Assembly: GCA_964036045.1 (NCBI GenBank)
Contig: OZ038381.1
Location: 101,747,367 to 101,811,366 of the forward strand
Source of the DNA: Eutreptiella sp. 'Long Island Sound 2002'
Taxonomy: Eukaryota > Euglenozoa > Euglenophyceae > Eutreptiales > Eutreptiaceae
Length of the DNA stretch: 64,000 bases
Direction: 5' to 3'
A program made the translations under genes and the position numbers. The notes under the pieces are model-generated. The model was not told the DNA's origin. It saw only the letters and a list, made by a program, of their open reading frames with translations, and ran no database searches. Below, piece after piece: positions 1 to 64,000 of the stretch. Positions within the stretch are counted from its first letter, which is position 1; each line of letters starts with the position of its first letter.

Positions 1-1871
1 GGCACAGGTGATGACTGGAGGCACCCTTTTGGGAGGCAGGAATGACAAACCACGACTCAAATCAATGACCCTTTCACAGGGGCAAAAGGTGTGAATGGGG
101 TAGTCAGCTGAAGCAAGATGTGATTGGAAAACAAGAACAATGTCACAACAAATACACACGCACACATGGACACACACCCAACCACATGCACACACATATG
201 CAGATGCAAAGACGCATGCACAGGCACACGCACAAGTGCACAAGTACGTGTGCACTCCCCAGGAGATAAGAGGTGGTCTTACTTGCTTGAACATTCTGCG
301 CAATGATACCATCCAAATACTAGAATTCTGCAGACTTTGTGGTGGGTGATTTGTTCACAACAACATTTTGACAGCCACCTACCCACCAATAACCCCCAGA
401 TTCCTTTATGTGATTTTTGCCAAGTTGCAGTTTTCACTCTTAGTACCGACCCTTGAACGAAAAAATATTTTACTTTGGGCACTTCTATTGCTGGGGGATG
501 AAGACGTACTTAAGGTGAGCAAAGTGAAGGTGTAGGTGGGAACCTTGGATTGGTTGGGGTGGGGGGAAGCGAAAATATTTTTGAGAGTGTGTCATTGATC
601 CTTCGTAAATCCTTTGCCTGCTGTTGAATCTTGAACCCCTGGGTGGTGATTGGTGTCTGCTGTCCCTGGAGGATGTGTGGTGTGTGCTGTTGAGGCCCAG
701 AGGCTGCTGTCAATTCCTGGTGGGTGCCTAGTGCCTGCATTGAATTTCCAGAGGTAGGTGCCTGGTGTCTGAGTGCGCTGCGGTGTGTGCACTGCTAATC
801 CTGCGGAGGGTGCCTGGTGCCGCGGCGGCCAATGGTATGAAATTTGCCACCCTAGAAGCACAACAAGAAAAAATGCCACGTCCCCAAATTCGTTGATAGG
901 TGCGCACGGAGACTGCAGATGGTCATGGAGAACGGCAAAGCAAATGCCGATTTGTCTCAACGCACCGACCGCCACACCACCGTCCTTCTTGTGTTTGATA
1001 CTAGGCATCAAATGACCATTGCCCAATTGTGAGTTGTTTGCATGTCCAGGTGTTCCATGGACCCGCTTGTGCATGACAGACTCCCAACAAAGAAACCTGC
1101 CTCTTGGGAGACCTGAGAGGATCCTGGGACGGGCTGCAGCTGGGTTGGCTGAGAGGGCTGTCCCCGCTGGGCTGCTGGGCTGCATCTTGTGGAGCTCTGG
1201 TTGACATGTACGTTGCAGGGGCAAACCTGCATGGGCTGGCAAAACCCCACAATTTTGGATGTCAGCCCTTGAATTCCTGGTCACACCTGTGACACCTTAT
1301 GCAGCATATTGGCGCAACGCGGATACCCCAAATCCTGCAACAAGGCTTCCAACTTAGCACTACATTCAACAGCAACAGGAACTGACCCCTCTTCCTGGGC
1401 AATGTCAAGCACCATTCGTTGTTACAGTGGTCCCTTTTTTCTTGCACGTCTTCGTGACTGTTGGTGTCCTGTCAACCTGCACCAGGACTGTCTCCACCGG
1501 CCACAACTACCAACTGGGCCAGGGGGCAAATACCATGCATCAAAGGTTCTGGACGCGAAGCACAAAAATGCACAAAAGAAATGATCCTGGGCACCCCTTC
1601 TACTATTTTCCTTTGCCTTGTCCCCCTGCAGACACTTCGGTGAACACAAAGGGGAAAACGTTATATGGAAAAAGTTTTTGTAGACGGTTCCAACAACAAG
1701 TCAGGTGACACTGAAACCTGCATGAATCGTGAAACGGAAATGGAAAGTGCACATACGAGGCACAAATCAACCACAGGACAAAATATTCAATATCTCCTCC
1801 GCCGTTGCTCACAATGGGTTGCGGACAAAGGGCCATGCACATGCACACCTTCCGCAGCACAGGGGGCATAC
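1..1871. other. Presumed continuation of the aminopeptidase P intron / unassigned
   Basis: This stretch lies 3' of the last recognised exon (1872-2133, minus strand). The gene still needs an exon holding the third metal-ligand histidine and the two glutamates. I read both strands for it and found no convincing match. Short CA-rich tracts occur at 155-245. The reading frames here are short and do not resemble the family. The missing exons probably lie beyond the left edge. Confidence 0.4.
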
Positions 1872-2133
1872 CCAGTTCCATGATTGTAGTCCAGCCCCGC
1901 CTGCCACAACGCACTGCGCGCCAAGACATCCAGCTGCTGCCCGGTCACATGGTCCGGGAACACGCAGTTGCTGAGGGCTAAGTGCCCCTTCAAAGCCCGG
2001 GTGAAGCACTCCTTCTGCTTGGCTGACGGAGTGCCGAAGTGCATCGTCCGGGTCACGTCGGTGGTCCCGTCGAGGTACTGGGCCCCGGAGTCCAGCAGGT
2101 ACATGCTGTCGGCCGTGATGGGGCGCTGATCTC
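1872..2133 (-). CDS. Aminopeptidase P, exon 5: first metal-ligand aspartates
   Basis: The exon starts at CCGCAG|GAGATC (2133) and runs GDQRPITADSMYLLDSGAQY then LDGTTDVTRTMHFGTPS. The Asp in LLDSGAQY and the Asp in GTTDVTRT are the first two of the five metal ligands of the M24 family (D, D, H, E, E). It ends at NHGTG with a donor, ACTGG|GTATGC, in phase 2. The ligand His and both Glu residues must be in later exons, which I could not find. If this donor is not used, the reading frame continues into a region that does not match the family, so the gene would then be a pseudogene. Confidence 0.88.
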
Positions 2134-2455
2134 CTGCGGATGTGGAGGCGAAGGCATTGAGCAGAATCAATCCGTTGGGCCGTTGCCGCACTGCGTGCAC
2201 TGCCATGGCACTCACACCAGATCCCCAGTGGCTGACGTGCAAGAGCTCTTGGTGCACAAGTCAGGCTACAGGTCAGGACAGTCTCTGGCTCCAGGGCCAA
2301 CCGCAAAGAGCTCAGCTTGGGGGATGATGGCCAGAGGCTGCAAGGCAGTGCCCCCGCATTTACACAACTGCACTACGGCAGGACTCTGCAGTTGGACTGT
2401 GCGGCCGAAGGATGGCTTCATCGTCCCCGTCAGAAAGTCCACTTTGCACCCCGAC

Positions 2456-2575
2456 ACTATCCCAACCCTGACCCTAACGCCCACCCCAACCCTCAGCCTA
2501 GTCCTAACCCTACACTTACCCCTAGCCCTAGCCCTAGCCCTAGCCCCGACCCTGATCTAGCTCTAACCGTAGGCT
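2456..2575. repeat. Telomere-like CCCTAA/CCCTAG degenerate repeat
   Basis: Degenerate hexamer-like units (CCCTAACCC, CCTAGCCCTAGCCC) run for about 120 bp. A short G-strand counterpart (GGGTTAGGGTTAGG) lies at 2705-2730. The tract is interstitial, inside an intron. Confidence 0.75.
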
Positions 2576-2805
2576 AAGGTCAGAGTTAAGTGTTGGGGTC
2601 CAAAATGGAGAGCAATAATGTGGCAAAACCAGCCACGAATGAAATTTGGGGGATCTTGTTCAGCCTAATCAACATGGCTGGCATGGCCGAACCAGCTCGC
2701 TGCAAGGGTTAGGGTTAGGTTTAGGGTGATCGCATGGTTAGAGGGAGGGCAAGGGGAGGTAAAGGGAGCCTGTGATTGACCAACGCTTGGCCTTGGCGGC
2801 ATTTG

Positions 2806-3020
2806 CCCCCCCTCCAAGCCCCCCCCCACCCCAAATCGCCCCACCTGGACCCCCCCCCCCAACCAACCCTCCCGGACCCCGCTTCCCAGAGCCCCTCCTA
2901 GACCCCCCCCCATCACCCCTCCCAGAACCCCCTTCCACCCCCCCCCCCAAGGGACCTCCGGCCAACGGTTAGTGGGGGGTAGTTGGCATCCAAACCTGAG
3001 GAGCCCCCCCCCCCCCCCCA
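2806..3020. repeat. C-homopolymer-rich tract
   Basis: Repeated runs of 6 to 15 C residues are separated by short A/T-containing spacers. It reads as a proline-rich ORF in one frame and a glycine-rich ORF on the other strand. Both are most simply by-products of base composition. The opposite strand could form G-quadruplexes. Confidence 0.75.
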
Positions 3021-3989
3021 CCGGGGCGCTTGAGAACGCAGAGGAAAAAGGCTCGGACCGTGTTGGTGCTCTGGGAATTGGTCTAGAAGGTTTATGGGTC
3101 CCTCCTGGAGTCCCATATTAGATCCTTCTGCAGTCAAGCAAAGAACTGAGAATCGGGACGCACCCTGGGGAGGACAACTTTGGTGCCCTGCGCCGCTTTG
3201 CATGACATGTCGTGGCGACCATCAGGGCTCATGTGGATGCTTGTCTGGAGTTCACAACTTCAGAGTTGCGTCCCATGATCCTTGCCATGCTTGAGGAGCG
3301 CCATCCACAAGTTTTAGAAATGGGTTTGCCAAAGGGTGAAGGAACACACAGCACCAATCAATAACAGTAATGTAACCCACACCGACTCAGACAAAAAACT
3401 GCCTAAAACAGAAAAGGCAAACAATTGTTTGAGTACAAACAAGGGTTTTACGGCATCAATCAGCAACCATCCAGAGTCTCCACCACGAAATAACAACAAC
3501 CATCCAGAGTCCACCAGGAATCAACAGTAGTCATCCAGTAGTCATCCAAAAGCATCCACCTGCACCGGGACCTTCTCCACCAACTGGGTCACAGTAGTCC
3601 AAGCAAACAGCGGGACATCAAAATTGCCATGGGGTCATCCAATAGGCCGCCGCAGGGCAGGAGCGGCAGGGATCCCCAACGCTTGCACCATACCAAGAAC
3701 AATACCATGACAAAAATCGGAGATTCTGCTCTGTGGCCCTCAGCTGCAAAGCGTACCACAGCAGTTTCATGGGGAATAACTTGAAAGAAGAGCACAAACT
3801 GAGCATTGTGTCTGCAAAAGAAAAGGAAAACAGGGACACCCACTCACAGAATTAGTTTATTTTTGCGCACTTTTGCGCGCCCTTTTACCATTTCCAAGGT
3901 CTAACGCTGAAAAATTAATTTATTTCTTGGATGTTTTTTTGCGCATAAACACCACTGCGCCCACAGAACTAAATATTTCTGCAAATTTT

Positions 3990-4075
3990 TACACACACAC
4001 ACACACACACACAAAAGGCACGCGCACATGCCCACACACGCACCAATCACACGGAGGCACGCGCGCGCGCACAGG
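3990..4075. repeat. AC and GC dinucleotide microsatellites
   Basis: A run of about twelve AC units begins near 3990, followed by CA/CG-rich sequence with GCGCGCGC near 4064. It lies just inside the 5' end of intron 4. Confidence 0.85.
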
Positions 4076-4092
4076 TACAGACGTGCACACAC

Positions 4093-4714
4093 CATTGTTG
4101 GGGTTGTAGTGGATGATGGCAGCGTTGCTGTCGACAGACGAGATTGTTTCAAAGCTGAGACTGACAAAGTGCTCCCCTTCCGCCCGAAACTTCGCCAGCT
4201 GCGCGGCCCCTGTCACCTCCGTCACCGGATGTCCCGCCGCGTGCTGATCCTCGAGCCAGAGGAAGTATTTGCACAGGGCTGCAGCGTCGCGGACATGGCA
4301 CCGCCGCATGCCCCTGAGTTCCACATCGTTCTTGATCGACTTGGCAAACATGACCAGCGACGGCTGCGGCGTGCACTCCGCCTTTGGGTTGTCCTCCAGG
4401 ATTTGGCAGAGCTTCATATTGCAGAGCGACGGGTCGTAGCTGTAGCGCACGGGCCCCTGCGACGTGTCTGCCAGCACGTCAGCGACCTGCTTGTACGGCA
4501 GCAGGGTCACGTTCGCGGCGGTCAGATGCGCCGCCACCTCCGCAGTCACTTTGGCGGGGTCCATGAAGACCTGCGCCGTGCCATCACGACAGGCGATGCA
4601 GTACGAGAGGAACACGGGGTTGAAATTGACGTCAGCACCGCGCAGGTTCAGCAGCCACGCAATGTCGTCCAAAGCGGTGAGGAGGATGCGATCTTGACCG
4701 GCAGCCTCCAACTC
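4093..4714 (-). CDS. Aminopeptidase P, exon 4: second domain and start of the catalytic domain
   Basis: At 622 bp this is the largest exon. It begins ELEAAGQDRILLTALDDIAW and continues LLNLRGADVNFNPVF, which is the conserved substrate-side region of long eukaryotic aminopeptidase P. It then covers the second domain and the first helices of the pita-bread fold (KSIKNDVELRGMRRCHVRDA), ending SSVDSNAAIIHYNPNN. The acceptor is TTCTGCAG|GAG (4714, phase 0) and the donor is CAATG|GTGTGT (4093, phase 1). A CA/GC microsatellite begins just inside the next intron. Confidence 0.92.
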
Positions 4715-5756
4715 CTGCAGAAGGGTGTGCGGACCTGCACCAAATCGCAAAGGCACTCACAGATGCATCACAGCCCAACCCAATCCACTTCCCTTTACCG
4801 GGGCAGTAAATACCCTCAGCGGAAGGCTCGTCTGCCTCTTCAAGTGGTTGCACTGCCCACCACCACTGCGGTCTCACCCGCTAACCAACTGAGGCGGACG
4901 CAAATACTGTCCCGTCGCAGAGCCGCCCAGGCTGCGGACAGTCTCCGGGGCCTCACCACGCGTCCTGCGGCCGTGCCTGCGTGTCCTGAGCTGCAGCGGG
5001 GGAAGGGAGACTGTCCAGGCGCAAGACCGTCAGGACCTGCTGCCCCCCGTCAATGAGCTGGGCATAGACACTGTCCAGTGGAGCGACGGGGCGAGGGCCA
5101 ACTCGGAACAGACTACGGCTGGGTCCTGCGGCCACGTGCTCTAAAGGGGGGACTGTTGGGGGCAAATTTTTGGCCCGGTACCGTACAGCCTTGGGCGGAT
5201 AAACGAAATGACTGCGCATCCCGTTTGCCCTACAAAGCGACAAGCGTCACGCCATTGGGTGCAAGAAGTAATGGGTGTTTGTGCAGTGGAAACTGTGCAA
5301 ATCGGCTCCAAAGTGTCTACTTGACCGACGCTCCCACTGCGCATCACCCGAGAGGTACATGGTATGTGAGGGACCAACCAATCACTCGGCAATTGTTGGG
5401 ACTGGCAATGACACAATATGGCAAATATAACGATACAAACGTGACTTGGATTTGAGGTCGGGAGAGCAAGAATCCATGGAAAATGGCTGCACAGCTCCCT
5501 CCAACAATAGTAAGGTAAATCGCACAAGGGCCTGCTGAGGACCTCGGGTTTGGTACTTCGCTGCATTTACTTCGGGCTTACAAACCGAGGCAGAGGTATC
5601 AGAACCCCTTCAAAACAGCTCTTTCTGTACTTCTACGTGGCCAAGAACAACAGGGAATGTGTTCTGCGGTGATGCAGAATCTTATCTATTGGCGTGTCCC
5701 TGGCGAGGCCCTGCGACCCTCTTCGTGGTCGTGCAAATCTTTCCCTTCCCATACAC
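4715..5756 (-). other. Intron 3 of aminopeptidase P
   Basis: This is a 1,042-bp intron between phase-0 splice sites. Open frames inside it (for example 4953-5243, minus) do not match the family and are not needed to join exons 3 and 4 in frame. Confidence 0.75.
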
Positions 5757-5967
5757 CTTCGCCAGATCCGTCAGCTTGTCTACCACAGACTTCCCTGCGT
5801 ATTTCACATCATGAATGAACACAGGGTCTTTGGACACGGTGGGCATGGAAACTTTACTGTCCTCCGTCCAAACTTTGTCCACAAGGTTGCCGTCCAAGGG
5901 CTTCATTTGGATCCCCTTATCAGCCGCTTTCTCCTTGAATGCGGCCGCGAATTGGCTGTATACTGTG
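5757..5967 (-). CDS. Aminopeptidase P, exon 3
   Basis: This exon covers the end of the first domain and the linker. It reads TVYSQFAAAFKEKAADKG, then GNLVDKVWTED and PVFIHDVKYAGKSVVDKL, as in other M24B enzymes. The acceptor is GTCCAG|CACAG at 5967; its first base completes the codon split by exon 2. The donor is GCGAAG|GTGTAT at 5757, in phase 0. The flanking introns are about 2.07 kb and 1.04 kb. Confidence 0.88.
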
Positions 5968-8033
5968 CTGGACATTGTCCTGATGGGATGTGAATGGGGC
6001 TATGTGAAGAATGCAGGACTCGGCAATGAGGACTCAGAGCTCGTGTGGCTGGGATGGGCTTCCAACTTGGTGAGGGCGGGGAAGAGATGGGGGGGGGGGG
6101 GCTTCAATAGCCAACAAGGCGGATGTTCTTTGAGAGGCCTTGATTTTCGAGGAACACGGTCTATTGGACAAGAGTTTGACGAGCAACCTTGACAAAGACA
6201 CTTCCAGGGGAGAGGGCGGCCACATCTTGTACTTGTATGCAACCCTCCCCCCCCCAAAAGTTTTGAAAGACACTGTCACCAGGCGTGGCTGGACTTGGGA
6301 CTGAAATGACCCTCGGCGCCGAAGGTGCTGGACGGAAAGTTTCTTTGGCCGCCGACCACAACAATGTCCATGATGCATGCATGTCCATTACACATTGTTG
6401 ATACCGTAAGGTTTTCCTAGGGTGTGCATACAAGCCCCCTCTGCCCCCTCACTCAATTCATCCATCTGTACATTGGGACTGAGCTTGTGGCGCAAGGAAA
6501 TGTGCATGCCACCACTTTGCACAGTAATGAACCCACTAAAACACTTATTGTGGTGCCCTAGGCAGTCTGAGATCGCTTTCGGCAAAAACAGATTTTTAAC
6601 CCTTTTACGTTGCCATGACAGGGCATTTTTGGGGTATGTTTTTGTGGCGTTGGGGGGGGGGGGCTTAACTGTGCCACTATTGGCTCTGAAACACCATTTT
6701 AACCCCCTACTCAAGTCACATCATTCACACACCGAGGGGTCAAAAATGGGTCAGAAATGACTTTTCTTGAGAGTGATTGGAGACCACATAGAATGGCCGA
6801 CATGAGTGGTATTGAGCCATGAAGGGCGGGCCCACTGCTGCCCCTTGTTGTATCTTTGTAAACGACCAAAGTTTGTTGAAATGCCTTCCTTGGGTAACAA
6901 AAATGGGTAAAAAAATAGTTCTAAGCTGCATTTTGCCGAAGAGATGCCTGACCATTCCAGAACGCAACAGCAGTGCATTTGGCCCATTTTGAGCTCCTTT
7001 TGACCACTTTCGGCCCTACCCATGGATGGACATTTGTGGAAATCAGCGCGTTTCCAGGGGATCAGGACCGATGGGACCCCAATGGCCTTTGGACCAAAGG
7101 GGGCAGAATCCGATAATTTGATTACAGATTGCCACACGAGCCGAGCAGCACCGACCCTTCAAGTGTGGAGCAGGCAATACATGAACCACAGATGATGCAG
7201 TACAAAAACACAAGCTGTTGTTTTGGGCAGAGGGACAAATGGACAAGTTCGTGATGTTGAGGGTCATTCAAAAGCCAATGCCAATGCTCATATCCCCGAA
7301 CTACAAACCTCAGGCGAAATCTCTGCTGAGACCACTTGCTGGGCCCCAACCCTTGGCCCTGTGAAATGAAAGCTTTTTCCAACCCCCACCCCCCCTACCC
7401 CCAACGCATGGTGACGTGTCGGTGTGTCACATGTGGGGTGGTGGCCTCAGGTTGAACTGAGGCAAGCACACATGCCGTGACAAATGCACAGCAACAAGAA
7501 AGATTGGCTTGTCAAGGGGCGGGACTGGCCCTATGTGCCTTCTGCAACGGGGCAAAAAAAGACACTGCTTCCTGAATCCTTGCCCATATTTGGCCATGGT
7601 CATCACCCCGGGCAGGGCACCTTCAAGGTAAGATTCAATGCTCAGCAATTGTTTGGACGTACATACAACCAATGGACAATGAATGTATTGTTCTCATTGC
7701 TTCTTTCTGGCTTATTGCGCTCAGGCAATCCTTAGCATTTGGCTACTTTGGATGGCTTTGACTGCCATGCAATACTTCTATATCACATGTGCACATCAAA
7801 ATCTGCATCGGGTGTGCCAGATTCTTTGCAAGTCGTTCACAAAAGGCTACATCCAGAGCCATAGATCTTTCATGCAACTCCAATTGCTAAAAGAGTGGAT
7901 GGTTGGGATAAGGCCCCACCGCCCCACGGAACTGCACGTTCCTGCAGCTAAAGGTTTCATCACCCTCAGGGGCCTGCACAAGGGCAGCGCCTGTGCAAAG
8001 AGACAGGGACGGACAGGCATGCACGAGGGATAC
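5968..8033 (-). other. Intron 2 of aminopeptidase P
   Basis: This is a 2,066-bp intron with several G/C homopolymers (6091, 6650, 7388) and an A/T-rich part at 6740-7060. That part repeats phrases such as AAAATGGGTC and TTTGAGC that recur in the fold-back repeat region at 11.6-12.05 kb. I see no gene in it. Confidence 0.7.
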
Positions 8034-8391
8034 CAGGGATCAAAACCGACTACAGCCCCAGCATCCATGTTGGCAGCGACCCAGTCGTGGCTTGTGGGGA
8101 CTCCCGGCTGCCCCCCCTTCATAAGGGTCCACACGGGGGACTCCAGCTGTTGAGACGCCTGAAGGAAATATCGACCGTCAGTCCACAACAAAGCCTCCTT
8201 CTGCGTGACCACTACAAACCCGAAGGACCCATCGAAGCCGGTGATGTAGCCTCGTTGCATGTATCGCTCTGGCGTGTACTCTGACATATGAGGGTCTGAG
8301 GAGGGGATCAGGTATGCACTGACCCCAGCCTCGGCCATGAGGTGCCGGAGGTGCTCGACACGGTGGGCAGTGACGATGACATCAGAGGTAC
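8034..8391 (-). CDS. Aminopeptidase P (Xaa-Pro aminopeptidase), exon 2: creatinase N-terminal domain
   Basis: The product is a metallopeptidase of family M24B, which removes the N-terminal residue from peptides whose second residue is proline. This exon encodes the first creatinase-like domain. Signature stretches are HLRHLMAEAGVSAYLIPSSD, HMSEYTPERYMQRGYITGFD and ALLWTDGRYFLQASQQL, ending in VVGFDP. The acceptor is CCCAG|GTACC (8391) and the donor is CCCTG|GTATCC (8034/8033). The entry phase is 1 and the exit phase is 2, and both agree with the neighbouring exons. The 118-bp intron to exon 1 is the only short one in the gene. Family membership is clear from the residues. Whether the protein is cytosolic or anchored depends on exon 1. 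Confidence 0.9.
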
Positions 8392-8509
8392 CTGGGAGCG
8401 CAGGAGAGCATACTTGGCACGGTACCAACCCCAATTCCGACGTGAATACTCTCCATGTGTGCACAGCCCTGCGGTACATCCAGTCATGGCTGCTTGGTCG
8501 AACACATAC

Positions 8510-8714
8510 CTGCGACAGATGCCATCGCCATGGGATACAATCTATAATCAGCACGGCCCACGTGCATTCCTGGTTTGGTTTGTGGGTAGGCTGTGGGCTG
8601 GACAGCTGATCGGGCACCCAGCCGTCGCCCAGCCATAAATGCTGCAACCGTAATGCTTGCCACCAAAGCGAACAACGCCCCTCCCCAGAGGGTGACCTGT
8701 GCAGCAGATAGCAT
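8510..8714 (-). CDS. Aminopeptidase P, exon 1 (membrane-anchor N-terminus)
   Basis: This is the putative first exon. A start at 8714 gives MLSAAQ followed by a hydrophobic stretch (LWGGALFALVASITVAAF) and Arg residues, which looks like a signal anchor or targeting segment. The same frame is open to another Met at 8801, so the start is not settled. The exon ends at a consensus donor, CAG|GTATGT, at 8510/8509. It ends in phase 1, which exactly matches the acceptor at 8391. The extension is not part of the conserved aminopeptidase P fold, so its assignment rests on the splice sites and frame only. The next ORF remnant in the same direction ends about 160 bp upstream, at 8964, so any promoter must be short or lie inside that remnant. 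Confidence 0.5.
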
Positions 8715-11589
8715 GAGCTGCACAAATTTGCAAACTAATGCACGCACAGGTGCAGCTGTCGTGGCACCCACATGACCCAAATGACAAAATTTTGCCCACA
8801 AGTATTGTCTGTGGTTGCAGTGCCCAGGAGGGAATACGCTTGTTCACATCACCAATGATCATTGCAAGCAAATACCCAATGTCTGAAACATGAGACATGA
8901 AGGGCCAAATCAGGGGTCAACAAACCTTTCATGATACAACATGAGCCCTCAGCAACAGTCTAGTTACTGGAGGAGAGGAGGAGGAGACGTGGATGTGCTG
9001 GAGGCGGCCTTCAACAGGACGCGACCGCGGCTATACGGGGAGCGCGGAATCCAAGTAACAGAGCCCTCCGCCCCCGGCGGGTGGGTCTCAGCTCCCCCTT
9101 GACTGTACACTTGTACCGCATGGCTGCCCGACACTTGGTATTGCGCAATGTGGGCTGCCCACTGCTGCAGTATAGCAGGTAGGCGCCAGTCGCCCCGAAA
9201 GAGGGACACATTTCCTAGCGCGGGGTGCAGCCCCGGCAGGTTCCAATGCTGGGCCACGTCTCGCAATCCCTGCAAGGGACTTGCCGCGTTGAAGACGATC
9301 CCCCACTGCACGACGGTTCGGCCCGGGCGCACCGAATCACGGGCTAGCTGAACAAGCTGGGTGTGAGCGGTGGCCCCCGGGGAGAACGGGTCCCCAACCT
9401 CCCAGTCCAGGGTGACGGTCGTAGGGAGCCCACCGCCCCCTTAGGGAGGCCTTAAGGACTTGGGCCCCAAGTCGGGGGTGCCACTAGTGGGGGAGGGGCC
9501 GCTGTTTGTGGCGTCTCCCCGTACCATGGCCCCGCATACCTCGGAAAGGCGCCCATAGTGTCCAAGGTTGCTGGACTGGCCGCATACGGTTGATGCTGGT
9601 ATGACGCTTGTGGGGGCTGGGCCGGTGCCTTCGGGGGGCATGGACATCCCGTAGGGCACTGGCCGGCCGTCCCCCGCGTAGCGGGGATCCATTGCTGGTG
9701 GGCCCCAGTAAGCCGCCGGCGGCGGGACAGCGTACAATGGGGGGCATATGTCAGCGTGAGATTGGGCCGGTCACTCCCCGTAACCCATGTGGGCATCGTA
9801 CAACTTGCGATCCGACCCCCATGCGTTCTCGCAGGGTAGCCACTATGGAGAGCGGCGCCTGGGCTCACCCCTGTGGGACTGGCAGTTGGCGCACCGCCGG
9901 TCATCATAGCAATGTCCCCGCGTATCCCCTGCGGACTGTGGCGTGTGTCGGTGACCGCCTCTGGAGGACTCCTCCTCCGGGGAGGCATACTGCAACCCCC
10001 ACCGGGGCATGTAGTCCCCTTCGGTCCAGTGGGTTGACAGGGTGGGGGATGTGGATGGGGATCGGCGGCGCTTCCGGCCCTCCTCTCCTACCCCATCATG
10101 ACCCAGGGCCGCAGGACCCCTTCTGGTCCCCCCCACAAGTCTCCCGCCCGGAGGCGCTGAGCGAGCGCATTGCTCTTTTCCAAGTGGTGCTGCTTGAGGA
10201 GGCCCCCTAAATAGGGCTGACGGCCCGCCTTGGCCCATTCATAGGTGTACTACTTGTCGAAGTCACCCAATACCTGGTCGAGCACCTCAACCACCTCGGC
10301 ACGCACCTCCACTAGGGCCCATCCCCCTTCCTCTGTACAACAGAGTTGGCCCTCGTCCTTTATATAGTACACACGGAAGTCCCCGGACGCTTTGAGGACC
10401 ATGCCCAGGCATCCCGGGGACAGCTGCCAGACCGACTCGGGGGATTCGCGCGGCTTGAATCGCCAGACCATCAGGGCCACCGAATATGTGTCCTAGAAGA
10501 CACCGCCCTGCCCCACCCATGCGACTTGCCGCCGTCGGCAGCCTGGTTGGTCCTCTGGGTTGCTGCTACCGGGGCTGCCTGGTCTCACTCAGCGGGTGCG
10601 GCGGGGGCAGGGGCCTATTGACATTCCTGAACAAATTGTCTTGCGAACGGGTCCAGCTCGGGCCGTGTTGGAATGAGCCTGCCCAAGGCCGTGTATTGGC
10701 TGCACAGATTACTCTGCGAGAACCAGGGCGGGATATCCGCCGTGGTGGCCAAATACAAATGCAGCTTGTGGGCCTCCTCCAACTACCCCTCCTTGGCTAT
10801 CGCATTCAGGTGCAACAGAAAGTAGTGGAGTTCCTCGTGCCCAGGGGTGGAGGAGGTACACGCCGCTGGCACTTACCGACGTTGGGTTGAGTGTGACGGG
10901 CTCGCTGCGACTCGCCGGTACTCCTCCTCCAACGCCACTGCCACACCAGCCGAGCGGCGCGGCGGCCAGCACCGCCGAGGGTTCGTCGTCCGGGGTAGTG
11001 CCGGGAGGGAGGGTAGGCGAAGGTTCTATTGGGAACCCGTCCCACGGCCTCTATCAGGAACCGAAGGCCCGGCTGCGTCGCAACCCGGAGTCGCCGAGTG
11101 AGGACCTCCAAAGACGCTGGAGAGTCCACACGAAGGACCGCGCCGCACACTAGGTCCGCATTGTTTCTAGGAAATTGGGGTTGGCCGTCGAGGGCGGCCC
11201 GTACCCTTCCGGGACCCACTTGTAGTGCTTGCTCCACCAAGGGGTGGGACGTGCACTCGTTGCGCACCATGTGGACGGCTTCTAGGATGGCGGACAGATG
11301 CCGGTTGAGGCGTTCGTCCACCACCCTAGCCACGTCCACCACCGCCCGCCGGGCGTCTGCTAGCTGCCGGCGTCAACGGCTACTGTCTTCCTCAAGGGAA
11401 CGTGCGCGGGAGCGTTGCCCGACCAACTCCCCACTAACCGTCGTGTGGTCCCTGCGAGCGATGGCCAGGTCATTTTCGGCCCGGCGGAGATTTGACCGGG
11501 TCCGCATCACTTCTTGCAGGTGGCGCTCGGCTTCCGCATCAAAGCCTGGCACGTGGCGTGAGCATCCTCCAACTCTCGTTCCACCTCCA

Positions 11590-11820
11590 TCAAGGCGTTT
11601 TGGGATTCTCCATGGGGCAAAACGCGTCACCACGGGCTCAAGATGGGCTAAAAAATTGTTTGAGCATCCCGAATGCTCCAAGATTACTTTTGGAAAATCA
11701 CATTTTTGACCCATTGTTGACCCATTTTTGGTCCCAAAATATACCATACAATGTTTTTAGCCCGTTTTGAGCCCCTTGTGACAAGTTTCGGCCCATGGAG
11801 AACCCCAAAATGCCTTGAAA
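11590..11820. repeat. Fold-back (inverted) repeat with ~70-bp arms
   Basis: The left arm is about 11590-11659 and the right arm about 11749-11820. In inverted orientation they share TTCTCCATGG, GGGCTCAA and GGGCTAAAAA in the same order. The spacer is about 90 bp and A/T-rich. Related phrases continue to about 12050 and occur in aminopeptidase P intron 2. The left arm overlaps coding-like sequence (MEVERELEDAH), so the repeat may have captured or replaced part of the decayed gene. Confidence 0.6.
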
Positions 11821-12075
11821 ATGGGCCGTTTTGAAACCGGAAATGGGTCAAAAATGGGGGGAAAACGCGTTTTCCCACAAGTGATCATGGACCATTTGGG
11901 ATGCTCAAACAAGTGTTTTTAGCCCATTTTAAGCCCCTAGACCCTCAATTTTATGGGTGCTATCAATCCGGAAGGGATGCGCAAAGTGGATGAGGCCCTA
12001 GCCGAGTGAAAAAACGTGTTTTTCACCCATTTTTGGTCCCAAAAAAGGCCCATTTTCAGGCGTCGGTGTGTGCCT

Positions 12076-12215
12076 GCATGGGGGGGGGGGGGGGGGTGCC
12101 GAGCCCCGGCCCCCAATAGGCTGGGGACGGCCCCTGACCTCCAATCTCGGCGGGATCGGGTTCTCCCCCCGGGCATTGGTCGCATCTCACTGTCCGGGGG
12201 GGGGGGGGGGGGGCA
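12076..12215. repeat. Two long G homopolymers
   Basis: G runs of 15 or more begin near 12080 and 12196. They are separated by ~100 bp of GC-rich sequence. No gene is supported across them. Confidence 0.7.
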
Positions 12216-12834
12216 CCGGTGCGCTGGGTTGGCGAATTCGGTGGCCCGTGTTGGGCCATGTGGCCCTTGTACCAAGGGTGGTGGAAGGGAGCGATTCGTG
12301 TCTCAACACCCGCCTAGCAAGGACCCCGAGATAACCCGGCACGCCACGCCGATGTGCCACCCCCGGCCACGACCATCAAAGGGACGTCCTGGGAGACAAA
12401 GGCCTTCACGTCGTGCAAACCAGTGACTGTGGCGGTTAGGCACAGGCCCCAAGGGGTCAGAATGACCCCTATGGAGGTGATCGCGGTGATCACCCCCAAC
12501 CGTTAGGCCGAGCGTAGAGCGTCTAGCACCTTCTCCGAGAGTGCTGTAGCAGCTTGCAGCAAGGCCGCGTTGCCGGCTACCATCCAACTGTCACGTAAGC
12601 GCTGGTGCGCCGCTATCTACCCCTTTTGGATGGTCAACAACATAGGGGAGTCCCAAAAGGAGTTGGGTTCCCCGGGGAATGACAAAGCAGTGGCTTGGCT
12701 CATGATGTCTTCTCTGGGTCCTGCAAAGACGGGGGTACCCCAGTGCTTTGCACGCCGCCGTGCCACGGTGGAGGGCGGCAGACCCATGACACGGCGCATC
12801 TAACGGATTGACCAACCTAAAGTTGGGACCTCAA

Positions 12835-12880
12835 ATCACAGAGGACAAAGCACCAAAACAATTCAACAATTCACCTCTGG
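12835..12880 (-). repeat. Split direct repeat B, outer copy
   Basis: This 46-bp sequence is identical to 13285-13330 and forms the 3' terminus of the element on the minus strand. Its ends are complementary (CAGAGG and CCTCTG), so it can fold into a hairpin. Confidence 0.92.
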
Positions 12881-13197
12881 GCAGACAAACGAGTCAGAGT
12901 GTTGCTGGCGACATCATCGCCTGCAAGAGTATCAAAGCAGTACTCGCCAATAGCGCCACAGGCCTTAGTAAGCGCCCTCCAAAGGACCCCGCCGGGCCTA
13001 TGGGACACAACCCTACGCGGACTCACACCGGCGATCAGAATATGTGAAGCAGCATAAATGCAGATCTCAGCCCCAAAAATTATAAACACCTGGCAGAAGT
13101 ATACAGCAGGAATCTCCAACTTGAATCCAATATAACACCAAGTCCCACCATCACCGACGAACACAGTGAGGAGGCGGGCGTGGGGGCGGGTGGCGGG

Positions 13198-13287
13198 AAC
13201 ACAATAAATTTTCAACAAATCTGTACACAAACAGTAGTAGTGATCCCCTGTTCGTAAAGGAAAAGGGGTCATGACAAACAGGGGATC
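13198..13287 (-). repeat. Split direct repeat A, inner copy
   Basis: This 90-bp sequence matches 18557-18646 with about two differences. It contains a perfect 11-bp inverted repeat (GATCCCCTGTT and AACAGGGGATC) around a 23-bp loop, the kind of dyad a tyrosine recombinase could bind. Its last three bases (ATC) are also the first three of the adjoining B repeat. Confidence 0.92.
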
Positions 13288-13330
13288 ACAGAGGACAAAG
13301 CACCAAAACAATTCAACAATTCACCTCTGG
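13285..13330 (-). repeat. Split direct repeat B, inner copy
   Basis: It is identical over 46 bp to the outer copy. It overlaps the inner A copy by ATC, giving the fused B-A junction expected of PAT-type split direct repeats. Confidence 0.92.
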
Positions 13331-13611
13331 TACCCCTCATCCTTGATCCCAACCAGTCACCATACAACCTCACCACACTGAAACCGGTAACCTTCACAAA
13401 TCTACAGCGGGGACAGTGCCAGGCGCCCGCAGCCAACCAGCCACGGCGCCGGCGCCAGCCTCCGTGCGTAATGTCTGTGCACGACGGTCCCAATCCTCAA
13501 GTCCTCACACACAGGTACCATCCCATGGGTCAGAAACATTGCACGGCCTCTGTGCACCGAGACACAGCTTACTGGAACCCATGAAAATCGTATATCCAGA
13601 ATGGCGGTCGC

Positions 13612-14130
13612 TCACAACGCGCGGAACATGAAGCACACTCGCCTAACCAACACCTGCTTCCCTTGGACCCATATATAGGGCAGACGCTGGTCCCTAGTCT
13701 TCGTGTTCGACGAGAGACTCAGGAACAACCTACAACCCCCAACCCTCACGATCCAACGATGGCGGCACAAATGATCCCCGCTCGCGCCTTTAACATTCAC
13801 ATCTCCAGACGGAGTCGTCTCCTGCTCCGCAACCCCGCGCAAACGGTTCGCTAGGTCCTGTGCTGCCAGCTTCAGAACGCCCGGAGCATCATCCTTCGTG
13901 CAAGGCCGCAAGAAGACGAGCCTTGCAGCCAGACCCAGCCAAATCCGCCTCACCGGCCGCCACGCCAGGCGCTTCTCAAGCACAGCTCTGAGGCGTTGTC
14001 GCGCACGGTCCCGTCTTCGCTGCAGCGCCGCCGCCGACCGGCAGTGACAAAATCCTCCGCGCCGTCGGCGGTGGCGTTTCCCTCGTCCAGGCATGGCACA
14101 AGTGCTGAGCATCGCGAACGTGCGAAACAT
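13612..14130 (-). CDS. Basic ORF at the 3' end of the element
   Basis: This ORF of 172 residues lies between the RNase H domain and the inner B repeat. The N-terminal half is extremely Arg-rich (RHRRRRGGFCHCRSAAALQR, then RRDRARQRLRAVLEKRL), and the rest has no motif I recognise. Its place is where PAT/DIRS elements often carry a third ORF. It may instead be 3' untranslated sequence that happens to be open. Confidence 0.4.
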   Translation of the reverse strand: MFRTFAMLSTCAMPGRGKRHRRRRGGFCHCRSAAALQRRRDRARQRLRAVLEKRLAWRPVRRIWLGLAARLVFLRPCTKDDAPGVLKLAAQDLANRLRGVAEQETTPSGDVNVKGASGDHLCRHRWIVRVGGCRLFLSLSSNTKTRDQRLPYIWVQGKQVLVRRVCFMFRAL

Positions 14131-14159
14131 GTGATTTCACGAAACCCAGCAAGTACACC

Positions 14160-15059
14160 TCACAGGACCAACCCACGCACCTGCAACACCTCTTGGGGGT
14201 GCGCCAATAACACCCGCCAGAGTTGAAATGCATGGCTACACGCCCGCTGCATACTACATTGGTAATTAGAATCCAACCTGCTCGGCGGGTTAGCCGGTTG
14301 CAACGCGCCAGGCACCAACCTGACCTCCACAACTAACCCGGTCTGCAGCAGTCTCAAAACCAATGCCCTCAGCAACTTCTGCTGCCTTGACAACCACGTA
14401 GAGGCCCGCAGGGAAAAAAACTGGCAAGCGGACGCCTGCGAATCCGTGACCAACACCACATAACCCCAACCCAGCCGAACGGCCAACCTCACCAACCACA
14501 CCAAGACCCAAAGCTCTGCACTTTGCTGCGTGTGACGTGCAGGGGGAACAACTTGGGAACGGACACCCGACAACCGCGGGACGAACGCCCCCCCCCCTAT
14601 ACCTAATGGCGTCCAAAGCAGCGTCCCCGAACATCACACAATGGCGAACGGTCCACAAATCGGGCGTGGCAGATAGCGCACGAAACACTGCAAGTCGTGC
14701 CGGCGTTGGCGGCTCCCAAGTTTCCATACACCGTACGATGGCAGTACACAGTCCATGTAAAACCTTCAGTGGCGTAGGTCGTTCAAACTCCCCCCACCGG
14801 TCACAACAATAGCTCCCAGCGAGCAGCGGACCCCCCCCTAAACGGGGCCTAAAGTGCCAATGGATGAAGCCCAATGCTTTGGAGAGCAACCGGGAAGAAG
14901 GTCTCGACCGCGTGGCTAACCTAAGCCAAATATTGAACATTTGGAGGAAAGCCCGTGGGTGTGAACGGATCGTGCGCACTCCTAAATTAATGTACTTCCC
15001 TAGGAAAAATATTTCCGTAACCGGGTCCAGTGTACTCTTGCCCGACACAATAAACCCAG
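14160..15059 (-). pseudogene. Pol ORF, 3' part: RT thumb/connection and RNase H
   Basis: Reading starts immediately after the inversion (EAGFIVSGKSTLDP) and continues FFLGKYINLGVRTI and RSHPRAFLQMFN, the typical RT thumb and connection. The RNase H domain shows FGDAAL (Asp), SAELWVL (Glu) and VTDSQAS (Asp). The fourth acidic position is Asn in PANPPSRL, where copy 2 has PADPLSRL. A frameshift falls at a run of ten C residues (14588-14597). It could be biological or a homopolymer sequencing error. The frame is open to 14160. Confidence 0.82.
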
Positions 15060-15484
15060 CCTCCTCATTTTTAATTTAGTTGAGTTTAATGAGAGCTTGC
15101 ATAAGCCGTTGTCTTTCTTGCTGGATGGTTGGGAACAAATCTCCCAGAGGTTGGCAGAATGGCCAGCCGATAGGCCGTTGTTTTGTACACACGTGGATCT
15201 CAAAAATGCTTTTTGGAGTTTTAAGTTGCCTAGACGGCACGAGAGGGCCTTTCGGTTCCGGATGCGTTGGGAGGGGGTGGTGAGGGTGTTTTGTATGTCG
15301 CGGATGCCGTTTGGGTGGAAGCACTCCCCGCTGTTCTGTCAGACGGCGTTGGGGAGGATAGTGCGTCCCCTGGTTCCGGAGGGGTACATCCTGTTCCACT
15401 ACCTGGATGATTTTTTTATCCTGGGGCCGGATCCCGTGCGGTTGCGTGTTGTCACTGCGCGCGTGGTCCGGGCTTTGGAGGAGG
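15060..15484 (+). pseudogene. RT catalytic core (palm), inverted in place
   Basis: This 425-bp segment encodes the RT palm on the plus strand, while all flanking pol sequence is on the minus strand. It contains FCTHVDLKNAFWSF (first catalytic Asp), MPFGWKHSPLFCQ, and the YLDDF box with the two remaining catalytic aspartates. It is bounded by 7-bp inverted repeats, CCTCCTC at 15060-15066 and GAGGAGG at 15478-15484. The segment has no stop codon. Its frame is continuous with the flanking pol frame at both ends if the segment is read in the opposite orientation, and in copy 2 the same core is in the normal orientation. This is an inversion, not a separate gene. Confidence 0.92.
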
Positions 15485-16610
15485 GACACCTTCTCTGTGG
15501 ATTTCGGGATCACAAACGGCCAGCAAGTCGCCCCCATGGGGCAGCCTTCATCCATGATGGAAACAACTCCCTCACGCAGCAACCACTTAACCATGGGCAG
15601 CACCAAAGCCTCCCTAGTAGATGAGCGACTTTCTCTCTCCAAATGAAAATCCGACACCGATGCTTCGAAATCAGGGGGCGCCAACTCACACCACAGATCG
15701 TCGGAAATTGTGTAGCTACCCACTGCCCCCAAACCCCTCTCCACCAATTGTGGGTCAACTTTTCCCACCTGTGGCACCAGGGACGTAGAAAGGTGCCAAA
15801 GAGCCTGCTAGGATCAGCTGTAAATTCCGACAAAGTGCTAAAAGGTATATCCGGTGCGGACCGTAAACGAAAATCCTCACACGTAAGGAACAAACGCAGC
15901 ACAAACAAATGGAGTCGCCGCATGAGCAACAAAACCCCGCAAGACAATGCCCGGTGAAGCCAGGGCAAGAAAGAAAAGAACGCCTGCAAAAAGTGGACAA
16001 ATAACGGAACTGGTTCCGAACGCACATACAAAAGGTCTGCCCTGGTCAGAGGGCGGGGCCCACCATCCGCCAATGTGATCACCGGCAGCGATCCGTGCGC
16101 CGAACTCAGCACTGGGCCACCAACCGACGAGTCAGAGGCAGATGGGGTTTCGCGAGTCACCCCCGCGGGGGGCGAATTTCCAGGCGACCCCCCCCCCACC
16201 CCTGCCGGTCTCTGTTCCGCCGCCCTTACCCTTACACTCCGGCGGGGAACGCACAGCCACTTTGCTGGCAGGCCCGACTGGAGGCCCATCAGGATGCCGC
16301 CTCTTGGAGGCAGGTCGTCGGGTCTTTGCACTACCCAGGCCCACCTGCGCGCTCGTCGCATGAATCCGCTAGACAGATAAGGGACCGCCAAGACCAACGA
16401 CTCGCCGCTTGAACCTCGGTTTCTCAGCGCCGTCGACCTCTGCTGCGCCGCCTCTCGGTGCCTTGCTAGCTCCTTTCGATCGCAGCTTCCTCCTGCCGCT
16501 CCCGACGACCTGAGGCTTGGATCCCGGCGTGAATTGTTGAGGGCGTTCCCCTGGACCAGCGGGCGGACTGGGTCCTGTGGTGATGTTACGGGCACTTGCT
16601 GTGGAGACAT
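15485..16610 (-). pseudogene. Pol ORF, 5' part: linker and RT fingers
   Basis: The frame opened by the ATG at 16610 overlaps the end of ORF1 by 25 bp. It contains a segment (SFLPWLHRALSC, then LHLFVLRLFLTCEDF) that aligns with the equivalent part of copy 2 (SLPWIARKLSC, HMFLEQIFSTAED). Near 15785 the homology moves to another frame (VGKVDPQLVERGLGAVGSYT), so a 1-nt frameshift is present. It then reads FVIPKSTEKVSL, the fingers motif of retroelement RTs. The protein stops matching exactly at 15484, where the inverted segment begins. Confidence 0.8.
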
Positions 16611-18544
16611 CTGAGTCCGAAGACGGGGACGGGGACGGACGAAGAATCCGAGTCAGACCCCACGTCGTCCACTTCCTTCCGATTCGTCGCCACATCCATA
16701 TCAGGAAGAGATAGCACAGGGCCCGCAGGCACCGGGACTGAGATCTCCACCGTCGCCTTCGTGGACTTCCGCTCAGGGCTTGCATACATGGGGTCACCCC
16801 ACAGGGCGGCCAACAGCACAGCCAAACGCTCATCAAAAGCCTGGCCACCAACAGGCCATGGAAGCACCAAAGCCCCAACCACCGCAGGGTCAGAGTAGCC
16901 CAAAGCGTACTCCAACGCTGTGGCCAGCCTCTTCCACCGCCCCCACCAGACGAAGTAAGCCACATTGGGGGAGCGGTGGAAGGCGGCCGCAGCGCCCCCC
17001 CGCCGTAGGGAATGCCATCGGTGGCCACTATATGGGGAATCACGGAGGAGGTATGCGAAGATCCTCTCCACTGCCTCAACCCCTCCCCTAACCAATGGTT
17101 GACCTTCAGGGATGCAGCTGGCCTCGGCGTAGCATCTGAGGAATTGGACCCACGACCGTCCCCACTCATAAAGCGGCCGTCGCACTTCCCTGTGGCCACC
17201 AACTTTGGTAGTGACGAACAGGACCACGGAATCACTCTCCAACCCCGCTGGCGTGATGGACACCGCTTCAGAAACTCGCAAGAAGAGGAGCCAGCTGAGG
17301 CTCGCCAATGCTGCCACTGCCTGCTCAACCGGCAAAATTGCTCTGGCCCACAGGAGACAGAGACCCTCCGGCCCTAGGTATGGTTGCCCCGGTGTCGGTT
17401 TTCCAGACTTCGCAATCCTCCAGTGGATGGCCTGAACACAACCCGGGAGTAGTCTGACATCTTCTGCCGCCCGAGCCGCGGACACATACCCCCTGAGGGT
17501 GGATCTGGCCTGTCCCATGGAGACCCTTGACGCCAAGAATTCAGACAGCGTGTCAGTAAGCGGCGTCCGCAACGCTCTGGTACCCTCAAACTTCGCCACC
17601 GCGGACAGAGCGGAACGGTATCTCGATTGCGTCTTGGAGGCCCAACCACGAACGCCCACGGCCGCCACCCGAAACGATCCAACAGCCGCCATCGCCATTG
17701 CCCACCCCGCCGCCGCCGCGCTGAAGGTCGCTCTGGCGGCAGGTGAGGCCTCTTGGGTGGGGGTGGGACGCGTGGACCGGGAATCCTCACACCAACAGGG
17801 CCAACCCCACCCCGCCTTGCCGCAGTGGCGGCAGTCCCGTCGGGACCAGTGGGGACATTGGAAATGCCAGTGTCCCAACTGGTCCGATGGGACGCCCTCT
17901 TTTGCGCATCTCTGGCAGTCACCAGACGGACGGGCTGAGATTGGTACCCACCTTCCTTTCTTCGACATCCAATGAAGGACGCCTTGTCTCATGGCGAGGT
18001 CGATGCCTTTATACTTACAGGACGGTCCTCCGTTTTTGACCGCATCTGGCCAGCTCATCGCATCCAGCGGGTTGGACGGGTCCGCTCGACTGTTGGAGTC
18101 CGACGTGAACCTCTGGGCGTACGCCTGCTGGGAGTCGAGGATGATACCCCGAATCCTGTAGGCCAGCCTGTCGCCCCTCGGGCATTCCATCGCATTGCCC
18201 ATCACGTCTGATGGCCTGACCGGGGCAGCACACGCGCTTCTAACGTAGTCCCGCAGCGCCTCGCCCGACTGGCGCATCCAGCTGGCCACTTTGTCGCCCC
18301 CCAGCAGTTGCTCCACTGCCTCCGTGGTCAGGTCCGGCACCGTATTTCTCTCCGCGACGGCCAGGCTCTCCAACCGAGCTTGTAGATGTCCGATCGCCTC
18401 TTGCTGAGACTGCAGCAACGCGCGCAGCTCCTCAGGCGACATCTGGCTGGTGTCTAGCGCCGACGCGTCCGCCCCAGAGCCCGAAGCTCCTTGATCTGGG
18501 GCCTTAGACGACGCACTCTTAAACGGGGAGCGGAAGACCTGCAT
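16586..18544 (-). CDS. Gag-like / tyrosine recombinase fusion protein (ORF1)
   Basis: This is a 652-residue uninterrupted ORF. Residues ~36-67 form a predicted coiled coil (EELRALLQSQQEAIGHLQAR). Residues ~210-252 are Cys/His-rich (C210, C213, H225, H227, C230, C238, H240, C241, C250, C252), as in a nucleic-acid-binding gag domain. From ~300 on it resembles a DIRS-type tyrosine recombinase: a SAM-like core-binding region (300-375), the box I arginine in FLRVSEAVSI (R423) and the box II HSLRRGGAA (H511, R514). The nucleophile is probably Tyr546 or Tyr550 in LEYALGYSD. The C-terminus is Ser/Asp-rich. The enzyme would insert the circular cDNA. The stop codon lies within the first codons of the downstream pol ORF (ATG at 16610), so pol may be made by reinitiation or frameshifting. 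Confidence 0.85.
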   Translation of the reverse strand: MQVFRSPFKSASSKAPDQGASGSGADASALDTSQMSPEELRALLQSQQEAIGHLQARLESLAVAERNTVPDLTTEAVEQLLGGDKVASWMRQSGEALRDYVRSACAAPVRPSDVMGNAMECPRGDRLAYRIRGIILDSQQAYAQRFTSDSNSRADPSNPLDAMSWPDAVKNGGPSCKYKGIDLAMRQGVLHWMSKKGRWVPISARPSGDCQRCAKEGVPSDQLGHWHFQCPHWSRRDCRHCGKAGWGWPCWCEDSRSTRPTPTQEASPAARATFSAAAAGWAMAMAAVGSFRVAAVGVRGWASKTQSRYRSALSAVAKFEGTRALRTPLTDTLSEFLASRVSMGQARSTLRGYVSAARAAEDVRLLPGCVQAIHWRIAKSGKPTPGQPYLGPEGLCLLWARAILPVEQAVAALASLSWLLFLRVSEAVSITPAGLESDSVVLFVTTKVGGHREVRRPLYEWGRSWVQFLRCYAEASCIPEGQPLVRGGVEAVERIFAYLLRDSPYSGHRWHSLRRGGAAAAFHRSPNVAYFVWWGRWKRLATALEYALGYSDPAVVGALVLPWPVGGQAFDERLAVLLAALWGDPMYASPERKSTKATVEISVPVPAGPVLSLPDMDVATNRKEVDDVGSDSDSSSVPVPVFGLRCLHSKCP

Positions 18545-18556
18545 GCTGCTTCACAC

Positions 18557-18646
18557 AACACAATAAATTTTCAACAAATCTGTACACAAACTGTAGTAGT
18601 GATCCCCTGTTCGTAAACGAAAAGGGGTCATGACAAACAGGGGATC
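18557..18646 (-). repeat. Split direct repeat A, outer copy
   Basis: This is the 5' terminus of the element on the minus strand, starting 13 bp upstream of the gag-recombinase ATG. It carries the same internal 11-bp inverted repeat as the inner copy, so it probably also holds the promoter or 5' leader. Confidence 0.92.
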
Positions 18647-19400
18647 GCATGTCCTCCAGATCCTAGGGCTGGGAGTCACCCATAGAGGGTTGACAGCCCA
18701 ACACCCGAGGGTGATGGTTCCCCCGCACGGACCTTGGGGCCCAAGCTTACGGTCGGAGACCCGGTGCCCGGCAACCCAAGCAATCCCCATAGCGTAGTAG
18801 GTCGGCGGACCCGTGACATCTAACGTCTCATGTGTGGGCGTCCCAATACCGCCTGCCCCCCGTCGCCCTGTGGTCACCGTTCCATCGGAAGGATGCGGTC
18901 GGGGGTGTGCCCGTGTCGAACCGTGGGTTCGGGGGGGGGGGGGGGTGCTCTGCGGTTGAGTACCGTGATGCCCGGAGCCTGCAAAGGGGGGGCTGTTGTG
19001 TGCACACTTCGTTGGGGTGTATACATCCGATATACCGGTGGTCCATTTGAGCCCGCTCCCTAAGAATGGACGGTTACCATAGCTAGCCGGCCTTTCCCCA
19101 CACCGGGGTCCGGTAAGCTGTGGGTCAACGGCGAGCCCTTGTAGGGCCAGCACGTCTGTTGTTGACCGTGATGGACGGTGTGCCCTACCCGCAGCTCCTC
19201 TAAAGACACGGACCGCGGTACCTGCCCTAGAGTGTGCTGTGTGTCAGGCCCATAGGCCACCTCTCCGGGGCTGTGCCACCGTGCGCCTCTGGCCAACAAA
19301 CCCAAGCGTAGACTACTTTGTTGCCGAGGCTCAAATAGGGCCGAACCGGACCCCCGGGGGGGGGGGGGGGACTCCTCGCACCTTATACTTAGCCGTAGCC
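18647..19400. other. Flank of the DIRS-like insertion
   Basis: This is the continuation of the pre-insertion DNA to the right of the element. It has G runs near 18930 and 19352. No ORF here is convincing. The DNA left of the insertion holds the start of the decayed gene (12.8-8.96 kb), so this stretch may be that gene's upstream region. Confidence 0.5.
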
Positions 19401-19439
19401 TGGGGGTGGGTGGGAAAGGGGGGAAGTTGGGAATACCCG

Positions 19440-21745
19440 CCGGCCCGGGCCTCCATTTGCGTGCACACCCCTTCGGGCGTCCCTATACCCGCACGGCCGT
19501 CTCACCAGGGGGACTCGGGTGTATGCGCTGAGTCCTGGGTGTTGGCATCCGAGGGAGAGTCCCTTTGGACGTCCCTATCGCACCCAACCCTGTCACATCG
19601 GGGAGACTCGGGTGTAGCTGCCAACGCGGGACTCCATCTGTGTGCACACCCCATCAGGCGCCCCTATCCCCGCACAGCCACTGGACAAGGGGACTCAGGT
19701 GCTGGTGTCCGAGGGTATCCCTCCCAACCGTGTCAGATCGGGGGGACTAGAGTGTGACCGCAGACCCAGGATTTGAGAACCACATTTACACCCCAATGTG
19801 TAGCCATATCCCCGCGCAGCCATCTGACCGCAGGGATTTAGTTGCATCCTTCCAGCCAGGGGCGCCGGCGACCGAGGAAGAGTCCCTTTGGGCGTCTCTA
19901 TCCCGCCCGACCACATCATATTGGGGACACTCGGATGCAACCGCCCACCCGGGACTCCATTTGTGCGCACACTCCGGCGGGCATCCCTATACCCGCACGG
20001 CCGTCCTCGCTCCTACCGGGGAGACTTGGGTGCATCCTCCGAGCCAGGGGCGCTGGCGACCGAGGGAGAGTCACTTTGGGCGTCCCTATCCCGCCCAACC
20101 AAACAAGATTGGGGGGAGTCACATGTAATCGCCGACCCGGGACTCCATTTGCACACGCACCCCGTCGGGTGTCCCTATCCCCGTACCCCCATCCTACTGG
20201 GGGGACTCAGGTGTATCCGCCAAGCCGCGGGAGTTAGTGTCCGAAGAGATTGTCTCTTTGGCCGTCCCTATCCCGCCCGGTGACATTAGATTGGGGGGGA
20301 CTCGGGTGTAACCGCCGACCCGGGACTTAATCTGCATGCACACATGAGGCGTCCCTATCCCTGCACGGCCATTTGACTGGGGGGATTCGGGTGCAGCTGC
20401 CAAGCCAGTGGTGCTCCCCCGATCGGATGGCCGTGCGGGGATAGGGACGCCCGATGAGGTGTGAACGTGTCCCTAGAATCCCGCGTTGGGGGTTACACCC
20501 TAGTCCCTCCGATCTGATGCGGTTGCGCGGGATAGGGACGTCCAAAGGACTCGCCCTCGGACGCCACCACTCCAAGCTCGGCGGATACACCCGGGTCCCC
20601 TAGTCAGGTGGCCACGTGGGGATAGGGGCACCCGATGGGATGTGAATTTTTTCTTGGAATCCCGGGTCGGTGGCTGCATTCGAGTTCCTCTGATCTGACA
20701 CGGTCCGGCGACATGGGGGCACCCAAAAGGACAATCCCTCGTACACCAACACCCTTGGCTCGGCAGATACACCCAAGTCCTCACAGTCAGATGACCGCAC
20801 GGGGATGGGGAAACCCGATAGGTTACACCCGAGTCCCCCCCGATCTGACACGACCAGGCGGGATAGGGACACCCAAAGGGACATTCCGTTGGACACCAGC
20901 GCCCATGGCTTGGCGGATACACCCGAATCCCCCCGGTCAGATGACCGTGCGGGGATAGCACTGACCGATGGGGTGCGCACGCAAATGGGGTCCCACATCG
21001 GCAGTTACACCCGAGTCCCCCCCCCCCTGGATTTGACACAGCCGGGCAGGATAGGTATGCCCAAAGGGACACTCTCGTTGGACACCAACACCCCTAGCCC
21101 GGCGTGTGCACCCGAGTCCCCCCGGTCGGACGACCAGCCGGGGATAGGGACACCCAATGGGGAGTGCACGCAAATGCAGTCCTGGGTTGGCAGTTACACC
21201 CAAGTCCCGTTGATCCGACACGGTCGGGCGGGATAGGGACGTCCAAAGGGACACTCCCTTGTATCCAGCGAGGCAGGAGTGCTAGAATCGAGGGAGTGTC
21301 CCTTTGGGTGTCCCTATCCGGCCCAACGCTGTCTGATCGGGGGGACTTGGGTGTAACCGCAGACCCGGTTCTAGAAACACGGTCACACCCCATCTAGCGT
21401 CCCTATCCCCGCACGGCCGTGCGACTGTGGGGACTCGGGTGTATCCGCTAAGCGAGGGGTGTTGGTGTCCAAGGGAGTGACCCTTTGGGTGTCCCTATCC
21501 CGCCCGGCCATGTTAGATCGTGGGGGACTGGGATGTAACCGCCGACTAGGGAATCCAAAACCGCACTCACACCCCATCGGGCGTCCCTATCCCCATGCGG
21601 CCATCTAACCGAGGGGACTCGGATGTTTCCGCCGAGCCACGGGTGCGTGAATCCGAGGGCAGTGTCCCTATGGGCGTCCCTATCCCGCTCAATCGTGCCA
21701 CATCAGGGGGACTAGGGTGTAACCACCAACCCGGGACATCTGCAC
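19440..21745. repeat. Satellite array, ~180-190-bp unit, with internal strand switches
   Basis: About a dozen imperfect units occur. Each contains two copies of the phrase CGTCCCTATCCCCGCACGG or its variant CGTCCCTATCCCGCCC, plus GGGGGGACTCGGGTGTA, GGGACTCCATTTG and CGAGGGAGAGTCCC. Unit starts judged by the GGGACTCCAT phrase are at about 19,952, 20,141 and 20,322, so the period is 181-189 bp. Units point one way at 19.44-20.40 kb, the other way at 20.41-21.26 kb, and back at 21.27-21.75 kb. Open frames through the array are artefacts of repetition. Confidence 0.88.
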
Positions 21746-21770
21746 CCCTTTGTGATCCCACCAAACCCCC

Positions 21771-22538
21771 TTGTTCTTGCCAGGTCATCATGGCCGCGGG
21801 GACTCGGGGTTCACCGTGGGGCGAGTCCCCCCACCCCTAGCTAGCCAATATCACGAGGATTTCTACCCTTGCCGCCGGGGACGATCCGCGCCCTTGGGGC
21901 GCCCGTACCATACCATATCATACCATACCCTACCGTACGGTACCCCTACTACTAGATGGGTGTTTCATCCTATTGCGGAGGAAGAGTGTTGGAGGAATAT
22001 TCCGGTGTGGGTGAATGCAACCACGTGCCATGGGTCCCTCTCACCCTGCCCGTGGCGGACAAGGTGCATGTGCCCGCTTCAACAAGGTTCTTTGGGGAGG
22101 TGGTTCCAATGCACCGGCTGCAGGGTCCCAGTGGAGGAAAATGAAGGAAAGTGGGTGGAGTTATGTATTACGTTGAGGTGCGGTGGTTACCCCGCGGAGA
22201 GCCCCTTAGCTAGTGGTAGCCAGGCTAGCAAGCCTCCCCGAGAGGGATCTAGGGCTTTTACCCATTCCTCCGGCCATCCCCAGGTTGCCAACCGGAGGTT
22301 TACATTATACAATACTATGGGTCTTTGTTTGTACTACTACTTTACTGAAGACATGGACATCCCAGTGGTAGCCCGTCATGCATGGGGGGATGGCGCCCCC
22401 CACTTGCACGACACAAGCCCGGGTAGGAAGTGTATCACTCCCCATCATTATTTCCAAACAGCACGTACGTGGGGCGATGGTGCCCCCCACTGCAAGACAA
22501 ATTTTTTAGCTTGGAAAGGAGTGGCGCCCCACCACTAG
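21771..22538 (+). CDS. Cys-rich ORF of unknown function
   Basis: This is a 255-residue open frame, longer than expected by chance. I do not recognise the family. It has a Cys-rich centre with CxC and CxxC pairs (TRCMCP, WFQCTGC) followed by VELCITLRCGG, which could bind zinc. The C-terminal ~60 residues repeat a GDGAPH phrase, because the DNA there repeats a short GC-rich palindrome (GGGCGATGGTGCCCC-like). The first part overlaps the end of the satellite flank and a TACCATACCATAC-type microsatellite (21905-21945), so the true start is probably internal. It could be an exon. The surrounding splice signals are not decisive. Confidence 0.3.
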   Translation: MFLPGHHGRGDSGFTVGRVPPPLASQYHEDFYPCRRGRSAPLGRPYHTISYHTLPYGTPTTRWVFHPIAEEECWRNIPVWVNATTCHGSLSPCPWRTRCMCPLQQGSLGRWFQCTGCRVPVEENEGKWVELCITLRCGGYPAESPLASGSQASKPPREGSRAFTHSSGHPQVANRRFTLYNTMGLCLYYYFTEDMDIPVVARHAWGDGAPHLHDTSPGRKCITPHHYFQTARTWGDGAPHCKTNFLAWKGVAPHH

Positions 22539-22851
22539 TATGTGGACCACTACCCTCTGTCCCTCTGTCACACCCAAAGACAGAGAGAAGGGGAGTGGTG
22601 TCCTCCACTCTGGCATGAACCACTCCCCTTTTGTCGCACAGCAGTAGGCAAGGGAATGGCGCCCATGCCCCACCGAACGGACACATCTCTTCCTTGCAAC
22701 TCCCCCATATCACTTTTCCATCATTCCAAAGCTACCCGGATTGAGGTACAACAATGGGAGACGAGGCCCCGTTGCGGTGTCTCTTCGTCTCCTTGCGAGG
22801 ACCTGGGGGCGAAGTGAGGCTACAGAAGCTCTCAAACCCGTGATCCCATGA

Positions 22852-23608
22852 CAGGGGGGGGGGGGGGAAGATGCAAATGAACTATCCAAAAAATAGAGTG
22901 CAAAAAAAAAAGCAAAAAGTACAAATATGTGCAAAAAAGTGCAAATATGTGCAACCATAAAAATGCAATGACAAGGCAACACAATACACAACAGCGCACT
23001 ACACAATGCGCTCCAAACGTAACATTGAGACTAGTGATGTGGTTGTGAGGACACCTTTGCTTTCCGGGGCTCCGTACCTATAAATACGGATGTTGTGGAG
23101 GAGGATAGTGCCCTTGGTTTCGGCATTACGCCACTTTGAACCTACCTTCTTCTTGCATTCCGCTTTTGCCTTGTGTGCCGGTGTTTTTGAGTGGGCATCT
23201 GCAACAGACTTTCGTTTATAATCAACCGGTTTTTGGCACGCCACACACCACATACTCTCACCACTTGGCTCAAAAGTACCAGGAGGATATTGCCATGCCC
23301 GTGAAGCAGATGTCGTCTTTGCCCCGTAGTTCAATGACGTTTTTACCTTCTTTGCCTTGGGCTCATCATCATCACTGTCATTCTCCAGCAAATCAGGTTC
23401 ATTTTCCTCTTCCTCATCATTTGTATGTACCTGCGCACCAGCTTCTGGCTGCGTCACAGACATCAAAAGAGCGAAAGCAACTCTGACAGGGCAATGGAAA
23501 CAAGTGCAAAAAAATACAAAAAAGTGCAAAAAGTGCAAAAAATGGTTGGAAATTGGAAAGTGCAAAAAAAATGCAAAAAAGTGCATTTGCACTTCCCCCC
23601 CCCCCCTG
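22852..23608. mobile_element. hAT-like element 1 (CAGGG-type TIRs)
   Basis: The left end is CAGG followed by a G run and AAGATGCAAATG. The right end, read on the other strand, is CAGG, a G run and AAGTGCAAATG. Subterminal repeats of GTGCAAAAA lie inside both ends. The element is flanked by the 7-bp direct repeat CCCATGA (22845-22851 and 23609-23615). CA-GG ends with ~8-bp target duplications are typical of hAT transposons; here one base may have been lost. It is 757 bp long and contains one zinc-finger ORF, so it is a non-autonomous derivative. Confidence 0.75.
22999..23463 (-). CDS. C2H2 zinc-finger protein inside hAT-like element 1
   Basis: This 154-residue ORF starts at MSVTQPEAGA (23463). 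It has an acidic N-terminal stretch (NDEEEENEPDLLENDSDDDE), a short basic KAKKVK, and a C-x2-C-x14-H-x5-H finger beginning MWCVACQKP. A Lys-rich tail follows. The finger has the same spacing and flanking Trp as the ORF in the neighbouring element at 24602-25144. BED-like or CGGBP1-like fingers form the DNA-binding N-terminus of hAT transposases, so this is probably the remaining 5' part of a transposase gene whose catalytic part has been lost. A polypyrimidine tract and AG lie just upstream (near 23485), so it may be a second exon. Confidence 0.55.
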   Translation of the reverse strand: MSVTQPEAGAQVHTNDEEEENEPDLLENDSDDDEPKAKKVKTSLNYGAKTTSASRAWQYPPGTFEPSGESMWCVACQKPVDYKRKSVADAHSKTPAHKAKAECKKKVGSKWRNAETKGTILLHNIRIYRYGAPESKGVLTTTSLVSMLRLERIV

Positions 23609-24410
23609 CCCATGATCTCGGGGTATACATCGGCTCTGGAGTGAGCTAGGCTACAGGGATGTTTGGAATAGCCCTGCAAACCGCCCACCCCCGGTGGAGC
23701 CCGCCTTGTGCCATCGTGGCTCCCCACGGTGGCGGGCAAGGATGGGGCACGCGCGAACCCGCGACCCGGCGGCCGTAGCTAGGCCGGGTTACCCCAGAAG
23801 CGTGTTAGGGGGAGTATATGCACCGCACACTACTTTTAAAACTTGTTTACCTACAAACGAGTGGCTTTGACACACCTCCGAAAAGACGTAAGGAGAGAGA
23901 ACCCTTGGGTAACCATACGCCGGGGCTGAGCTTCGAGGGCAAGACCTTTAAAGAGCAAAAAACGACATTTGTATAGTGCCTCGTCTTGCAGGATTTGGCA
24001 CTCAAAGCATGGACGGTTTGATGGAACAATTTAGTGCAGCAGTTCAACTCAAGGGTATCACGGACTAGGCCAGGGGGGGGGGGAAAATGCGGTCGCCGGG
24101 ATTGGAAAAAAATGCGGAAAAATGCGGAAAAAATGCGGAAAATGCGAGAAAAAATGCGGCATAAAATGCGGTTTTGCTAAAATGCTATAGGACTCCCAAA
24201 ACCCCTATGTTTATCAAGACGCATGTTGATCTGTTGACACCATCGCTCCATCAATGTGAAGACTACGGCCCCGGCTCAACATGCAAAGCGTGGTAGGGAA
24301 GTCTCACCCTTCTACTGTGGTTTAGGAGGAGGGGCGTTACACCCTCGGCAAGAAGCAGCAGAGCCCCAATACTGCCTCCACCCCATACCCCATTGAAGCA
24401 ACCGGCTATT

Positions 24411-24603
24411 CGCCCCTCAATGGATAGCTTAACCGCCCGTAAGAATACAATGGCGGCTGCCGGAAGCCTTCCCAAGCCCACAGGGTGCCCAGTCCAGTGA
24501 GCTTGGCGTATCGATGCGTTTCGCGGTTCGTTGCCCCCGACTATTCGCCCCTAGTTGGATAGCTTAACCGCCCGTAGGTATACGTTGGCGGCTGTCGGAA
24601 GCT
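24411..24603. repeat. Two ~60-bp direct repeats
   Basis: The phrases CTATTCGCCCCT, GGATAGCTTAACCGCCCGTA and TGGCGGCTG occur in the same order at 24411-24470 and 24538-24603. They lie inside hAT-like element 2, next to the 3' end of its ORF. Confidence 0.8.
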
Positions 24604-25144
24604 ACACTATACAAGGCGCCCTTCGACATCCAAGTTGAAGCGCGCCATAAAAGCCAATCGCCTCATCTGATTCAACAACTTGTTTTGCTTCTTGGAGACG
24701 TTGCCAGCTTGCGAGAAGAACCTCTCCACTGCCCCACTGCTGGTAGGGATGGTGATCAAGAACAACACCGCCTCCTTGAAAAGGGAGTCTGGCCACCTGG
24801 TGCTTTTTGGAGTCCAAATGACATTGGACTGTGCTCTTCGTTGTGTGGCTCACGGGGCATCCACACGCATCGCACCATAGTACTTCAATACCAAGATCAT
24901 TGGTGCGGAGACTCAGGGGATGGCCAGGGAATTGTTCCTTCCGCTTCCCAGGGCCCATGGTGCAATACTTTGCGCCGGCACCACCTCTCCCCTTACCACG
25001 TACTTTGCGGCGGGGTGGGCTATTTCCATCATCAGATGTGGGCTCAGAAGGAGGGCAAGGGGAGGGCATAGCATGTGACATGTCTAAGGGAAAAGGAGCC
25101 ATGTAACAAACAAAAGTGGCGGTGTTGGGAAGGTATGCAAACAC
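24602..25144 (-). CDS. C2H2 zinc-finger protein inside hAT-like element 2
   Basis: This is a 180-residue open frame; a start at an internal Met (MAPFPLDMSH, 25102) is also possible. It contains a Ser/Pro-rich, basic part (SPPRRKVRGKGRGG) and a C-x2-C-x14-H-x5-H finger beginning LWCDACGCPV, followed by a linker and ~50 residues. The finger resembles that of the preceding element. It is likely the DNA-binding N-terminus of a hAT-type transposase with the catalytic part missing. It ends at TAG (24604-24602). Confidence 0.55.
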   Translation of the reverse strand: MFAYLPNTATFVCYMAPFPLDMSHAMPSPCPPSEPTSDDGNSPPRRKVRGKGRGGAGAKYCTMGPGKRKEQFPGHPLSLRTNDLGIEVLWCDACGCPVSHTTKSTVQCHLDSKKHQVARLPFQGGGVVLDHHPYQQWGSGEVLLASWQRLQEAKQVVESDEAIGFYGALQLGCRRAPCIV

Positions 25145-25296
25145 TGACTTGACTACAAAACTACCCTTTAGTTGAACTACACAATGCCACTTGAATGTAT
25201 CCTCTTGAACATTACACTAAGGGACCTGCCCAGAAAATGCGAAAAAAAATGCGGAAAATGCGAAAAAATGCGAATCGCATTTTTCCCCCCCCCCTG

Positions 25297-28154
25297 CTAG
25301 GCGAAAAACCATTAGACAACGGGCCCCCGAGGATGAAGCTGCAGCTACTTGGTCACGCCAGACCACTAAAAAAAAAAAACTCCGCACCGCGCATGTGCCA
25401 CTGTGCGCCGCGTCAGGTGCTCCCCCTTAGCCCGGGGGAACCCCCCTGTTTCACCCCCACACCACGGTGAGGTCACCGCCGCTAGGTGGCCGTGGGGGTA
25501 CTGGGTGGGTCAGGGCATTCAGAGCTACATGCCCCCGGGTTGCCAAAGCCATGTGGTTGCACGCCCTCTCTCACCACCCCAACACATCAGCATCGGGGCC
25601 ATCAACAACCCTCTACTTCAGATACAATTTCTACCTTGGGGGGATGTTTGCCGGGTGAATGCACTTTTGTATTTATAATCCGGATTTTAAATCTAGATTT
25701 ACCCCCCTCCCCCGAAGAAGCCCCCCAGGTAGACCAAAGAGGACTAGAACCCTTCCTCACAGAGCATCTTATATCAGGTGAACCACGTGAATTCAATGTC
25801 AACACGTGTCACTTCTCATGTGCCTAACAAACAACATTATCCCCACAAATGGCTACCTTATGCACCAAATTTGTGGATGATGAGTCCATATGCCCAACTC
25901 AAGGGGCCACTCATTTTGTGGGTTGGAAGTCCAAACCCCCAACTCAAGGTGCCACACACATGGTGAGGGTGTTGTGATGTGTGTGGCTACTATCAACTTT
26001 GAATGCTTACCAAATAAACACACCTTGCCATCAGACATCACTATGGGTCTGTTAACAAACCAAACAAATGCACAAAATGGCTGGACGGTTATGCTACTCA
26101 AGTATCAGAGCTATGAGCCAAAGAACTCCCACAATATTATGCACATGCACAAAAAAAAAAAGCACCACAAATGCGTATTTCTAGTGTTCAATTTTGCAAC
26201 CGACTGAATTGGGCTGACAAATCGGGGTGAATCGGGGAAATTGGGCCCCGATTACCCGGTGCAAAATACACATACACTACAAAGTCACACACAGTACACG
26301 GGGCTACCAAAGGTGCGCGTTGGTGGGTGCTTGCCAATGGTGTGAGAAAAAGAATTATGCATGTTTGATGTTGAATTGCCACCGTTGGGTGGGATGATGT
26401 ATGTGTGACAACGTCTGCATATTTCTAACTTCACTTGTATGGACAAATACCTACACATATTGGCAATTGTGCGAGCAAATGGGTAGACAATCGCAAATGT
26501 TGCCATTAGATGAACATGCATAAAATTTGGGTAATGCTATGGGTAAATGGGAGAACATTCACCACTAAAGTGGGTGCCTGCCCAGCTGATGTTGCCCACA
26601 TTTGTGAGTGCTCATGCATCTCCGCTCCACATGAGCAAGAATGGTACCAAAAAAGGGTGATTGGCTGAGATGAAGGGGGCTTGATGGCTGGTGCGGAAGG
26701 AGTGAATGCCCATGCCCATATCCTAGCATGCTCTGTATACTCCCTCCGTATTGTCACAAGCCCACTTCCGAAACGCCAAGCAATTTGTCCTCGTTGTCCT
26801 CCACAATTCCCAATGCGTTGAACCAAAAAATGCCAGGTAAATTGATGGTTTGGGGTGGAACACATGCACTTCATGGCTCAAACCATCCGTCGATTCATCG
26901 TCTTCTTGCCGAGATTGGTGTTTTGGGGTGATAATACATGCATGTTGAGGTCGTCAAGCCACCATTTTGGTGCATAAGTGGGCTAGAAATACATGCATTG
27001 TGGGCCATGGACCATCAACCCATGTGTGCAACAAAAGGGGGAATTGATGGATGGTCCGTACCCCAAGATGTATGTATCTTTGAAACGAAACACATGTTCA
27101 TGCACCAAAGGCGTGAGTTGACGGATGGTCTGTACCGCAAGAGTTGATGATGAAAAGACCCGTGGAAAAAATGTGGGCACCAGAGGGGTAGTTGAGGGTC
27201 CCAGACGGATGCCTTGGCGAGGGGCACTAAAATTGACCTAGCAAGAGCATAGGTGTTAATCATTATTTCAAAAAAGGGCATGCTGGTCAGAATTAGTTAG
27301 ATGAGGGCCACAATTTTGTTTTCATTGTAGACCCTGCCCTCAAGAAATACATGCACCTTAAGCTTGGGTCATCACATGTTATCATGGCCGCATGTTTCCC
27401 AGGCATCGCTCCCGAAGAACTCTAGGGATGATCATCAACATGGCGTCCAATATTCTTAGCATTTTTATGGGTCCGAACCGCTTGGGGAAGCACTGAGTTG
27501 TACATAAATAAGTCCAAAAAGAACTCTACAATTAGACAACCGTTTCTCTATTCCTGGGCAACATGTCAAGCAACTGCTCCCACAAAGGAGTCCAAAAATC
27601 ATCCTATCTTTTGCTGAATGGGCAAAGTGTGACAACAGTGTGCAGATGGGGTATGGCTATTCGCCATAGCATGCAACTTGCATGTGCTCATTGTATTTCT
27701 ATAGCAGCAGCCTTGGCCATGTGCCATGAAAAGCAATATAAAAACATGAGTGGACAAGCATTTATGTATGCCTTGGCCTAACTTTTTCCTAATTGTGCCT
27801 CACAAAAAACAATCATGGACTGGGATACACGAGTGGAAGCCGTCTTGGGCTCTTCAAAGCCGAGGAAGTCCCCAAATTGGTGTGGTGCATTTGACAAACA
27901 CATGTTGTGACCCAACATTAGGGGGAATCCTTGCACTGCGCATGCACTGCGCACGCACTGCGCGCGCTACTTTTGGACAAGGTCCTCCCGAAAGAACCCC
28001 CAGGCACACCCCTTCCAAATGCCCCTAATTTTCGGTAACCCAAACTACCCTAGCGAAAGACAAATGCAAGCTACCTTCCCCTCAGATAAGACATCATGCA
28101 AAATGCGGAAAACCACACACATATCCTCTTTTCTGTTCAATCGTCAACTAAGTA
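25297..28154. other. No gene recognised
   Basis: Only short open frames occur. At 25890-25970 there are two copies of a CCCAACTCAAGG...CCAC...GTGG phrase related to the mini-hairpin units at 44.5 kb. At 26860-27150 there are loosely repeated phrases (ACATGCA, CATCAACC, GATGGTC) without clear unit borders. I see no RNA gene. Confidence 0.5.
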
Positions 28155-28586
28155 AACCCCCCCCACTTATAACCCCCCCGGTGATAGTAGCATTGCGGAT
28201 TGGTTGAGGGTGCGGGGGGGGGGGTGGGTTATAAGTGGGGGGGGGGGTTATAAGTCCCTTGGTGGCATGGATCCAGACACATTTGCACCTTCAGACGTCA
28301 TTCATCTTTTTGCAATGGAAATTGATTTGGACCTATCTGTGGGAGACCCTGGTGGTGCTGCAGCTCCTCATGATGATGAGGTGGGGAAATTTTCAGATGA
28401 GGAGGTCGTTGACTTGACTGAGGGGGATGAAGAAGTAACAGATTCCCCATTATTGGTAATCCATCCGCTGGCACTTCTTGTTCTATGCTTGTGTGCTGAA
28501 AAAGGGTGGTTATAAGTCCCTGGGTGGCACGGATCTCCCGGGGGGTGGGTTATAAGTGGGGGGGGTTATAAGTGGGGGGGGGGGTT
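28155..28586. mobile_element. Small TIR element built on GGTTATAAGTGGGG motifs
   Basis: The left end reads AACCCCCCCCACTTATAACC and the right end, on the other strand, reads AACC plus a C run plus ACTTATAACC. The motif GGTTATAAGTGGGG recurs at 28227-28250 and 28548-28586. A 20-bp direct repeat (TTATAAGTCCC, TGGCA, GGATC) lies at 28249-28271 and 28512-28535. I found no clear target duplication. It contains a small acidic ORF. Confidence 0.55.
28267..28515 (+). CDS. Small acidic ORF inside the TIR element
   Basis: An open frame of 82 residues from MDPDTFAPSD at 28267, within a frame open from 28204. It is strongly acidic (DEEVVDLTEGDEEVTD) and has a hydrophobic C-terminus. The family is unknown. 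It lies between the two direct repeats of the element, so it may be cargo or an exon remnant. Confidence 0.3.
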   Translation: MDPDTFAPSDVIHLFAMEIDLDLSVGDPGGAAAPHDDEVGKFSDEEVVDLTEGDEEVTDSPLLVIHPLALLVLCLCAEKGWL

Positions 28587-30573
28587 ACAAAATCAGAATG
28601 CTCCGGAGTGGCCTTATTCGAAAGCTCACTCACCCTGCCAGCTAGTACCAAAGCCTCGCATGTGTCCACTTCATCCTCAATTGGACCCGGGGGCAAAATG
28701 GCTTGCAGGAGAGAATCCACGTCAACCTCCGGTTTCCATTTGTGGTACAACCACGCATCCTCATCAGCAGCGATGGATCCTCGCATAGGGCATTCGACTA
28801 TGGTTAGGCAAAAACAAGGGAGTCCGCCACCCCAACTCAAAGGCCCACACCAAAGTGTGGGAGTCCATGGTGGAGATGAGCAAAAAAGTGTGAAATGGGG
28901 GGGGGGGATGGGTGAAAGTGGGTGAATATCCAAAAATGCCATATGCCAATGTGGAAAAAGCATCAAAACCTAGGCTAGGGGCAACAATGATGCCCCTAGT
29001 ATCAAAAAGTATGGGTCTCCAATACGGCTAGACGCCCAAATAGTTGCACTGTGCCTGCACTGCGAGCGCACTGCGCTTGAGGCACCCCCTTGGGCAAGGC
29101 TACACTTGCACTATCAAATTTCAATGGGCTTTCTAGGAGGTTGCGGGATTGTACTAGGATTGTCATGTTCATCTCTCGGAGGTTTGAGTATTGTAGTGTT
29201 CATTTCTAGGAGGTTTCAGGATTGTGCTGTTAATTTCCAGGACGTTACAAGAGTGCACTTTTCATTTCCAGAAGGTTACAAAACTGTGCTGCCATTTTCC
29301 AGGAGGTTCAAGGTTGCACTGTTGACTTCCAGACAGTACTAGGGGTGCACTACTAGATCCCAAGAGGCTCCAGGATTGCACTCCTTCCTCTCCAGGCAGT
29401 CATCAGTTCCGGGCTTGGGTGCCAGAAACCCAAGCATGGCATGTACAAAACTGTCCAGTGTATGCTGAAAGTGGACAACTGTGCAACAAAGGGATTATCA
29501 AAGGCAAGAGGCTTCTACCCACAGAATTCGACCATATCCCATCTGCAAATGCTGAGCGATGCTTGGCAGACCTATGCCCAAACAATATGCAACTATGCCC
29601 AAATGATAGCTAGCAATGCCCAACTGATGGGTACCTATGCCCAAACGATAGTTAGACAGTTACCTATGGGCGATCGTAGATAACCAAGGACTATGGTCAC
29701 ATGAACGGTCACACGGCGAGGTGCAAGCTCAACGAAGACTCAGCAAACACTTAAGCAAATGAACAAAAAGCAATTTTGCTAAATTTCGAAATATGTATTG
29801 TGCATAGCGGCCTGAATAATGTGTGGGGAAAATCACACAAATTTGAAATGCAAAATTACTGCCCTATAGCATGCATCCTTACTCCTGTGAATACCAGTGC
29901 ACATGCGGTCGCAAAATGTTGGGTCACCCTGATGGCCCAGATGCCTTGAGCAACGGCGAGTGCATACAATATGACACGAGTGATGAACCATAGAAGCATA
30001 TGGTCTGGGCAAACAGCAAGTTGAGGGGGAGGCATTGCAAACATGCCGCGACGCTTTTACGGGATACTGCATTGAAGAAGACATTGGCAAGCAAAACGGA
30101 ATACTTGTATTCCACAGCACAAGCATGCCCCCTGAACTGGGATCCCAGCTGCCCACAATGCTAATGATAACAGTGACAGTGATGGTGATGCTCCCACTGT
30201 CGATCGTGTTCGGCCACAAGCGCACATTTTTTGAGAAAAAACTGTTTCTGGCACATTGGCGCAATTTAAATGGCGCTGAGAAACATCTTTTTCCTGCAAC
30301 GTAATGAGTCGCAGTGACGGCAGTGAATCCCCTATTTTTAGATTGTATGCTGCTGTGTCACAACGCTGAAAGCAGTCTGTTTGATGTGGGTGGGTGTTGG
30401 CTAACTGATTAACTGAAGCAGTGATGGCACCAAAATGGCAAAAAATACCAAAGTGTTACGGGGGCTACTTGTGCTGCAGGAGCACCATGCGCTACTTTTG
30501 GGCCGAGGACACACCGAACATCCTGATTTTTACCCCCTCCCACAATGGCCCCTCAGAAGAGCAAACGCTTTGG
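28587..30573. other. No gene recognised
   Basis: A minus-strand frame (28966-28550) ends in an acidic stretch overlapping the element end. At 29130-29400 a loosely repeated phrase (TTCCAGGAGGTT, CAGGATTGCACTG) recurs about seven times with a spacing of roughly 35-40 bp. A similar repetition (TATGCCCAAA) occurs at 29570-29650. Confidence 0.45.
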
Positions 30574-31308
30574 CTACAGCAATTGCATCAACACCCCTGC
30601 TCCCCACAAACATTGCACAATCAAGAGCACAATACTAAGGGCGCTCACTTCACGATCTTTGAAATGCCTGTTGGCCCGTTGTGGTTCTTCGCGGTCCCAA
30701 GCAAACACATCCGCAGAGGTGGCCGGCGCGAGAGGACCATCGAAATGACAATACCACACCTTTCCCATAGATGTCACCAAATAGCCGCACCGCACGGCGC
30801 GCACCGTATCAGGTGCTCCCCCTTCATTAGGACTGTCCTTGCCACCGCCACCCGGTTCAACACCCTCTGATCTCTCCTGGCACCTGGTGAATCTACCTGT
30901 GCCCTTTAAAAGCCAGTCCCTTTCCACACAGCAGCATATGTGCAGCACCTGATGCGCTGGGGAAATTTCTGAGGTTGAAAACTGGGGCCCACTGGATTCC
31001 ATCCGGTCAGACAGCATCCTTTGCAGCCTGCTGTCCACATGGCCTGGACTCTGGTGGGCAGAAATTCGGGGCTGCAAGGAGGGTCTTGCCAGTACACTTG
31101 TTACCTGAGCACCTGCATAGAAGGATAAACATGCTGCTAAGAGGAAGATTCTTTCCTGCGGCCTGCTGGCGTCAACAACCGTCATAAACCCTGCAACACA
31201 ACCTTCAACTGGCCCCCTGCATAAGGGGTTGGGCATTGCAAATCTTAGCAGGAGCCATGTTCCCCAATTCATGGACTTGATTGGATACAAAAAAAAAAGT
31301 TGTAACAC
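30574..31308 (-). CDS. Orphan 244-residue ORF, possibly exonic
   Basis: This is one of the longest open frames outside the mobile elements. I do not recognise it. Near residues 50-70 it has a hydrophobic stretch (IFLLAACLSFYAGAQV), then a Ser/Gln-rich part (ISAHQSPGHVDSRLQRMLSD), and a Gly-rich to hydrophilic part (EGVEPGGGGKDSPNEGGAPD). The CAG|GT and polypyrimidine-AG signals within it are all in phase 0, so introns cannot be separated from coding by frame. A phrase around 30,810 (TCAGGTGCTCCCCCTT) recurs at 25,413. Coding status is uncertain. Confidence 0.35.
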   Translation of the reverse strand: MLQLFFLYPIKSMNWGTWLLLRFAMPNPLCRGPVEGCVAGFMTVVDASRPQERIFLLAACLSFYAGAQVTSVLARPSLQPRISAHQSPGHVDSRLQRMLSDRMESSGPQFSTSEISPAHQVLHICCCVERDWLLKGTGRFTRCQERSEGVEPGGGGKDSPNEGGAPDTVRAVRCGYLVTSMGKVWYCHFDGPLAPATSADVFAWDREEPQRANRHFKDREVSALSIVLLIVQCLWGAGVLMQLL

Positions 31309-32057
31309 ACATTGGTGTCATTCACGTCACAATCGAGCGCACCAGGATCCTGCCCCTATGCCCTAAATGCCCCTTATGGCAGTGTCGGGACCAGTGGTAG
31401 TTATTCCTGGAATGCCTGAAACACTCATGAAAAACCGTGGACAATTTTGATCTGACACTGGGCCTTTGGCACAAGCACCTTGTCACAGCAATGTTCCCCA
31501 TCTTCATGGTGCCCGAACCCCCCATCTCACCCTAATACACGCCAGTGCATCCGAACACTCTGACAACACTTCGCCCACCTTGTTCTTGTTCTCAGGTGTT
31601 GGAGGTCCGCATAAACCACTCGTTTTGCTCCCCAATTTCTATTTCTCGATTGGCAGCGGGCTGTGCCACCTGAAGCTGTCAGAATCCATACAGCTTTGCT
31701 CTTTAGCGCCACGTGTGGACCCTCCTGTGCCAAAATATCTCAGCTCAGCACTCAGGTATACCTCCCCCCAAACCAACAGTACCCATAATCAAGCCCCAAG
31801 ACCGGAAAATGGAGTTCTGGCATTGAAGAGGCGCGAACACCCAATCACTTTTTGGGGCCTCTGGGGCACCTGCAGCGGCTTCAGCTCCACTACACACGGC
31901 GTTCTCAGTTGGCACTGGAATAGACCTCTGTACTGGATGCCAAAATCCGCATATAAAAATCCTGGACAGAATGTACTACATCCAAAGTACAGAAGGTAAA
32001 TCATTTATTTGCAATCTGCTCACAGCCTGTACAGTGCAAACCCAAAACCCTCCTGCA

Positions 32058-32387
32058 TCACAGCATTTCATCATCAGTTGGTGCAGAACTGCAGAGGAGG
32101 TAGGAGTATTTCCAAGCCAAAACCAACACTGCCACCAATGTGAAAACAGATAAAGGCATACAACCACAATGGGGATGCCGCAGACCTGGATGCGGTATGT
32201 TGCGAGTCGCCATGTGCAACTGCGATGGAGAGGCTGCAGACAGGTTCAGCATCAAAGTCATGGTTACTGCAAGTCCAGCAACACTGAAAAGGCAAGCCAA
32301 CCCATCTTTGTGAGGGGCAACAGAAGTAGCGGTGTGGTAGTCCAGTTGCCCCGAGGAAATCAGACGAGTGTCCTCCACAGCAGACAT
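32058..32387 (-). CDS. Possible small two-transmembrane protein
   Basis: An ATG at 32387 opens 109 residues (MSAVEDTRLISSGQLDYHTA). Two hydrophobic segments (LACLFSVAGLAVTMTLML and MPLSVFTLVAVLVLA) are separated by a short His/Cys-containing loop, and the tail is SSAPTDDEML. The layout is that of a small membrane protein. No family is recognised, there is no homology support, and it may be an exon or chance. Confidence 0.3.
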   Translation of the reverse strand: MSAVEDTRLISSGQLDYHTATSVAPHKDGLACLFSVAGLAVTMTLMLNLSAASPSQLHMATRNIPHPGLRHPHCGCMPLSVFTLVAVLVLAWKYSYLLCSSAPTDDEML

Positions 32388-32613
32388 CGTGACTAAAATA
32401 TGGACCAATTTGGGTCTCAAAAGTGCGGCGTGTTTGGACTGGCAAGGGTACGAACGACAGCGAATTGAGTATTTCATGAGTGCAGCATTTGGCATGTGGC
32501 ACACGCGAAACGTTCCTTTTTCTACAGTATTTCATGTTGTACCCCCACTCCCGTTTGTCTGAAGCATCTTCCGGCTTTACCCTAGAATGGGTTCCCTTAG
32601 AAGTGCAGGTCAC

Positions 32614-34732
32614 TCAACGCCCGTGACATGTCTGGCACACTTTCATTTGGTGGTCAAGAAGCTGGCACCATACGTCCTTTTCTGATTTCTGTGGACACCC
32701 CGTATTCAAACCAACCTGTTGCATGGTGTGTTTCGCTGTCATATCACAGAAATGAAGATGACAATGCAGTTCACTCTTTATGAGGGGTGCAAATTGAGCA
32801 ATACAAATGGATCTGGCATAAGCTCCCCAGCCCAGAGCACGGGCATTTGGATGTGTAGGCTGGGTGACATTTAATGAGGACGGGTGGTTGTACTGTGAAC
32901 ACACTGCAGAGGCAGACCGCAAGTATTACCCAAGTACCAAAGGAATGGCTACAAATTGCAAGGACACCCAAAGAACATGTTTCCCAGAGGTCACAAGACT
33001 GCTGTCATGCTACAAAAAATTGCGACGCGCACCTTAAGACTAGTCGTGCCTTTGCGCCAACCACCCTGCACCCTTGCGTAACAACCAGCGACATTTCACC
33101 ACTTGACCAGCGGGTGGTCGTTGGACATTGTTTTCAGACCAAAAAGCGACATTTGACCACAGTGCACCCCCCAAAAACAAAAATTCTAGCAAATCGTGCC
33201 AGGGGGTATATTGCCAACACATTCCTTCCACAGGCAAGCACATGGAACATGAGCAACATGAGGTACCAGTATTTCAGCAAATGGGTCTGAAATATGCATG
33301 CCAAAATGCAGAGAATGCATGGAATGATTAAGTTCACATATATTGTATGCACCGGAGGTCAGCAAAACACATGGGTGGGCATGGTCCACTGCCTGTACCC
33401 TGAGCCCCACCCCTGCATGTACATGGCGCACAAGAAGGACCAATGGACAGGAACTACATCTGCTCATCCGGGGCCAAGCTGTGCTCACGTTTCAAGGTCA
33501 CTCCAGGGTCTACACTTGGCCAGGAGGCCTGTGCCCCCGAGGTGCTTGTCCCTGTTGGGGGGAAGGATATAGATACAGCTGTCCCTGTTGGGGGAAAAGG
33601 ATGAATGTAGTTGCCCTCTAGCAGCCCCAAGGAAAGCAACATCCTTCACTCCCCTGATATGTACGGAGTCACATGCATGGATGCTCATGACTTATGTGTC
33701 ACCTCAATGTACTCCGATGCTCTTATGAAATGACGTAAGAGCTGTAGACCACATAAGAACGTGGCCTCTGCTGAAACATTCTCATGCCCATATGGAGCAA
33801 TGCTCAACAGTGTGCACTGACAACAGATTGCATTCCCATCCAGTGGGTGTACATGCTCAAAGATGATTTATCGGAATAGTGTCATGAGTCCAATGACCCC
33901 CGAAAACCATACATGGTAGAAACCACTGATACCAGCCTAAATGATCCCAGCCTAAATGATACCAGCCAAAATCACAATTCAGCGGCTGCCTCTCGTCATT
34001 GGGTGGGTGAGCTTACACTCCCACCTAGATGTATGTGCACCTGATTTCCTACACCATTGAACTCACATTCTCTATGGGCCTACTGCCTTGGTCTTTGGCA
34101 TCCAAATCACAGTACAATATGAAGAGTGTGGTTCTTGTGTGTCCATTATCAGCGACAGCCCCGTTTGGCTACCTACCTTGCACTAGAATCTGGTGTTTCC
34201 AAAGTCCAAAATCAAACACTGTGGTTGCTATGCGGCCGTATCAAATTCCAGAGTAAGTGCAACTTAGTGTCCGGTTCGCCAGCTATGGCTCCCAACATGT
34301 TCAGTACAACTGCCTAGAGAAGCTACCATTGCTGCTGCGATTTTCAAACCTTTGAAGGCATGTGACACAAGAACAGGCAAAACAACAAGTAGCCTGCAGC
34401 ATACATAGGACTTGTCACTAGTGCGAGCAAGCAGTGATATGTGCAAGGATACTGTTTATAAGGCACACACATCAATGGTCTACAACCACTCCTGCTGTGC
34501 AAATAAAGATCTATTTGGACCAGGCACTGTAGTGGGCGCCTCTGGGTGTACAATTTTGGAAAAATTGAACTTGGTTCAATGCTTGTTGTCCCGGGCCTCC
34601 CACTGCCACAAGCAAGAGAAATCAGGATCAAGGTAATTTGGGGTTACACATGTTTGTGCAAGCAAAGTTTGTTGAATCCCACGTGAGCACCCTCTCGTCT
34701 GGTTGTAGACTCAGGTCAGGTCTCAGACTTAC
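32614..34732. other. No gene recognised
   Basis: Short frames only. CCTGTTGGGGG is repeated at 33548 and 33582, and CCAGCCTAAATGAT is repeated near 33935. Nothing resembles a known gene or RNA. Confidence 0.45.
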
Positions 34733-35317
34733 GCTGGGACCAGGCTTGGTTTATAAGGGGGGGGGGATTTTGGACAAGACCCACCCACCCAACTTTGGAC
34801 CCACCCACCCAACTTTGGACCCACCCAGACCCCCCCCCCTCTTATAATTCTGTGGGGAGCATTTTTTGTGAACCAAATTGAAGCCAAGGCGCTCTCCCGG
34901 TTTAGGCATCCCCAAAGGGTGACACACCAAAAACTTCACAACACCAGGGTTTGAACTAGGGATTTTTGGAATTGCACTTAAGTTCCTTGACCACTGGGCT
35001 ACCAATTGTGCAACAAAGGGTCCACAGGTTTAACATGTTATCAAAAAAAAGTCCGCCGTGTGAAAAATTGCCACCTGCACACCTGCCACCTGCACAACGA
35101 CACAACAGAAAGGGGCACCAGCAAACAGCCAGACAAGCCTCCTGTGACCAAGGAAAGAAGGTGTGGCAGGAGACCAACCCAGGAAACCCTCAGAATTATA
35201 AGAGGGGGGGGGGGGGTCCGGGGCTTTAGGTCCGCCCGCCCGGCTGAGGGCCCGCCCACCCAGACCCCCCCCCCCCCCATTGCAACTTAATTCTTATAAA
35301 CGAAGCCTGGCTGGGAC
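34733..35317. mobile_element. hAT-like MITE with perfect 8-bp target duplication
   Basis: The element body is 34741-35309 (569 bp). The terminal inverted repeats are CAGGCTTSGTTTATAAG. The flanking sequence GCTGGGAC is present exactly on both sides (34733-34740 and 35310-35317), an 8-bp target site duplication as made by hAT transposases. Inside each end is a second inverted motif pairing a G or C run with CTTATAATTCTG. The centre contains a tRNA-like segment (34943-35010). There is no transposase ORF. Confidence 0.85.
34943..35010 (-). repeat. tRNA-derived SINE-like segment inside the MITE
   Basis: Read on the minus strand it has an A-box-like stretch (GGTAGCCCAGTGGTCAAGG) and, about 35 bp on, a B-box-like AGTTCAAACCC. 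It resembles a degraded tRNA head rather than a functional tRNA, since acceptor and anticodon stems do not pair well by eye. Confidence 0.5.
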
Positions 35318-36299
35318 CGTTGATATATACTCTTGTCAAGGTATGAAAATGGCTACATTTGGAAGTTTTGCAGTGACCACACGCGCCTCCTCTCAGGTTC
35401 CATGCATTCCAGGGAAATCATCATCAGGTTCCATGCATTTGTGGAAATCATCGGTTTGCAAATCATTGTGCTAAGCGTGGTTCTATGTTGCATGTTCATT
35501 TCCACCTCCCAATGCGGTTGTTTCTCTCCATTCTCGAGGACCATTGCTGTTACCATACACCAAGTCCTTTGCGGCGCTCATGGAGAGCCGCCATTAGGGT
35601 GGCTAACTATTAGGTGGTCATTATGCTTACTATACAACGCTGTGGGGAACGCAATATACATCACGTCAAGGAGACGGGAAAATGAGTGCATACAGGGACA
35701 ACAAAAAGTGATCCCCCCCCACCCGCTTGCTGCCTCCCTAGTACTGGTACGTTAGTGATGGCCACCCAACGTGGGAAACTTTCTATTCATTGAAAAGCTG
35801 GCTTGCCTCCCACCTTGGTTTGTGTGCTTTGCCCACATGCCTGGGCATGAGACATGTCGGCTAGCCTAGTCGCGGCGATCACAAAGTTGAACGGCAAGAA
35901 ATATGGTCCACGGCCACCATTGGGAATTGCCGCTGCCGTTGCAACATAAATCATGCTAGCACAGTCTGGCATAAGGCAAGACGGGTACTAGGCTATGACC
36001 CCTGTGCCTTCATGGGCGCGGGTCATGGGTCAACACAAGCCTACAGTGTCCACAAGTCCAATCCATCTCAATGGCCAAGGTCCGGCCCATTTTGGTGGCC
36101 AAGTAGGACGGCTCCAAGCAAGTCCTTGGCGTAGTGGCGGAGCACGACAACATCAATACCGGAGCACTTCCTAGGCCAACAGGTGCCTGAGGAATAGTCT
36201 CACCTCACCTCACCTCAACGGTTGCCTTGTGTGGATGCTACATTGTGTGGCGTGATTTTCATGGGTGTGGGTGTACTCCTCATTGGAGACACGGGTGAA
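35318..36299. other. No gene recognised
   Basis: Short frames only. CAGGTTCCATGCATT is repeated at 35396 and 35426. Nothing identifiable. Confidence 0.4.
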
Positions 36300-36440
36300 G
36301 CATGCCCTGCATCCTAGGGTGTGGCCGTGACCAATGGTGATGCTTCCCGACCCTTGTCCACGGGCATCTGCCATCTCATTTCCTTCAATCTGTGCGTGGG
36401 ACATTATCCACGGCCACTTGATCAATGCACACAGGCACAT
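36300..36440 (-). pseudogene. RNase H (type I) fragment
   Basis: The frame reads ALIKWPWIMSHAQIEGNEMA followed by DARGQG. This matches the C-terminal signature of RNase HI domains, a Trp, then His, then GNExAD (for example W-x4-H-x2-I-x-GNE-x-AD). Such domains occur in cellular RNase H1 and in many LINEs. No neighbouring RT motif was found, so it is an isolated relic. Confidence 0.5.
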
Positions 36441-36689
36441 GCAACACTTCGACCACTGCCAACCACAAATTCAAATGGGCCACCGGCCCTTTTGGGGGTG
36501 TTGCAGATTCACAATTGTGCACGAAAAAAAAGAAGAGATAGCTGGCTCATGAAACGGGGGTGTCCTTGCGCAGCGCGCATATGACACGGAGACATTGGGG
36601 GGTTTTGCTACAATTGGCAATATTCTTGCCCATAAAGATCATACTACACCCCCACAATGCTAGAGAGCCTCACCCACCCACACACTTCA

Positions 36690-37063
36690 AACCACCCAGG
36701 AGCCCAGATTGTAACAACACCACCTCACAACATAGTGAAAAGCACATGTTTCCAACCCAAGATTGGTCGTTTTTTGGAGCACAAATGATGGCGTATGCTT
36801 CCTTCTCACAGGGGATCGCTGCATTTGGGGGGGGGATAGCTTGGTGGACCAAAATCCCAGCTGCATTTTGGGGGGGATAGCTTGGTGGACCAAAATGCCA
36901 GCGGGTAGTACTCTCCCGTGGTCTCATCCACCTGCTGTAAGACAGCACCAACAGCAAACTTGCTTGCATCCGTATGATCCCATACAAATTCTATGCAAAA
37001 CAAGATGCAGTGCCTTTTCCTCATGTGAAGTTTGAGACCGGAGCCTTGATCTATCACCTGCAA
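36690..37063 (-). pseudogene. Ty3/gypsy-type RNase H relic
   Basis: The frame reads VWDHTDASKFAVGAVLQQVD and YYPLAFWSTKLSP, the classic start of the gypsy pol RNase H domain (TDAS...GAVL.Q...P.AF.S.KLSP). After a tandem duplication it resumes in another frame as CEKEAYAIICA, matching the next conserved block (EKE..AI..A). A 39-41-bp unit containing the KLSP codons is duplicated in tandem at about 36829-36902, which breaks the protein. The RT and integrase parts were not found nearby. Confidence 0.75.
36829..36902. repeat. Tandem duplication (~40 bp x 2) within the gypsy relic
   Basis: GGGGGGATAGCTTGGTGGAC and the following CAAAAT occur twice in tandem. The duplication starts in a G run, which suggests replication slippage. 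Confidence 0.85.
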
Positions 37064-38846
37064 TCTTTGTTTTGTATGCTATAGTAAGGCATGACACATG
37101 CTGCCCGCATGATGATGTGGACTCTCCGCTGTTGCATAAAACCGCTGTTGCATAAAACCGCTGTTGCATAAAACAAATGCGAACACACTTCGGCCTCGAA
37201 ATATCATTTGGGTCCCAGCACTCACATTCCATTTCTTTGCCATCCTCAGCTACATCCCTGGCCTCTGGGTCAGCAGATCCTAAGAAAACGAACGTGGCCT
37301 TCTTCTTGAAAAGCAAATGTCTCACAGACACAATGATGAAAAAAATTGCAAAAACGTACCTTCACAAATCTGTTTGTGCAACTTGAGGATCTGTGCATTC
37401 ACATTGAGTCTATCTCTGAAATCTACGGCCCATCTCAGTACACCACTTCTGCAAAAACAGGCCATAGCCAGCTCGCGCTGCCAAAGATCTGCTTCTGCAT
37501 CCTGCCATGCATATAGTGTCAAAAAAAACCCAACTCCACCACTCAATTTCTCAGCTAAAAACCATGAAATTCAAAAAACTTTGCGATTTTCAGGCCAAAG
37601 AAAGGTGGGGGAAGCATGAGATTTAAATGGGCGAGGGGTCAAGAAGCAAAACATCATTTGAGGACACAAAACAAGGACTCTACAATGGGTTGATCCCCGG
37701 GATGAAACGGGACGAAATCCTTTGGGCGACAACATGCAATGCAACCAAGGTGGGTGAGTGGGGGGGGGGGGGGGGTTCCAAATATCTGTGCCCACCTACT
37801 CAATGGCAAACTATGGTGAAAAATACATAAAAAGAGGGTGCAAAACATGTGTTTTCATGAGATATTTCAGCAATGTGAGTGGTCACAATGCCAAAGAAAT
37901 TGGTTTTGGAAACGTGGAATCCGGAATTGTTTCACCCTCACCTAGCTGGCCAAATGGCATTTAAAAAAAAATTCCATAAAAAGGTGTAAAACGTGCTGCA
38001 ATGTCATGTTTGATCATCGTGAGTTGTAGCAATATGGAAACCTCTGTTTTGCAATTGTTTTCGAGTTTGAATGGACTGGGGCTGAGGGTAAGCAACTTGT
38101 GCAACTTGTGCACATATCCCTTGGGAAGCCCTTAGCACCAATCACCTTGCTTGCAGCGCAAAGAATAATTTTGCGTTGGTCATACAGGCCAAAGACGGAC
38201 CTGTACAGGGCTAGAGGCTGCAAAGCATGTGTTTTTATGTGCTACAATGTGTATATTGTCACAACATGCCCTGAAATTTTGTGTCCTACCATGCCTGTAC
38301 AGCACAAAATCCCCACCCCACCACCATAACTTAGTTAGCTCTAAATTGCGGGATTCCAAAAAGACCACCCCCAATACCCCCTTTAAAAAGTGGGTTTTCA
38401 TTTTCATTTTGGGGGGGGTTTCTAATGGGGCGCCAACAAAAAAATCATTCTATGATCCACAATAAGGGGTTGACCGCCATTTTGGCCACTTGGGCTATGG
38501 TACATGGAGGGCCCAAAAGGGCAGGGTGGCATTTCCCATATTAGCATATGCCCAATTGGTTCCAATCTAACCATCTATGCGCATGTTTCCAAAAATTTGT
38601 CATTCACAGGTCAACAAAGAAGGGCTCAGATGCCTTCGACAATTCCACCTCGCAAGGCATGTTTTACATGTGATATTTCATTACTATGACTGGCCAAAAG
38701 ATATTAAAAAAAAAACAGGTCGTAGAATGTTCAACTTTTTGAGTTGTGGAGGTTGAAGCCTGCAGAATGTGAATCCGGCATGAAGCAACACATAACGTAT
38801 CTGCCTACAGCCAGAATCCTCTGCCCATTACACCCTACTCCAACTT
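37064..38846. other. No gene recognised
   Basis: Contains GCTGTTGCATAAAACC repeated three times near 37130-37170, a G run of about 17 at 37760, and phrases such as GGGTGCAAAACATGTGTTT repeated at 37830 and 38215. No gene seen. Confidence 0.4.
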
Positions 38847-39332
38847 GTGCGAAGGTGTGGTCTGGACTGGCAGCCTGCTGCACTTTGGGAGTACATTTCA
38901 GCAGACATGGAGCAGCACACACCCTGGTTCAGCCGCAACAGCGCAATGTGTTTGGGCACAACAGCATCTGCAGAATGTGAGCTGAGTAAAACCCACCTGG
39001 CCAGGTTGGGAACATCAGTTTGCCATTTTCTGTTGCTGGCTGGAAAAGAGGGGTCCCGGAAATGGGGACTAGTCTCCTTACTTTCTAAGCAACTTGGCTC
39101 TACAAAAATTGCGCAGCTGACTGTTGAATTCACTCATGTAATGTACCATGCCCCAACAACCGTCCAGGGCTTGTATGACAACCTTGAAGCATTGCAGGAG
39201 GCAGTTGCGCAATCATACAGGCCTACCGCAGCGCAAATGCACTCATGTCCACACAGATACATCCACACACAGATGTATATTCACGCAGATAACCACATAC
39301 ACACCAACAAATGTGCTCCTGCATGTGCATGA
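38847..39332 (+). CDS. Orphan ORF, possible exon
   Basis: A 161-residue open frame with balanced composition (SKTHLARLGTSVCHFLLLAG, then KWGLVSLLSKQLGSTKIAQL). Its last ~40 residues run through a CACACA/ATACAC-rich tract and are unlikely to be coding. No family recognised. Confidence 0.25.
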   Translation: MRRCGLDWQPAALWEYISADMEQHTPWFSRNSAMCLGTTASAECELSKTHLARLGTSVCHFLLLAGKEGSRKWGLVSLLSKQLGSTKIAQLTVEFTHVMYHAPTTVQGLYDNLEALQEAVAQSYRPTAAQMHSCPHRYIHTQMYIHADNHIHTNKCAPACA

Positions 39333-39961
39333 AAATGCACATAGCAGCGGCGGCGGGTTTCTAAAGAAACCTGTGTGTGCAACTAAGTCATTAAGAAACC
39401 AATAAACGTGATAGATGTACTGCGAGAATGCCCTATGTAGAATCGGCACAAAAGAGGTCAGTATTCATTATTCCAAAACCCAGAATTCAACCCGAATGTT
39501 CTGAAAACTGTCTGACAAAGCCTTTATTGGCTGCCGTGCAACCGCACAATTGAATGCTGTGTTGAATTGTGCATGGGTCACCGACTGTTGCATGGGTGCT
39601 GGTTAGACTCCAAACTTTGCCTGACAATCGGGCACTTGTGACCCTTGCAGGTAATCAAGGCACTAACACAGCGACAGCTGGGCCAATCAGCTTTGAGGGA
39701 GGAACCCCTCCCTCCTTTAGCCATTTCCTTAAAAAAAAAGCCAATGTTGACTTTCAAACTTGAAAAGAGGAGGAGGGAGAATGGGGGGTCCTGGTGTCAG
39801 GAGTCAGATCAAGCGGGGCATGAAACTTACATCACGAGGCACCTTTCCGGAAGACAGGCAGGTGAAATGGACAGTAATGGCGTTCATGCGCGTCAAAGTC
39901 GCTCCTCGAATTCATCTAGAAAGCCTTAAACAAACACGCCCTCCCAAGGACGCACGGTACC

Positions 39962-40278
39962 TAATGCCGGGTGTACAGGACAGGGCCACTCTGGGCCATC
40001 AAGGACGCAGGCAGCATGAATTTACTGCTGTCAATGTGCATGGCGCGGGCCACGTCCACCCCCCCGCTCGAGCCTGCTTGCATTGGGCTGGGGCTGTGCG
40101 CCACAGACCTCGGTGCAGTGTCGACAGCAGGACCTGCTCCAGTGTGGCTGGAATGCGGCGGGTGGATAGGAACCCGTGACCCAGGGCCCGCAGGCTGCTT
40201 CTGGGCACTGGTGGGTGCTGGTGGAGCAGCGGAGCGTGGGACTGGATCTGCCTTCGAATGATCACGATTCTGCAACAC
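39962..40278 (-). CDS. Possible Pro/Ala-rich exon
   Basis: A strong acceptor (GTTGTGTTGCAG|AATCG, near 40272) opens a frame reading RDHSKADPVPRSAAPPAPTS, followed by a Pro/Ser/His-rich part and SSKFMLPASLMAQSGPVL, ending at TAG near 39962. Low-complexity composition limits confidence. It could be an internal or final exon of an unrecognised gene. Confidence 0.3.
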
Positions 40279-41249
40279 AACGAGCAATCAACGATGTGAA
40301 AGAGATCAGGGGAACTACAAGCAGAGCAAATGCGCGCCCCCCCGCCCCCCCCCCCCCCGGCCCCGCAAACGTATTTGCCTGAGCGTCGCTGATCCTCCTT
40401 GGCGCCATTCAAAATGAGGAATGAACCACACTCCGCCCCCCCCCCTGTTGCAAAGGGAGCCTGAACCCCTCCCCTGTATATGCCCCTCCCCCAAGGGATG
40501 GGTGTTCAACTCCTTTCATGCCCCACTTGGAGAGGGGAGGACACCTCTCCTCACCATGCCCGCCCCTCCCCCGCAGACGTAGCTGTGACCCTGACCACTT
40601 GCCCCACAGTAATCAAAGACACCAGCTTTGGTCGAAATGCTGCTCTGGCAACTTGTGTCAGATGGTGACTTGGAAGCAGCGGATACTCTGTAGGGCATAA
40701 TTGTGAAATGCGGCCCCTGATAGTTTCCAAATGGCTGTTGGACCGCCAAGAGCGGCGCAAAATGGGGTGATCGTTTCAGCATTGCATTGTGCTCATCGGA
40801 ATGTGCTTGTGGTGCTATAACAGAAACCTGGAAGCACCAATGATAGTGGTAATTCAGGATGGGCACCCCACAGAAGCCTTTTCAAGCCATGAAAAACAGC
40901 TAATCACGAAACCACCCTTGGACACCAATTGCAATAGTCATGTTGCCGAGGGTTTACTGGTACACGGGGACTGTCCTCTGTGTGGAGCTTGACGACGTTC
41001 TTCTATACCTCCAAGCGCAACGTCTCACTGGACCCTCACCCATGGTTTCTGCCTGTGCCATCGATCTGGTCAGCACCTGAAGTGCATTCGGTGCTTGGCT
41101 TCATGCCCGAGAATCAAAGATGTATCACACAGAAAAAACCGCATGTGGTGCTCGCTGATCAGCACGCCTAGGCAGCAAGGTTCAGCAGTCAATCCATGCT
41201 GACGAGCCACCACGCCCAGGTGGGGCATTTGGTTAAACCTAGTATGCGC

Positions 41250-41400
41250 CGTTGTAAAAAATAGTAAAATGTAGTAAAACCTAGTAAATTGTACTAAAAC
41301 CTAGTAAAAAAAAATTTTTAGAAATTTTTTTAAAAAGTTTTTTCTGCTCAGTAAAAAAAGCAAAATTTCTAAAAAATTTTCCTTACTAGGTTACTAGGTA
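41250..41400. repeat. CTAGTAAA palindromic boundary repeat, copy 1
   Basis: Several AACCTAGTAAA and AATGTAGTAAA phrases are followed by the inverse form TTACTAGGTTACTAGG, with A/T-rich sequence between them. Confidence 0.8.
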
Positions 41401-41463
41401 GTCACCAATTTGGACTTGAATTTGAACAAAAAACACAAAGTTTATGGGGGGGGGGGGGGTCAA

Positions 41464-41552
41464 CGGTAGGTGGTATTTGTGTTTAAGGGCATGGTGCCCC
41501 CTGGTCGATTCTAGGCCACTTGTGTAAGTGGCGCCCCACCCGGGCCAAACCG
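41464..41552 (+). repeat. tRNA-like dispersed repeat R1, copy 1
   Basis: An ~85-bp unit shares GGTAGGTGGTAYTTGTGTTT, AAGGGCAT, TTCYAGGCCACT and GTGGCGCCCCACCC with 45491-45580. GTTTAAGGGCAT followed by a GTCAATTCC-like box (clearest in copy 2) suggests descent from a tRNA D-arm and T-arm. Each copy directly follows a G run. Confidence 0.6.
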
Positions 41553-41651
41553 TGTATTGCAAGGTCAGCAGAAACAAAATGAGGCTCAAGAAAAGAAGGA
41601 GCTTTTATACCATAAATGTATATACACATATGAGGTGCACACACGTGTGCT

Positions 41652-41890
41652 TTATATGAAGTCGCAAAACACACGCTTGTAGATGAGGTCCGCCTTCTTA
41701 TCTTTGTACGTGGGTTGTGCTGAGGGAGGATTGTGCTTGCACATGTTGTGAAGCACGTCCGTGGTCTTTGTATCCAACTCTTCAATCAATTTTTTGTCAT
41801 ACTGCAATTTGCAAGAGGCATGTTTGGGGTAATGCTCTGGAATAAAAAATTCCTTACCACGGATCACCACCTTTGGACGGACCTCATCTA
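41652..41890 (-). pseudogene. C-terminal remnant of a C48-like protein
   Basis: The open stretch reads RPKVVIRGKEFFIP and ends DKKADLIYKRVFCDFI before the stop. It matches the end of the larger protease ORF at 47355-48480 (RPKVLIRGEWRKVPDG; DTKTDLIYKRAFCNYL) in the same order. Upstream the frame is closed by TAG shortly before RPKVV, and no protease core was found, so it is a truncated relative. Confidence 0.6.
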
Positions 41891-43137
41891 CAGAAGGCGG
41901 CCCCTATCCTCTTTCGGGTTGCTACCCGGATCGGTTCCTAGGGCTGCAAGCCCACGTCATCTTGGCTTCCCTGGTGTCTCATGTTCCAGGGATCATGAGC
42001 GACGTCTACAAACACACGAACCAGCAGGGCACAATCTGAGCTCTACCTGTTTGGGCGATTCACGCCGTGGGGCGCACACCCCACGGCCAGTGCATGGATA
42101 GCTACACTGAATGCTGTCCAATGGGAAGCTGGCTCAAGCACTGTGAGCACCACCCTTGAGTTGGCTAGGGTATTGAGGGAGGTTGGTGTCACCGATGGGG
42201 TTAGGGAGGGCACAACCTACCGTTGGGGGGGGTCGGTGGTGGGGCACTGGCGAAGGCTTGGAAGAAGGGCAAGAGGGCACGTGATCCCTGGGGGTATGCA
42301 CCAGGCCATGCTTACCAGTTGTTGGACTAGGAACGGATCAAGGCTAACACTCGGAAAAAGGCACTGGCAGTGCAGGTCAAAGATCCGTTGGGGAACATTG
42401 TTACACCCAAGTCATTGGGGGTCACCCTCCTTGACTTCACCGAGTGGGTCTTGCCCTATGTCCTTGTGGAGGGTGATGGACAAGATGTTTGGAACTGAGG
42501 TGGGTTGGAAAGGGTGGCGGAGGGAAGACTGGTGCAACACCTTGTGTCCAAGCCTTTGCAAGCAAAGCAGGGGTATACGCAGGGGGCCACGGAAGGGTGG
42601 TACCGAACCATCGACCTGGCTTTTTGAAGGGATCCGTACAGCTGTCTACATTGACTGTGGTTGTTGAAGGGGGACTTTTGCAGCCCTTTTGGGGTGTACT
42701 TGGCATCCCTCCCGCATGGGGTTGACCAGTGCTAGGACTCTTGGAGTGTGTGCACCTGTGCCGGTGCATGTGGGGGTTGATGACCAATGTGGGTGGCGCA
42801 CGTTGCTCCATGCTGTGAAGGAGTACATTCTGGGCCGCCACTAGACAAACGCAGCCCCTTGTGGATGCAGTCATGGCCATGGCGCGAGGACTGCATGTTG
42901 CCTAACCCTATCAGTACCGGGGATGCATTTACCTATGACCTGTGACCTTGGCTATGCACCCCCAATTTCCGTCTTTCGGTGCCTTGGGTACTTCCATGTG
43001 GGATGGGATACGGGTTTACCGAAGCCCCTAAAACCATGTCCAAACCTCACCGCATCCCCTTTAGAGTAGTGTAGAACCCGTGCGGTGAATCTTTCAAGGG
43101 TCTACACCCATCAAGTATTCACCGTATCCCCTCAACA
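41891..43137. other. Unassigned DNA inside candidate element I
   Basis: Overlapping frames on both strands (42143-42667 plus; 42437-42880 minus) have no recognisable motif. CCGCATCCCC and ATTCACCGTATCCCC phrases repeat near 43050-43135. Confidence 0.35.
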
Positions 43138-43811
43138 CTAGTGTACATCCCATGCGGTGATTGTCAACCACAAGCCGGTCACCCAACGTGAATGCCAATA
43201 CAATGCATGCCAGAGTGGCAATAAATTGCACTCTCCAGTTGCGCAATGCCACACATATCTCCGAGGGTCACAAAACGGAAGCATGCAGAGCACACTGATA
43301 TACTCCACATTCAGGGCACTGATGTGGACTGTGTTGTCGCAAAAAAAGCACGACGAACGGCTGGGTGAACAATAGGGGCTAGCATACATCCGTGCCAAGG
43401 CTGAACTGGGTGTGGTCTCAATAGGGGGGGCATGCGCAGAATCGCGATAGTGCAAAGCTGCCTGTGCAATCTCACGCAACAACCACAATCTGTCTTGTGG
43501 AAGTTGGATGCTACCGTTGACAACACGCCTTGACAAAAGGCAATGTAGCATCAGAAGGCAGGCAAGATGGCAGCTCACACCGTCTTCTTGATGTAGGAAG
43601 GTGGAGTAGAGGGGGGCTATAGCAAAAGCTACACTGGCAAACTAACCCAAAAATCTGTCCCACCTCTTCTGCAGCCTTGGCCCAATGCCTTCTTGTTTGG
43701 CAATGAGGTTGACTATGGCACCAAAACTGCATGTAGTGCCCCCTTCGATTTCCATGTCTGGATCCCCTCCGTTTACGTTGATGTCCGTGGGCACGCCGAG
43801 GGGGGTGGAAT
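43138..43811 (-). CDS. Putative two-exon Cys-rich gene fragment
   Basis: Exon A (43811-43664) follows a long pyrimidine tract with CCCCAAG|ATTCC and ends AAGAG|GTGGG in phase 2. Exon B (43528-43140) starts TGTCAAG|GCGTG in the matching phase and ends at TAG. The product reads DINVNGGDPDMEIEGG and IVNLIAKQEGIGPRLQK, then GSIQLPQDRLWLLREIAQAA and a Cys-rich stretch (SCFFCDNT, LPFCDPRRYVWHCATGEC). The matching phases support a real spliced gene. The family is not recognised; the Cys pattern suggests zinc binding. An upstream frame (to 44157) with LRCNACRGPT may be another exon. Confidence 0.4.
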
Positions 43812-44279
43812 CTTGGGGGCAAACACAGTTGAAAAAAAATAGAAACAAATCGAAAAGTGTAAATACCTGGGAGGAGTCATGACAGCAACACAGCCGAGCA
43901 CCCCATGTGCATAAGCAAAACATAATATACAACATACAATGCAGGGAAGAGAGCCGAGCCGGAGGCGTGAAATAACCCCCAGAAGGTCCAATGAGTGTAG
44001 CAGCCCACAATAGGAGGGCATACATTTTGATTGTCGGTCCCCTGCATGCATTGCACCTTAGCCTGTGTCTGTGACTCTTTACCCATGAATGATGAGTAAG
44101 CTCCTTCATCATATCAAAGGTTCGAGTGTCAAACAAAACAAAGCAATAAAAGTACATTGCATGCGTATTCTAAGGGTATCATCCGTCCCCACAGGACTCA
44201 TTGTCGCCGATTTCTTCGTCCATGCCCCGGTGCCTTCCGCAGAGCTTTGCTTGGAGGACACTGTTGCAAACACAAAGGG

Positions 44280-45130
44280 CATAAGGAAAAAAGGGGGCCC
44301 AAAAGAGGGCGGAATTGGTACGTCAGCCCTGCATTCTCGGGGGTCCCCAACGGCAAGCGCGGGGAGCGAAATCAAAAGTGGTCCCCCACAAAGGGGAACA
44401 AAATCAGAAGTGGCTGACCCACTCTTGCCTTCTCGGGGGCCCAAAGGAGGGCGGAAAGGTCCCTAACCCCAACTCAAGGGGCCACGCAACAAAGTGTGGA
44501 TTGCAGGTCCCTAACCCCAACTCAAGGGGCCACACAACAAAGTGTGGATTGTGAGTCCCTAACCCCAACTCCAGGGGCCACGCAACAAAGCGTGGATTGT
44601 GAGTCCCTAACCCCAACTCGAGGGGCCACGCGACATAGCGTGGGAGTCAAAAAAAAAAGGGAAAGAAAGTGGCAGGCAAAATTGCATTCTCGGGGATCCC
44701 CAACAAAGGGGAGGAAAATCAGAAGTGTTCCCCAACAAAGGGGAACAAAATCAGAAGTGGCTACCTCTCAGTGGCCCAAAAGAGGGCGGAAATGCTACAT
44801 CACCCCTGCATTCTCGGGGATCCCCAACATAGGGGAATAAAAATCAGAAGTGGCTGCCTCACCCCTACCTTGTTGGGGGCCCAAAAGAGGGCGGAAGTGC
44901 GGGGGTCCCCAAACAAGGGGACAAAGTCAAAGGTGGCCCACAAGTGGGCGGAAGTGCTACGTAACCCCTACGTTATCAGGGGTCCCCGAAAAGGAGTTCA
45001 AAAGTGGCCCCCGCCGGGCTCTTGGAAAAAATCTCATAGTGGGGGTCCTTAAGGGCGGTCCTTAACCAAAAAAAAATGTTGGTCCTAAAGGACCACCTTG
45101 CCTCACCACGCCAGTGGAAAAAAGCCCCTC
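44280..45130. repeat. Mini-hairpin repeat field
   Basis: Variable units combine CCCTGCATTCTCGGGG, CCCCAACAAAGGGG, ACAAAATCAGAAGTGG and GCCCAAAAGAGGGCGG. Most blocks are short perfect or near-perfect palindromes. The same unit forms the regular array at 49.2-49.6 kb. Open frames across it are products of repetition. Confidence 0.8.
44458..44648. repeat. 48-bp tandem repeat x4 (double hairpin unit)
   Basis: Each unit reads GTCCCTAACCCCAACTC, AAGGGGCCAC and CAACAAAGYGTGG. It contains two hairpins, CCCC-AACTCAA-GGGG and CCACAC-AACAAA-GTGTGG. The period of 48 keeps one frame open. Single related units occur near 25,900 and 28,830. Confidence 0.88.
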
Positions 45131-45207
45131 AGAGCGGGGGACAAGATCAGATATGGCCAACAAGTGGCCCGAAAATTCTCAAGCCTACTTCTTTTGTTTT
45201 TGGAGGT

Positions 45208-45258
45208 TCTGAAACCTAGTAAAAAATTTTTTTACTAGGTTCTGAAACCTAGTAACAC
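45208..45258. repeat. CTAGTAAA palindromic boundary repeat, copy 2
   Basis: GTTCTGAAACCTAGTAAAAA is followed by its near-complement and then the same phrase again. About 45 bp of it recur at 50045-50090. Confidence 0.88.
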
Positions 45259-45490
45259 GGGGGGGGGGGGGGGGCGTACCATCTGGCCATACGCCGACTC
45301 CCTCCCACTTTCCAGCCAATTTCAAGGCGGGGTGGGGCTGGGTTTGGGGGGGGGGGGGGGCTGGGGCTAGCTGAAGGGGAGGGGGGCACCTGGACCCCAA
45401 CATATATGGCTCAAAATGACCCCCTCATCGCGGTAGACATTTTTGCGGTATGTATGTTGGCAAAAAAAATTGCAACAGGGGGGGGGGGGA

Positions 45491-45580
45491 TGGTAGGTGG
45501 TACTTGTGTTTAAGGGCATAGCACCCCCGAGTCAATTCCAGGCCACTATTGCCAGTGGCGCCCCACCCAGGCCGAACCAT
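45491..45580 (+). repeat. tRNA-like dispersed repeat R1, copy 2
   Basis: GGTAGGTGGTACTTGTGTTT, AAGGGCATAGCACC and GAGTCAATTCCAGG give an A/B-box-like layout. It follows CAGG plus a G run (45475), an end-like motif shared with the hAT-like elements. Confidence 0.6.
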
Positions 45581-45846
45581 GCATGTTGTGAAGAAGGAGT
45601 TCATGTATGTTTCGAAAGCCTTTGGAAGAAGGGGGGGAAGGGTTTGCAACGCGCGCAATACGTTTTTTTAAAACAAATTCTCTCCGCGCACTACGTGCCC
45701 ACAACGTGTGCATGCACTATGCCCACACACCGGTGGTACATCGTGTGCACCAACCCGCCGCGTGCCCTTCATGGGGATCTCCTCCTTGGGGCCTCAAAAC
45801 ATTGGTTATTGGAGTGGTGGAGTTGAGGAAGGTAATGGAAGGGGCA

Positions 45847-46666
45847 CTAAGAGCGCTTGTCCACCGGACGATCAAAGTAGTCCTCGTCGTCCCTAGACGA
45901 ATCGCTTGCTTCGCGGGTTCTCTTCTTTTTGGCCCCGAGAAGTGCGTCCAGGCGTTTCTTGTCTCTTGCCCGCTTCCCGGTGGACTTCAATGGCCGTGTC
46001 ACACAATCCCCCTCCGTAGTGGCCTCCGATTCAGAGGGTGGCAAGGGTGGAGTATGAGATGTTGTTGGTGGCATCGGGGGAGTTGTAGAGGAGGAGGAGG
46101 AGGACGACGACGACGACGAGGAGGAGGAGGAGGAGCTGTTGTTGTTGGCAGGGGTGTGGGTCAAATGTGTGATGGAAGGAGTGGGCGTATCACCAGCCAC
46201 TTTTTGCCTCTTTGACCCGCTCTTGAGGGCACCAACGTTCCATCTGCGCACAGATGCTTCCTCCTCCTCACTGACACGAAGGCCATGTGGAATGGGATCA
46301 TTGGGATGGAGGGCAACAAAATGGGCGGCCATACTGTACAACCAAACCATGGTTGTGCATTGGGGGCAATTTACCGGTCGGTTGGTGCAAGGGTTGGCCT
46401 TGGTTGCCGTTGACATTCGGCCTCAAGAGATTGCCGATGGCTTCGATGGGCAAGAGGTGACCGCCACCACCATGCGATTCCGTGTAGACAGGGATTGAAG
46501 CGGCAAGCAGATTGTGCACTCATCCCGTGCTCCACAAAAACCACAAATATTGGCGCATGACCGGGCCGCTTGTCCTTCAATGTGGTGACCACGTAGAATG
46601 TGTTGCCCAATGTGCGTGCGCAGCACTCGATGTGACACGTTCTCTTGGCAAATCCGGCAACTCACA
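45847..46666 (-). pseudogene. Multi-zinc-finger protein with one in-frame stop
   Basis: A likely acceptor (CCCAAACAG|TGTGAG, 46666) opens SCRICQENVSHRVLRTHIGQ, a C-x2-C...H-x3-H type finger. It is followed by CGFCGARDECTICL (paired CxxC) and, after an in-frame TGA (46425-46423), by NPCTNRPVNCPQCTTMVW and HFVALHP, another C-x2-C...H-x4-H-type unit. The rest is hydrophilic with a serine tract of 17 residues (from mixed GAG/GAC repeats), a basic stretch (KRARDKKRLDALLGAKKKR) and an acidic end, closing at 45847. The frame is the same on both sides of the TGA, so one substitution would account for the break. It may bind nucleic acid as part of a mobile element. Confidence 0.55.
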
Positions 46667-46759
46667 CTGTTTGGGCATGCAAGTGTATTACAATAGGGTG
46701 TCACCCTTGCCAATGGGACTCGTTGTGGCCGATTGTGAAAACTGTATAAGTCGTGTACA

Positions 46760-46910
46760 AAAAAATCGTCTAGTCGTGTAATTTTTTTTGCGGTAAATGC
46801 GTGTAATTTTTTTTGCGGTAAGTCGTGTGAATTATAAAAAAAAAATTGAATTTTTTTATTTTTGCGGTAAGGGATTGTAATTTTTTTTTGCGGTAATTCG
46901 TGTAAATTAT
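46760..46910. repeat. CGTGTAA-T(n)-GCGGTAA repeat cluster, copy 1
   Basis: The phrase GTCGTGTAA, a run of 7-9 T, then GCGGTAA recurs about five times with 22-45-bp spacing. It lies between the zinc-finger gene and the protease gene. Confidence 0.85.
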
Positions 46911-47099
46911 AAAAAAATTGAAAAATATAAAGAAATGCAACCTTTGCAATACATGCGCAATATGTACAGCTGCCGGTTCCGTACGGCACCCCATAGCGAC
47001 TTTAATGATGGGACGCCGAGTCCACAAAGCACATAGTACTCTGCGTGGCCACCAATTAGTTGGGACTCGGCCAATATAACATAGTTTCACATGTTGTCA

Positions 47100-47240
47100 T
47101 TGGCGCTAGACTCAAAATCAGGCCCAAGAGAAGAGTCCTGACAGGGCCATGGCCAACACCCATTGTGCCTGCACTCGGATCAAAATCAGGCTCAAGAAAA
47201 AGAGTCCCGACAGGGCCATGGCCAACGCTAGTGCCACCAT
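47100..47240. repeat. ~68-bp tandem duplication
   Basis: The phrase CAAAATCAGGCYCAAGARAA, GAGTCC, GACAGGGCCATGGCCAAC occurs twice in tandem. It lies just past the 3' end of the protease gene. Confidence 0.8.
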
Positions 47241-47352
47241 TATAGGCCACCATGGGCACTGGCATGGGGCCAAATATAATAGCAATCTTATACGCTCCAC
47301 CATTGGTACACCAAACGGCGGAGGAAAATACATCCCACAAAACATGCACCCG

Positions 47353-48480
47353 CTACAAGTAGTTGCAGAATGCACGCTTGTAGATCAAGTCCGTTTTTGT
47401 GTCACCAGATTTGGGCTTTGCACCAGGATTGGGGTTAAGCTGACAAGCGGCGCGCAACTCTTTCACTAGCTGCTTGGGCAGGTCATCAATGAAAAGCTGG
47501 ACACGCTCTAGTTGGCCAGATGCATCTGCTGGGTAGCCATCCGGCACCTTGCGCCACTCTCCACGGATGAGGACCTTGGGACGGGTGTCCTCCTCCTCTG
47601 TGGGAGTGTCCACGGAAGGTTGCGTCCTGGCCTCCGGGCTTTCCACGCTCTGCTCGGCGGAGGCCTCCTTGCCTTCGAGTGGGGTGGGGGTGGCGTGAAC
47701 ACTGTCCTCCTTAGCCGAAAGTGCACCTTCAACTTGGGTGCTGGGTGGGGACTCAAGAGGGCCAGAAAGCTCGGTCACGCCCTCCACATCATCACCGGGC
47801 GCTTGAACGACCCGCAAAGCACGATCAGCATTAACAATGCTGAGCACATAGTCCACAAAACCGGCACCCATTGGGACAAGGGGCACATTGGAAAAAGTAC
47901 GCCGGTGCTCCACCACCTGCTTCGCGATGTTCAAGCTTTGAAAACCACAAGACCAACCGTCCGTTTGGAATCCCAAGGCGGGGTGCTTGGTGTTTCGCGA
48001 AGATTTCTTCAAGGCCGACAAGAAAAGACGGATCAAATCAGTGAAGCTTAGGGGTTCCCGAACCCAAACAGTGAAAAGCTCCAACCGGACACGACAATCG
48101 AAGGCACACACAAACCAGTGCAACCCTTCCTTGCCATTGGAATTAACCACAAAAATGTGGCGGCGGCACCACCTCATGTTGGCCATTCCTTCGCCAGATT
48201 CAACTCTCTGCATGTACTTGGAGAGTCTCTTGATATATAGAAGCGCTAGAGTCCACGCACGTGGTTCATCGATTTCATTGTGGCAGACCTCTTGGTTAAA
48301 CCAACACAGGATATCCTTGTCGGTCAACCAATCTCCCACCCCCAAAAGGGGTTGTTTCGCTCGCAATGGTGCTCCGAGTACGCCTTTGGGGACTGGGAGG
48401 GTGGATAGGGGGTGCCTTGGGCAAGACCTTCTTTCCCTTCGCCTTCTTGTTTGGCATAGGGGCCGTAGGGGGAGGCGCAA
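47353..48480 (-). CDS. C48 (Ulp1-like) cysteine protease
   Basis: The conserved part runs DWLTDKDILCWFNQEV, then WCRRHIFVVNSNGKEGLHWF (catalytic His in LHWF), and HPALGFQTDGWSCGFQSLNI, which contains the oxyanion Gln and the nucleophilic Cys in GWSCG. This is the C48/Ulp1-like layout, whose members cleave SUMO-like or viral/transposon proteins. The acidic member of the triad, expected between them (FTVWVREPL), is not a clear Asp. The C-terminal ~150 residues are acidic and Pro/Glu-rich, ending DTKTDLIYKRAFCNYL. The N-terminal part of this frame is probably not coding: a basic Ser/Pro-rich sequence in another frame (DSEVDLFAPPP, NKKAKGKKVLPKAPP) leads into the conserved part if one base in the G run near 48341-48345 is gained or lost. 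A related C-terminus lies at 41652-41890. Confidence 0.65.
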   Translation of the reverse strand: MRLPLRPLCQTRRRRERRSCPRHPLSTLPVPKGVLGAPLRAKQPLLGVGDWLTDKDILCWFNQEVCHNEIDEPRAWTLALLYIKRLSKYMQRVESGEGMANMRWCRRHIFVVNSNGKEGLHWFVCAFDCRVRLELFTVWVREPLSFTDLIRLFLSALKKSSRNTKHPALGFQTDGWSCGFQSLNIAKQVVEHRRTFSNVPLVPMGAGFVDYVLSIVNADRALRVVQAPGDDVEGVTELSGPLESPPSTQVEGALSAKEDSVHATPTPLEGKEASAEQSVESPEARTQPSVDTPTEEEDTRPKVLIRGEWRKVPDGYPADASGQLERVQLFIDDLPKQLVKELRAACQLNPNPGAKPKSGDTKTDLIYKRAFCNYL

Positions 48481-48539
48481 AGAGGTCCACCTCTGAATCA
48501 GATGACCGAACCTCTTTTTTCTTCACCTCCTTACCTGGG

Positions 48540-48720
48540 GGAGAGGCCAATAGAGGACCCCTGCCGCCTGGGGGTCCCCACCGCTTCAGAGCGGGGGGCA
48601 GAATCAGAAGTGGCCCACAAGTGGGCAAGGTGGCTACATAACCCCTGCCGCCTGGGGGGTCCCCACCGCTTCACAGCGGGGGGCAGAATTAGAGGTCGCC
48701 CAGAGGTGGGCACATTGCCT
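48540..48720. repeat. Two ~80-bp hairpin units upstream of the protease gene
   Basis: ACCCCTGCCGCCTGGGGGTC, CCCCACCGCTTC, AGCGGGGGGCAGAAT and GCCCACAAGTGGGC occur twice. They are divergent members of the mini-hairpin family. Confidence 0.8.
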
Positions 48721-48734
48721 ACAGGCATGCATTT

Positions 48735-49060
48735 TTAGTAAAATTGGTAATTCTTTCTTTGTGGTAAGGTCGCGTAATTTTTTTATTTTTGTGGTAAACG
48801 CGTGTAGGAAAAAATCGTCACATCATGTAATTTTCTTTTTTGCGGGAAGTCGTGTAATTTTTTTTTCCGCGGTAAATGCGTGTAACAAAACAATTGTCAC
48901 GTCGTGTAATTTGTTTTTGGCGGTAAGTCGCGGAATTTTTTTTTGCGGTAAATGTGTGTGACGGGCTTACACGGCTTATCGCAAAAAAAATTACACGACT
49001 GGACGATCTTTTTGTTACACGCATTTACCGCGAAAAAAAAATTACATGAATTACAACATA
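48735..49060. repeat. CGTGTAA-T(n)-GCGGTAA repeat cluster, copy 2, palindromic
   Basis: About six forward units (48760-48960) are followed by inverse units (TTACCGC-A(n)-TTACACG) at 48970-49055. The region can fold into a large imperfect hairpin centred near 48965. Confidence 0.85.
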
Positions 49061-49179
49061 CACTGGCCGATTTCTTAATACATATGCTATTGCGTGCTAA
49101 AGAGCAAAGTAGCAAGCATGGCAATACACATTAATGACTTGTTCAAGAGTGGAAGAGGGACTAAATCAGAATTGGCTGT

Positions 49180-49640
49180 CTAACCTCTGCCTTCTGGGGT
49201 GCCCAAAGGTGGGTGGAAATGCTACATCACCCCTGCATTCTCGGGGATCCCCAAACAAAGGGGGACAAAATCAGAATTGGCAGGGCCCACAAGTGGGCGG
49301 AAATGCTACATCACCCCTGCATTCTCGGGGATCCCTGAACAAAGGGGGACAAAATCAGAATTGGCGGGGCCCACAAGTGGGCGGAAATGCTACATCACCC
49401 CTGCATTCTCGGGGATCCCTAAACAAAGGGGGACAAAATCAGAATTGGCGGGGCCCACAAGTGGGCGGAAATGCTACATCACCCCTGCATTCTCGGGGAT
49501 CCCCAAAGAAAGGGACAAAATCAGAATTGGATGCCTAACCCTTGCCTTCTGGGAGGCCCACAAGTGGGCGGAAATGCTACACCACCCCTGCATTCTCGGG
49601 GATCCCCAACAAAGGGGACAAAATCAAAGCAAAAAAAAAC
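49180..49640. repeat. 84-bp tandem hairpin array
   Basis: GCCCACAAGTGGGCGG starts at about 49285, 49369 and 49453 (period 84 bp), and again near 49556 after a longer unit. Each unit contains three small palindromes: CCCACAAGTGGG, CCCCTGCATTCTCGGGG, and a CCC...AACAAAGGGGG pair. The period is a multiple of three, so frames stay open (up to 156 residues) without indicating a gene. Confidence 0.9.
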
Positions 49641-49696
49641 AAAAAAAAAATTTCCCATGGTGTCCCTGATCCTGCCTACCGTCCTGCAGACTGACC

Positions 49697-49763
49697 CCAC
49701 TAGGGTTTGAACCTAGGACCTTCCAGTTGCAGAGGCACTGCTTTACCCACTAGGGTATGGCCC
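49697..49763 (-). repeat. tRNA-derived SINE head
   Basis: On the minus strand CCCTAGTGGGTAAAGCAGTG resembles an A box. GGTCCTAGGTTCAAACCC, 32 bp further, is a good B box (GGTTCRAANCC-like). No paired acceptor stem was seen, so it is a SINE-like relic rather than a tRNA gene. Confidence 0.6.
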
Positions 49764-49830
49764 ATCTCTGACATACCTCTGCACAAGGTTGGTATTCATA
49801 TTTGGTCCAATTTGGTTTTCATCCATTATT

Positions 49831-50020
49831 GGGTTCTGAGTATTTTGAGTATAGACACATGGGCTGAAAACCCATTTTTTCACCCTCTACTAAGTCAAGC
49901 AAAATTTCCTTAGGGCGCCTTCGGCGCCCATGGTCCGGCACTTCCCAGCCAAAACCCAGCAGGGAGGGGGGGGGGAAGTCGGCATAAAGGGTCCGGTCCC
50001 GGCGCCCCCCCCGTGCCTAG
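49831..50020. repeat. Dispersed GAGTATA/GGCGCC/G-tract repeat, copy 1
   Basis: It shares, in order, TTTTGAGTATARACACAT, the palindrome GGCGCCTTYGGCGCC, a split G tract, and CATAMARGGWCCGGKCCCGG...CCCCCCCGTG with 61128-61332. Confidence 0.75.
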
Positions 50021-50170
50021 TAAAAACAAAAACTTTTTTTACTAGGTTCTGAAACCTAGTAAAAAAATTTTTTACTAGGTTCCCGATACCTAGTAAAAAC
50101 TAGTGAACCTAGTAAACTATTACCTAGTAAAAGGATTTTAAAACAAAATTTTTACTAGGTTTTACTACAG
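50020..50170. repeat. CTAGTAAA palindromic boundary repeat, copy 3
   Basis: Seven CCTAGTAAA phrases and four TTTACTAGGTT inverses occur in 150 bp. It includes the ~45-bp palindrome shared with 45208-45258. Confidence 0.88.
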
Positions 50171-52058
50171 ACCCGCCCACGTGCTGCACTAAAAGAACTG
50201 GGAAGTGGTGTGTCCTTCCTCCCTTTTAGAGACCTTCCCAAAAAGTGTCATCGCCCATAATTTTGTTTCCAACACACGTCTTAGGGTTCGGATTGGGATG
50301 GCACCCTTTGCAAGAGGCTAGAGACAGGATTTCTCACGTCCCACCTTGACTCCCAACACTCCATGCCGCAGACTGGCACTGAGGGCCCTGGCACACCTAA
50401 TACCTTTCGCTAAGCATGCTAATGAGGGCCCCAAACAGGTTCAAACGCGTCATCCATGGCCTTCCAAACCGGCAGAAGAGCCATTCTCTCAAAATGGCCT
50501 GTGCTGATTTTTTCCTCCTAGATCCTTTCCAAAAGAAGATTATTATTATTTCCAAAAGTTTACTGGTGTGGCTGATGGGTTAGGGGAAGGAACGCCGAGA
50601 TCAAGAGGTATTTCCTTCGAAAAACATATCCCTTGCTTCAATACATAGCCTGATTTGTGGCCGCTGTCTCGTGCTTCGGTGGACAACACCATTGCGCTTG
50701 GCAAGATGAAGGCATCGACAAATCATTTGCCTGGCATCCAAATGGGCACTTTGATCAATTAGCAGCATTGCATGGCCTTGGACAAGGTTTGCAGCAACCG
50801 AGTTTCCAATTTTGGATAAAAATCGCTGCTCTCCTGAAATGAGCGGGATTCAGCCCATGCACTAGCACGCTCAAGCTTAATTGCTATCAGCGTCTTGCTC
50901 ACGATGTCAAGAGAAGCCACATGCGCTTTTGAAGCCGCCCTTTTGCGACTTCTGGAGACATTGATGTACAAAACGGGTGGGCGATCTTGATGCTACCCCT
51001 GAGCAAAGCATCGAATCATCGATGCCAGGGAGCATTTCCTGGGTGCCTTGGGAGCATGACAACAGCAGGACAGTTGGGGCTACCCAATCCTGCCGGAGGG
51101 AGCCAAACTATCTGCAGCTGTACTTGCTCATCCTGCCCAAGCTCATGGCCAAGGAGCACCAGCTGTTTTTGTTCTTGGTTGCCTTCATGGCGCACAAGGG
51201 TGTGGATGTGTGGAAGTGAAATTGTAGAAGTCAACAGCAAAATGAAGTGCAAGAAATTGCAGCACTGCAATTTGCCGCAATTTTGAAAGCACTCGAAGAT
51301 GCGGATGGGAAGCATTGCTTGCGACATTTTTACTTAGTCCTCTGCTCAGTCAGCCCTGCTGCAGCAAACTGGATATGCTGTGGTTGCAATGCTAGCCTGC
51401 AGATACTGAGAGCCCAAGGCAAGTGAAGCTGCGGTCTCCAAACACTCGCAAAGACCCCATGCTTGAGACTTCAGTACCTGATGTTTGGCACCGATGTCTG
51501 GAGACACGCATGGTTGTGCTAGCGTGTCAGCGATTGGTCCTAGGACAAAGTATTCATGCACCAAAACATCCTCCAGCGGCCATCAGCCTCAGGCTGTCCC
51601 TGTGACCTGTGCTTTACTGACATCGTTCCTGAGGACAGTACTGGGAAGCTCGGAACTTGCACAGTCAAACAGCGACATTTATCATGGCATCATTTTCGTT
51701 TCTTGACCAAGCCAATCTGCAGGTTCCAACTGCGACGATTTGGACTGCAAAAAATTGAGCCATTCAAGAACACCGGGCAATGAGCTGGTGCATTTGAAAA
51801 ATTTGGACCAATAAACCTCCCCCAATGGGGGTTGTGGCTGGCCTACAACATCCTTTTCCAACAACCTCTTCCAAGTGATGCCCAAAGTAGTGGGAGGCCT
51901 GAAGTTTTTGAAGAAAGGGAGGGGTACTGTCACACTTTGCAAGTCAGCATGGCCTAGCTCAGCCCGCTACTTCGGCGTAAGCGCGGCACCTCTGCAGCAG
52001 AATCTGTGCACCCCACTGCCGCCTCTGGTCCCCTCGCACCTCAAACCCCAAATCCCCA
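50171..52058. other. No gene recognised
   Basis: Short frames on both strands with no recognisable motif. No dense repeats. Confidence 0.4.
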
Positions 52059-52074
52059 TCAGGGCACCTTGGAT

Positions 52075-52304
52075 ACAAGCCGTGCAATTTGCTCGGTGAG
52101 TTCACTGGTGAGCTCTTCCACCTCCTGTGCTGCATCCATTGAGCTGCGTGATGCTGGGCCTCTGGCAGGTCGCCCCTGGGGTTGCCCCTGGGCCTGACCC
52201 TCTGCGCCAGGCGGTAGCGGCGGTATTTGTGGAGGCTTGGTGCCTGCATGCAGCTGAGGGGGTCCTTGAGGTTGGGCTGGGGCAGCGTGACTGGAAGGGC
52301 CTGC
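52075..52304 (-). CDS. Possible exon: Pro/Gln-rich with coiled coil
   Basis: An acceptor (TTGACTGCAG|GCCC) near 52304 opens SSHAAPAQPQGPPQLHAGTK, a Pro/Gln/Gly-rich stretch, then SMDAAQEVEELTSELTEQIA RLVSK, which looks like an amphipathic helix. A donor (TCCAAG|GTGCCC) follows near 52075. The exon looks plausible but no other exon of the gene was recognised. Confidence 0.35.
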
Positions 52305-52310
52305 AGTCAA

Positions 52311-55300
52311 TTTGGGTGCAAGCGAGTGAAAGGGGGGCTATGCAGCAGACTTGAATAAGGTTGGGCACAAGACGCATGATCACAGGCAATTGGATGCGCA
52401 GATAGCAAGAATACCGATCAGCACAAGGGCCAGCCCCTGCAGAAGATGTGCAAACGTGCAGCGCCACACACGCGAGTGCCGGTGACATCCTTAGGGCCCC
52501 TTGTAGGCCGCCAATAGCAAGGCCTCGCGACCCAGGCACTGCCCCCATAGCCATGCATTTCCTCTAACATCCCCCCCCAAACCGTGGTGATACACAGGTG
52601 CCATGGGGGAGCACACAGCCCGACATAGCGCCCAAGAGCGTACCCAATGGCCCTGCTGGCGCCAAGCCAACCTTGTACACCCACAGGCTCCCCAGAAGAA
52701 GGAGGTAAGTGATTGCCCTTGCACCTCCCGCATGGCTCCAGATGCTTTGCTAGAGGCTTTGCAGCCGTGCACACCCTAGCCTCAAGGCTATTCATTCATA
52801 TTCCTTAGTCCAGCAGACGGAAGGTGCCTACACAGGCTACTAGCCAATCAAATCTAGAACCCCGCCCCCTCTCCCCTGGAGGCCCCACATGGCACACCAC
52901 ATGGAGGTCATTGAGAGCAGCTTGGGCTGCCCAGCATGTGGGATGCATTCCCGGGGAGTGCTGCCTACACTGCCAATGCGGTGCAGCCCGCAAAGCAATG
53001 AGGCCGCCATGGCTGCCCAAGAGTGTTTGGAGTGGCACAGCATTCCAGGTCTTGGTGCTTGCTAAGGACACCCTGCCAACACTTCTCTAGCACAGCTTGC
53101 TCAAGGTGGTGCACAAATAAGGCATACCATGCCCACCATATGCTCGGGAAACACCATCTTGGCCAATGGTGGTGATGGCCAACTTTGGTGGGTTTGGCTA
53201 CAAACCCCGCATGGTGCTTCCTCTAGCATCCAAAGTCTACAATCTACGGCAAGCCCCAAATGGCCCACCGGCACATATTCACCCTGTCTTTGGGGGACCC
53301 ACCCACACACCCCTTCCTTGGCAAGGTGGTTGTCTTCTCCATGGCCACCTCGCAACTGCCTTGCATATATGCTGCCATACACGGGAACAGACCCCCTACG
53401 CTTAGGTGGCGTAGTCCGTGTGCGGGTGGTGGCAATGGGCAACACACATATGCCCCGGGTCATTACAGCAAACACCCACCGAAAAAAATGTGAAGCAAAA
53501 AAATGTGAAGCAATAGCATTCGCCAAAATGATAGGGGTAGGAACCAAGATATTTAGGGTAACTTGAATACGGACCAAGGCCTGCGAGGTGGAGGCTAGCT
53601 ATTCAACGCCCTTATGGGAAGGGGTCTGCTTGAGAACCATCGGAGGTCTTACCAATGAAGATTTGCCAAACCAAGGTCATTAGGTAGGCCACGGACCCCG
53701 CGGATTGAGGTGGTGACAGGGCTTCATCAACCCTGATATACCTTGCACTAAATTAGGTTGAGCATTGCACACTACTTTGTCTCTATAGCAACCTTGTCTT
53801 GGAGTGTGATTCATTAGAGTGGATCTGCACAACCACAGGCCCATTGTGTCTTCTGCTTATGTGGGTGGAGATGAGGCCGCGACACTAGATGCACTTTGTG
53901 GCCGTCGCATCTCTAGTGCTATGGTAGGCAGTGCATGCACACCTCTTGCTAAACCTCACCAAGTCTATGGTCCTTTGTAGAGGGCTGTGTGTATAACCCA
54001 TCCCCACCCCCTCCCACCACCAATAGGGGGGCCCAATGTGTAATGATGGTGATCCACGGCACTAAGGCAGCAGTAGAGGTGCACACTTCAAATGTAGCTA
54101 GATAGCTGAGGAAGGCAGTGTGCTTAGGCTCACCATATTGATGGCTGGTTGGCAAGCAAGGTTTGAAATTTCCCGGGTATATTCCACCCAATATGGCAGG
54201 TTGGCCAACAATATTGGTATGTGTCCTCCCGGGCTGTCCACCGAAATCGCCATCCATATGCCACGCCTGGCGGCCCATTGTTAGACGGCTTCTTTTGCTA
54301 AGTGCCCTCCCCGGAAAAGCGTGCTACAGACCAATGGTAGAAAACTGCCCATACACCCCCCCACTTTGCAACACCGTTTTTGCAATTTTGAAAAATTGTG
54401 CAATGGATGCTCACATATGAAAAAGTAGGAGAACACCAAGAGAATACATCATATAGAAAGCTGAACAAACACTATCATTGTGACCACCTTTCGTTACGCA
54501 AACGAGCTTATCCATGTAAGACACGGAGGGTTCAGTGTTTGCAAACATCATGCACTTCTGGTTGACTCCACGTGTATCCACTTCCTGCGTCCAGGGTCCT
54601 AGAGGGGGAAACAATTACCCTATCGAATCACAAAGTTGCATTCATGTACATCAATCAATGAACAATGCACTACCGGACCTGTCAGGGAAGCAAGGAGGGA
54701 AGATACAAGCGTTGTAACGCATACACTGCATACTACAGGTCATGCACTTGCCAGTATACAGGTCATCAAAAGAGGGTTTTTGGTCTTGGAGCGATCTTTG
54801 GCACGCTTTTGCTGAGAAAAATGACTATGGGTACACATAATATTACATGTAATGAAATGGGAATATGCGGCACAAATGGGCAACACAAGACTGAGCGTGG
54901 CACAACAAGGCAACACTAGACGGCACAAACCTGCAACCATGGTTGCGTAGTACTTATGGTGTTGCCCGGGAGGGTACTTGTAAACTTGCACGCGCCAGCG
55001 GAGACAGGTCGGACACAAAAAAAAACCAAAAAAACAACCCCTCAGAAGCGGATCTGATCGGAAAAACGCCCTACACAGCACTTTTTTGGCAAAACATGAA
55101 AAATTCACCCCCAAATCAGCCCCCCCCCCCCCACCCCGGGTACTGTCATGCAAACGGATCTCACTAGCATCTGATATACATTTGTAGCAAGACACAGCGA
55201 AACAATAGGGGACATGTTGGCATGTTGGCACTGCTTGTGCCGATCGGCGGTGTGGGCGGCCACGACGGTGCCCCGCGCGCGGCTACGTGCCCACTTGCGA

Positions 55301-55416
55301 CGCACCATGAAGGGTAAGACCTCTGCACATGTGGGCACGGACGGTCCCCGCCTAGCTGACACATCCCCCCCCCCATCTGGTCCATTGCATGCAGACCTCA
55401 TTGGGCGGCCTCTGTG
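52311..55416. other. No gene recognised
   Basis: Frames of up to 158 residues occur on both strands at 53101-53577, mirror each other, and have no recognisable motif. A C run lies at 55121-55133. The 3' end of the DIRS-like copy 2 must lie somewhere in 54.9-55.4 kb, but no split direct repeat was found there. Confidence 0.4.
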
Positions 55417-57220
55417 TCAGACAAGTACCACCCCAAAGACAGAGCATGCCGCTGGGATAGAGACCAGGCGTTCATAGATGCACCATGCTTCGATTTTTAC
55501 CGCACTCGCACTCCCGTTGTGGCTTGAAAACAACCGACTCAGTGGGTCCGCCGGTTGTAGGGCGGACGGGACCCAAACAAACCGCACGACCATACCCGAC
55601 ACTGCCAACCGCCATACTAGCTCTCGGAGCACCCGCATCTGGCGCTTGAGCCACGTCTTAGCCCTAAGGCCCACTGCTTCGTAACCGGCCGCCGTGCTGT
55701 CGGTAAAAATAGTCACTGCGCGCCATCCAAAGTGGTAAGCCAGGCGCACCACCCACGCCACACTCTGGAGCTCTGCCTCCGGTTGATTGTGGCCTCGGCT
55801 GTTCACCGCACAAGACCGTACACCCCGCTTCGGCAGTACCCCCCCTACCCGATATCCAAACTTGTCCCACGCCGCATCGACAAAAATGGATGGCCCAAAA
55901 CAGTCCGAGCCGGCTATTTCCTTCACGAAGAGCCCACGTGCTAGGTTGAACTTACTATGGGATGGGGGATTCCATGGCTCCGCACATCGCGCCAAAACAG
56001 TGACCAAAGAGTGTAACACCCTCACGGGGGTGGGAAGTCCCAAGTTGCCCCATCTATCGTGGCAATAGGCCCTCGCAAGGAACGGCCCGGAGCCCACACG
56101 GGGACGGACATGCCACTGCAAGAAACCGAGAAGCTTGGGCAGCAGCCTGCTCTTTGGTCGTGGTTCGCACGCAACCCGAACCACGCATGGAACATCTGTA
56201 GGAAAGCCCTAGGGTGCGACCTAATCTCCCTAGCTTCAAGGTCTAACCACTTACCCAAAAACAAATTTCTAGACAGGGTGCAGTGTGGACTTCTTGCTGA
56301 CAATAAACGATGCCGCTTGTAGGGCTGCCACCACCCGGACGGTCACTTCCTGCACCTCCGCTCCCCACCAACAAAAAATCGTCGAGGTAATGTAACAACT
56401 CCATGTGGGGGGGCACCAGGGGTCTCACCGAACCACCCAAAATACGCTGGCAAAAAATGGGCGAAAATTTCCACCCAAACGGCAGCCTATCCAGGGCAAA
56501 GACTTGGCCACCCGGCCGGTCCCGAAAACGGAACGCCGCGCGCATCTCTTGGGGGGGCCGAAAACTCCAAAACGCGTTGGTAAGATCCACGTGGGTGCAA
56601 AAAAGACGCTGGGATCGCAGTGTGGTCGCCAACAGCTGTGCTATTCCCTCCCAAGAAGGCAAATGGAAAGTAGGCGGGTCGCCTATCTGCTCGTTCATTC
56701 CCAAGCACGACAAGATGAGACTGACCTTCTCGCTACTTTTGGGTATGATGAACGGAAAGTAGGAGGGCGGTAATGGGGTCTCGCTAATCACTCCAGAATT
56801 CATCATAGTGGACGCCATCTCTGCCACCCCCGGCCCCACCGATCCGGAGCTTCCATTGGGGTCAGCTTCGACATTGTAATTCAGGGCATCTCGCAAAAAG
56901 GACTCGGGGACCAACTCCCTCCAGAGGCCTTGGGGTATAACGTAGGATCCCATCTTACCCACACCCTTCGCAGCTAGGGTTGGGTCAGTGCGCGTCAACC
57001 GGGGAATTGGGGAAGTGGCTAAGTGCGCTAACCCCTCTCACGCATCCTCCCGCAGCTCAACAAAACTCTGCAAGAGAACGGGTAATGCCTCCTCCAGCAC
57101 GACATCCTCGGCAGTGCTAAAAATCTGCTCCAGAAACATATGGGACCTCTTAAACAGGAGCTCCACAGGGCACGACAATTTACGGGCGATCCACGGCAGA
57201 GATGGCGCCAGGACCTCCAT
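55417..57220 (-). pseudogene. DIRS-like copy 2: RT-RNase H (pol)
   Basis: The order on the minus strand is a linker (57220-57038; SLPWIARKLSCPVELLFKRS), a stop, then RT from 56998: FPFIIPKSSEKVSLILSCLG, FCTHVDLTNAFWSF, LPFGWKFSPIFCQ and HYLDDFLLVG. All are in one orientation. Near 56300 the frame changes into FLGKWLDLEAREIR and again at about 56184 into the RNase H part, with FVDAAW, EAELQS, FTDSTAA and PADPLSRLF. All four acidic RNase H positions are present. Two or three frameshifts and one stop make it a pseudogene. It is a diverged relative, not a recent duplicate, of copy 1. Confidence 0.85.
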
Positions 57221-57496
57221 GAACTAGACAAACAATGGCCTCTCCTCCTTTACAGCCCGAGGTGGCAAGGGTGAGGGTGGGGGGGGGGGCTCCGGTGGGA
57301 GCCTGGAGGGCAGTCCTGGAGAAGAGGGAGAGGGCAGGGGGGAGTCCGGATTTCGATGTGTAGAAGAGGATGAACACGAAAGAGGGGAAAGCAAGGGATC
57401 AGCACTGCCTCCCGGCGTCCTTGGAATTTCGCTGTAAGGCCCGTGGCCTGCTGGACCGTACCCTAGCGCGGCTTCTCATCGCCAGAGGCACGTCGT

Positions 57497-59801
57497 TTAG
57501 GCGGTGGTCAAGCCCCAAGCGCAACTTGCGCTAAGCGGGGCCCAAGAACACAGCGCTGGGTTGTGGAGGGGATTCCGGAGCAGACACCCTCCACTCCAAC
57601 CTGCGGGCCAGCTTGCCCCCCCCTTCAGAATCACTGGGGATGCCCTAACTCTGCGCCTGCCGGGTCGTTCCCGGGTGGTTGGCGGGGCTGCCTGCCGCTT
57701 GCGCTTGCGCCGCCCTGCCCCCCCACTGTGGCTTGACCCCGCTGGTCGCTCCTCGGTGCTGATCCTGAAGGCTGGGCCCGCTGTAACCCCCTTCCCGACT
57801 GGAGGCTCGATGATCCGGACATCCGAGTCAGATGACTCGCAGGAGCTGGAGGCCTCGGACCTTGTAGAAGAACTGTCCGATTCATGGCCACGAGCGCCGC
57901 CGCCGCCGCCCCGCACCACCGTCGCATGCGGCTTAACAGCCACAACGCCAGGTTGTGAGAGAGCAGGAGCAAGGACGGACCCCACGTAACCCAGGGACTC
58001 TTCCACCGTGTCCGCCCCAAACATAGCAGAACCCCAAAGAGATAGGCAATTGACCACCTGAGGCTCCCCGACTCCCGATCCAGGGCATGGCAAGGCCAAC
58101 GACGCCAGCACCCCATGATCAACAAAAGCTGTCGCGTAGCGCATGGTAACCCCAGTAGAAGCCCAACCCCCCGACCATTTAAAGTAGGGCAATCCTGGCT
58201 TTTGGTTCCAACAGGAGGCTGTGCCTCCTCTCCTGAGACTGTGCCATGCATAATCGCTCCACCGCGATCCGCGGAGGAGAGTGGTGGGGCGATCCTCAAG
58301 GACCGCCTCCCCCCTGCTTGAGATCGGTTCGTCGACGGGGAGGCCTTGTCGCTCGCAGTACTCCGGCAGGTAGCCAGCCAAGGACATGCCAAACTTGAAG
58401 AGCGGTCTCCTATGGCAGCCCTCGGGCCGCCCGACCTCATGCGGTAGAAGGACACCCCTCCTGCCTCAAGTACGTTGAAGGGGTGGACTGACGCCGACTC
58501 ACCGACCCTCCAAAAGTAGATGCGGGACAGGATGACAAGGGCCACGAATGCGCGGTCTCTTTCTGAGGCTGCCCGCTGCCACACATGGCGGAGCATCTCG
58601 GGGGTCGCATTGGCCTGCGCCCCTGGCTTGCCCCCCCCCCCCCCCGCGCGATACGCCTGTGGATGGCACCGACAAGGGCCGGGACGATGCATATGTCTTC
58701 AAGGGCGCGGACCGCGGAGAAGATTCCCCGCATCCCCGACGCTGGCCAGCCTTCGTCGGACTTTTCGGAAAGGCACACTGCCAGGACTTCAGCCATTCCC
58801 AGATCCCGGCTCTCCCGCACCTCGACAGCCACCAGTTGACCGATGGTTGATTGATACCTCTGACGGGTGCTGGGGCGCTATGCCTGCACCGCTCTCGCTC
58901 GGATGCCTCCTTCTCCATCGCCTTTGGCTACCTCATCCCACATCTGTTTGGCTTGGCGAAAGGACGTCGCCTCCAAGCCCCACATAATGGTCCCCAACTC
59001 ATTTGGGGACCCTTGGCCGGATGTCGGTAGGTCACCCCGCCGCGGGGAAGGCGCCCCAATTGGGGCGCCTCTGTCGAACTCGAAGAGTCACGACCAGTGG
59101 CGACACTGGAAGTGCCAATGCCTACGCTTGCCCTCCTCGACTCTCGGGGACGTGCACTTGCGGCAGCCCCCACTAGGGGCGGCATTGACTAAGATGTGGT
59201 TGCCGTTAGCTGCCACCCATCGCAGGATCCCCTCTTCGGTAAGGAACCTGACACCCCGGTACACGAAGGCGGCACCCCCCTTTTGTAGGGCCTCGTCCCA
59301 TGGCAACTAGTCCAGGGTCTCTCGCGCCTTGGCGCTCATCTCCTGGGCGTCGAACCTCTTTTGGTATGCTGCCTGGGATCGAAGCATGGTCACCCAGATG
59401 CGATAGGCCAGGGCGTCGCCTGGTGGCGGCTGGGCGTGCACCTCTCCCCCGACATCTGGAGGTTGTGTAGGTGATTGCCTTCGTGTCAGGAATTGCTTGG
59501 GTGCTGCCGAGGATTCCCGCATTCACTGTGGAATATTCTTCCTGCCTAGGAACTCCTCGATGCCACTGAGTGTCAAATCTGGCACCACGCTTTTATACGA
59601 AAGCTTTTGGGCCTCGAGCCGTGCCCTCAGGCCCTCCAGTTCCATTTGCTGCTTCTGTAGTGCCGCTCGGAGCTCGGCTTGGGAGGCATCCTCGGGTACT
59701 AAAGAGGAGGCGGCAGGGGGGGCAGCCATTGCTGGAGCCGCTTCCCCATTACCACCGTGGTTAGGTTCCTGCTGTGGTCCAGAGGGCGAGCGAAACATCA
59801 T
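57497..59801 (-). pseudogene. DIRS-like copy 2: gag-like / tyrosine recombinase
   Basis: It starts MMFRSPSGPQQE at 59801 with a coiled coil (LRAALQKQQMELEGLRARLE). The same frame continues through three stops, TGA (59525-59523), TAG (59309-59307) and TGA (59090-59088), with good similarity to copy 1 throughout (GDALAYRIWVTMLRSQAAYQ; GGCRKCTS; HWHFQCRHWS). The recombinase part is split by frameshifts, one in the C run near 58631-58645. It retains the arginine of FWRVGESASV and the HSLRRGGTA box. The tail is Ser/Glu-rich and then basic. It cannot make an intact protein. Confidence 0.85.
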
Positions 59802-60820
59802 GATCTAGGAATAATTTTTCAAAAGCCTGTAGGAGAGAGCAGTGGGAGGGTCGAGGTGGTAAACCCAGTTTGGGGGACAAAGTGGTGATTCAAGAATGCA
59901 AATCGTATTGTGGAGTATATGTGTGCCAAATATATGCAAGCAGGCATGGGTAGCCAAACAGACATAGGCCTGAGGTGGGGGCATGGCAGCACATACACGA
60001 TAATGGACAACATTGTAACAAACACACGCCCATTTTCCGCAAGGGGATGCAAGAAAAAGGAATACCTCAGAGAATCCAAAAATTCGTTGATCTGTTAGGG
60101 TAGGACCACTACTTCCTACTTTTGCTTGCTCTAGATAACCCGGAGGCTCCTCGGATACGGTTATGCAACCCCTCCAAGGCATCTACTGCCTTCGACTTTA
60201 CCGCCACCGGTTTCGCACTTGCTTCACGGGCTTTAGGTGTGTGCTCCTTTTCCGTATCGGGCTGCTTCCTCTTTTTGGTGGTCATTTTGGCTGTGGTCGT
60301 TCAGCAGCAGGGGACAAATCAGCGTGGTCACCATCCCCGGCACCTTTCTCATCATCATCGGGGGCTACCTGGAGGTCGACTGGTTTGTAGGCACAAATGT
60401 GCTTCTTCCATGCGCCCCAAGGTACAACAAAGAGGGCGTCCAGTTCACATATGTTCCCTTGCAATTGGGACACAAACTTGGAGTGATTAGCATACAACCC
60501 CTGGCATGCGTGTGAGACATTAAGCGTTGTATAGAGGTAGGACATGAGCTAGGCCGCAGCATTCCACCGGTTCTGATATATAGACACCATGTCTCCTCCA
60601 CTTCTTCTTCGGGAATTTCAAAAACACCAAACACGCCGCAGCACCAAGTTGCCAGTGGCAGTGTCACACAAGATGGCCAGTTGCGGTGGTGCACTGCATT
60701 GAAATACGAAATTTTTGTAGTGAGCATGACAACACTGCCCACAGTAGCAGTGCGTTCGTGAACCACGGGGGGGCGACTACAACCGGTACTGATTCGACAT
60801 ACCCCCCAGCTATCTGTCAA
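59802..60820. other. Weak minus-strand coding signs
   Basis: A minus frame (60545-60282) reads GAWKKHICAYKPVDLQVAPD followed by an acidic stretch. Just downstream in another frame is a Lys-rich stretch (TTKKRKQPDTEKEHT; REASAKPVAVKSKAVDALEG). Together they could be the tail of a nuclear protein or transposase, but no domain is recognisable. Confidence 0.25.
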
Positions 60821-60990
60821 AACTCGGGGGGGGGGAGGGGGGGGGGCAGAGTTGGGGGGGGGGTCCGGCCGGGGGGGGGTCCGGCTGGGGGTCGGGGGGG
60901 GTCCTACCAGGGGCCTGGGGGGGGTCCTGCCGGGGGTCGGGGGGGGGTCTGGCCGGGGGTCAGGGGGGCGTCGGATGGGGTGAGGGGGGG
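60821..60990. repeat. G-rich minisatellite
   Basis: GGGGGTCCGGCCGGGGG-like units of about 25-30 bp repeat around six times, with G runs of up to 9. It is likely to form quadruplexes. It directly adjoins the telomere-like tract. Confidence 0.8.
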
Positions 60991-61085
60991 GGGTTAGGGT
61001 TAGAGTTGGGGTTAAGGTAAGGGTTAAGGTTAGCCCTAGGGTTAGGGTTAGGCCTAGGGTTAGGGTTAGGGTTAGGGTTAGGGAT
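60991..61085. repeat. Interstitial telomere-like TTAGGG tract
   Basis: GGGTTAGGGTTA units, some degenerate (GGGTTAAGG, CCTAGGG), end with four perfect TTAGGG repeats at about 61055-61083. Confidence 0.9.
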
Positions 61086-61127
61086 GCTATTAGGGCCTGC
61101 AGCCCTCCTATAGCCCAAATATGAATT

Positions 61128-61332
61128 CTCTACAAAATTTTGAGCATTTTGAGTATAAACACATAGTATGAAAAAAAAAATGGCGCCTTTGGCGCCGGAC
61201 AATTTTCTCTAGGGACACTTGCTGTTGGCCGACCCGGCACCACTATCTTTCAAAACCCGGGGGGGGGGGAGGGGGGGGGGGGCTGGGGGGTGTCGCATAC
61301 AAGGACCGGGCCCGGCCGCCCCCCCGTGTCGT
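61128..61332. repeat. Dispersed GAGTATA/GGCGCC/G-tract repeat, copy 2
   Basis: It matches 49831-50020 in the order of motifs, including GGCGCCTTTGGCGCC and two adjacent G runs separated by a single A. Confidence 0.75.
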
Positions 61333-62598
61333 GAACCCCCTAAATGGAATGTTTAACACCGAGGTCGTACGAAGAGATGGAAACCCAAGACAAGCCTTCA
61401 ATCCCATGAGTATCCTTGATTCGAGCCACGGTACATCGGACGATCGCCGAGCCACCACAAATGGGATAATCTTTGACAACAGGCCCTGATCCAAGGGTGC
61501 ACTTCACTGAAGCCCTCCTCTAGCTCAAGCAGGATATGAATAGGAGACAAGGGAGTAACCGCGGTTGTCTCATTGATTATCCCGCGGAACGATACCACGT
61601 ACAAAGCAATTTAACTGCTAATGAAGGTGGCTGCAAAGTTCGAGAGTACACATACCGATTTGTAGGGGTGACTCGCCAAGGACCGTGGCACGCCCTTCTT
61701 CGGATGTAGTCCTATGGTGCAAAATCTGCGGAAACAAAACCAAGCCAATTGGGGATGTTTAGGCATTTTGGACGAGAATAACACTCTGCACAGTGCTTTT
61801 TTGCTTCAATAGACAAAAATAGGCCTCTTTTCGTGACAATTCGAGGAGTAACACGGTGCGGATACGCAAGGCCCTTGCAGCCTCCAGAATCTCATGCGCA
61901 TTCAACACGATGGTCTTGACTTTGTCAACAAGATTGGGCTCGGCACTAAAAGTTTTGTGGCATGCAACAAACCCATTTGGAAGCTCTTGTATTCCTCATC
62001 ATTCCATATTGGCCACTTGGAGACTGCATCCCATAGCGACTAGTGGGGTCTCTTTCTACCTACGGCCCGGGTTCACACTGATAGCTGTGGATCCCTTGAT
62101 CAGCTTCTGCACTCTGCCCATTTCCAAATCAGTCTCTTCAGACCCCATAGCACAAATGGAGCAAAAAAATGTTTTTTGGGCAGGGGGGCTCAACGAGGCG
62201 AGCGGTTACATAGCATCTTCATACTTTGACTCTCATGAACAAGTTGGTTTACGGTTCGCGGGGTGCAGATAAATGTAGGTCCACATGGGTTGTTTCTTCT
62301 GATTTTTGGTTGCGTTACCAATGCCCCGGATCTTGGCTTTGTCCATATCCGTGTAGCCCACTACTGCCTCCATGTCCTCATCTGTCAACCGCAGAACCGG
62401 TCGGAGACTTGTGCGTAAAGAACAAAAAGTCAGGCCACAAATTTTAAAGTGGTACAACAAGAATGTTCTACACAGTGCTTCTTTGGGCGAACATCGAGAT
62501 TTTAGTGTGAAATTGTGTGAGAAACATAAGGAACGCTCTGCGGAGTGCATTTCTTGTGACAAGGACACCGTGGAGAGGGCGGGCACACCTTCTCCAAG
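61333..62598. other. No gene recognised
   Basis: Short frames on both strands. None has a recognisable motif. Confidence 0.4.
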
Positions 62599-62838
62599 CT
62601 AAAACATTTTGGCTAGTGCTGGTGTCTCGGCATTCATGGCGGCTTCCACTACTTCCATAATGCGTTCTGATGGAAAGGTGGCCCACAGGCGGTTAATAAG
62701 GTCGTCTTTTGGTGCTCTATGCATATGTCGCACGGCGTTCAATGTCGTGCACACAATATGCCAATGACTACAGGTTCGCCTACGTTTGAGCTGGTTTGCG
62801 GGGGGCGACGAATAGGATCTCCTCATGTTTAATGTTTC
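62599..62838 (-). CDS. Possible C-terminal exon, unknown
   Basis: A minus frame from METLNMRRSYSSPPANQL (62838) ends LINRLWATFPSERIMEVVEA, AMNAETPALAKMF and a stop. The composition is protein-like and helical near the end. No family recognised and no partner exon found. Confidence 0.25.
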   Translation of the reverse strand, partial: ETLNMRRSYSSPPANQLKRRRTCSHWHIVCTTLNAVRHMHRAPKDDLINRLWATFPSERIMEVVEAAMNAETPALAKMF

Positions 62839-62874
62839 CATCCTCCAACTTGTCTTGATTTGTACAAAGCTCAC

Positions 62875-64000
62875 CCCAGTCTATGTAACAAAGAGACATA
62901 GGTGGACCGACACTGACACTAGCACATCACTTTTTACCCTTATAAAATTGTGTTATCAGTACCTCGCGCTATTGTGGTCGCCAGCACAAGTTTCCGTGTG
63001 GCTTGGGGAGGGGGGGGAGGGGATGTCGGCTTCGATGATATTGCCCAGGACATGTCACATCCAAAATGGGGGATCGAGTCGCTCTTCAATTCGCACTTCG
63101 GTCGTCAAGTTTGCGAGTTTGACCTAAGGCTTCTTCTTTTTCGTGGGAGTGTGCACTGGGACTGTGGAAGCCAAGCTCCGAGTCAATCGGTTTTGTTTGC
63201 GCTGTTGTCGTCCTCTAGCGGGGCTGTGTGGCGACATTACACTCCGCAATCCCAGTCCCTACAAGCGGTTCCTTTGGAGCCAGATCTGGAACAGGTGCTT
63301 ACAGTGGGCTAAAAATGTTGCAATGGGCAGAGAAACACAGGAAATCAAGGAGGTCAATCCCAAAATGTCCCCGATTCACCCGACCCCCCACGGCACGTGT
63401 CACGGGTCGGGGACGAACCCGTCATCCTCAGACAACATATGCACGGGATTGGAAGCTCACGAAAACATCATCCCCAATGTACCCCCCCCCCCCGCGCGGT
63501 TCGTCATCCACTCGCACAAGCATGTGCCGCACCTACACACGAGTAGGACACCGTTGCACCACGTTTTGGCGAGCGCCGTGGTGGGGGGCCGGTCTTGCAC
63601 CCTGGTACCTGGCTGAAATCCCTCATGTTGCAGCCCGAAGAATGCGGTCATAATCGTTGAACCGGTCATGCGGTAAGGGGGGAACATGCTGTTACAAGTA
63701 CTGTTGTGTCTCGGCATTCACCTTTACCTTCCCAACCAACACTTGCACCCTATGCTTCAACATATCAGTGTAGTGATCCTCAAGAACGGGTGTTAACAGA
63801 CTAGATTGAAATGCAAAGGCTTCGGGCCAATCAACCTTCACACTACATGGGGTGTTACAACTCAATTACAAAAAACGAAGGGGTTCCCAAATGCAATAAT
63901 GAACGGCGTGCTCTAGATGCTGCTCAACGTGGCAGATAGTTGCATGCCCAATCTTTGAGGGCTGAGGTTTTTCACACGGTTATCAGCAATTTGTATGGAA
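62875..64000. other. No gene recognised
   Basis: Plus-strand frames (62950-63312; 63143-63616) overlap in different frames and have no motif. One reads KRFLWSQIWNRCLQWAKNVA. A C run lies at 63480-63493. Confidence 0.35.

Follow-up and report, generated by a model that had tools for sequence, protein, structure and literature searches.

A reverse transcriptase core inverted in place in a broken tyrosine-recombinase retrotransposon copy from Eutreptiella

The window analysed here, a stretch of 64,000 nucleotides from Eutreptiella sp. 'Long Island Sound 2002' (G000:C4:101747367-101811366, in an assembly of 2.28 Gb and 2205 contigs), contains a copy of a multicopy tyrosine-recombinase (YR) retrotransposon in which a 425-bp block with the catalytic core of the reverse transcriptase (RT) reads against the rest of the pol gene. 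We consider it highly probable that this block was turned by a rare, one-off, microhomology-mediated inversion in place, in a decaying copy whose pol is broken outside the block as well.

Results and discussion

Orientation of the RT core block

The inverted block spans 15060-15484 on the plus strand and carries the catalytic boxes HVDLKNAF and YLDDF. Pfam matched it to RVT_1 on that strand with an E value of 4.8e-13. The pol pieces beside the block and the YR open reading frame lie on the minus strand, opposite to it. The GC and AT skews of the block are +0.23 and -0.31, respectively, while those of the four adjoining 425-bp pieces range from -0.07 to -0.24 and from +0.20 to +0.33, so that both signs are opposite to those of its neighbours.

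When we searched the genome with a 701-bp query over the block, 118 matching pieces were returned, and 40 of the 210 first-look candidates were scored, namely the window copy and 39 others. All 39 others carry the block in the normal order relative to both flanks. Twenty relatives of 7-7.5 kb each (L009-L028), all drawn from these 39 copies, were fetched, and the block reads with its flanks in every one of them. In L012, a single open frame of 466 codons runs on one strand from the part upstream of the RT core, through the core, into the beginning of the part downstream. Since the relatives show the normal order, the window copy represents the derived state.

Junction patterns were then compared over the whole genome. 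Each of the two flipped junctions has one match in the 2.28-Gb genome at up to three mismatches, which is the window itself in both cases, while the unflipped left and right patterns have 57 and 64 matches, respectively. Paired, these matches define 55 loci where both ends are present, besides 2 that have the left end only and 9 that have the right end only, as counted with patterns that would miss more diverged copies of the family. The two ends are strand-concordant at 54 of the 55 paired loci, and the exception (L029) is flipped at other edges. No second copy flipped at the block edges of the window was found, either among the scored copies or in the genome junction search at up to three mismatches.

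The sequence-only reading had described an RT core inverted within a minus-strand pol between CCTCCTC (15060-15066) and GAGGAGG (15478-15484). Both words are present at these positions, and strand, skew, the 39 scored and the 20 fetched relatives agree on the inversion. It had also noted a second element at 55.4-57 kb with the core in the usual orientation, and there the RT is indeed in normal order and in the frame of its flanks. The family search with comparison of orientation and junctions that it proposed has been run, and leaves the window copy as the only one found flipped at these edges.

Junction sequences and the 3-bp gain

The left edge, CCTCCTC, is found in all 20 fetched relatives, where it is followed by C in 19 and by T in one (L024). 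At the right edge, the fetched relatives have TGAGG directly followed by GACACC, with TGAGC in L023. The inverted repeat at the edges of the unflipped block is therefore CCTC/GAGG in 19 of the 20 copies, with GAGC in the remaining one. The distance from flank to flank is 422 bp in 18 of the 20 relatives, 423 bp in L013 and 425 bp in L022. The window copy has 425 bp and the right edge GAGGAGG, which corresponds to a gain of 3 bp over the 18 relatives.

Comparison of the junctions with their unflipped parents revealed an overlap of one CCTC with both parents in each case, namely the second CCTC at the left junction of the window copy and the first CCTC at its right junction. This difference in CCTC register between the two junctions accounts for the 3-bp gain. 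By our own count, GAGG is the edge word in 46 of the 64 right-junction matches, and AAGG or GAGC accounts for most of the other 18; L030, which is the nearest copy, is unflipped and has an exact match to a single GAGG right edge. At up to three mismatches, the genome gave no match to an unflipped right junction that has GAGGAGG. Since the relatives have GAGG and unflipped GAGGAGG has no match, the 7-bp repeat appears to have been made by the event, and the perfect 7-bp inverted repeat is most simply read as its product. The earlier description of the block as inverted between 7-bp repeats thus needs correction, as the right edge has a single GAGG in 19 of the 20 fetched relatives and GAGC in one, and the longer form is not ancestral.

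We also considered whether 7-bp inverted repeats are special in themselves, and discarded the idea, as the element holds 1329 such pairs, 385 of them spaced 100-1000 bp apart.

Origin of the flipped DNA

A further copy, L030 (C20 4.80 Mb), was fetched in addition to L009-L028. L030 is the nearest copy to the core of the window, with 7 differences in 401 positions, where the next best copy has 10. It shows 3 differences in 340 positions of the near left flank, level with L012, and none in 116 positions of the near right flank. Of the 20 copies L009-L028, the one closest to the window copy in either flank is L012, at 2.34% and 2.70% divergence; its core differs by 2.68%, against 2.43% for the best copies. 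Since one copy is nearest, or level with the nearest, in both the block and its flanks, it was, judged by these data, the window copy's own DNA that was flipped.

A foreign patch from another copy was considered, because among the 40 scored candidates C6 30.06 Mb matched the core best but C20 4.80 Mb the flanks, which at first looked discordant. The lower initial core score of L030 was caused by its own 10-bp deletion; with this deletion set aside L030 is nearest in the core too, and the foreign patch was rejected. At only one site in the core does the window allele recur in 1-4 of the 20 copies. A second haplotype or a duplicated locus in the assembly was rejected as well, as the flank at 12300-12830 has one place of 100% identity and a next best of 75% among the 40 of 145 candidates that were scored.

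Private substitutions number 6 in 411 positions of the core, 21 in 2224 of the left flank and 41 in 3164 of the right flank, and the core does not differ from both flanks together (62 in 5388; Fisher p 0.48). Judged by these comparisons, the flipped DNA is native and not hypermutated. The same count bears on the age of the event, which had been called recent on the ground that the block has gained no stop. This does not follow, since six substitutions rarely make a stop (by our estimate, well under one is expected), and a block without a stop says little on age.

Architecture and state of the element copy

The element copy occupies 12835-18649 on the minus strand. It was recognised by its split direct repeats, and alignments of 20 relatives cover it in whole or in part. 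Both these repeats and the RT agree with a YR retrotransposon of the DIRS order. Read on the minus strand, its order is A1 - gag-like/YR - RT - RNase H-like - B1A2 - B2. The 5' end is formed by repeat A1 (18557-18649), which has 97% identity to A2 (13198-13290), and the 3' end by B2 (12835-12880), which has 100% identity to B1 (13285-13330); all four read on the minus strand. ORF1 (16586-18550, minus strand) is an open frame of 654 amino acids with a Cys-rich gag-like part and a likely tyrosine recombinase. The motifs HSLRRG ... LEYAL and HxLR were recognised in it by eye, and Pfam gave a weak match to Phage_int_SAM_1 (16.3 bits, under the cut-off of 22.3). The form of the element ends also supports the likely identity of ORF1 as a YR.

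The B repeat typically ends in TGTGAT, and the A repeat continues with CCCCTG. In the nine copies whose outer A1 end could be read here (the window copy and eight fetched ones), CCCCTG is preceded by six bases that are different in every copy. A YR that integrates a circle whose spacer does not match would be expected to leave such variable bases, and these may be the visible integration footprint of the enzyme. The A repeat begins, right at the YR crossover, with a hairpin of 16 bp (z -4.18, folded for A2). A 9-mer of the crossover (TGTGATCCC) recurs on the minus strand at 15506-15514, outside the block, in the FVIPKS part of the RT.

In the window copy, pol extends from about 16652 to 14160 on the minus strand. 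Upstream of the RT core (15485-16652, minus strand), it was traced by tblastn pieces in frames -1, -2 and -1, with one stop and two frame changes. Downstream of the core (14160-15059, minus strand), the end of the RT and an RNase H-like region follow from open reading frames and from continuity with L012. The RNase H-like region was read by eye, and Pfam gave no match for this part of pol, while RVT_1 was matched in both the window block and L012. Since pol is also damaged outside the block, the flip is not the sole damage in this copy. Such decay is shared by relatives: when compared with the 466-residue frame of L012, which is part of pol, stops or frame breaks occur in 17 of the 20 relatives, and only three, including L012 itself, give a single stop-free piece. 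A scan of the window with Rfam gave no match. The DNA next to the insertion (12300-12830) is a dispersed repeat, present in many places at 66-78% identity.

A second inversion in the family

L029 (C20 6.27 Mb), which lies outside the 40 candidates scored for block orientation, carries a different inversion of 408 bp at its positions 2095-2502 (G000:C20, about 6271094-6271501). This flip covers the window-equivalent stretches 15063-15276 and 15481-15678, and thus overlaps the same RT region. In unflipped copies its edges have a 6-bp inverted repeat, CCCCCT/AGGGGG. One junction of L029 is clean with a 6-bp overlap, while at the other 20 bp were lost and there is no microhomology. The family total is therefore two different inversions in about 67 loci, both at short inverted repeats, one with a small gain and the other with a small loss. 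The separate breakpoints, the short repeats and the small gain or loss point to errors of repair or replication rather than a site-specific system.

A scan for others gave no flip besides L029 in the right part of the element (15485-18649; 40 of 463 candidates scored) and no flipped copy at 13300-15059 (40 of 222 candidates scored). In the 20 fetched copies, 10 of which have uncovered stretches, there was no further inversion apart from one weak match: at 17834-17893, a 61-bp opposite-strand match (77-79%) is seen in 3 of the 20, perhaps a local palindrome. A separate observation concerns L016, L018, L019, L026 and L027, which are near-identical and have in common an insertion of about 0.8-0.9 kb at window-equivalent 15959. 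They lie at G000:C12 23.92-24.19 Mb and on C1000, the four on C12 being 74-108 kb apart, and the C12 cluster looks like segmental duplication rather than transposition.

Two inversions in about 67 loci are more than we would have guessed for a rare process. It could be supposed that the family, or its reverse-transcription or YR intermediates, is prone to short in-place inversions as a regular route to loss of the RT, and we regard this as improbable. The clustering of the two flips was considered and found not convincing, as by our estimate two flips of about 415 bp would overlap by chance about once in six.

Proposed mechanism of the inversion

We suggest that a normal copy of the retrotransposon had about 422 bp of its pol flipped in place, once. 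The copy may have been altered by a polymerase that, during repair or replication, changed strands at a CCTC microhomology of 4 bp and returned at another one. Alternatively, two breaks may have been rejoined, with the left end staggered and then filled in, as in the staggered-break route of inversion. In either case, the tandem CCTCCTC of the left edge would allow the two junctions to form in different registers, which would leave three bases over and create the perfect 7-bp inverted repeat. The repair route and the timing, before or after insertion, are the parts of this explanation that we infer. The breakpoints are non-recurrent, as each flipped junction occurs once in the genome and L029 has different ones. 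A counterpoint is that no microhomology is seen at the L029 junction where 20 bp were lost.

Comparable events have been described at a smaller scale. The human and chimpanzee microinversions treated in the relevant sections of PMC8755829 are 17-33 bp long and lie at short inverted repeats, with flanking repeats of 3 nt in 11% and of 4-8 nt in 50%, and template switching or microhomology-mediated break-induced replication is invoked there. The window flip resembles these in being in place with short inverted repeats at its edges (3-8 bp are common in that set), but it differs in its length of about 422 bp and in the 3 bp gained as an imperfect repeat became perfect. Template switching, according to the same sections, turns imperfect repeats into perfect ones, and although the authors took this as an argument against it in their own cases, such a change is seen in the window copy. 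Strand-switch fragments reach up to 128 bp, and 65% of events lengthen the sequence, in the part of PMC7954356 that reports them. Since 422 bp exceeds both the 17-33 bp and the 128 bp of these papers, end joining of two breaks is an equally good fit. A literature search on internal or small inversions in retrotransposons found no report.

Alternative explanations

The sequence-only reading had offered three causes, a rare repair inversion, an assembly artefact and an invertible switch. The first fits best, the second is unlikely and the third fails those tests that could be run.

If the assembly were wrong, the true chromosome would carry the block in normal order. An error of this kind might be expected where a genome is large and a family has many copies, and might show as a flip at these edges in a single copy, but several observations make it very unlikely. 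First, block and flanks have a common nearest relative and similar private divergence. Second, junctions with 4-bp microhomology and a 3-bp gain are a mutational signature, and the overlap is too short for an assembler to join. Third, L029 carries an inversion of its own with a 20-bp loss. Finally, the window has no N, and the protein library places window ORF P0022 on a contig of 2,398,271 bases, which suggests long reads.

We give a similarly low probability to a flip during reverse transcription, in which strand transfer onto a cDNA of opposite sense would have produced an element inserted already flipped. A single flipped copy without flipped relatives is compatible with this, and two flips in one family speak for it. 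However, nothing points to it specifically, both inversions resemble ordinary microhomology events, and in a single copy it would look the same as repair after insertion.

Extremely improbable, in our judgement, is a site-specific switch in which the YR of the element flips the RT core between inverted repeats and so silences and restores the element: although a likely YR is encoded, the block edges now are perfect inverted repeats, the frame would be continuous with the block turned, and the 9-mer of the YR junction noted above recurs near the right edge, the 7-bp right edge is missing in all 20 unflipped relatives and has no unflipped match in the genome (up to three mismatches), the exchange was not conservative (3 bp were gained, from the 422 bp of 18 of the 20 relatives to 425 bp), one copy only was found flipped at these edges, pol is broken outside the block too, the breakpoints of L029 differ, and the YR crossover, where TGTGAT adjoins CCCCTG, lies at the element ends, away from the block edges. 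When we looked for six crossover words at the block edges, the left edge region had none and the right one had only ATCACA, which lies outside the block. The tyrosine-recombinase switch of the sequence-only reading is thus not supported; one fixed orientation in all individuals, together with no other family member inverted at the same repeats, had been named there as evidence against it, and among the family members no copy besides that of the window was found inverted at them.

Comparison with known YR retrotransposons

In the VIPER map, the YR is located upstream of the RT. The part of PMC6681497 on element structure reports VIPER with split direct repeats of the form A1 ... B1-A2-B2, and the window element has the same VIPER/Ngaro-type arrangement, together with an order of gag-like, YR and RT/RH frames like the one that this part of the paper lists. 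The window element thus resembles VIPER by its repeats, and the likeness is one of layout.

According to the portion of PMC4157794 that treats them, Kangaroo of Volvox and a PAT element of Daphnia pulex have an inverted YR domain. The likeness with the window copy is that a coding module reads against the rest of a YR retrotransposon. In those elements, however, the inverted YR is a feature of the element type, as far as that portion goes, whereas in the window element the inversion affects part of the RT, in a single broken copy, and the YR has its normal order. The YR frame of the window element and the pol flanks share one strand, unlike the inverted YR of Kangaroo. Pfam found no match to the methyltransferase domain of PAT and Kangaroo elements in the ORFs tested, in a search that gave none for the RNase H-like part either.

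Implications

The best reading of the window flip is an ordinary one-off mutation in a broken copy. Some 66 related loci let the unflipped edge be read, and the event is therefore readable base by base. Where a flipped block is bounded by short, perfect inverted repeats, caution is called for before an invertible switch is inferred. Relatives of the window element, with its likely YR upstream of the RT, may be useful in placing VIPER-like elements. The finding of a second inversion in this family is notable as well, and if the two inversions reflect a real tendency, the frequency with which flips disable YR retrotransposons could be measured in it.
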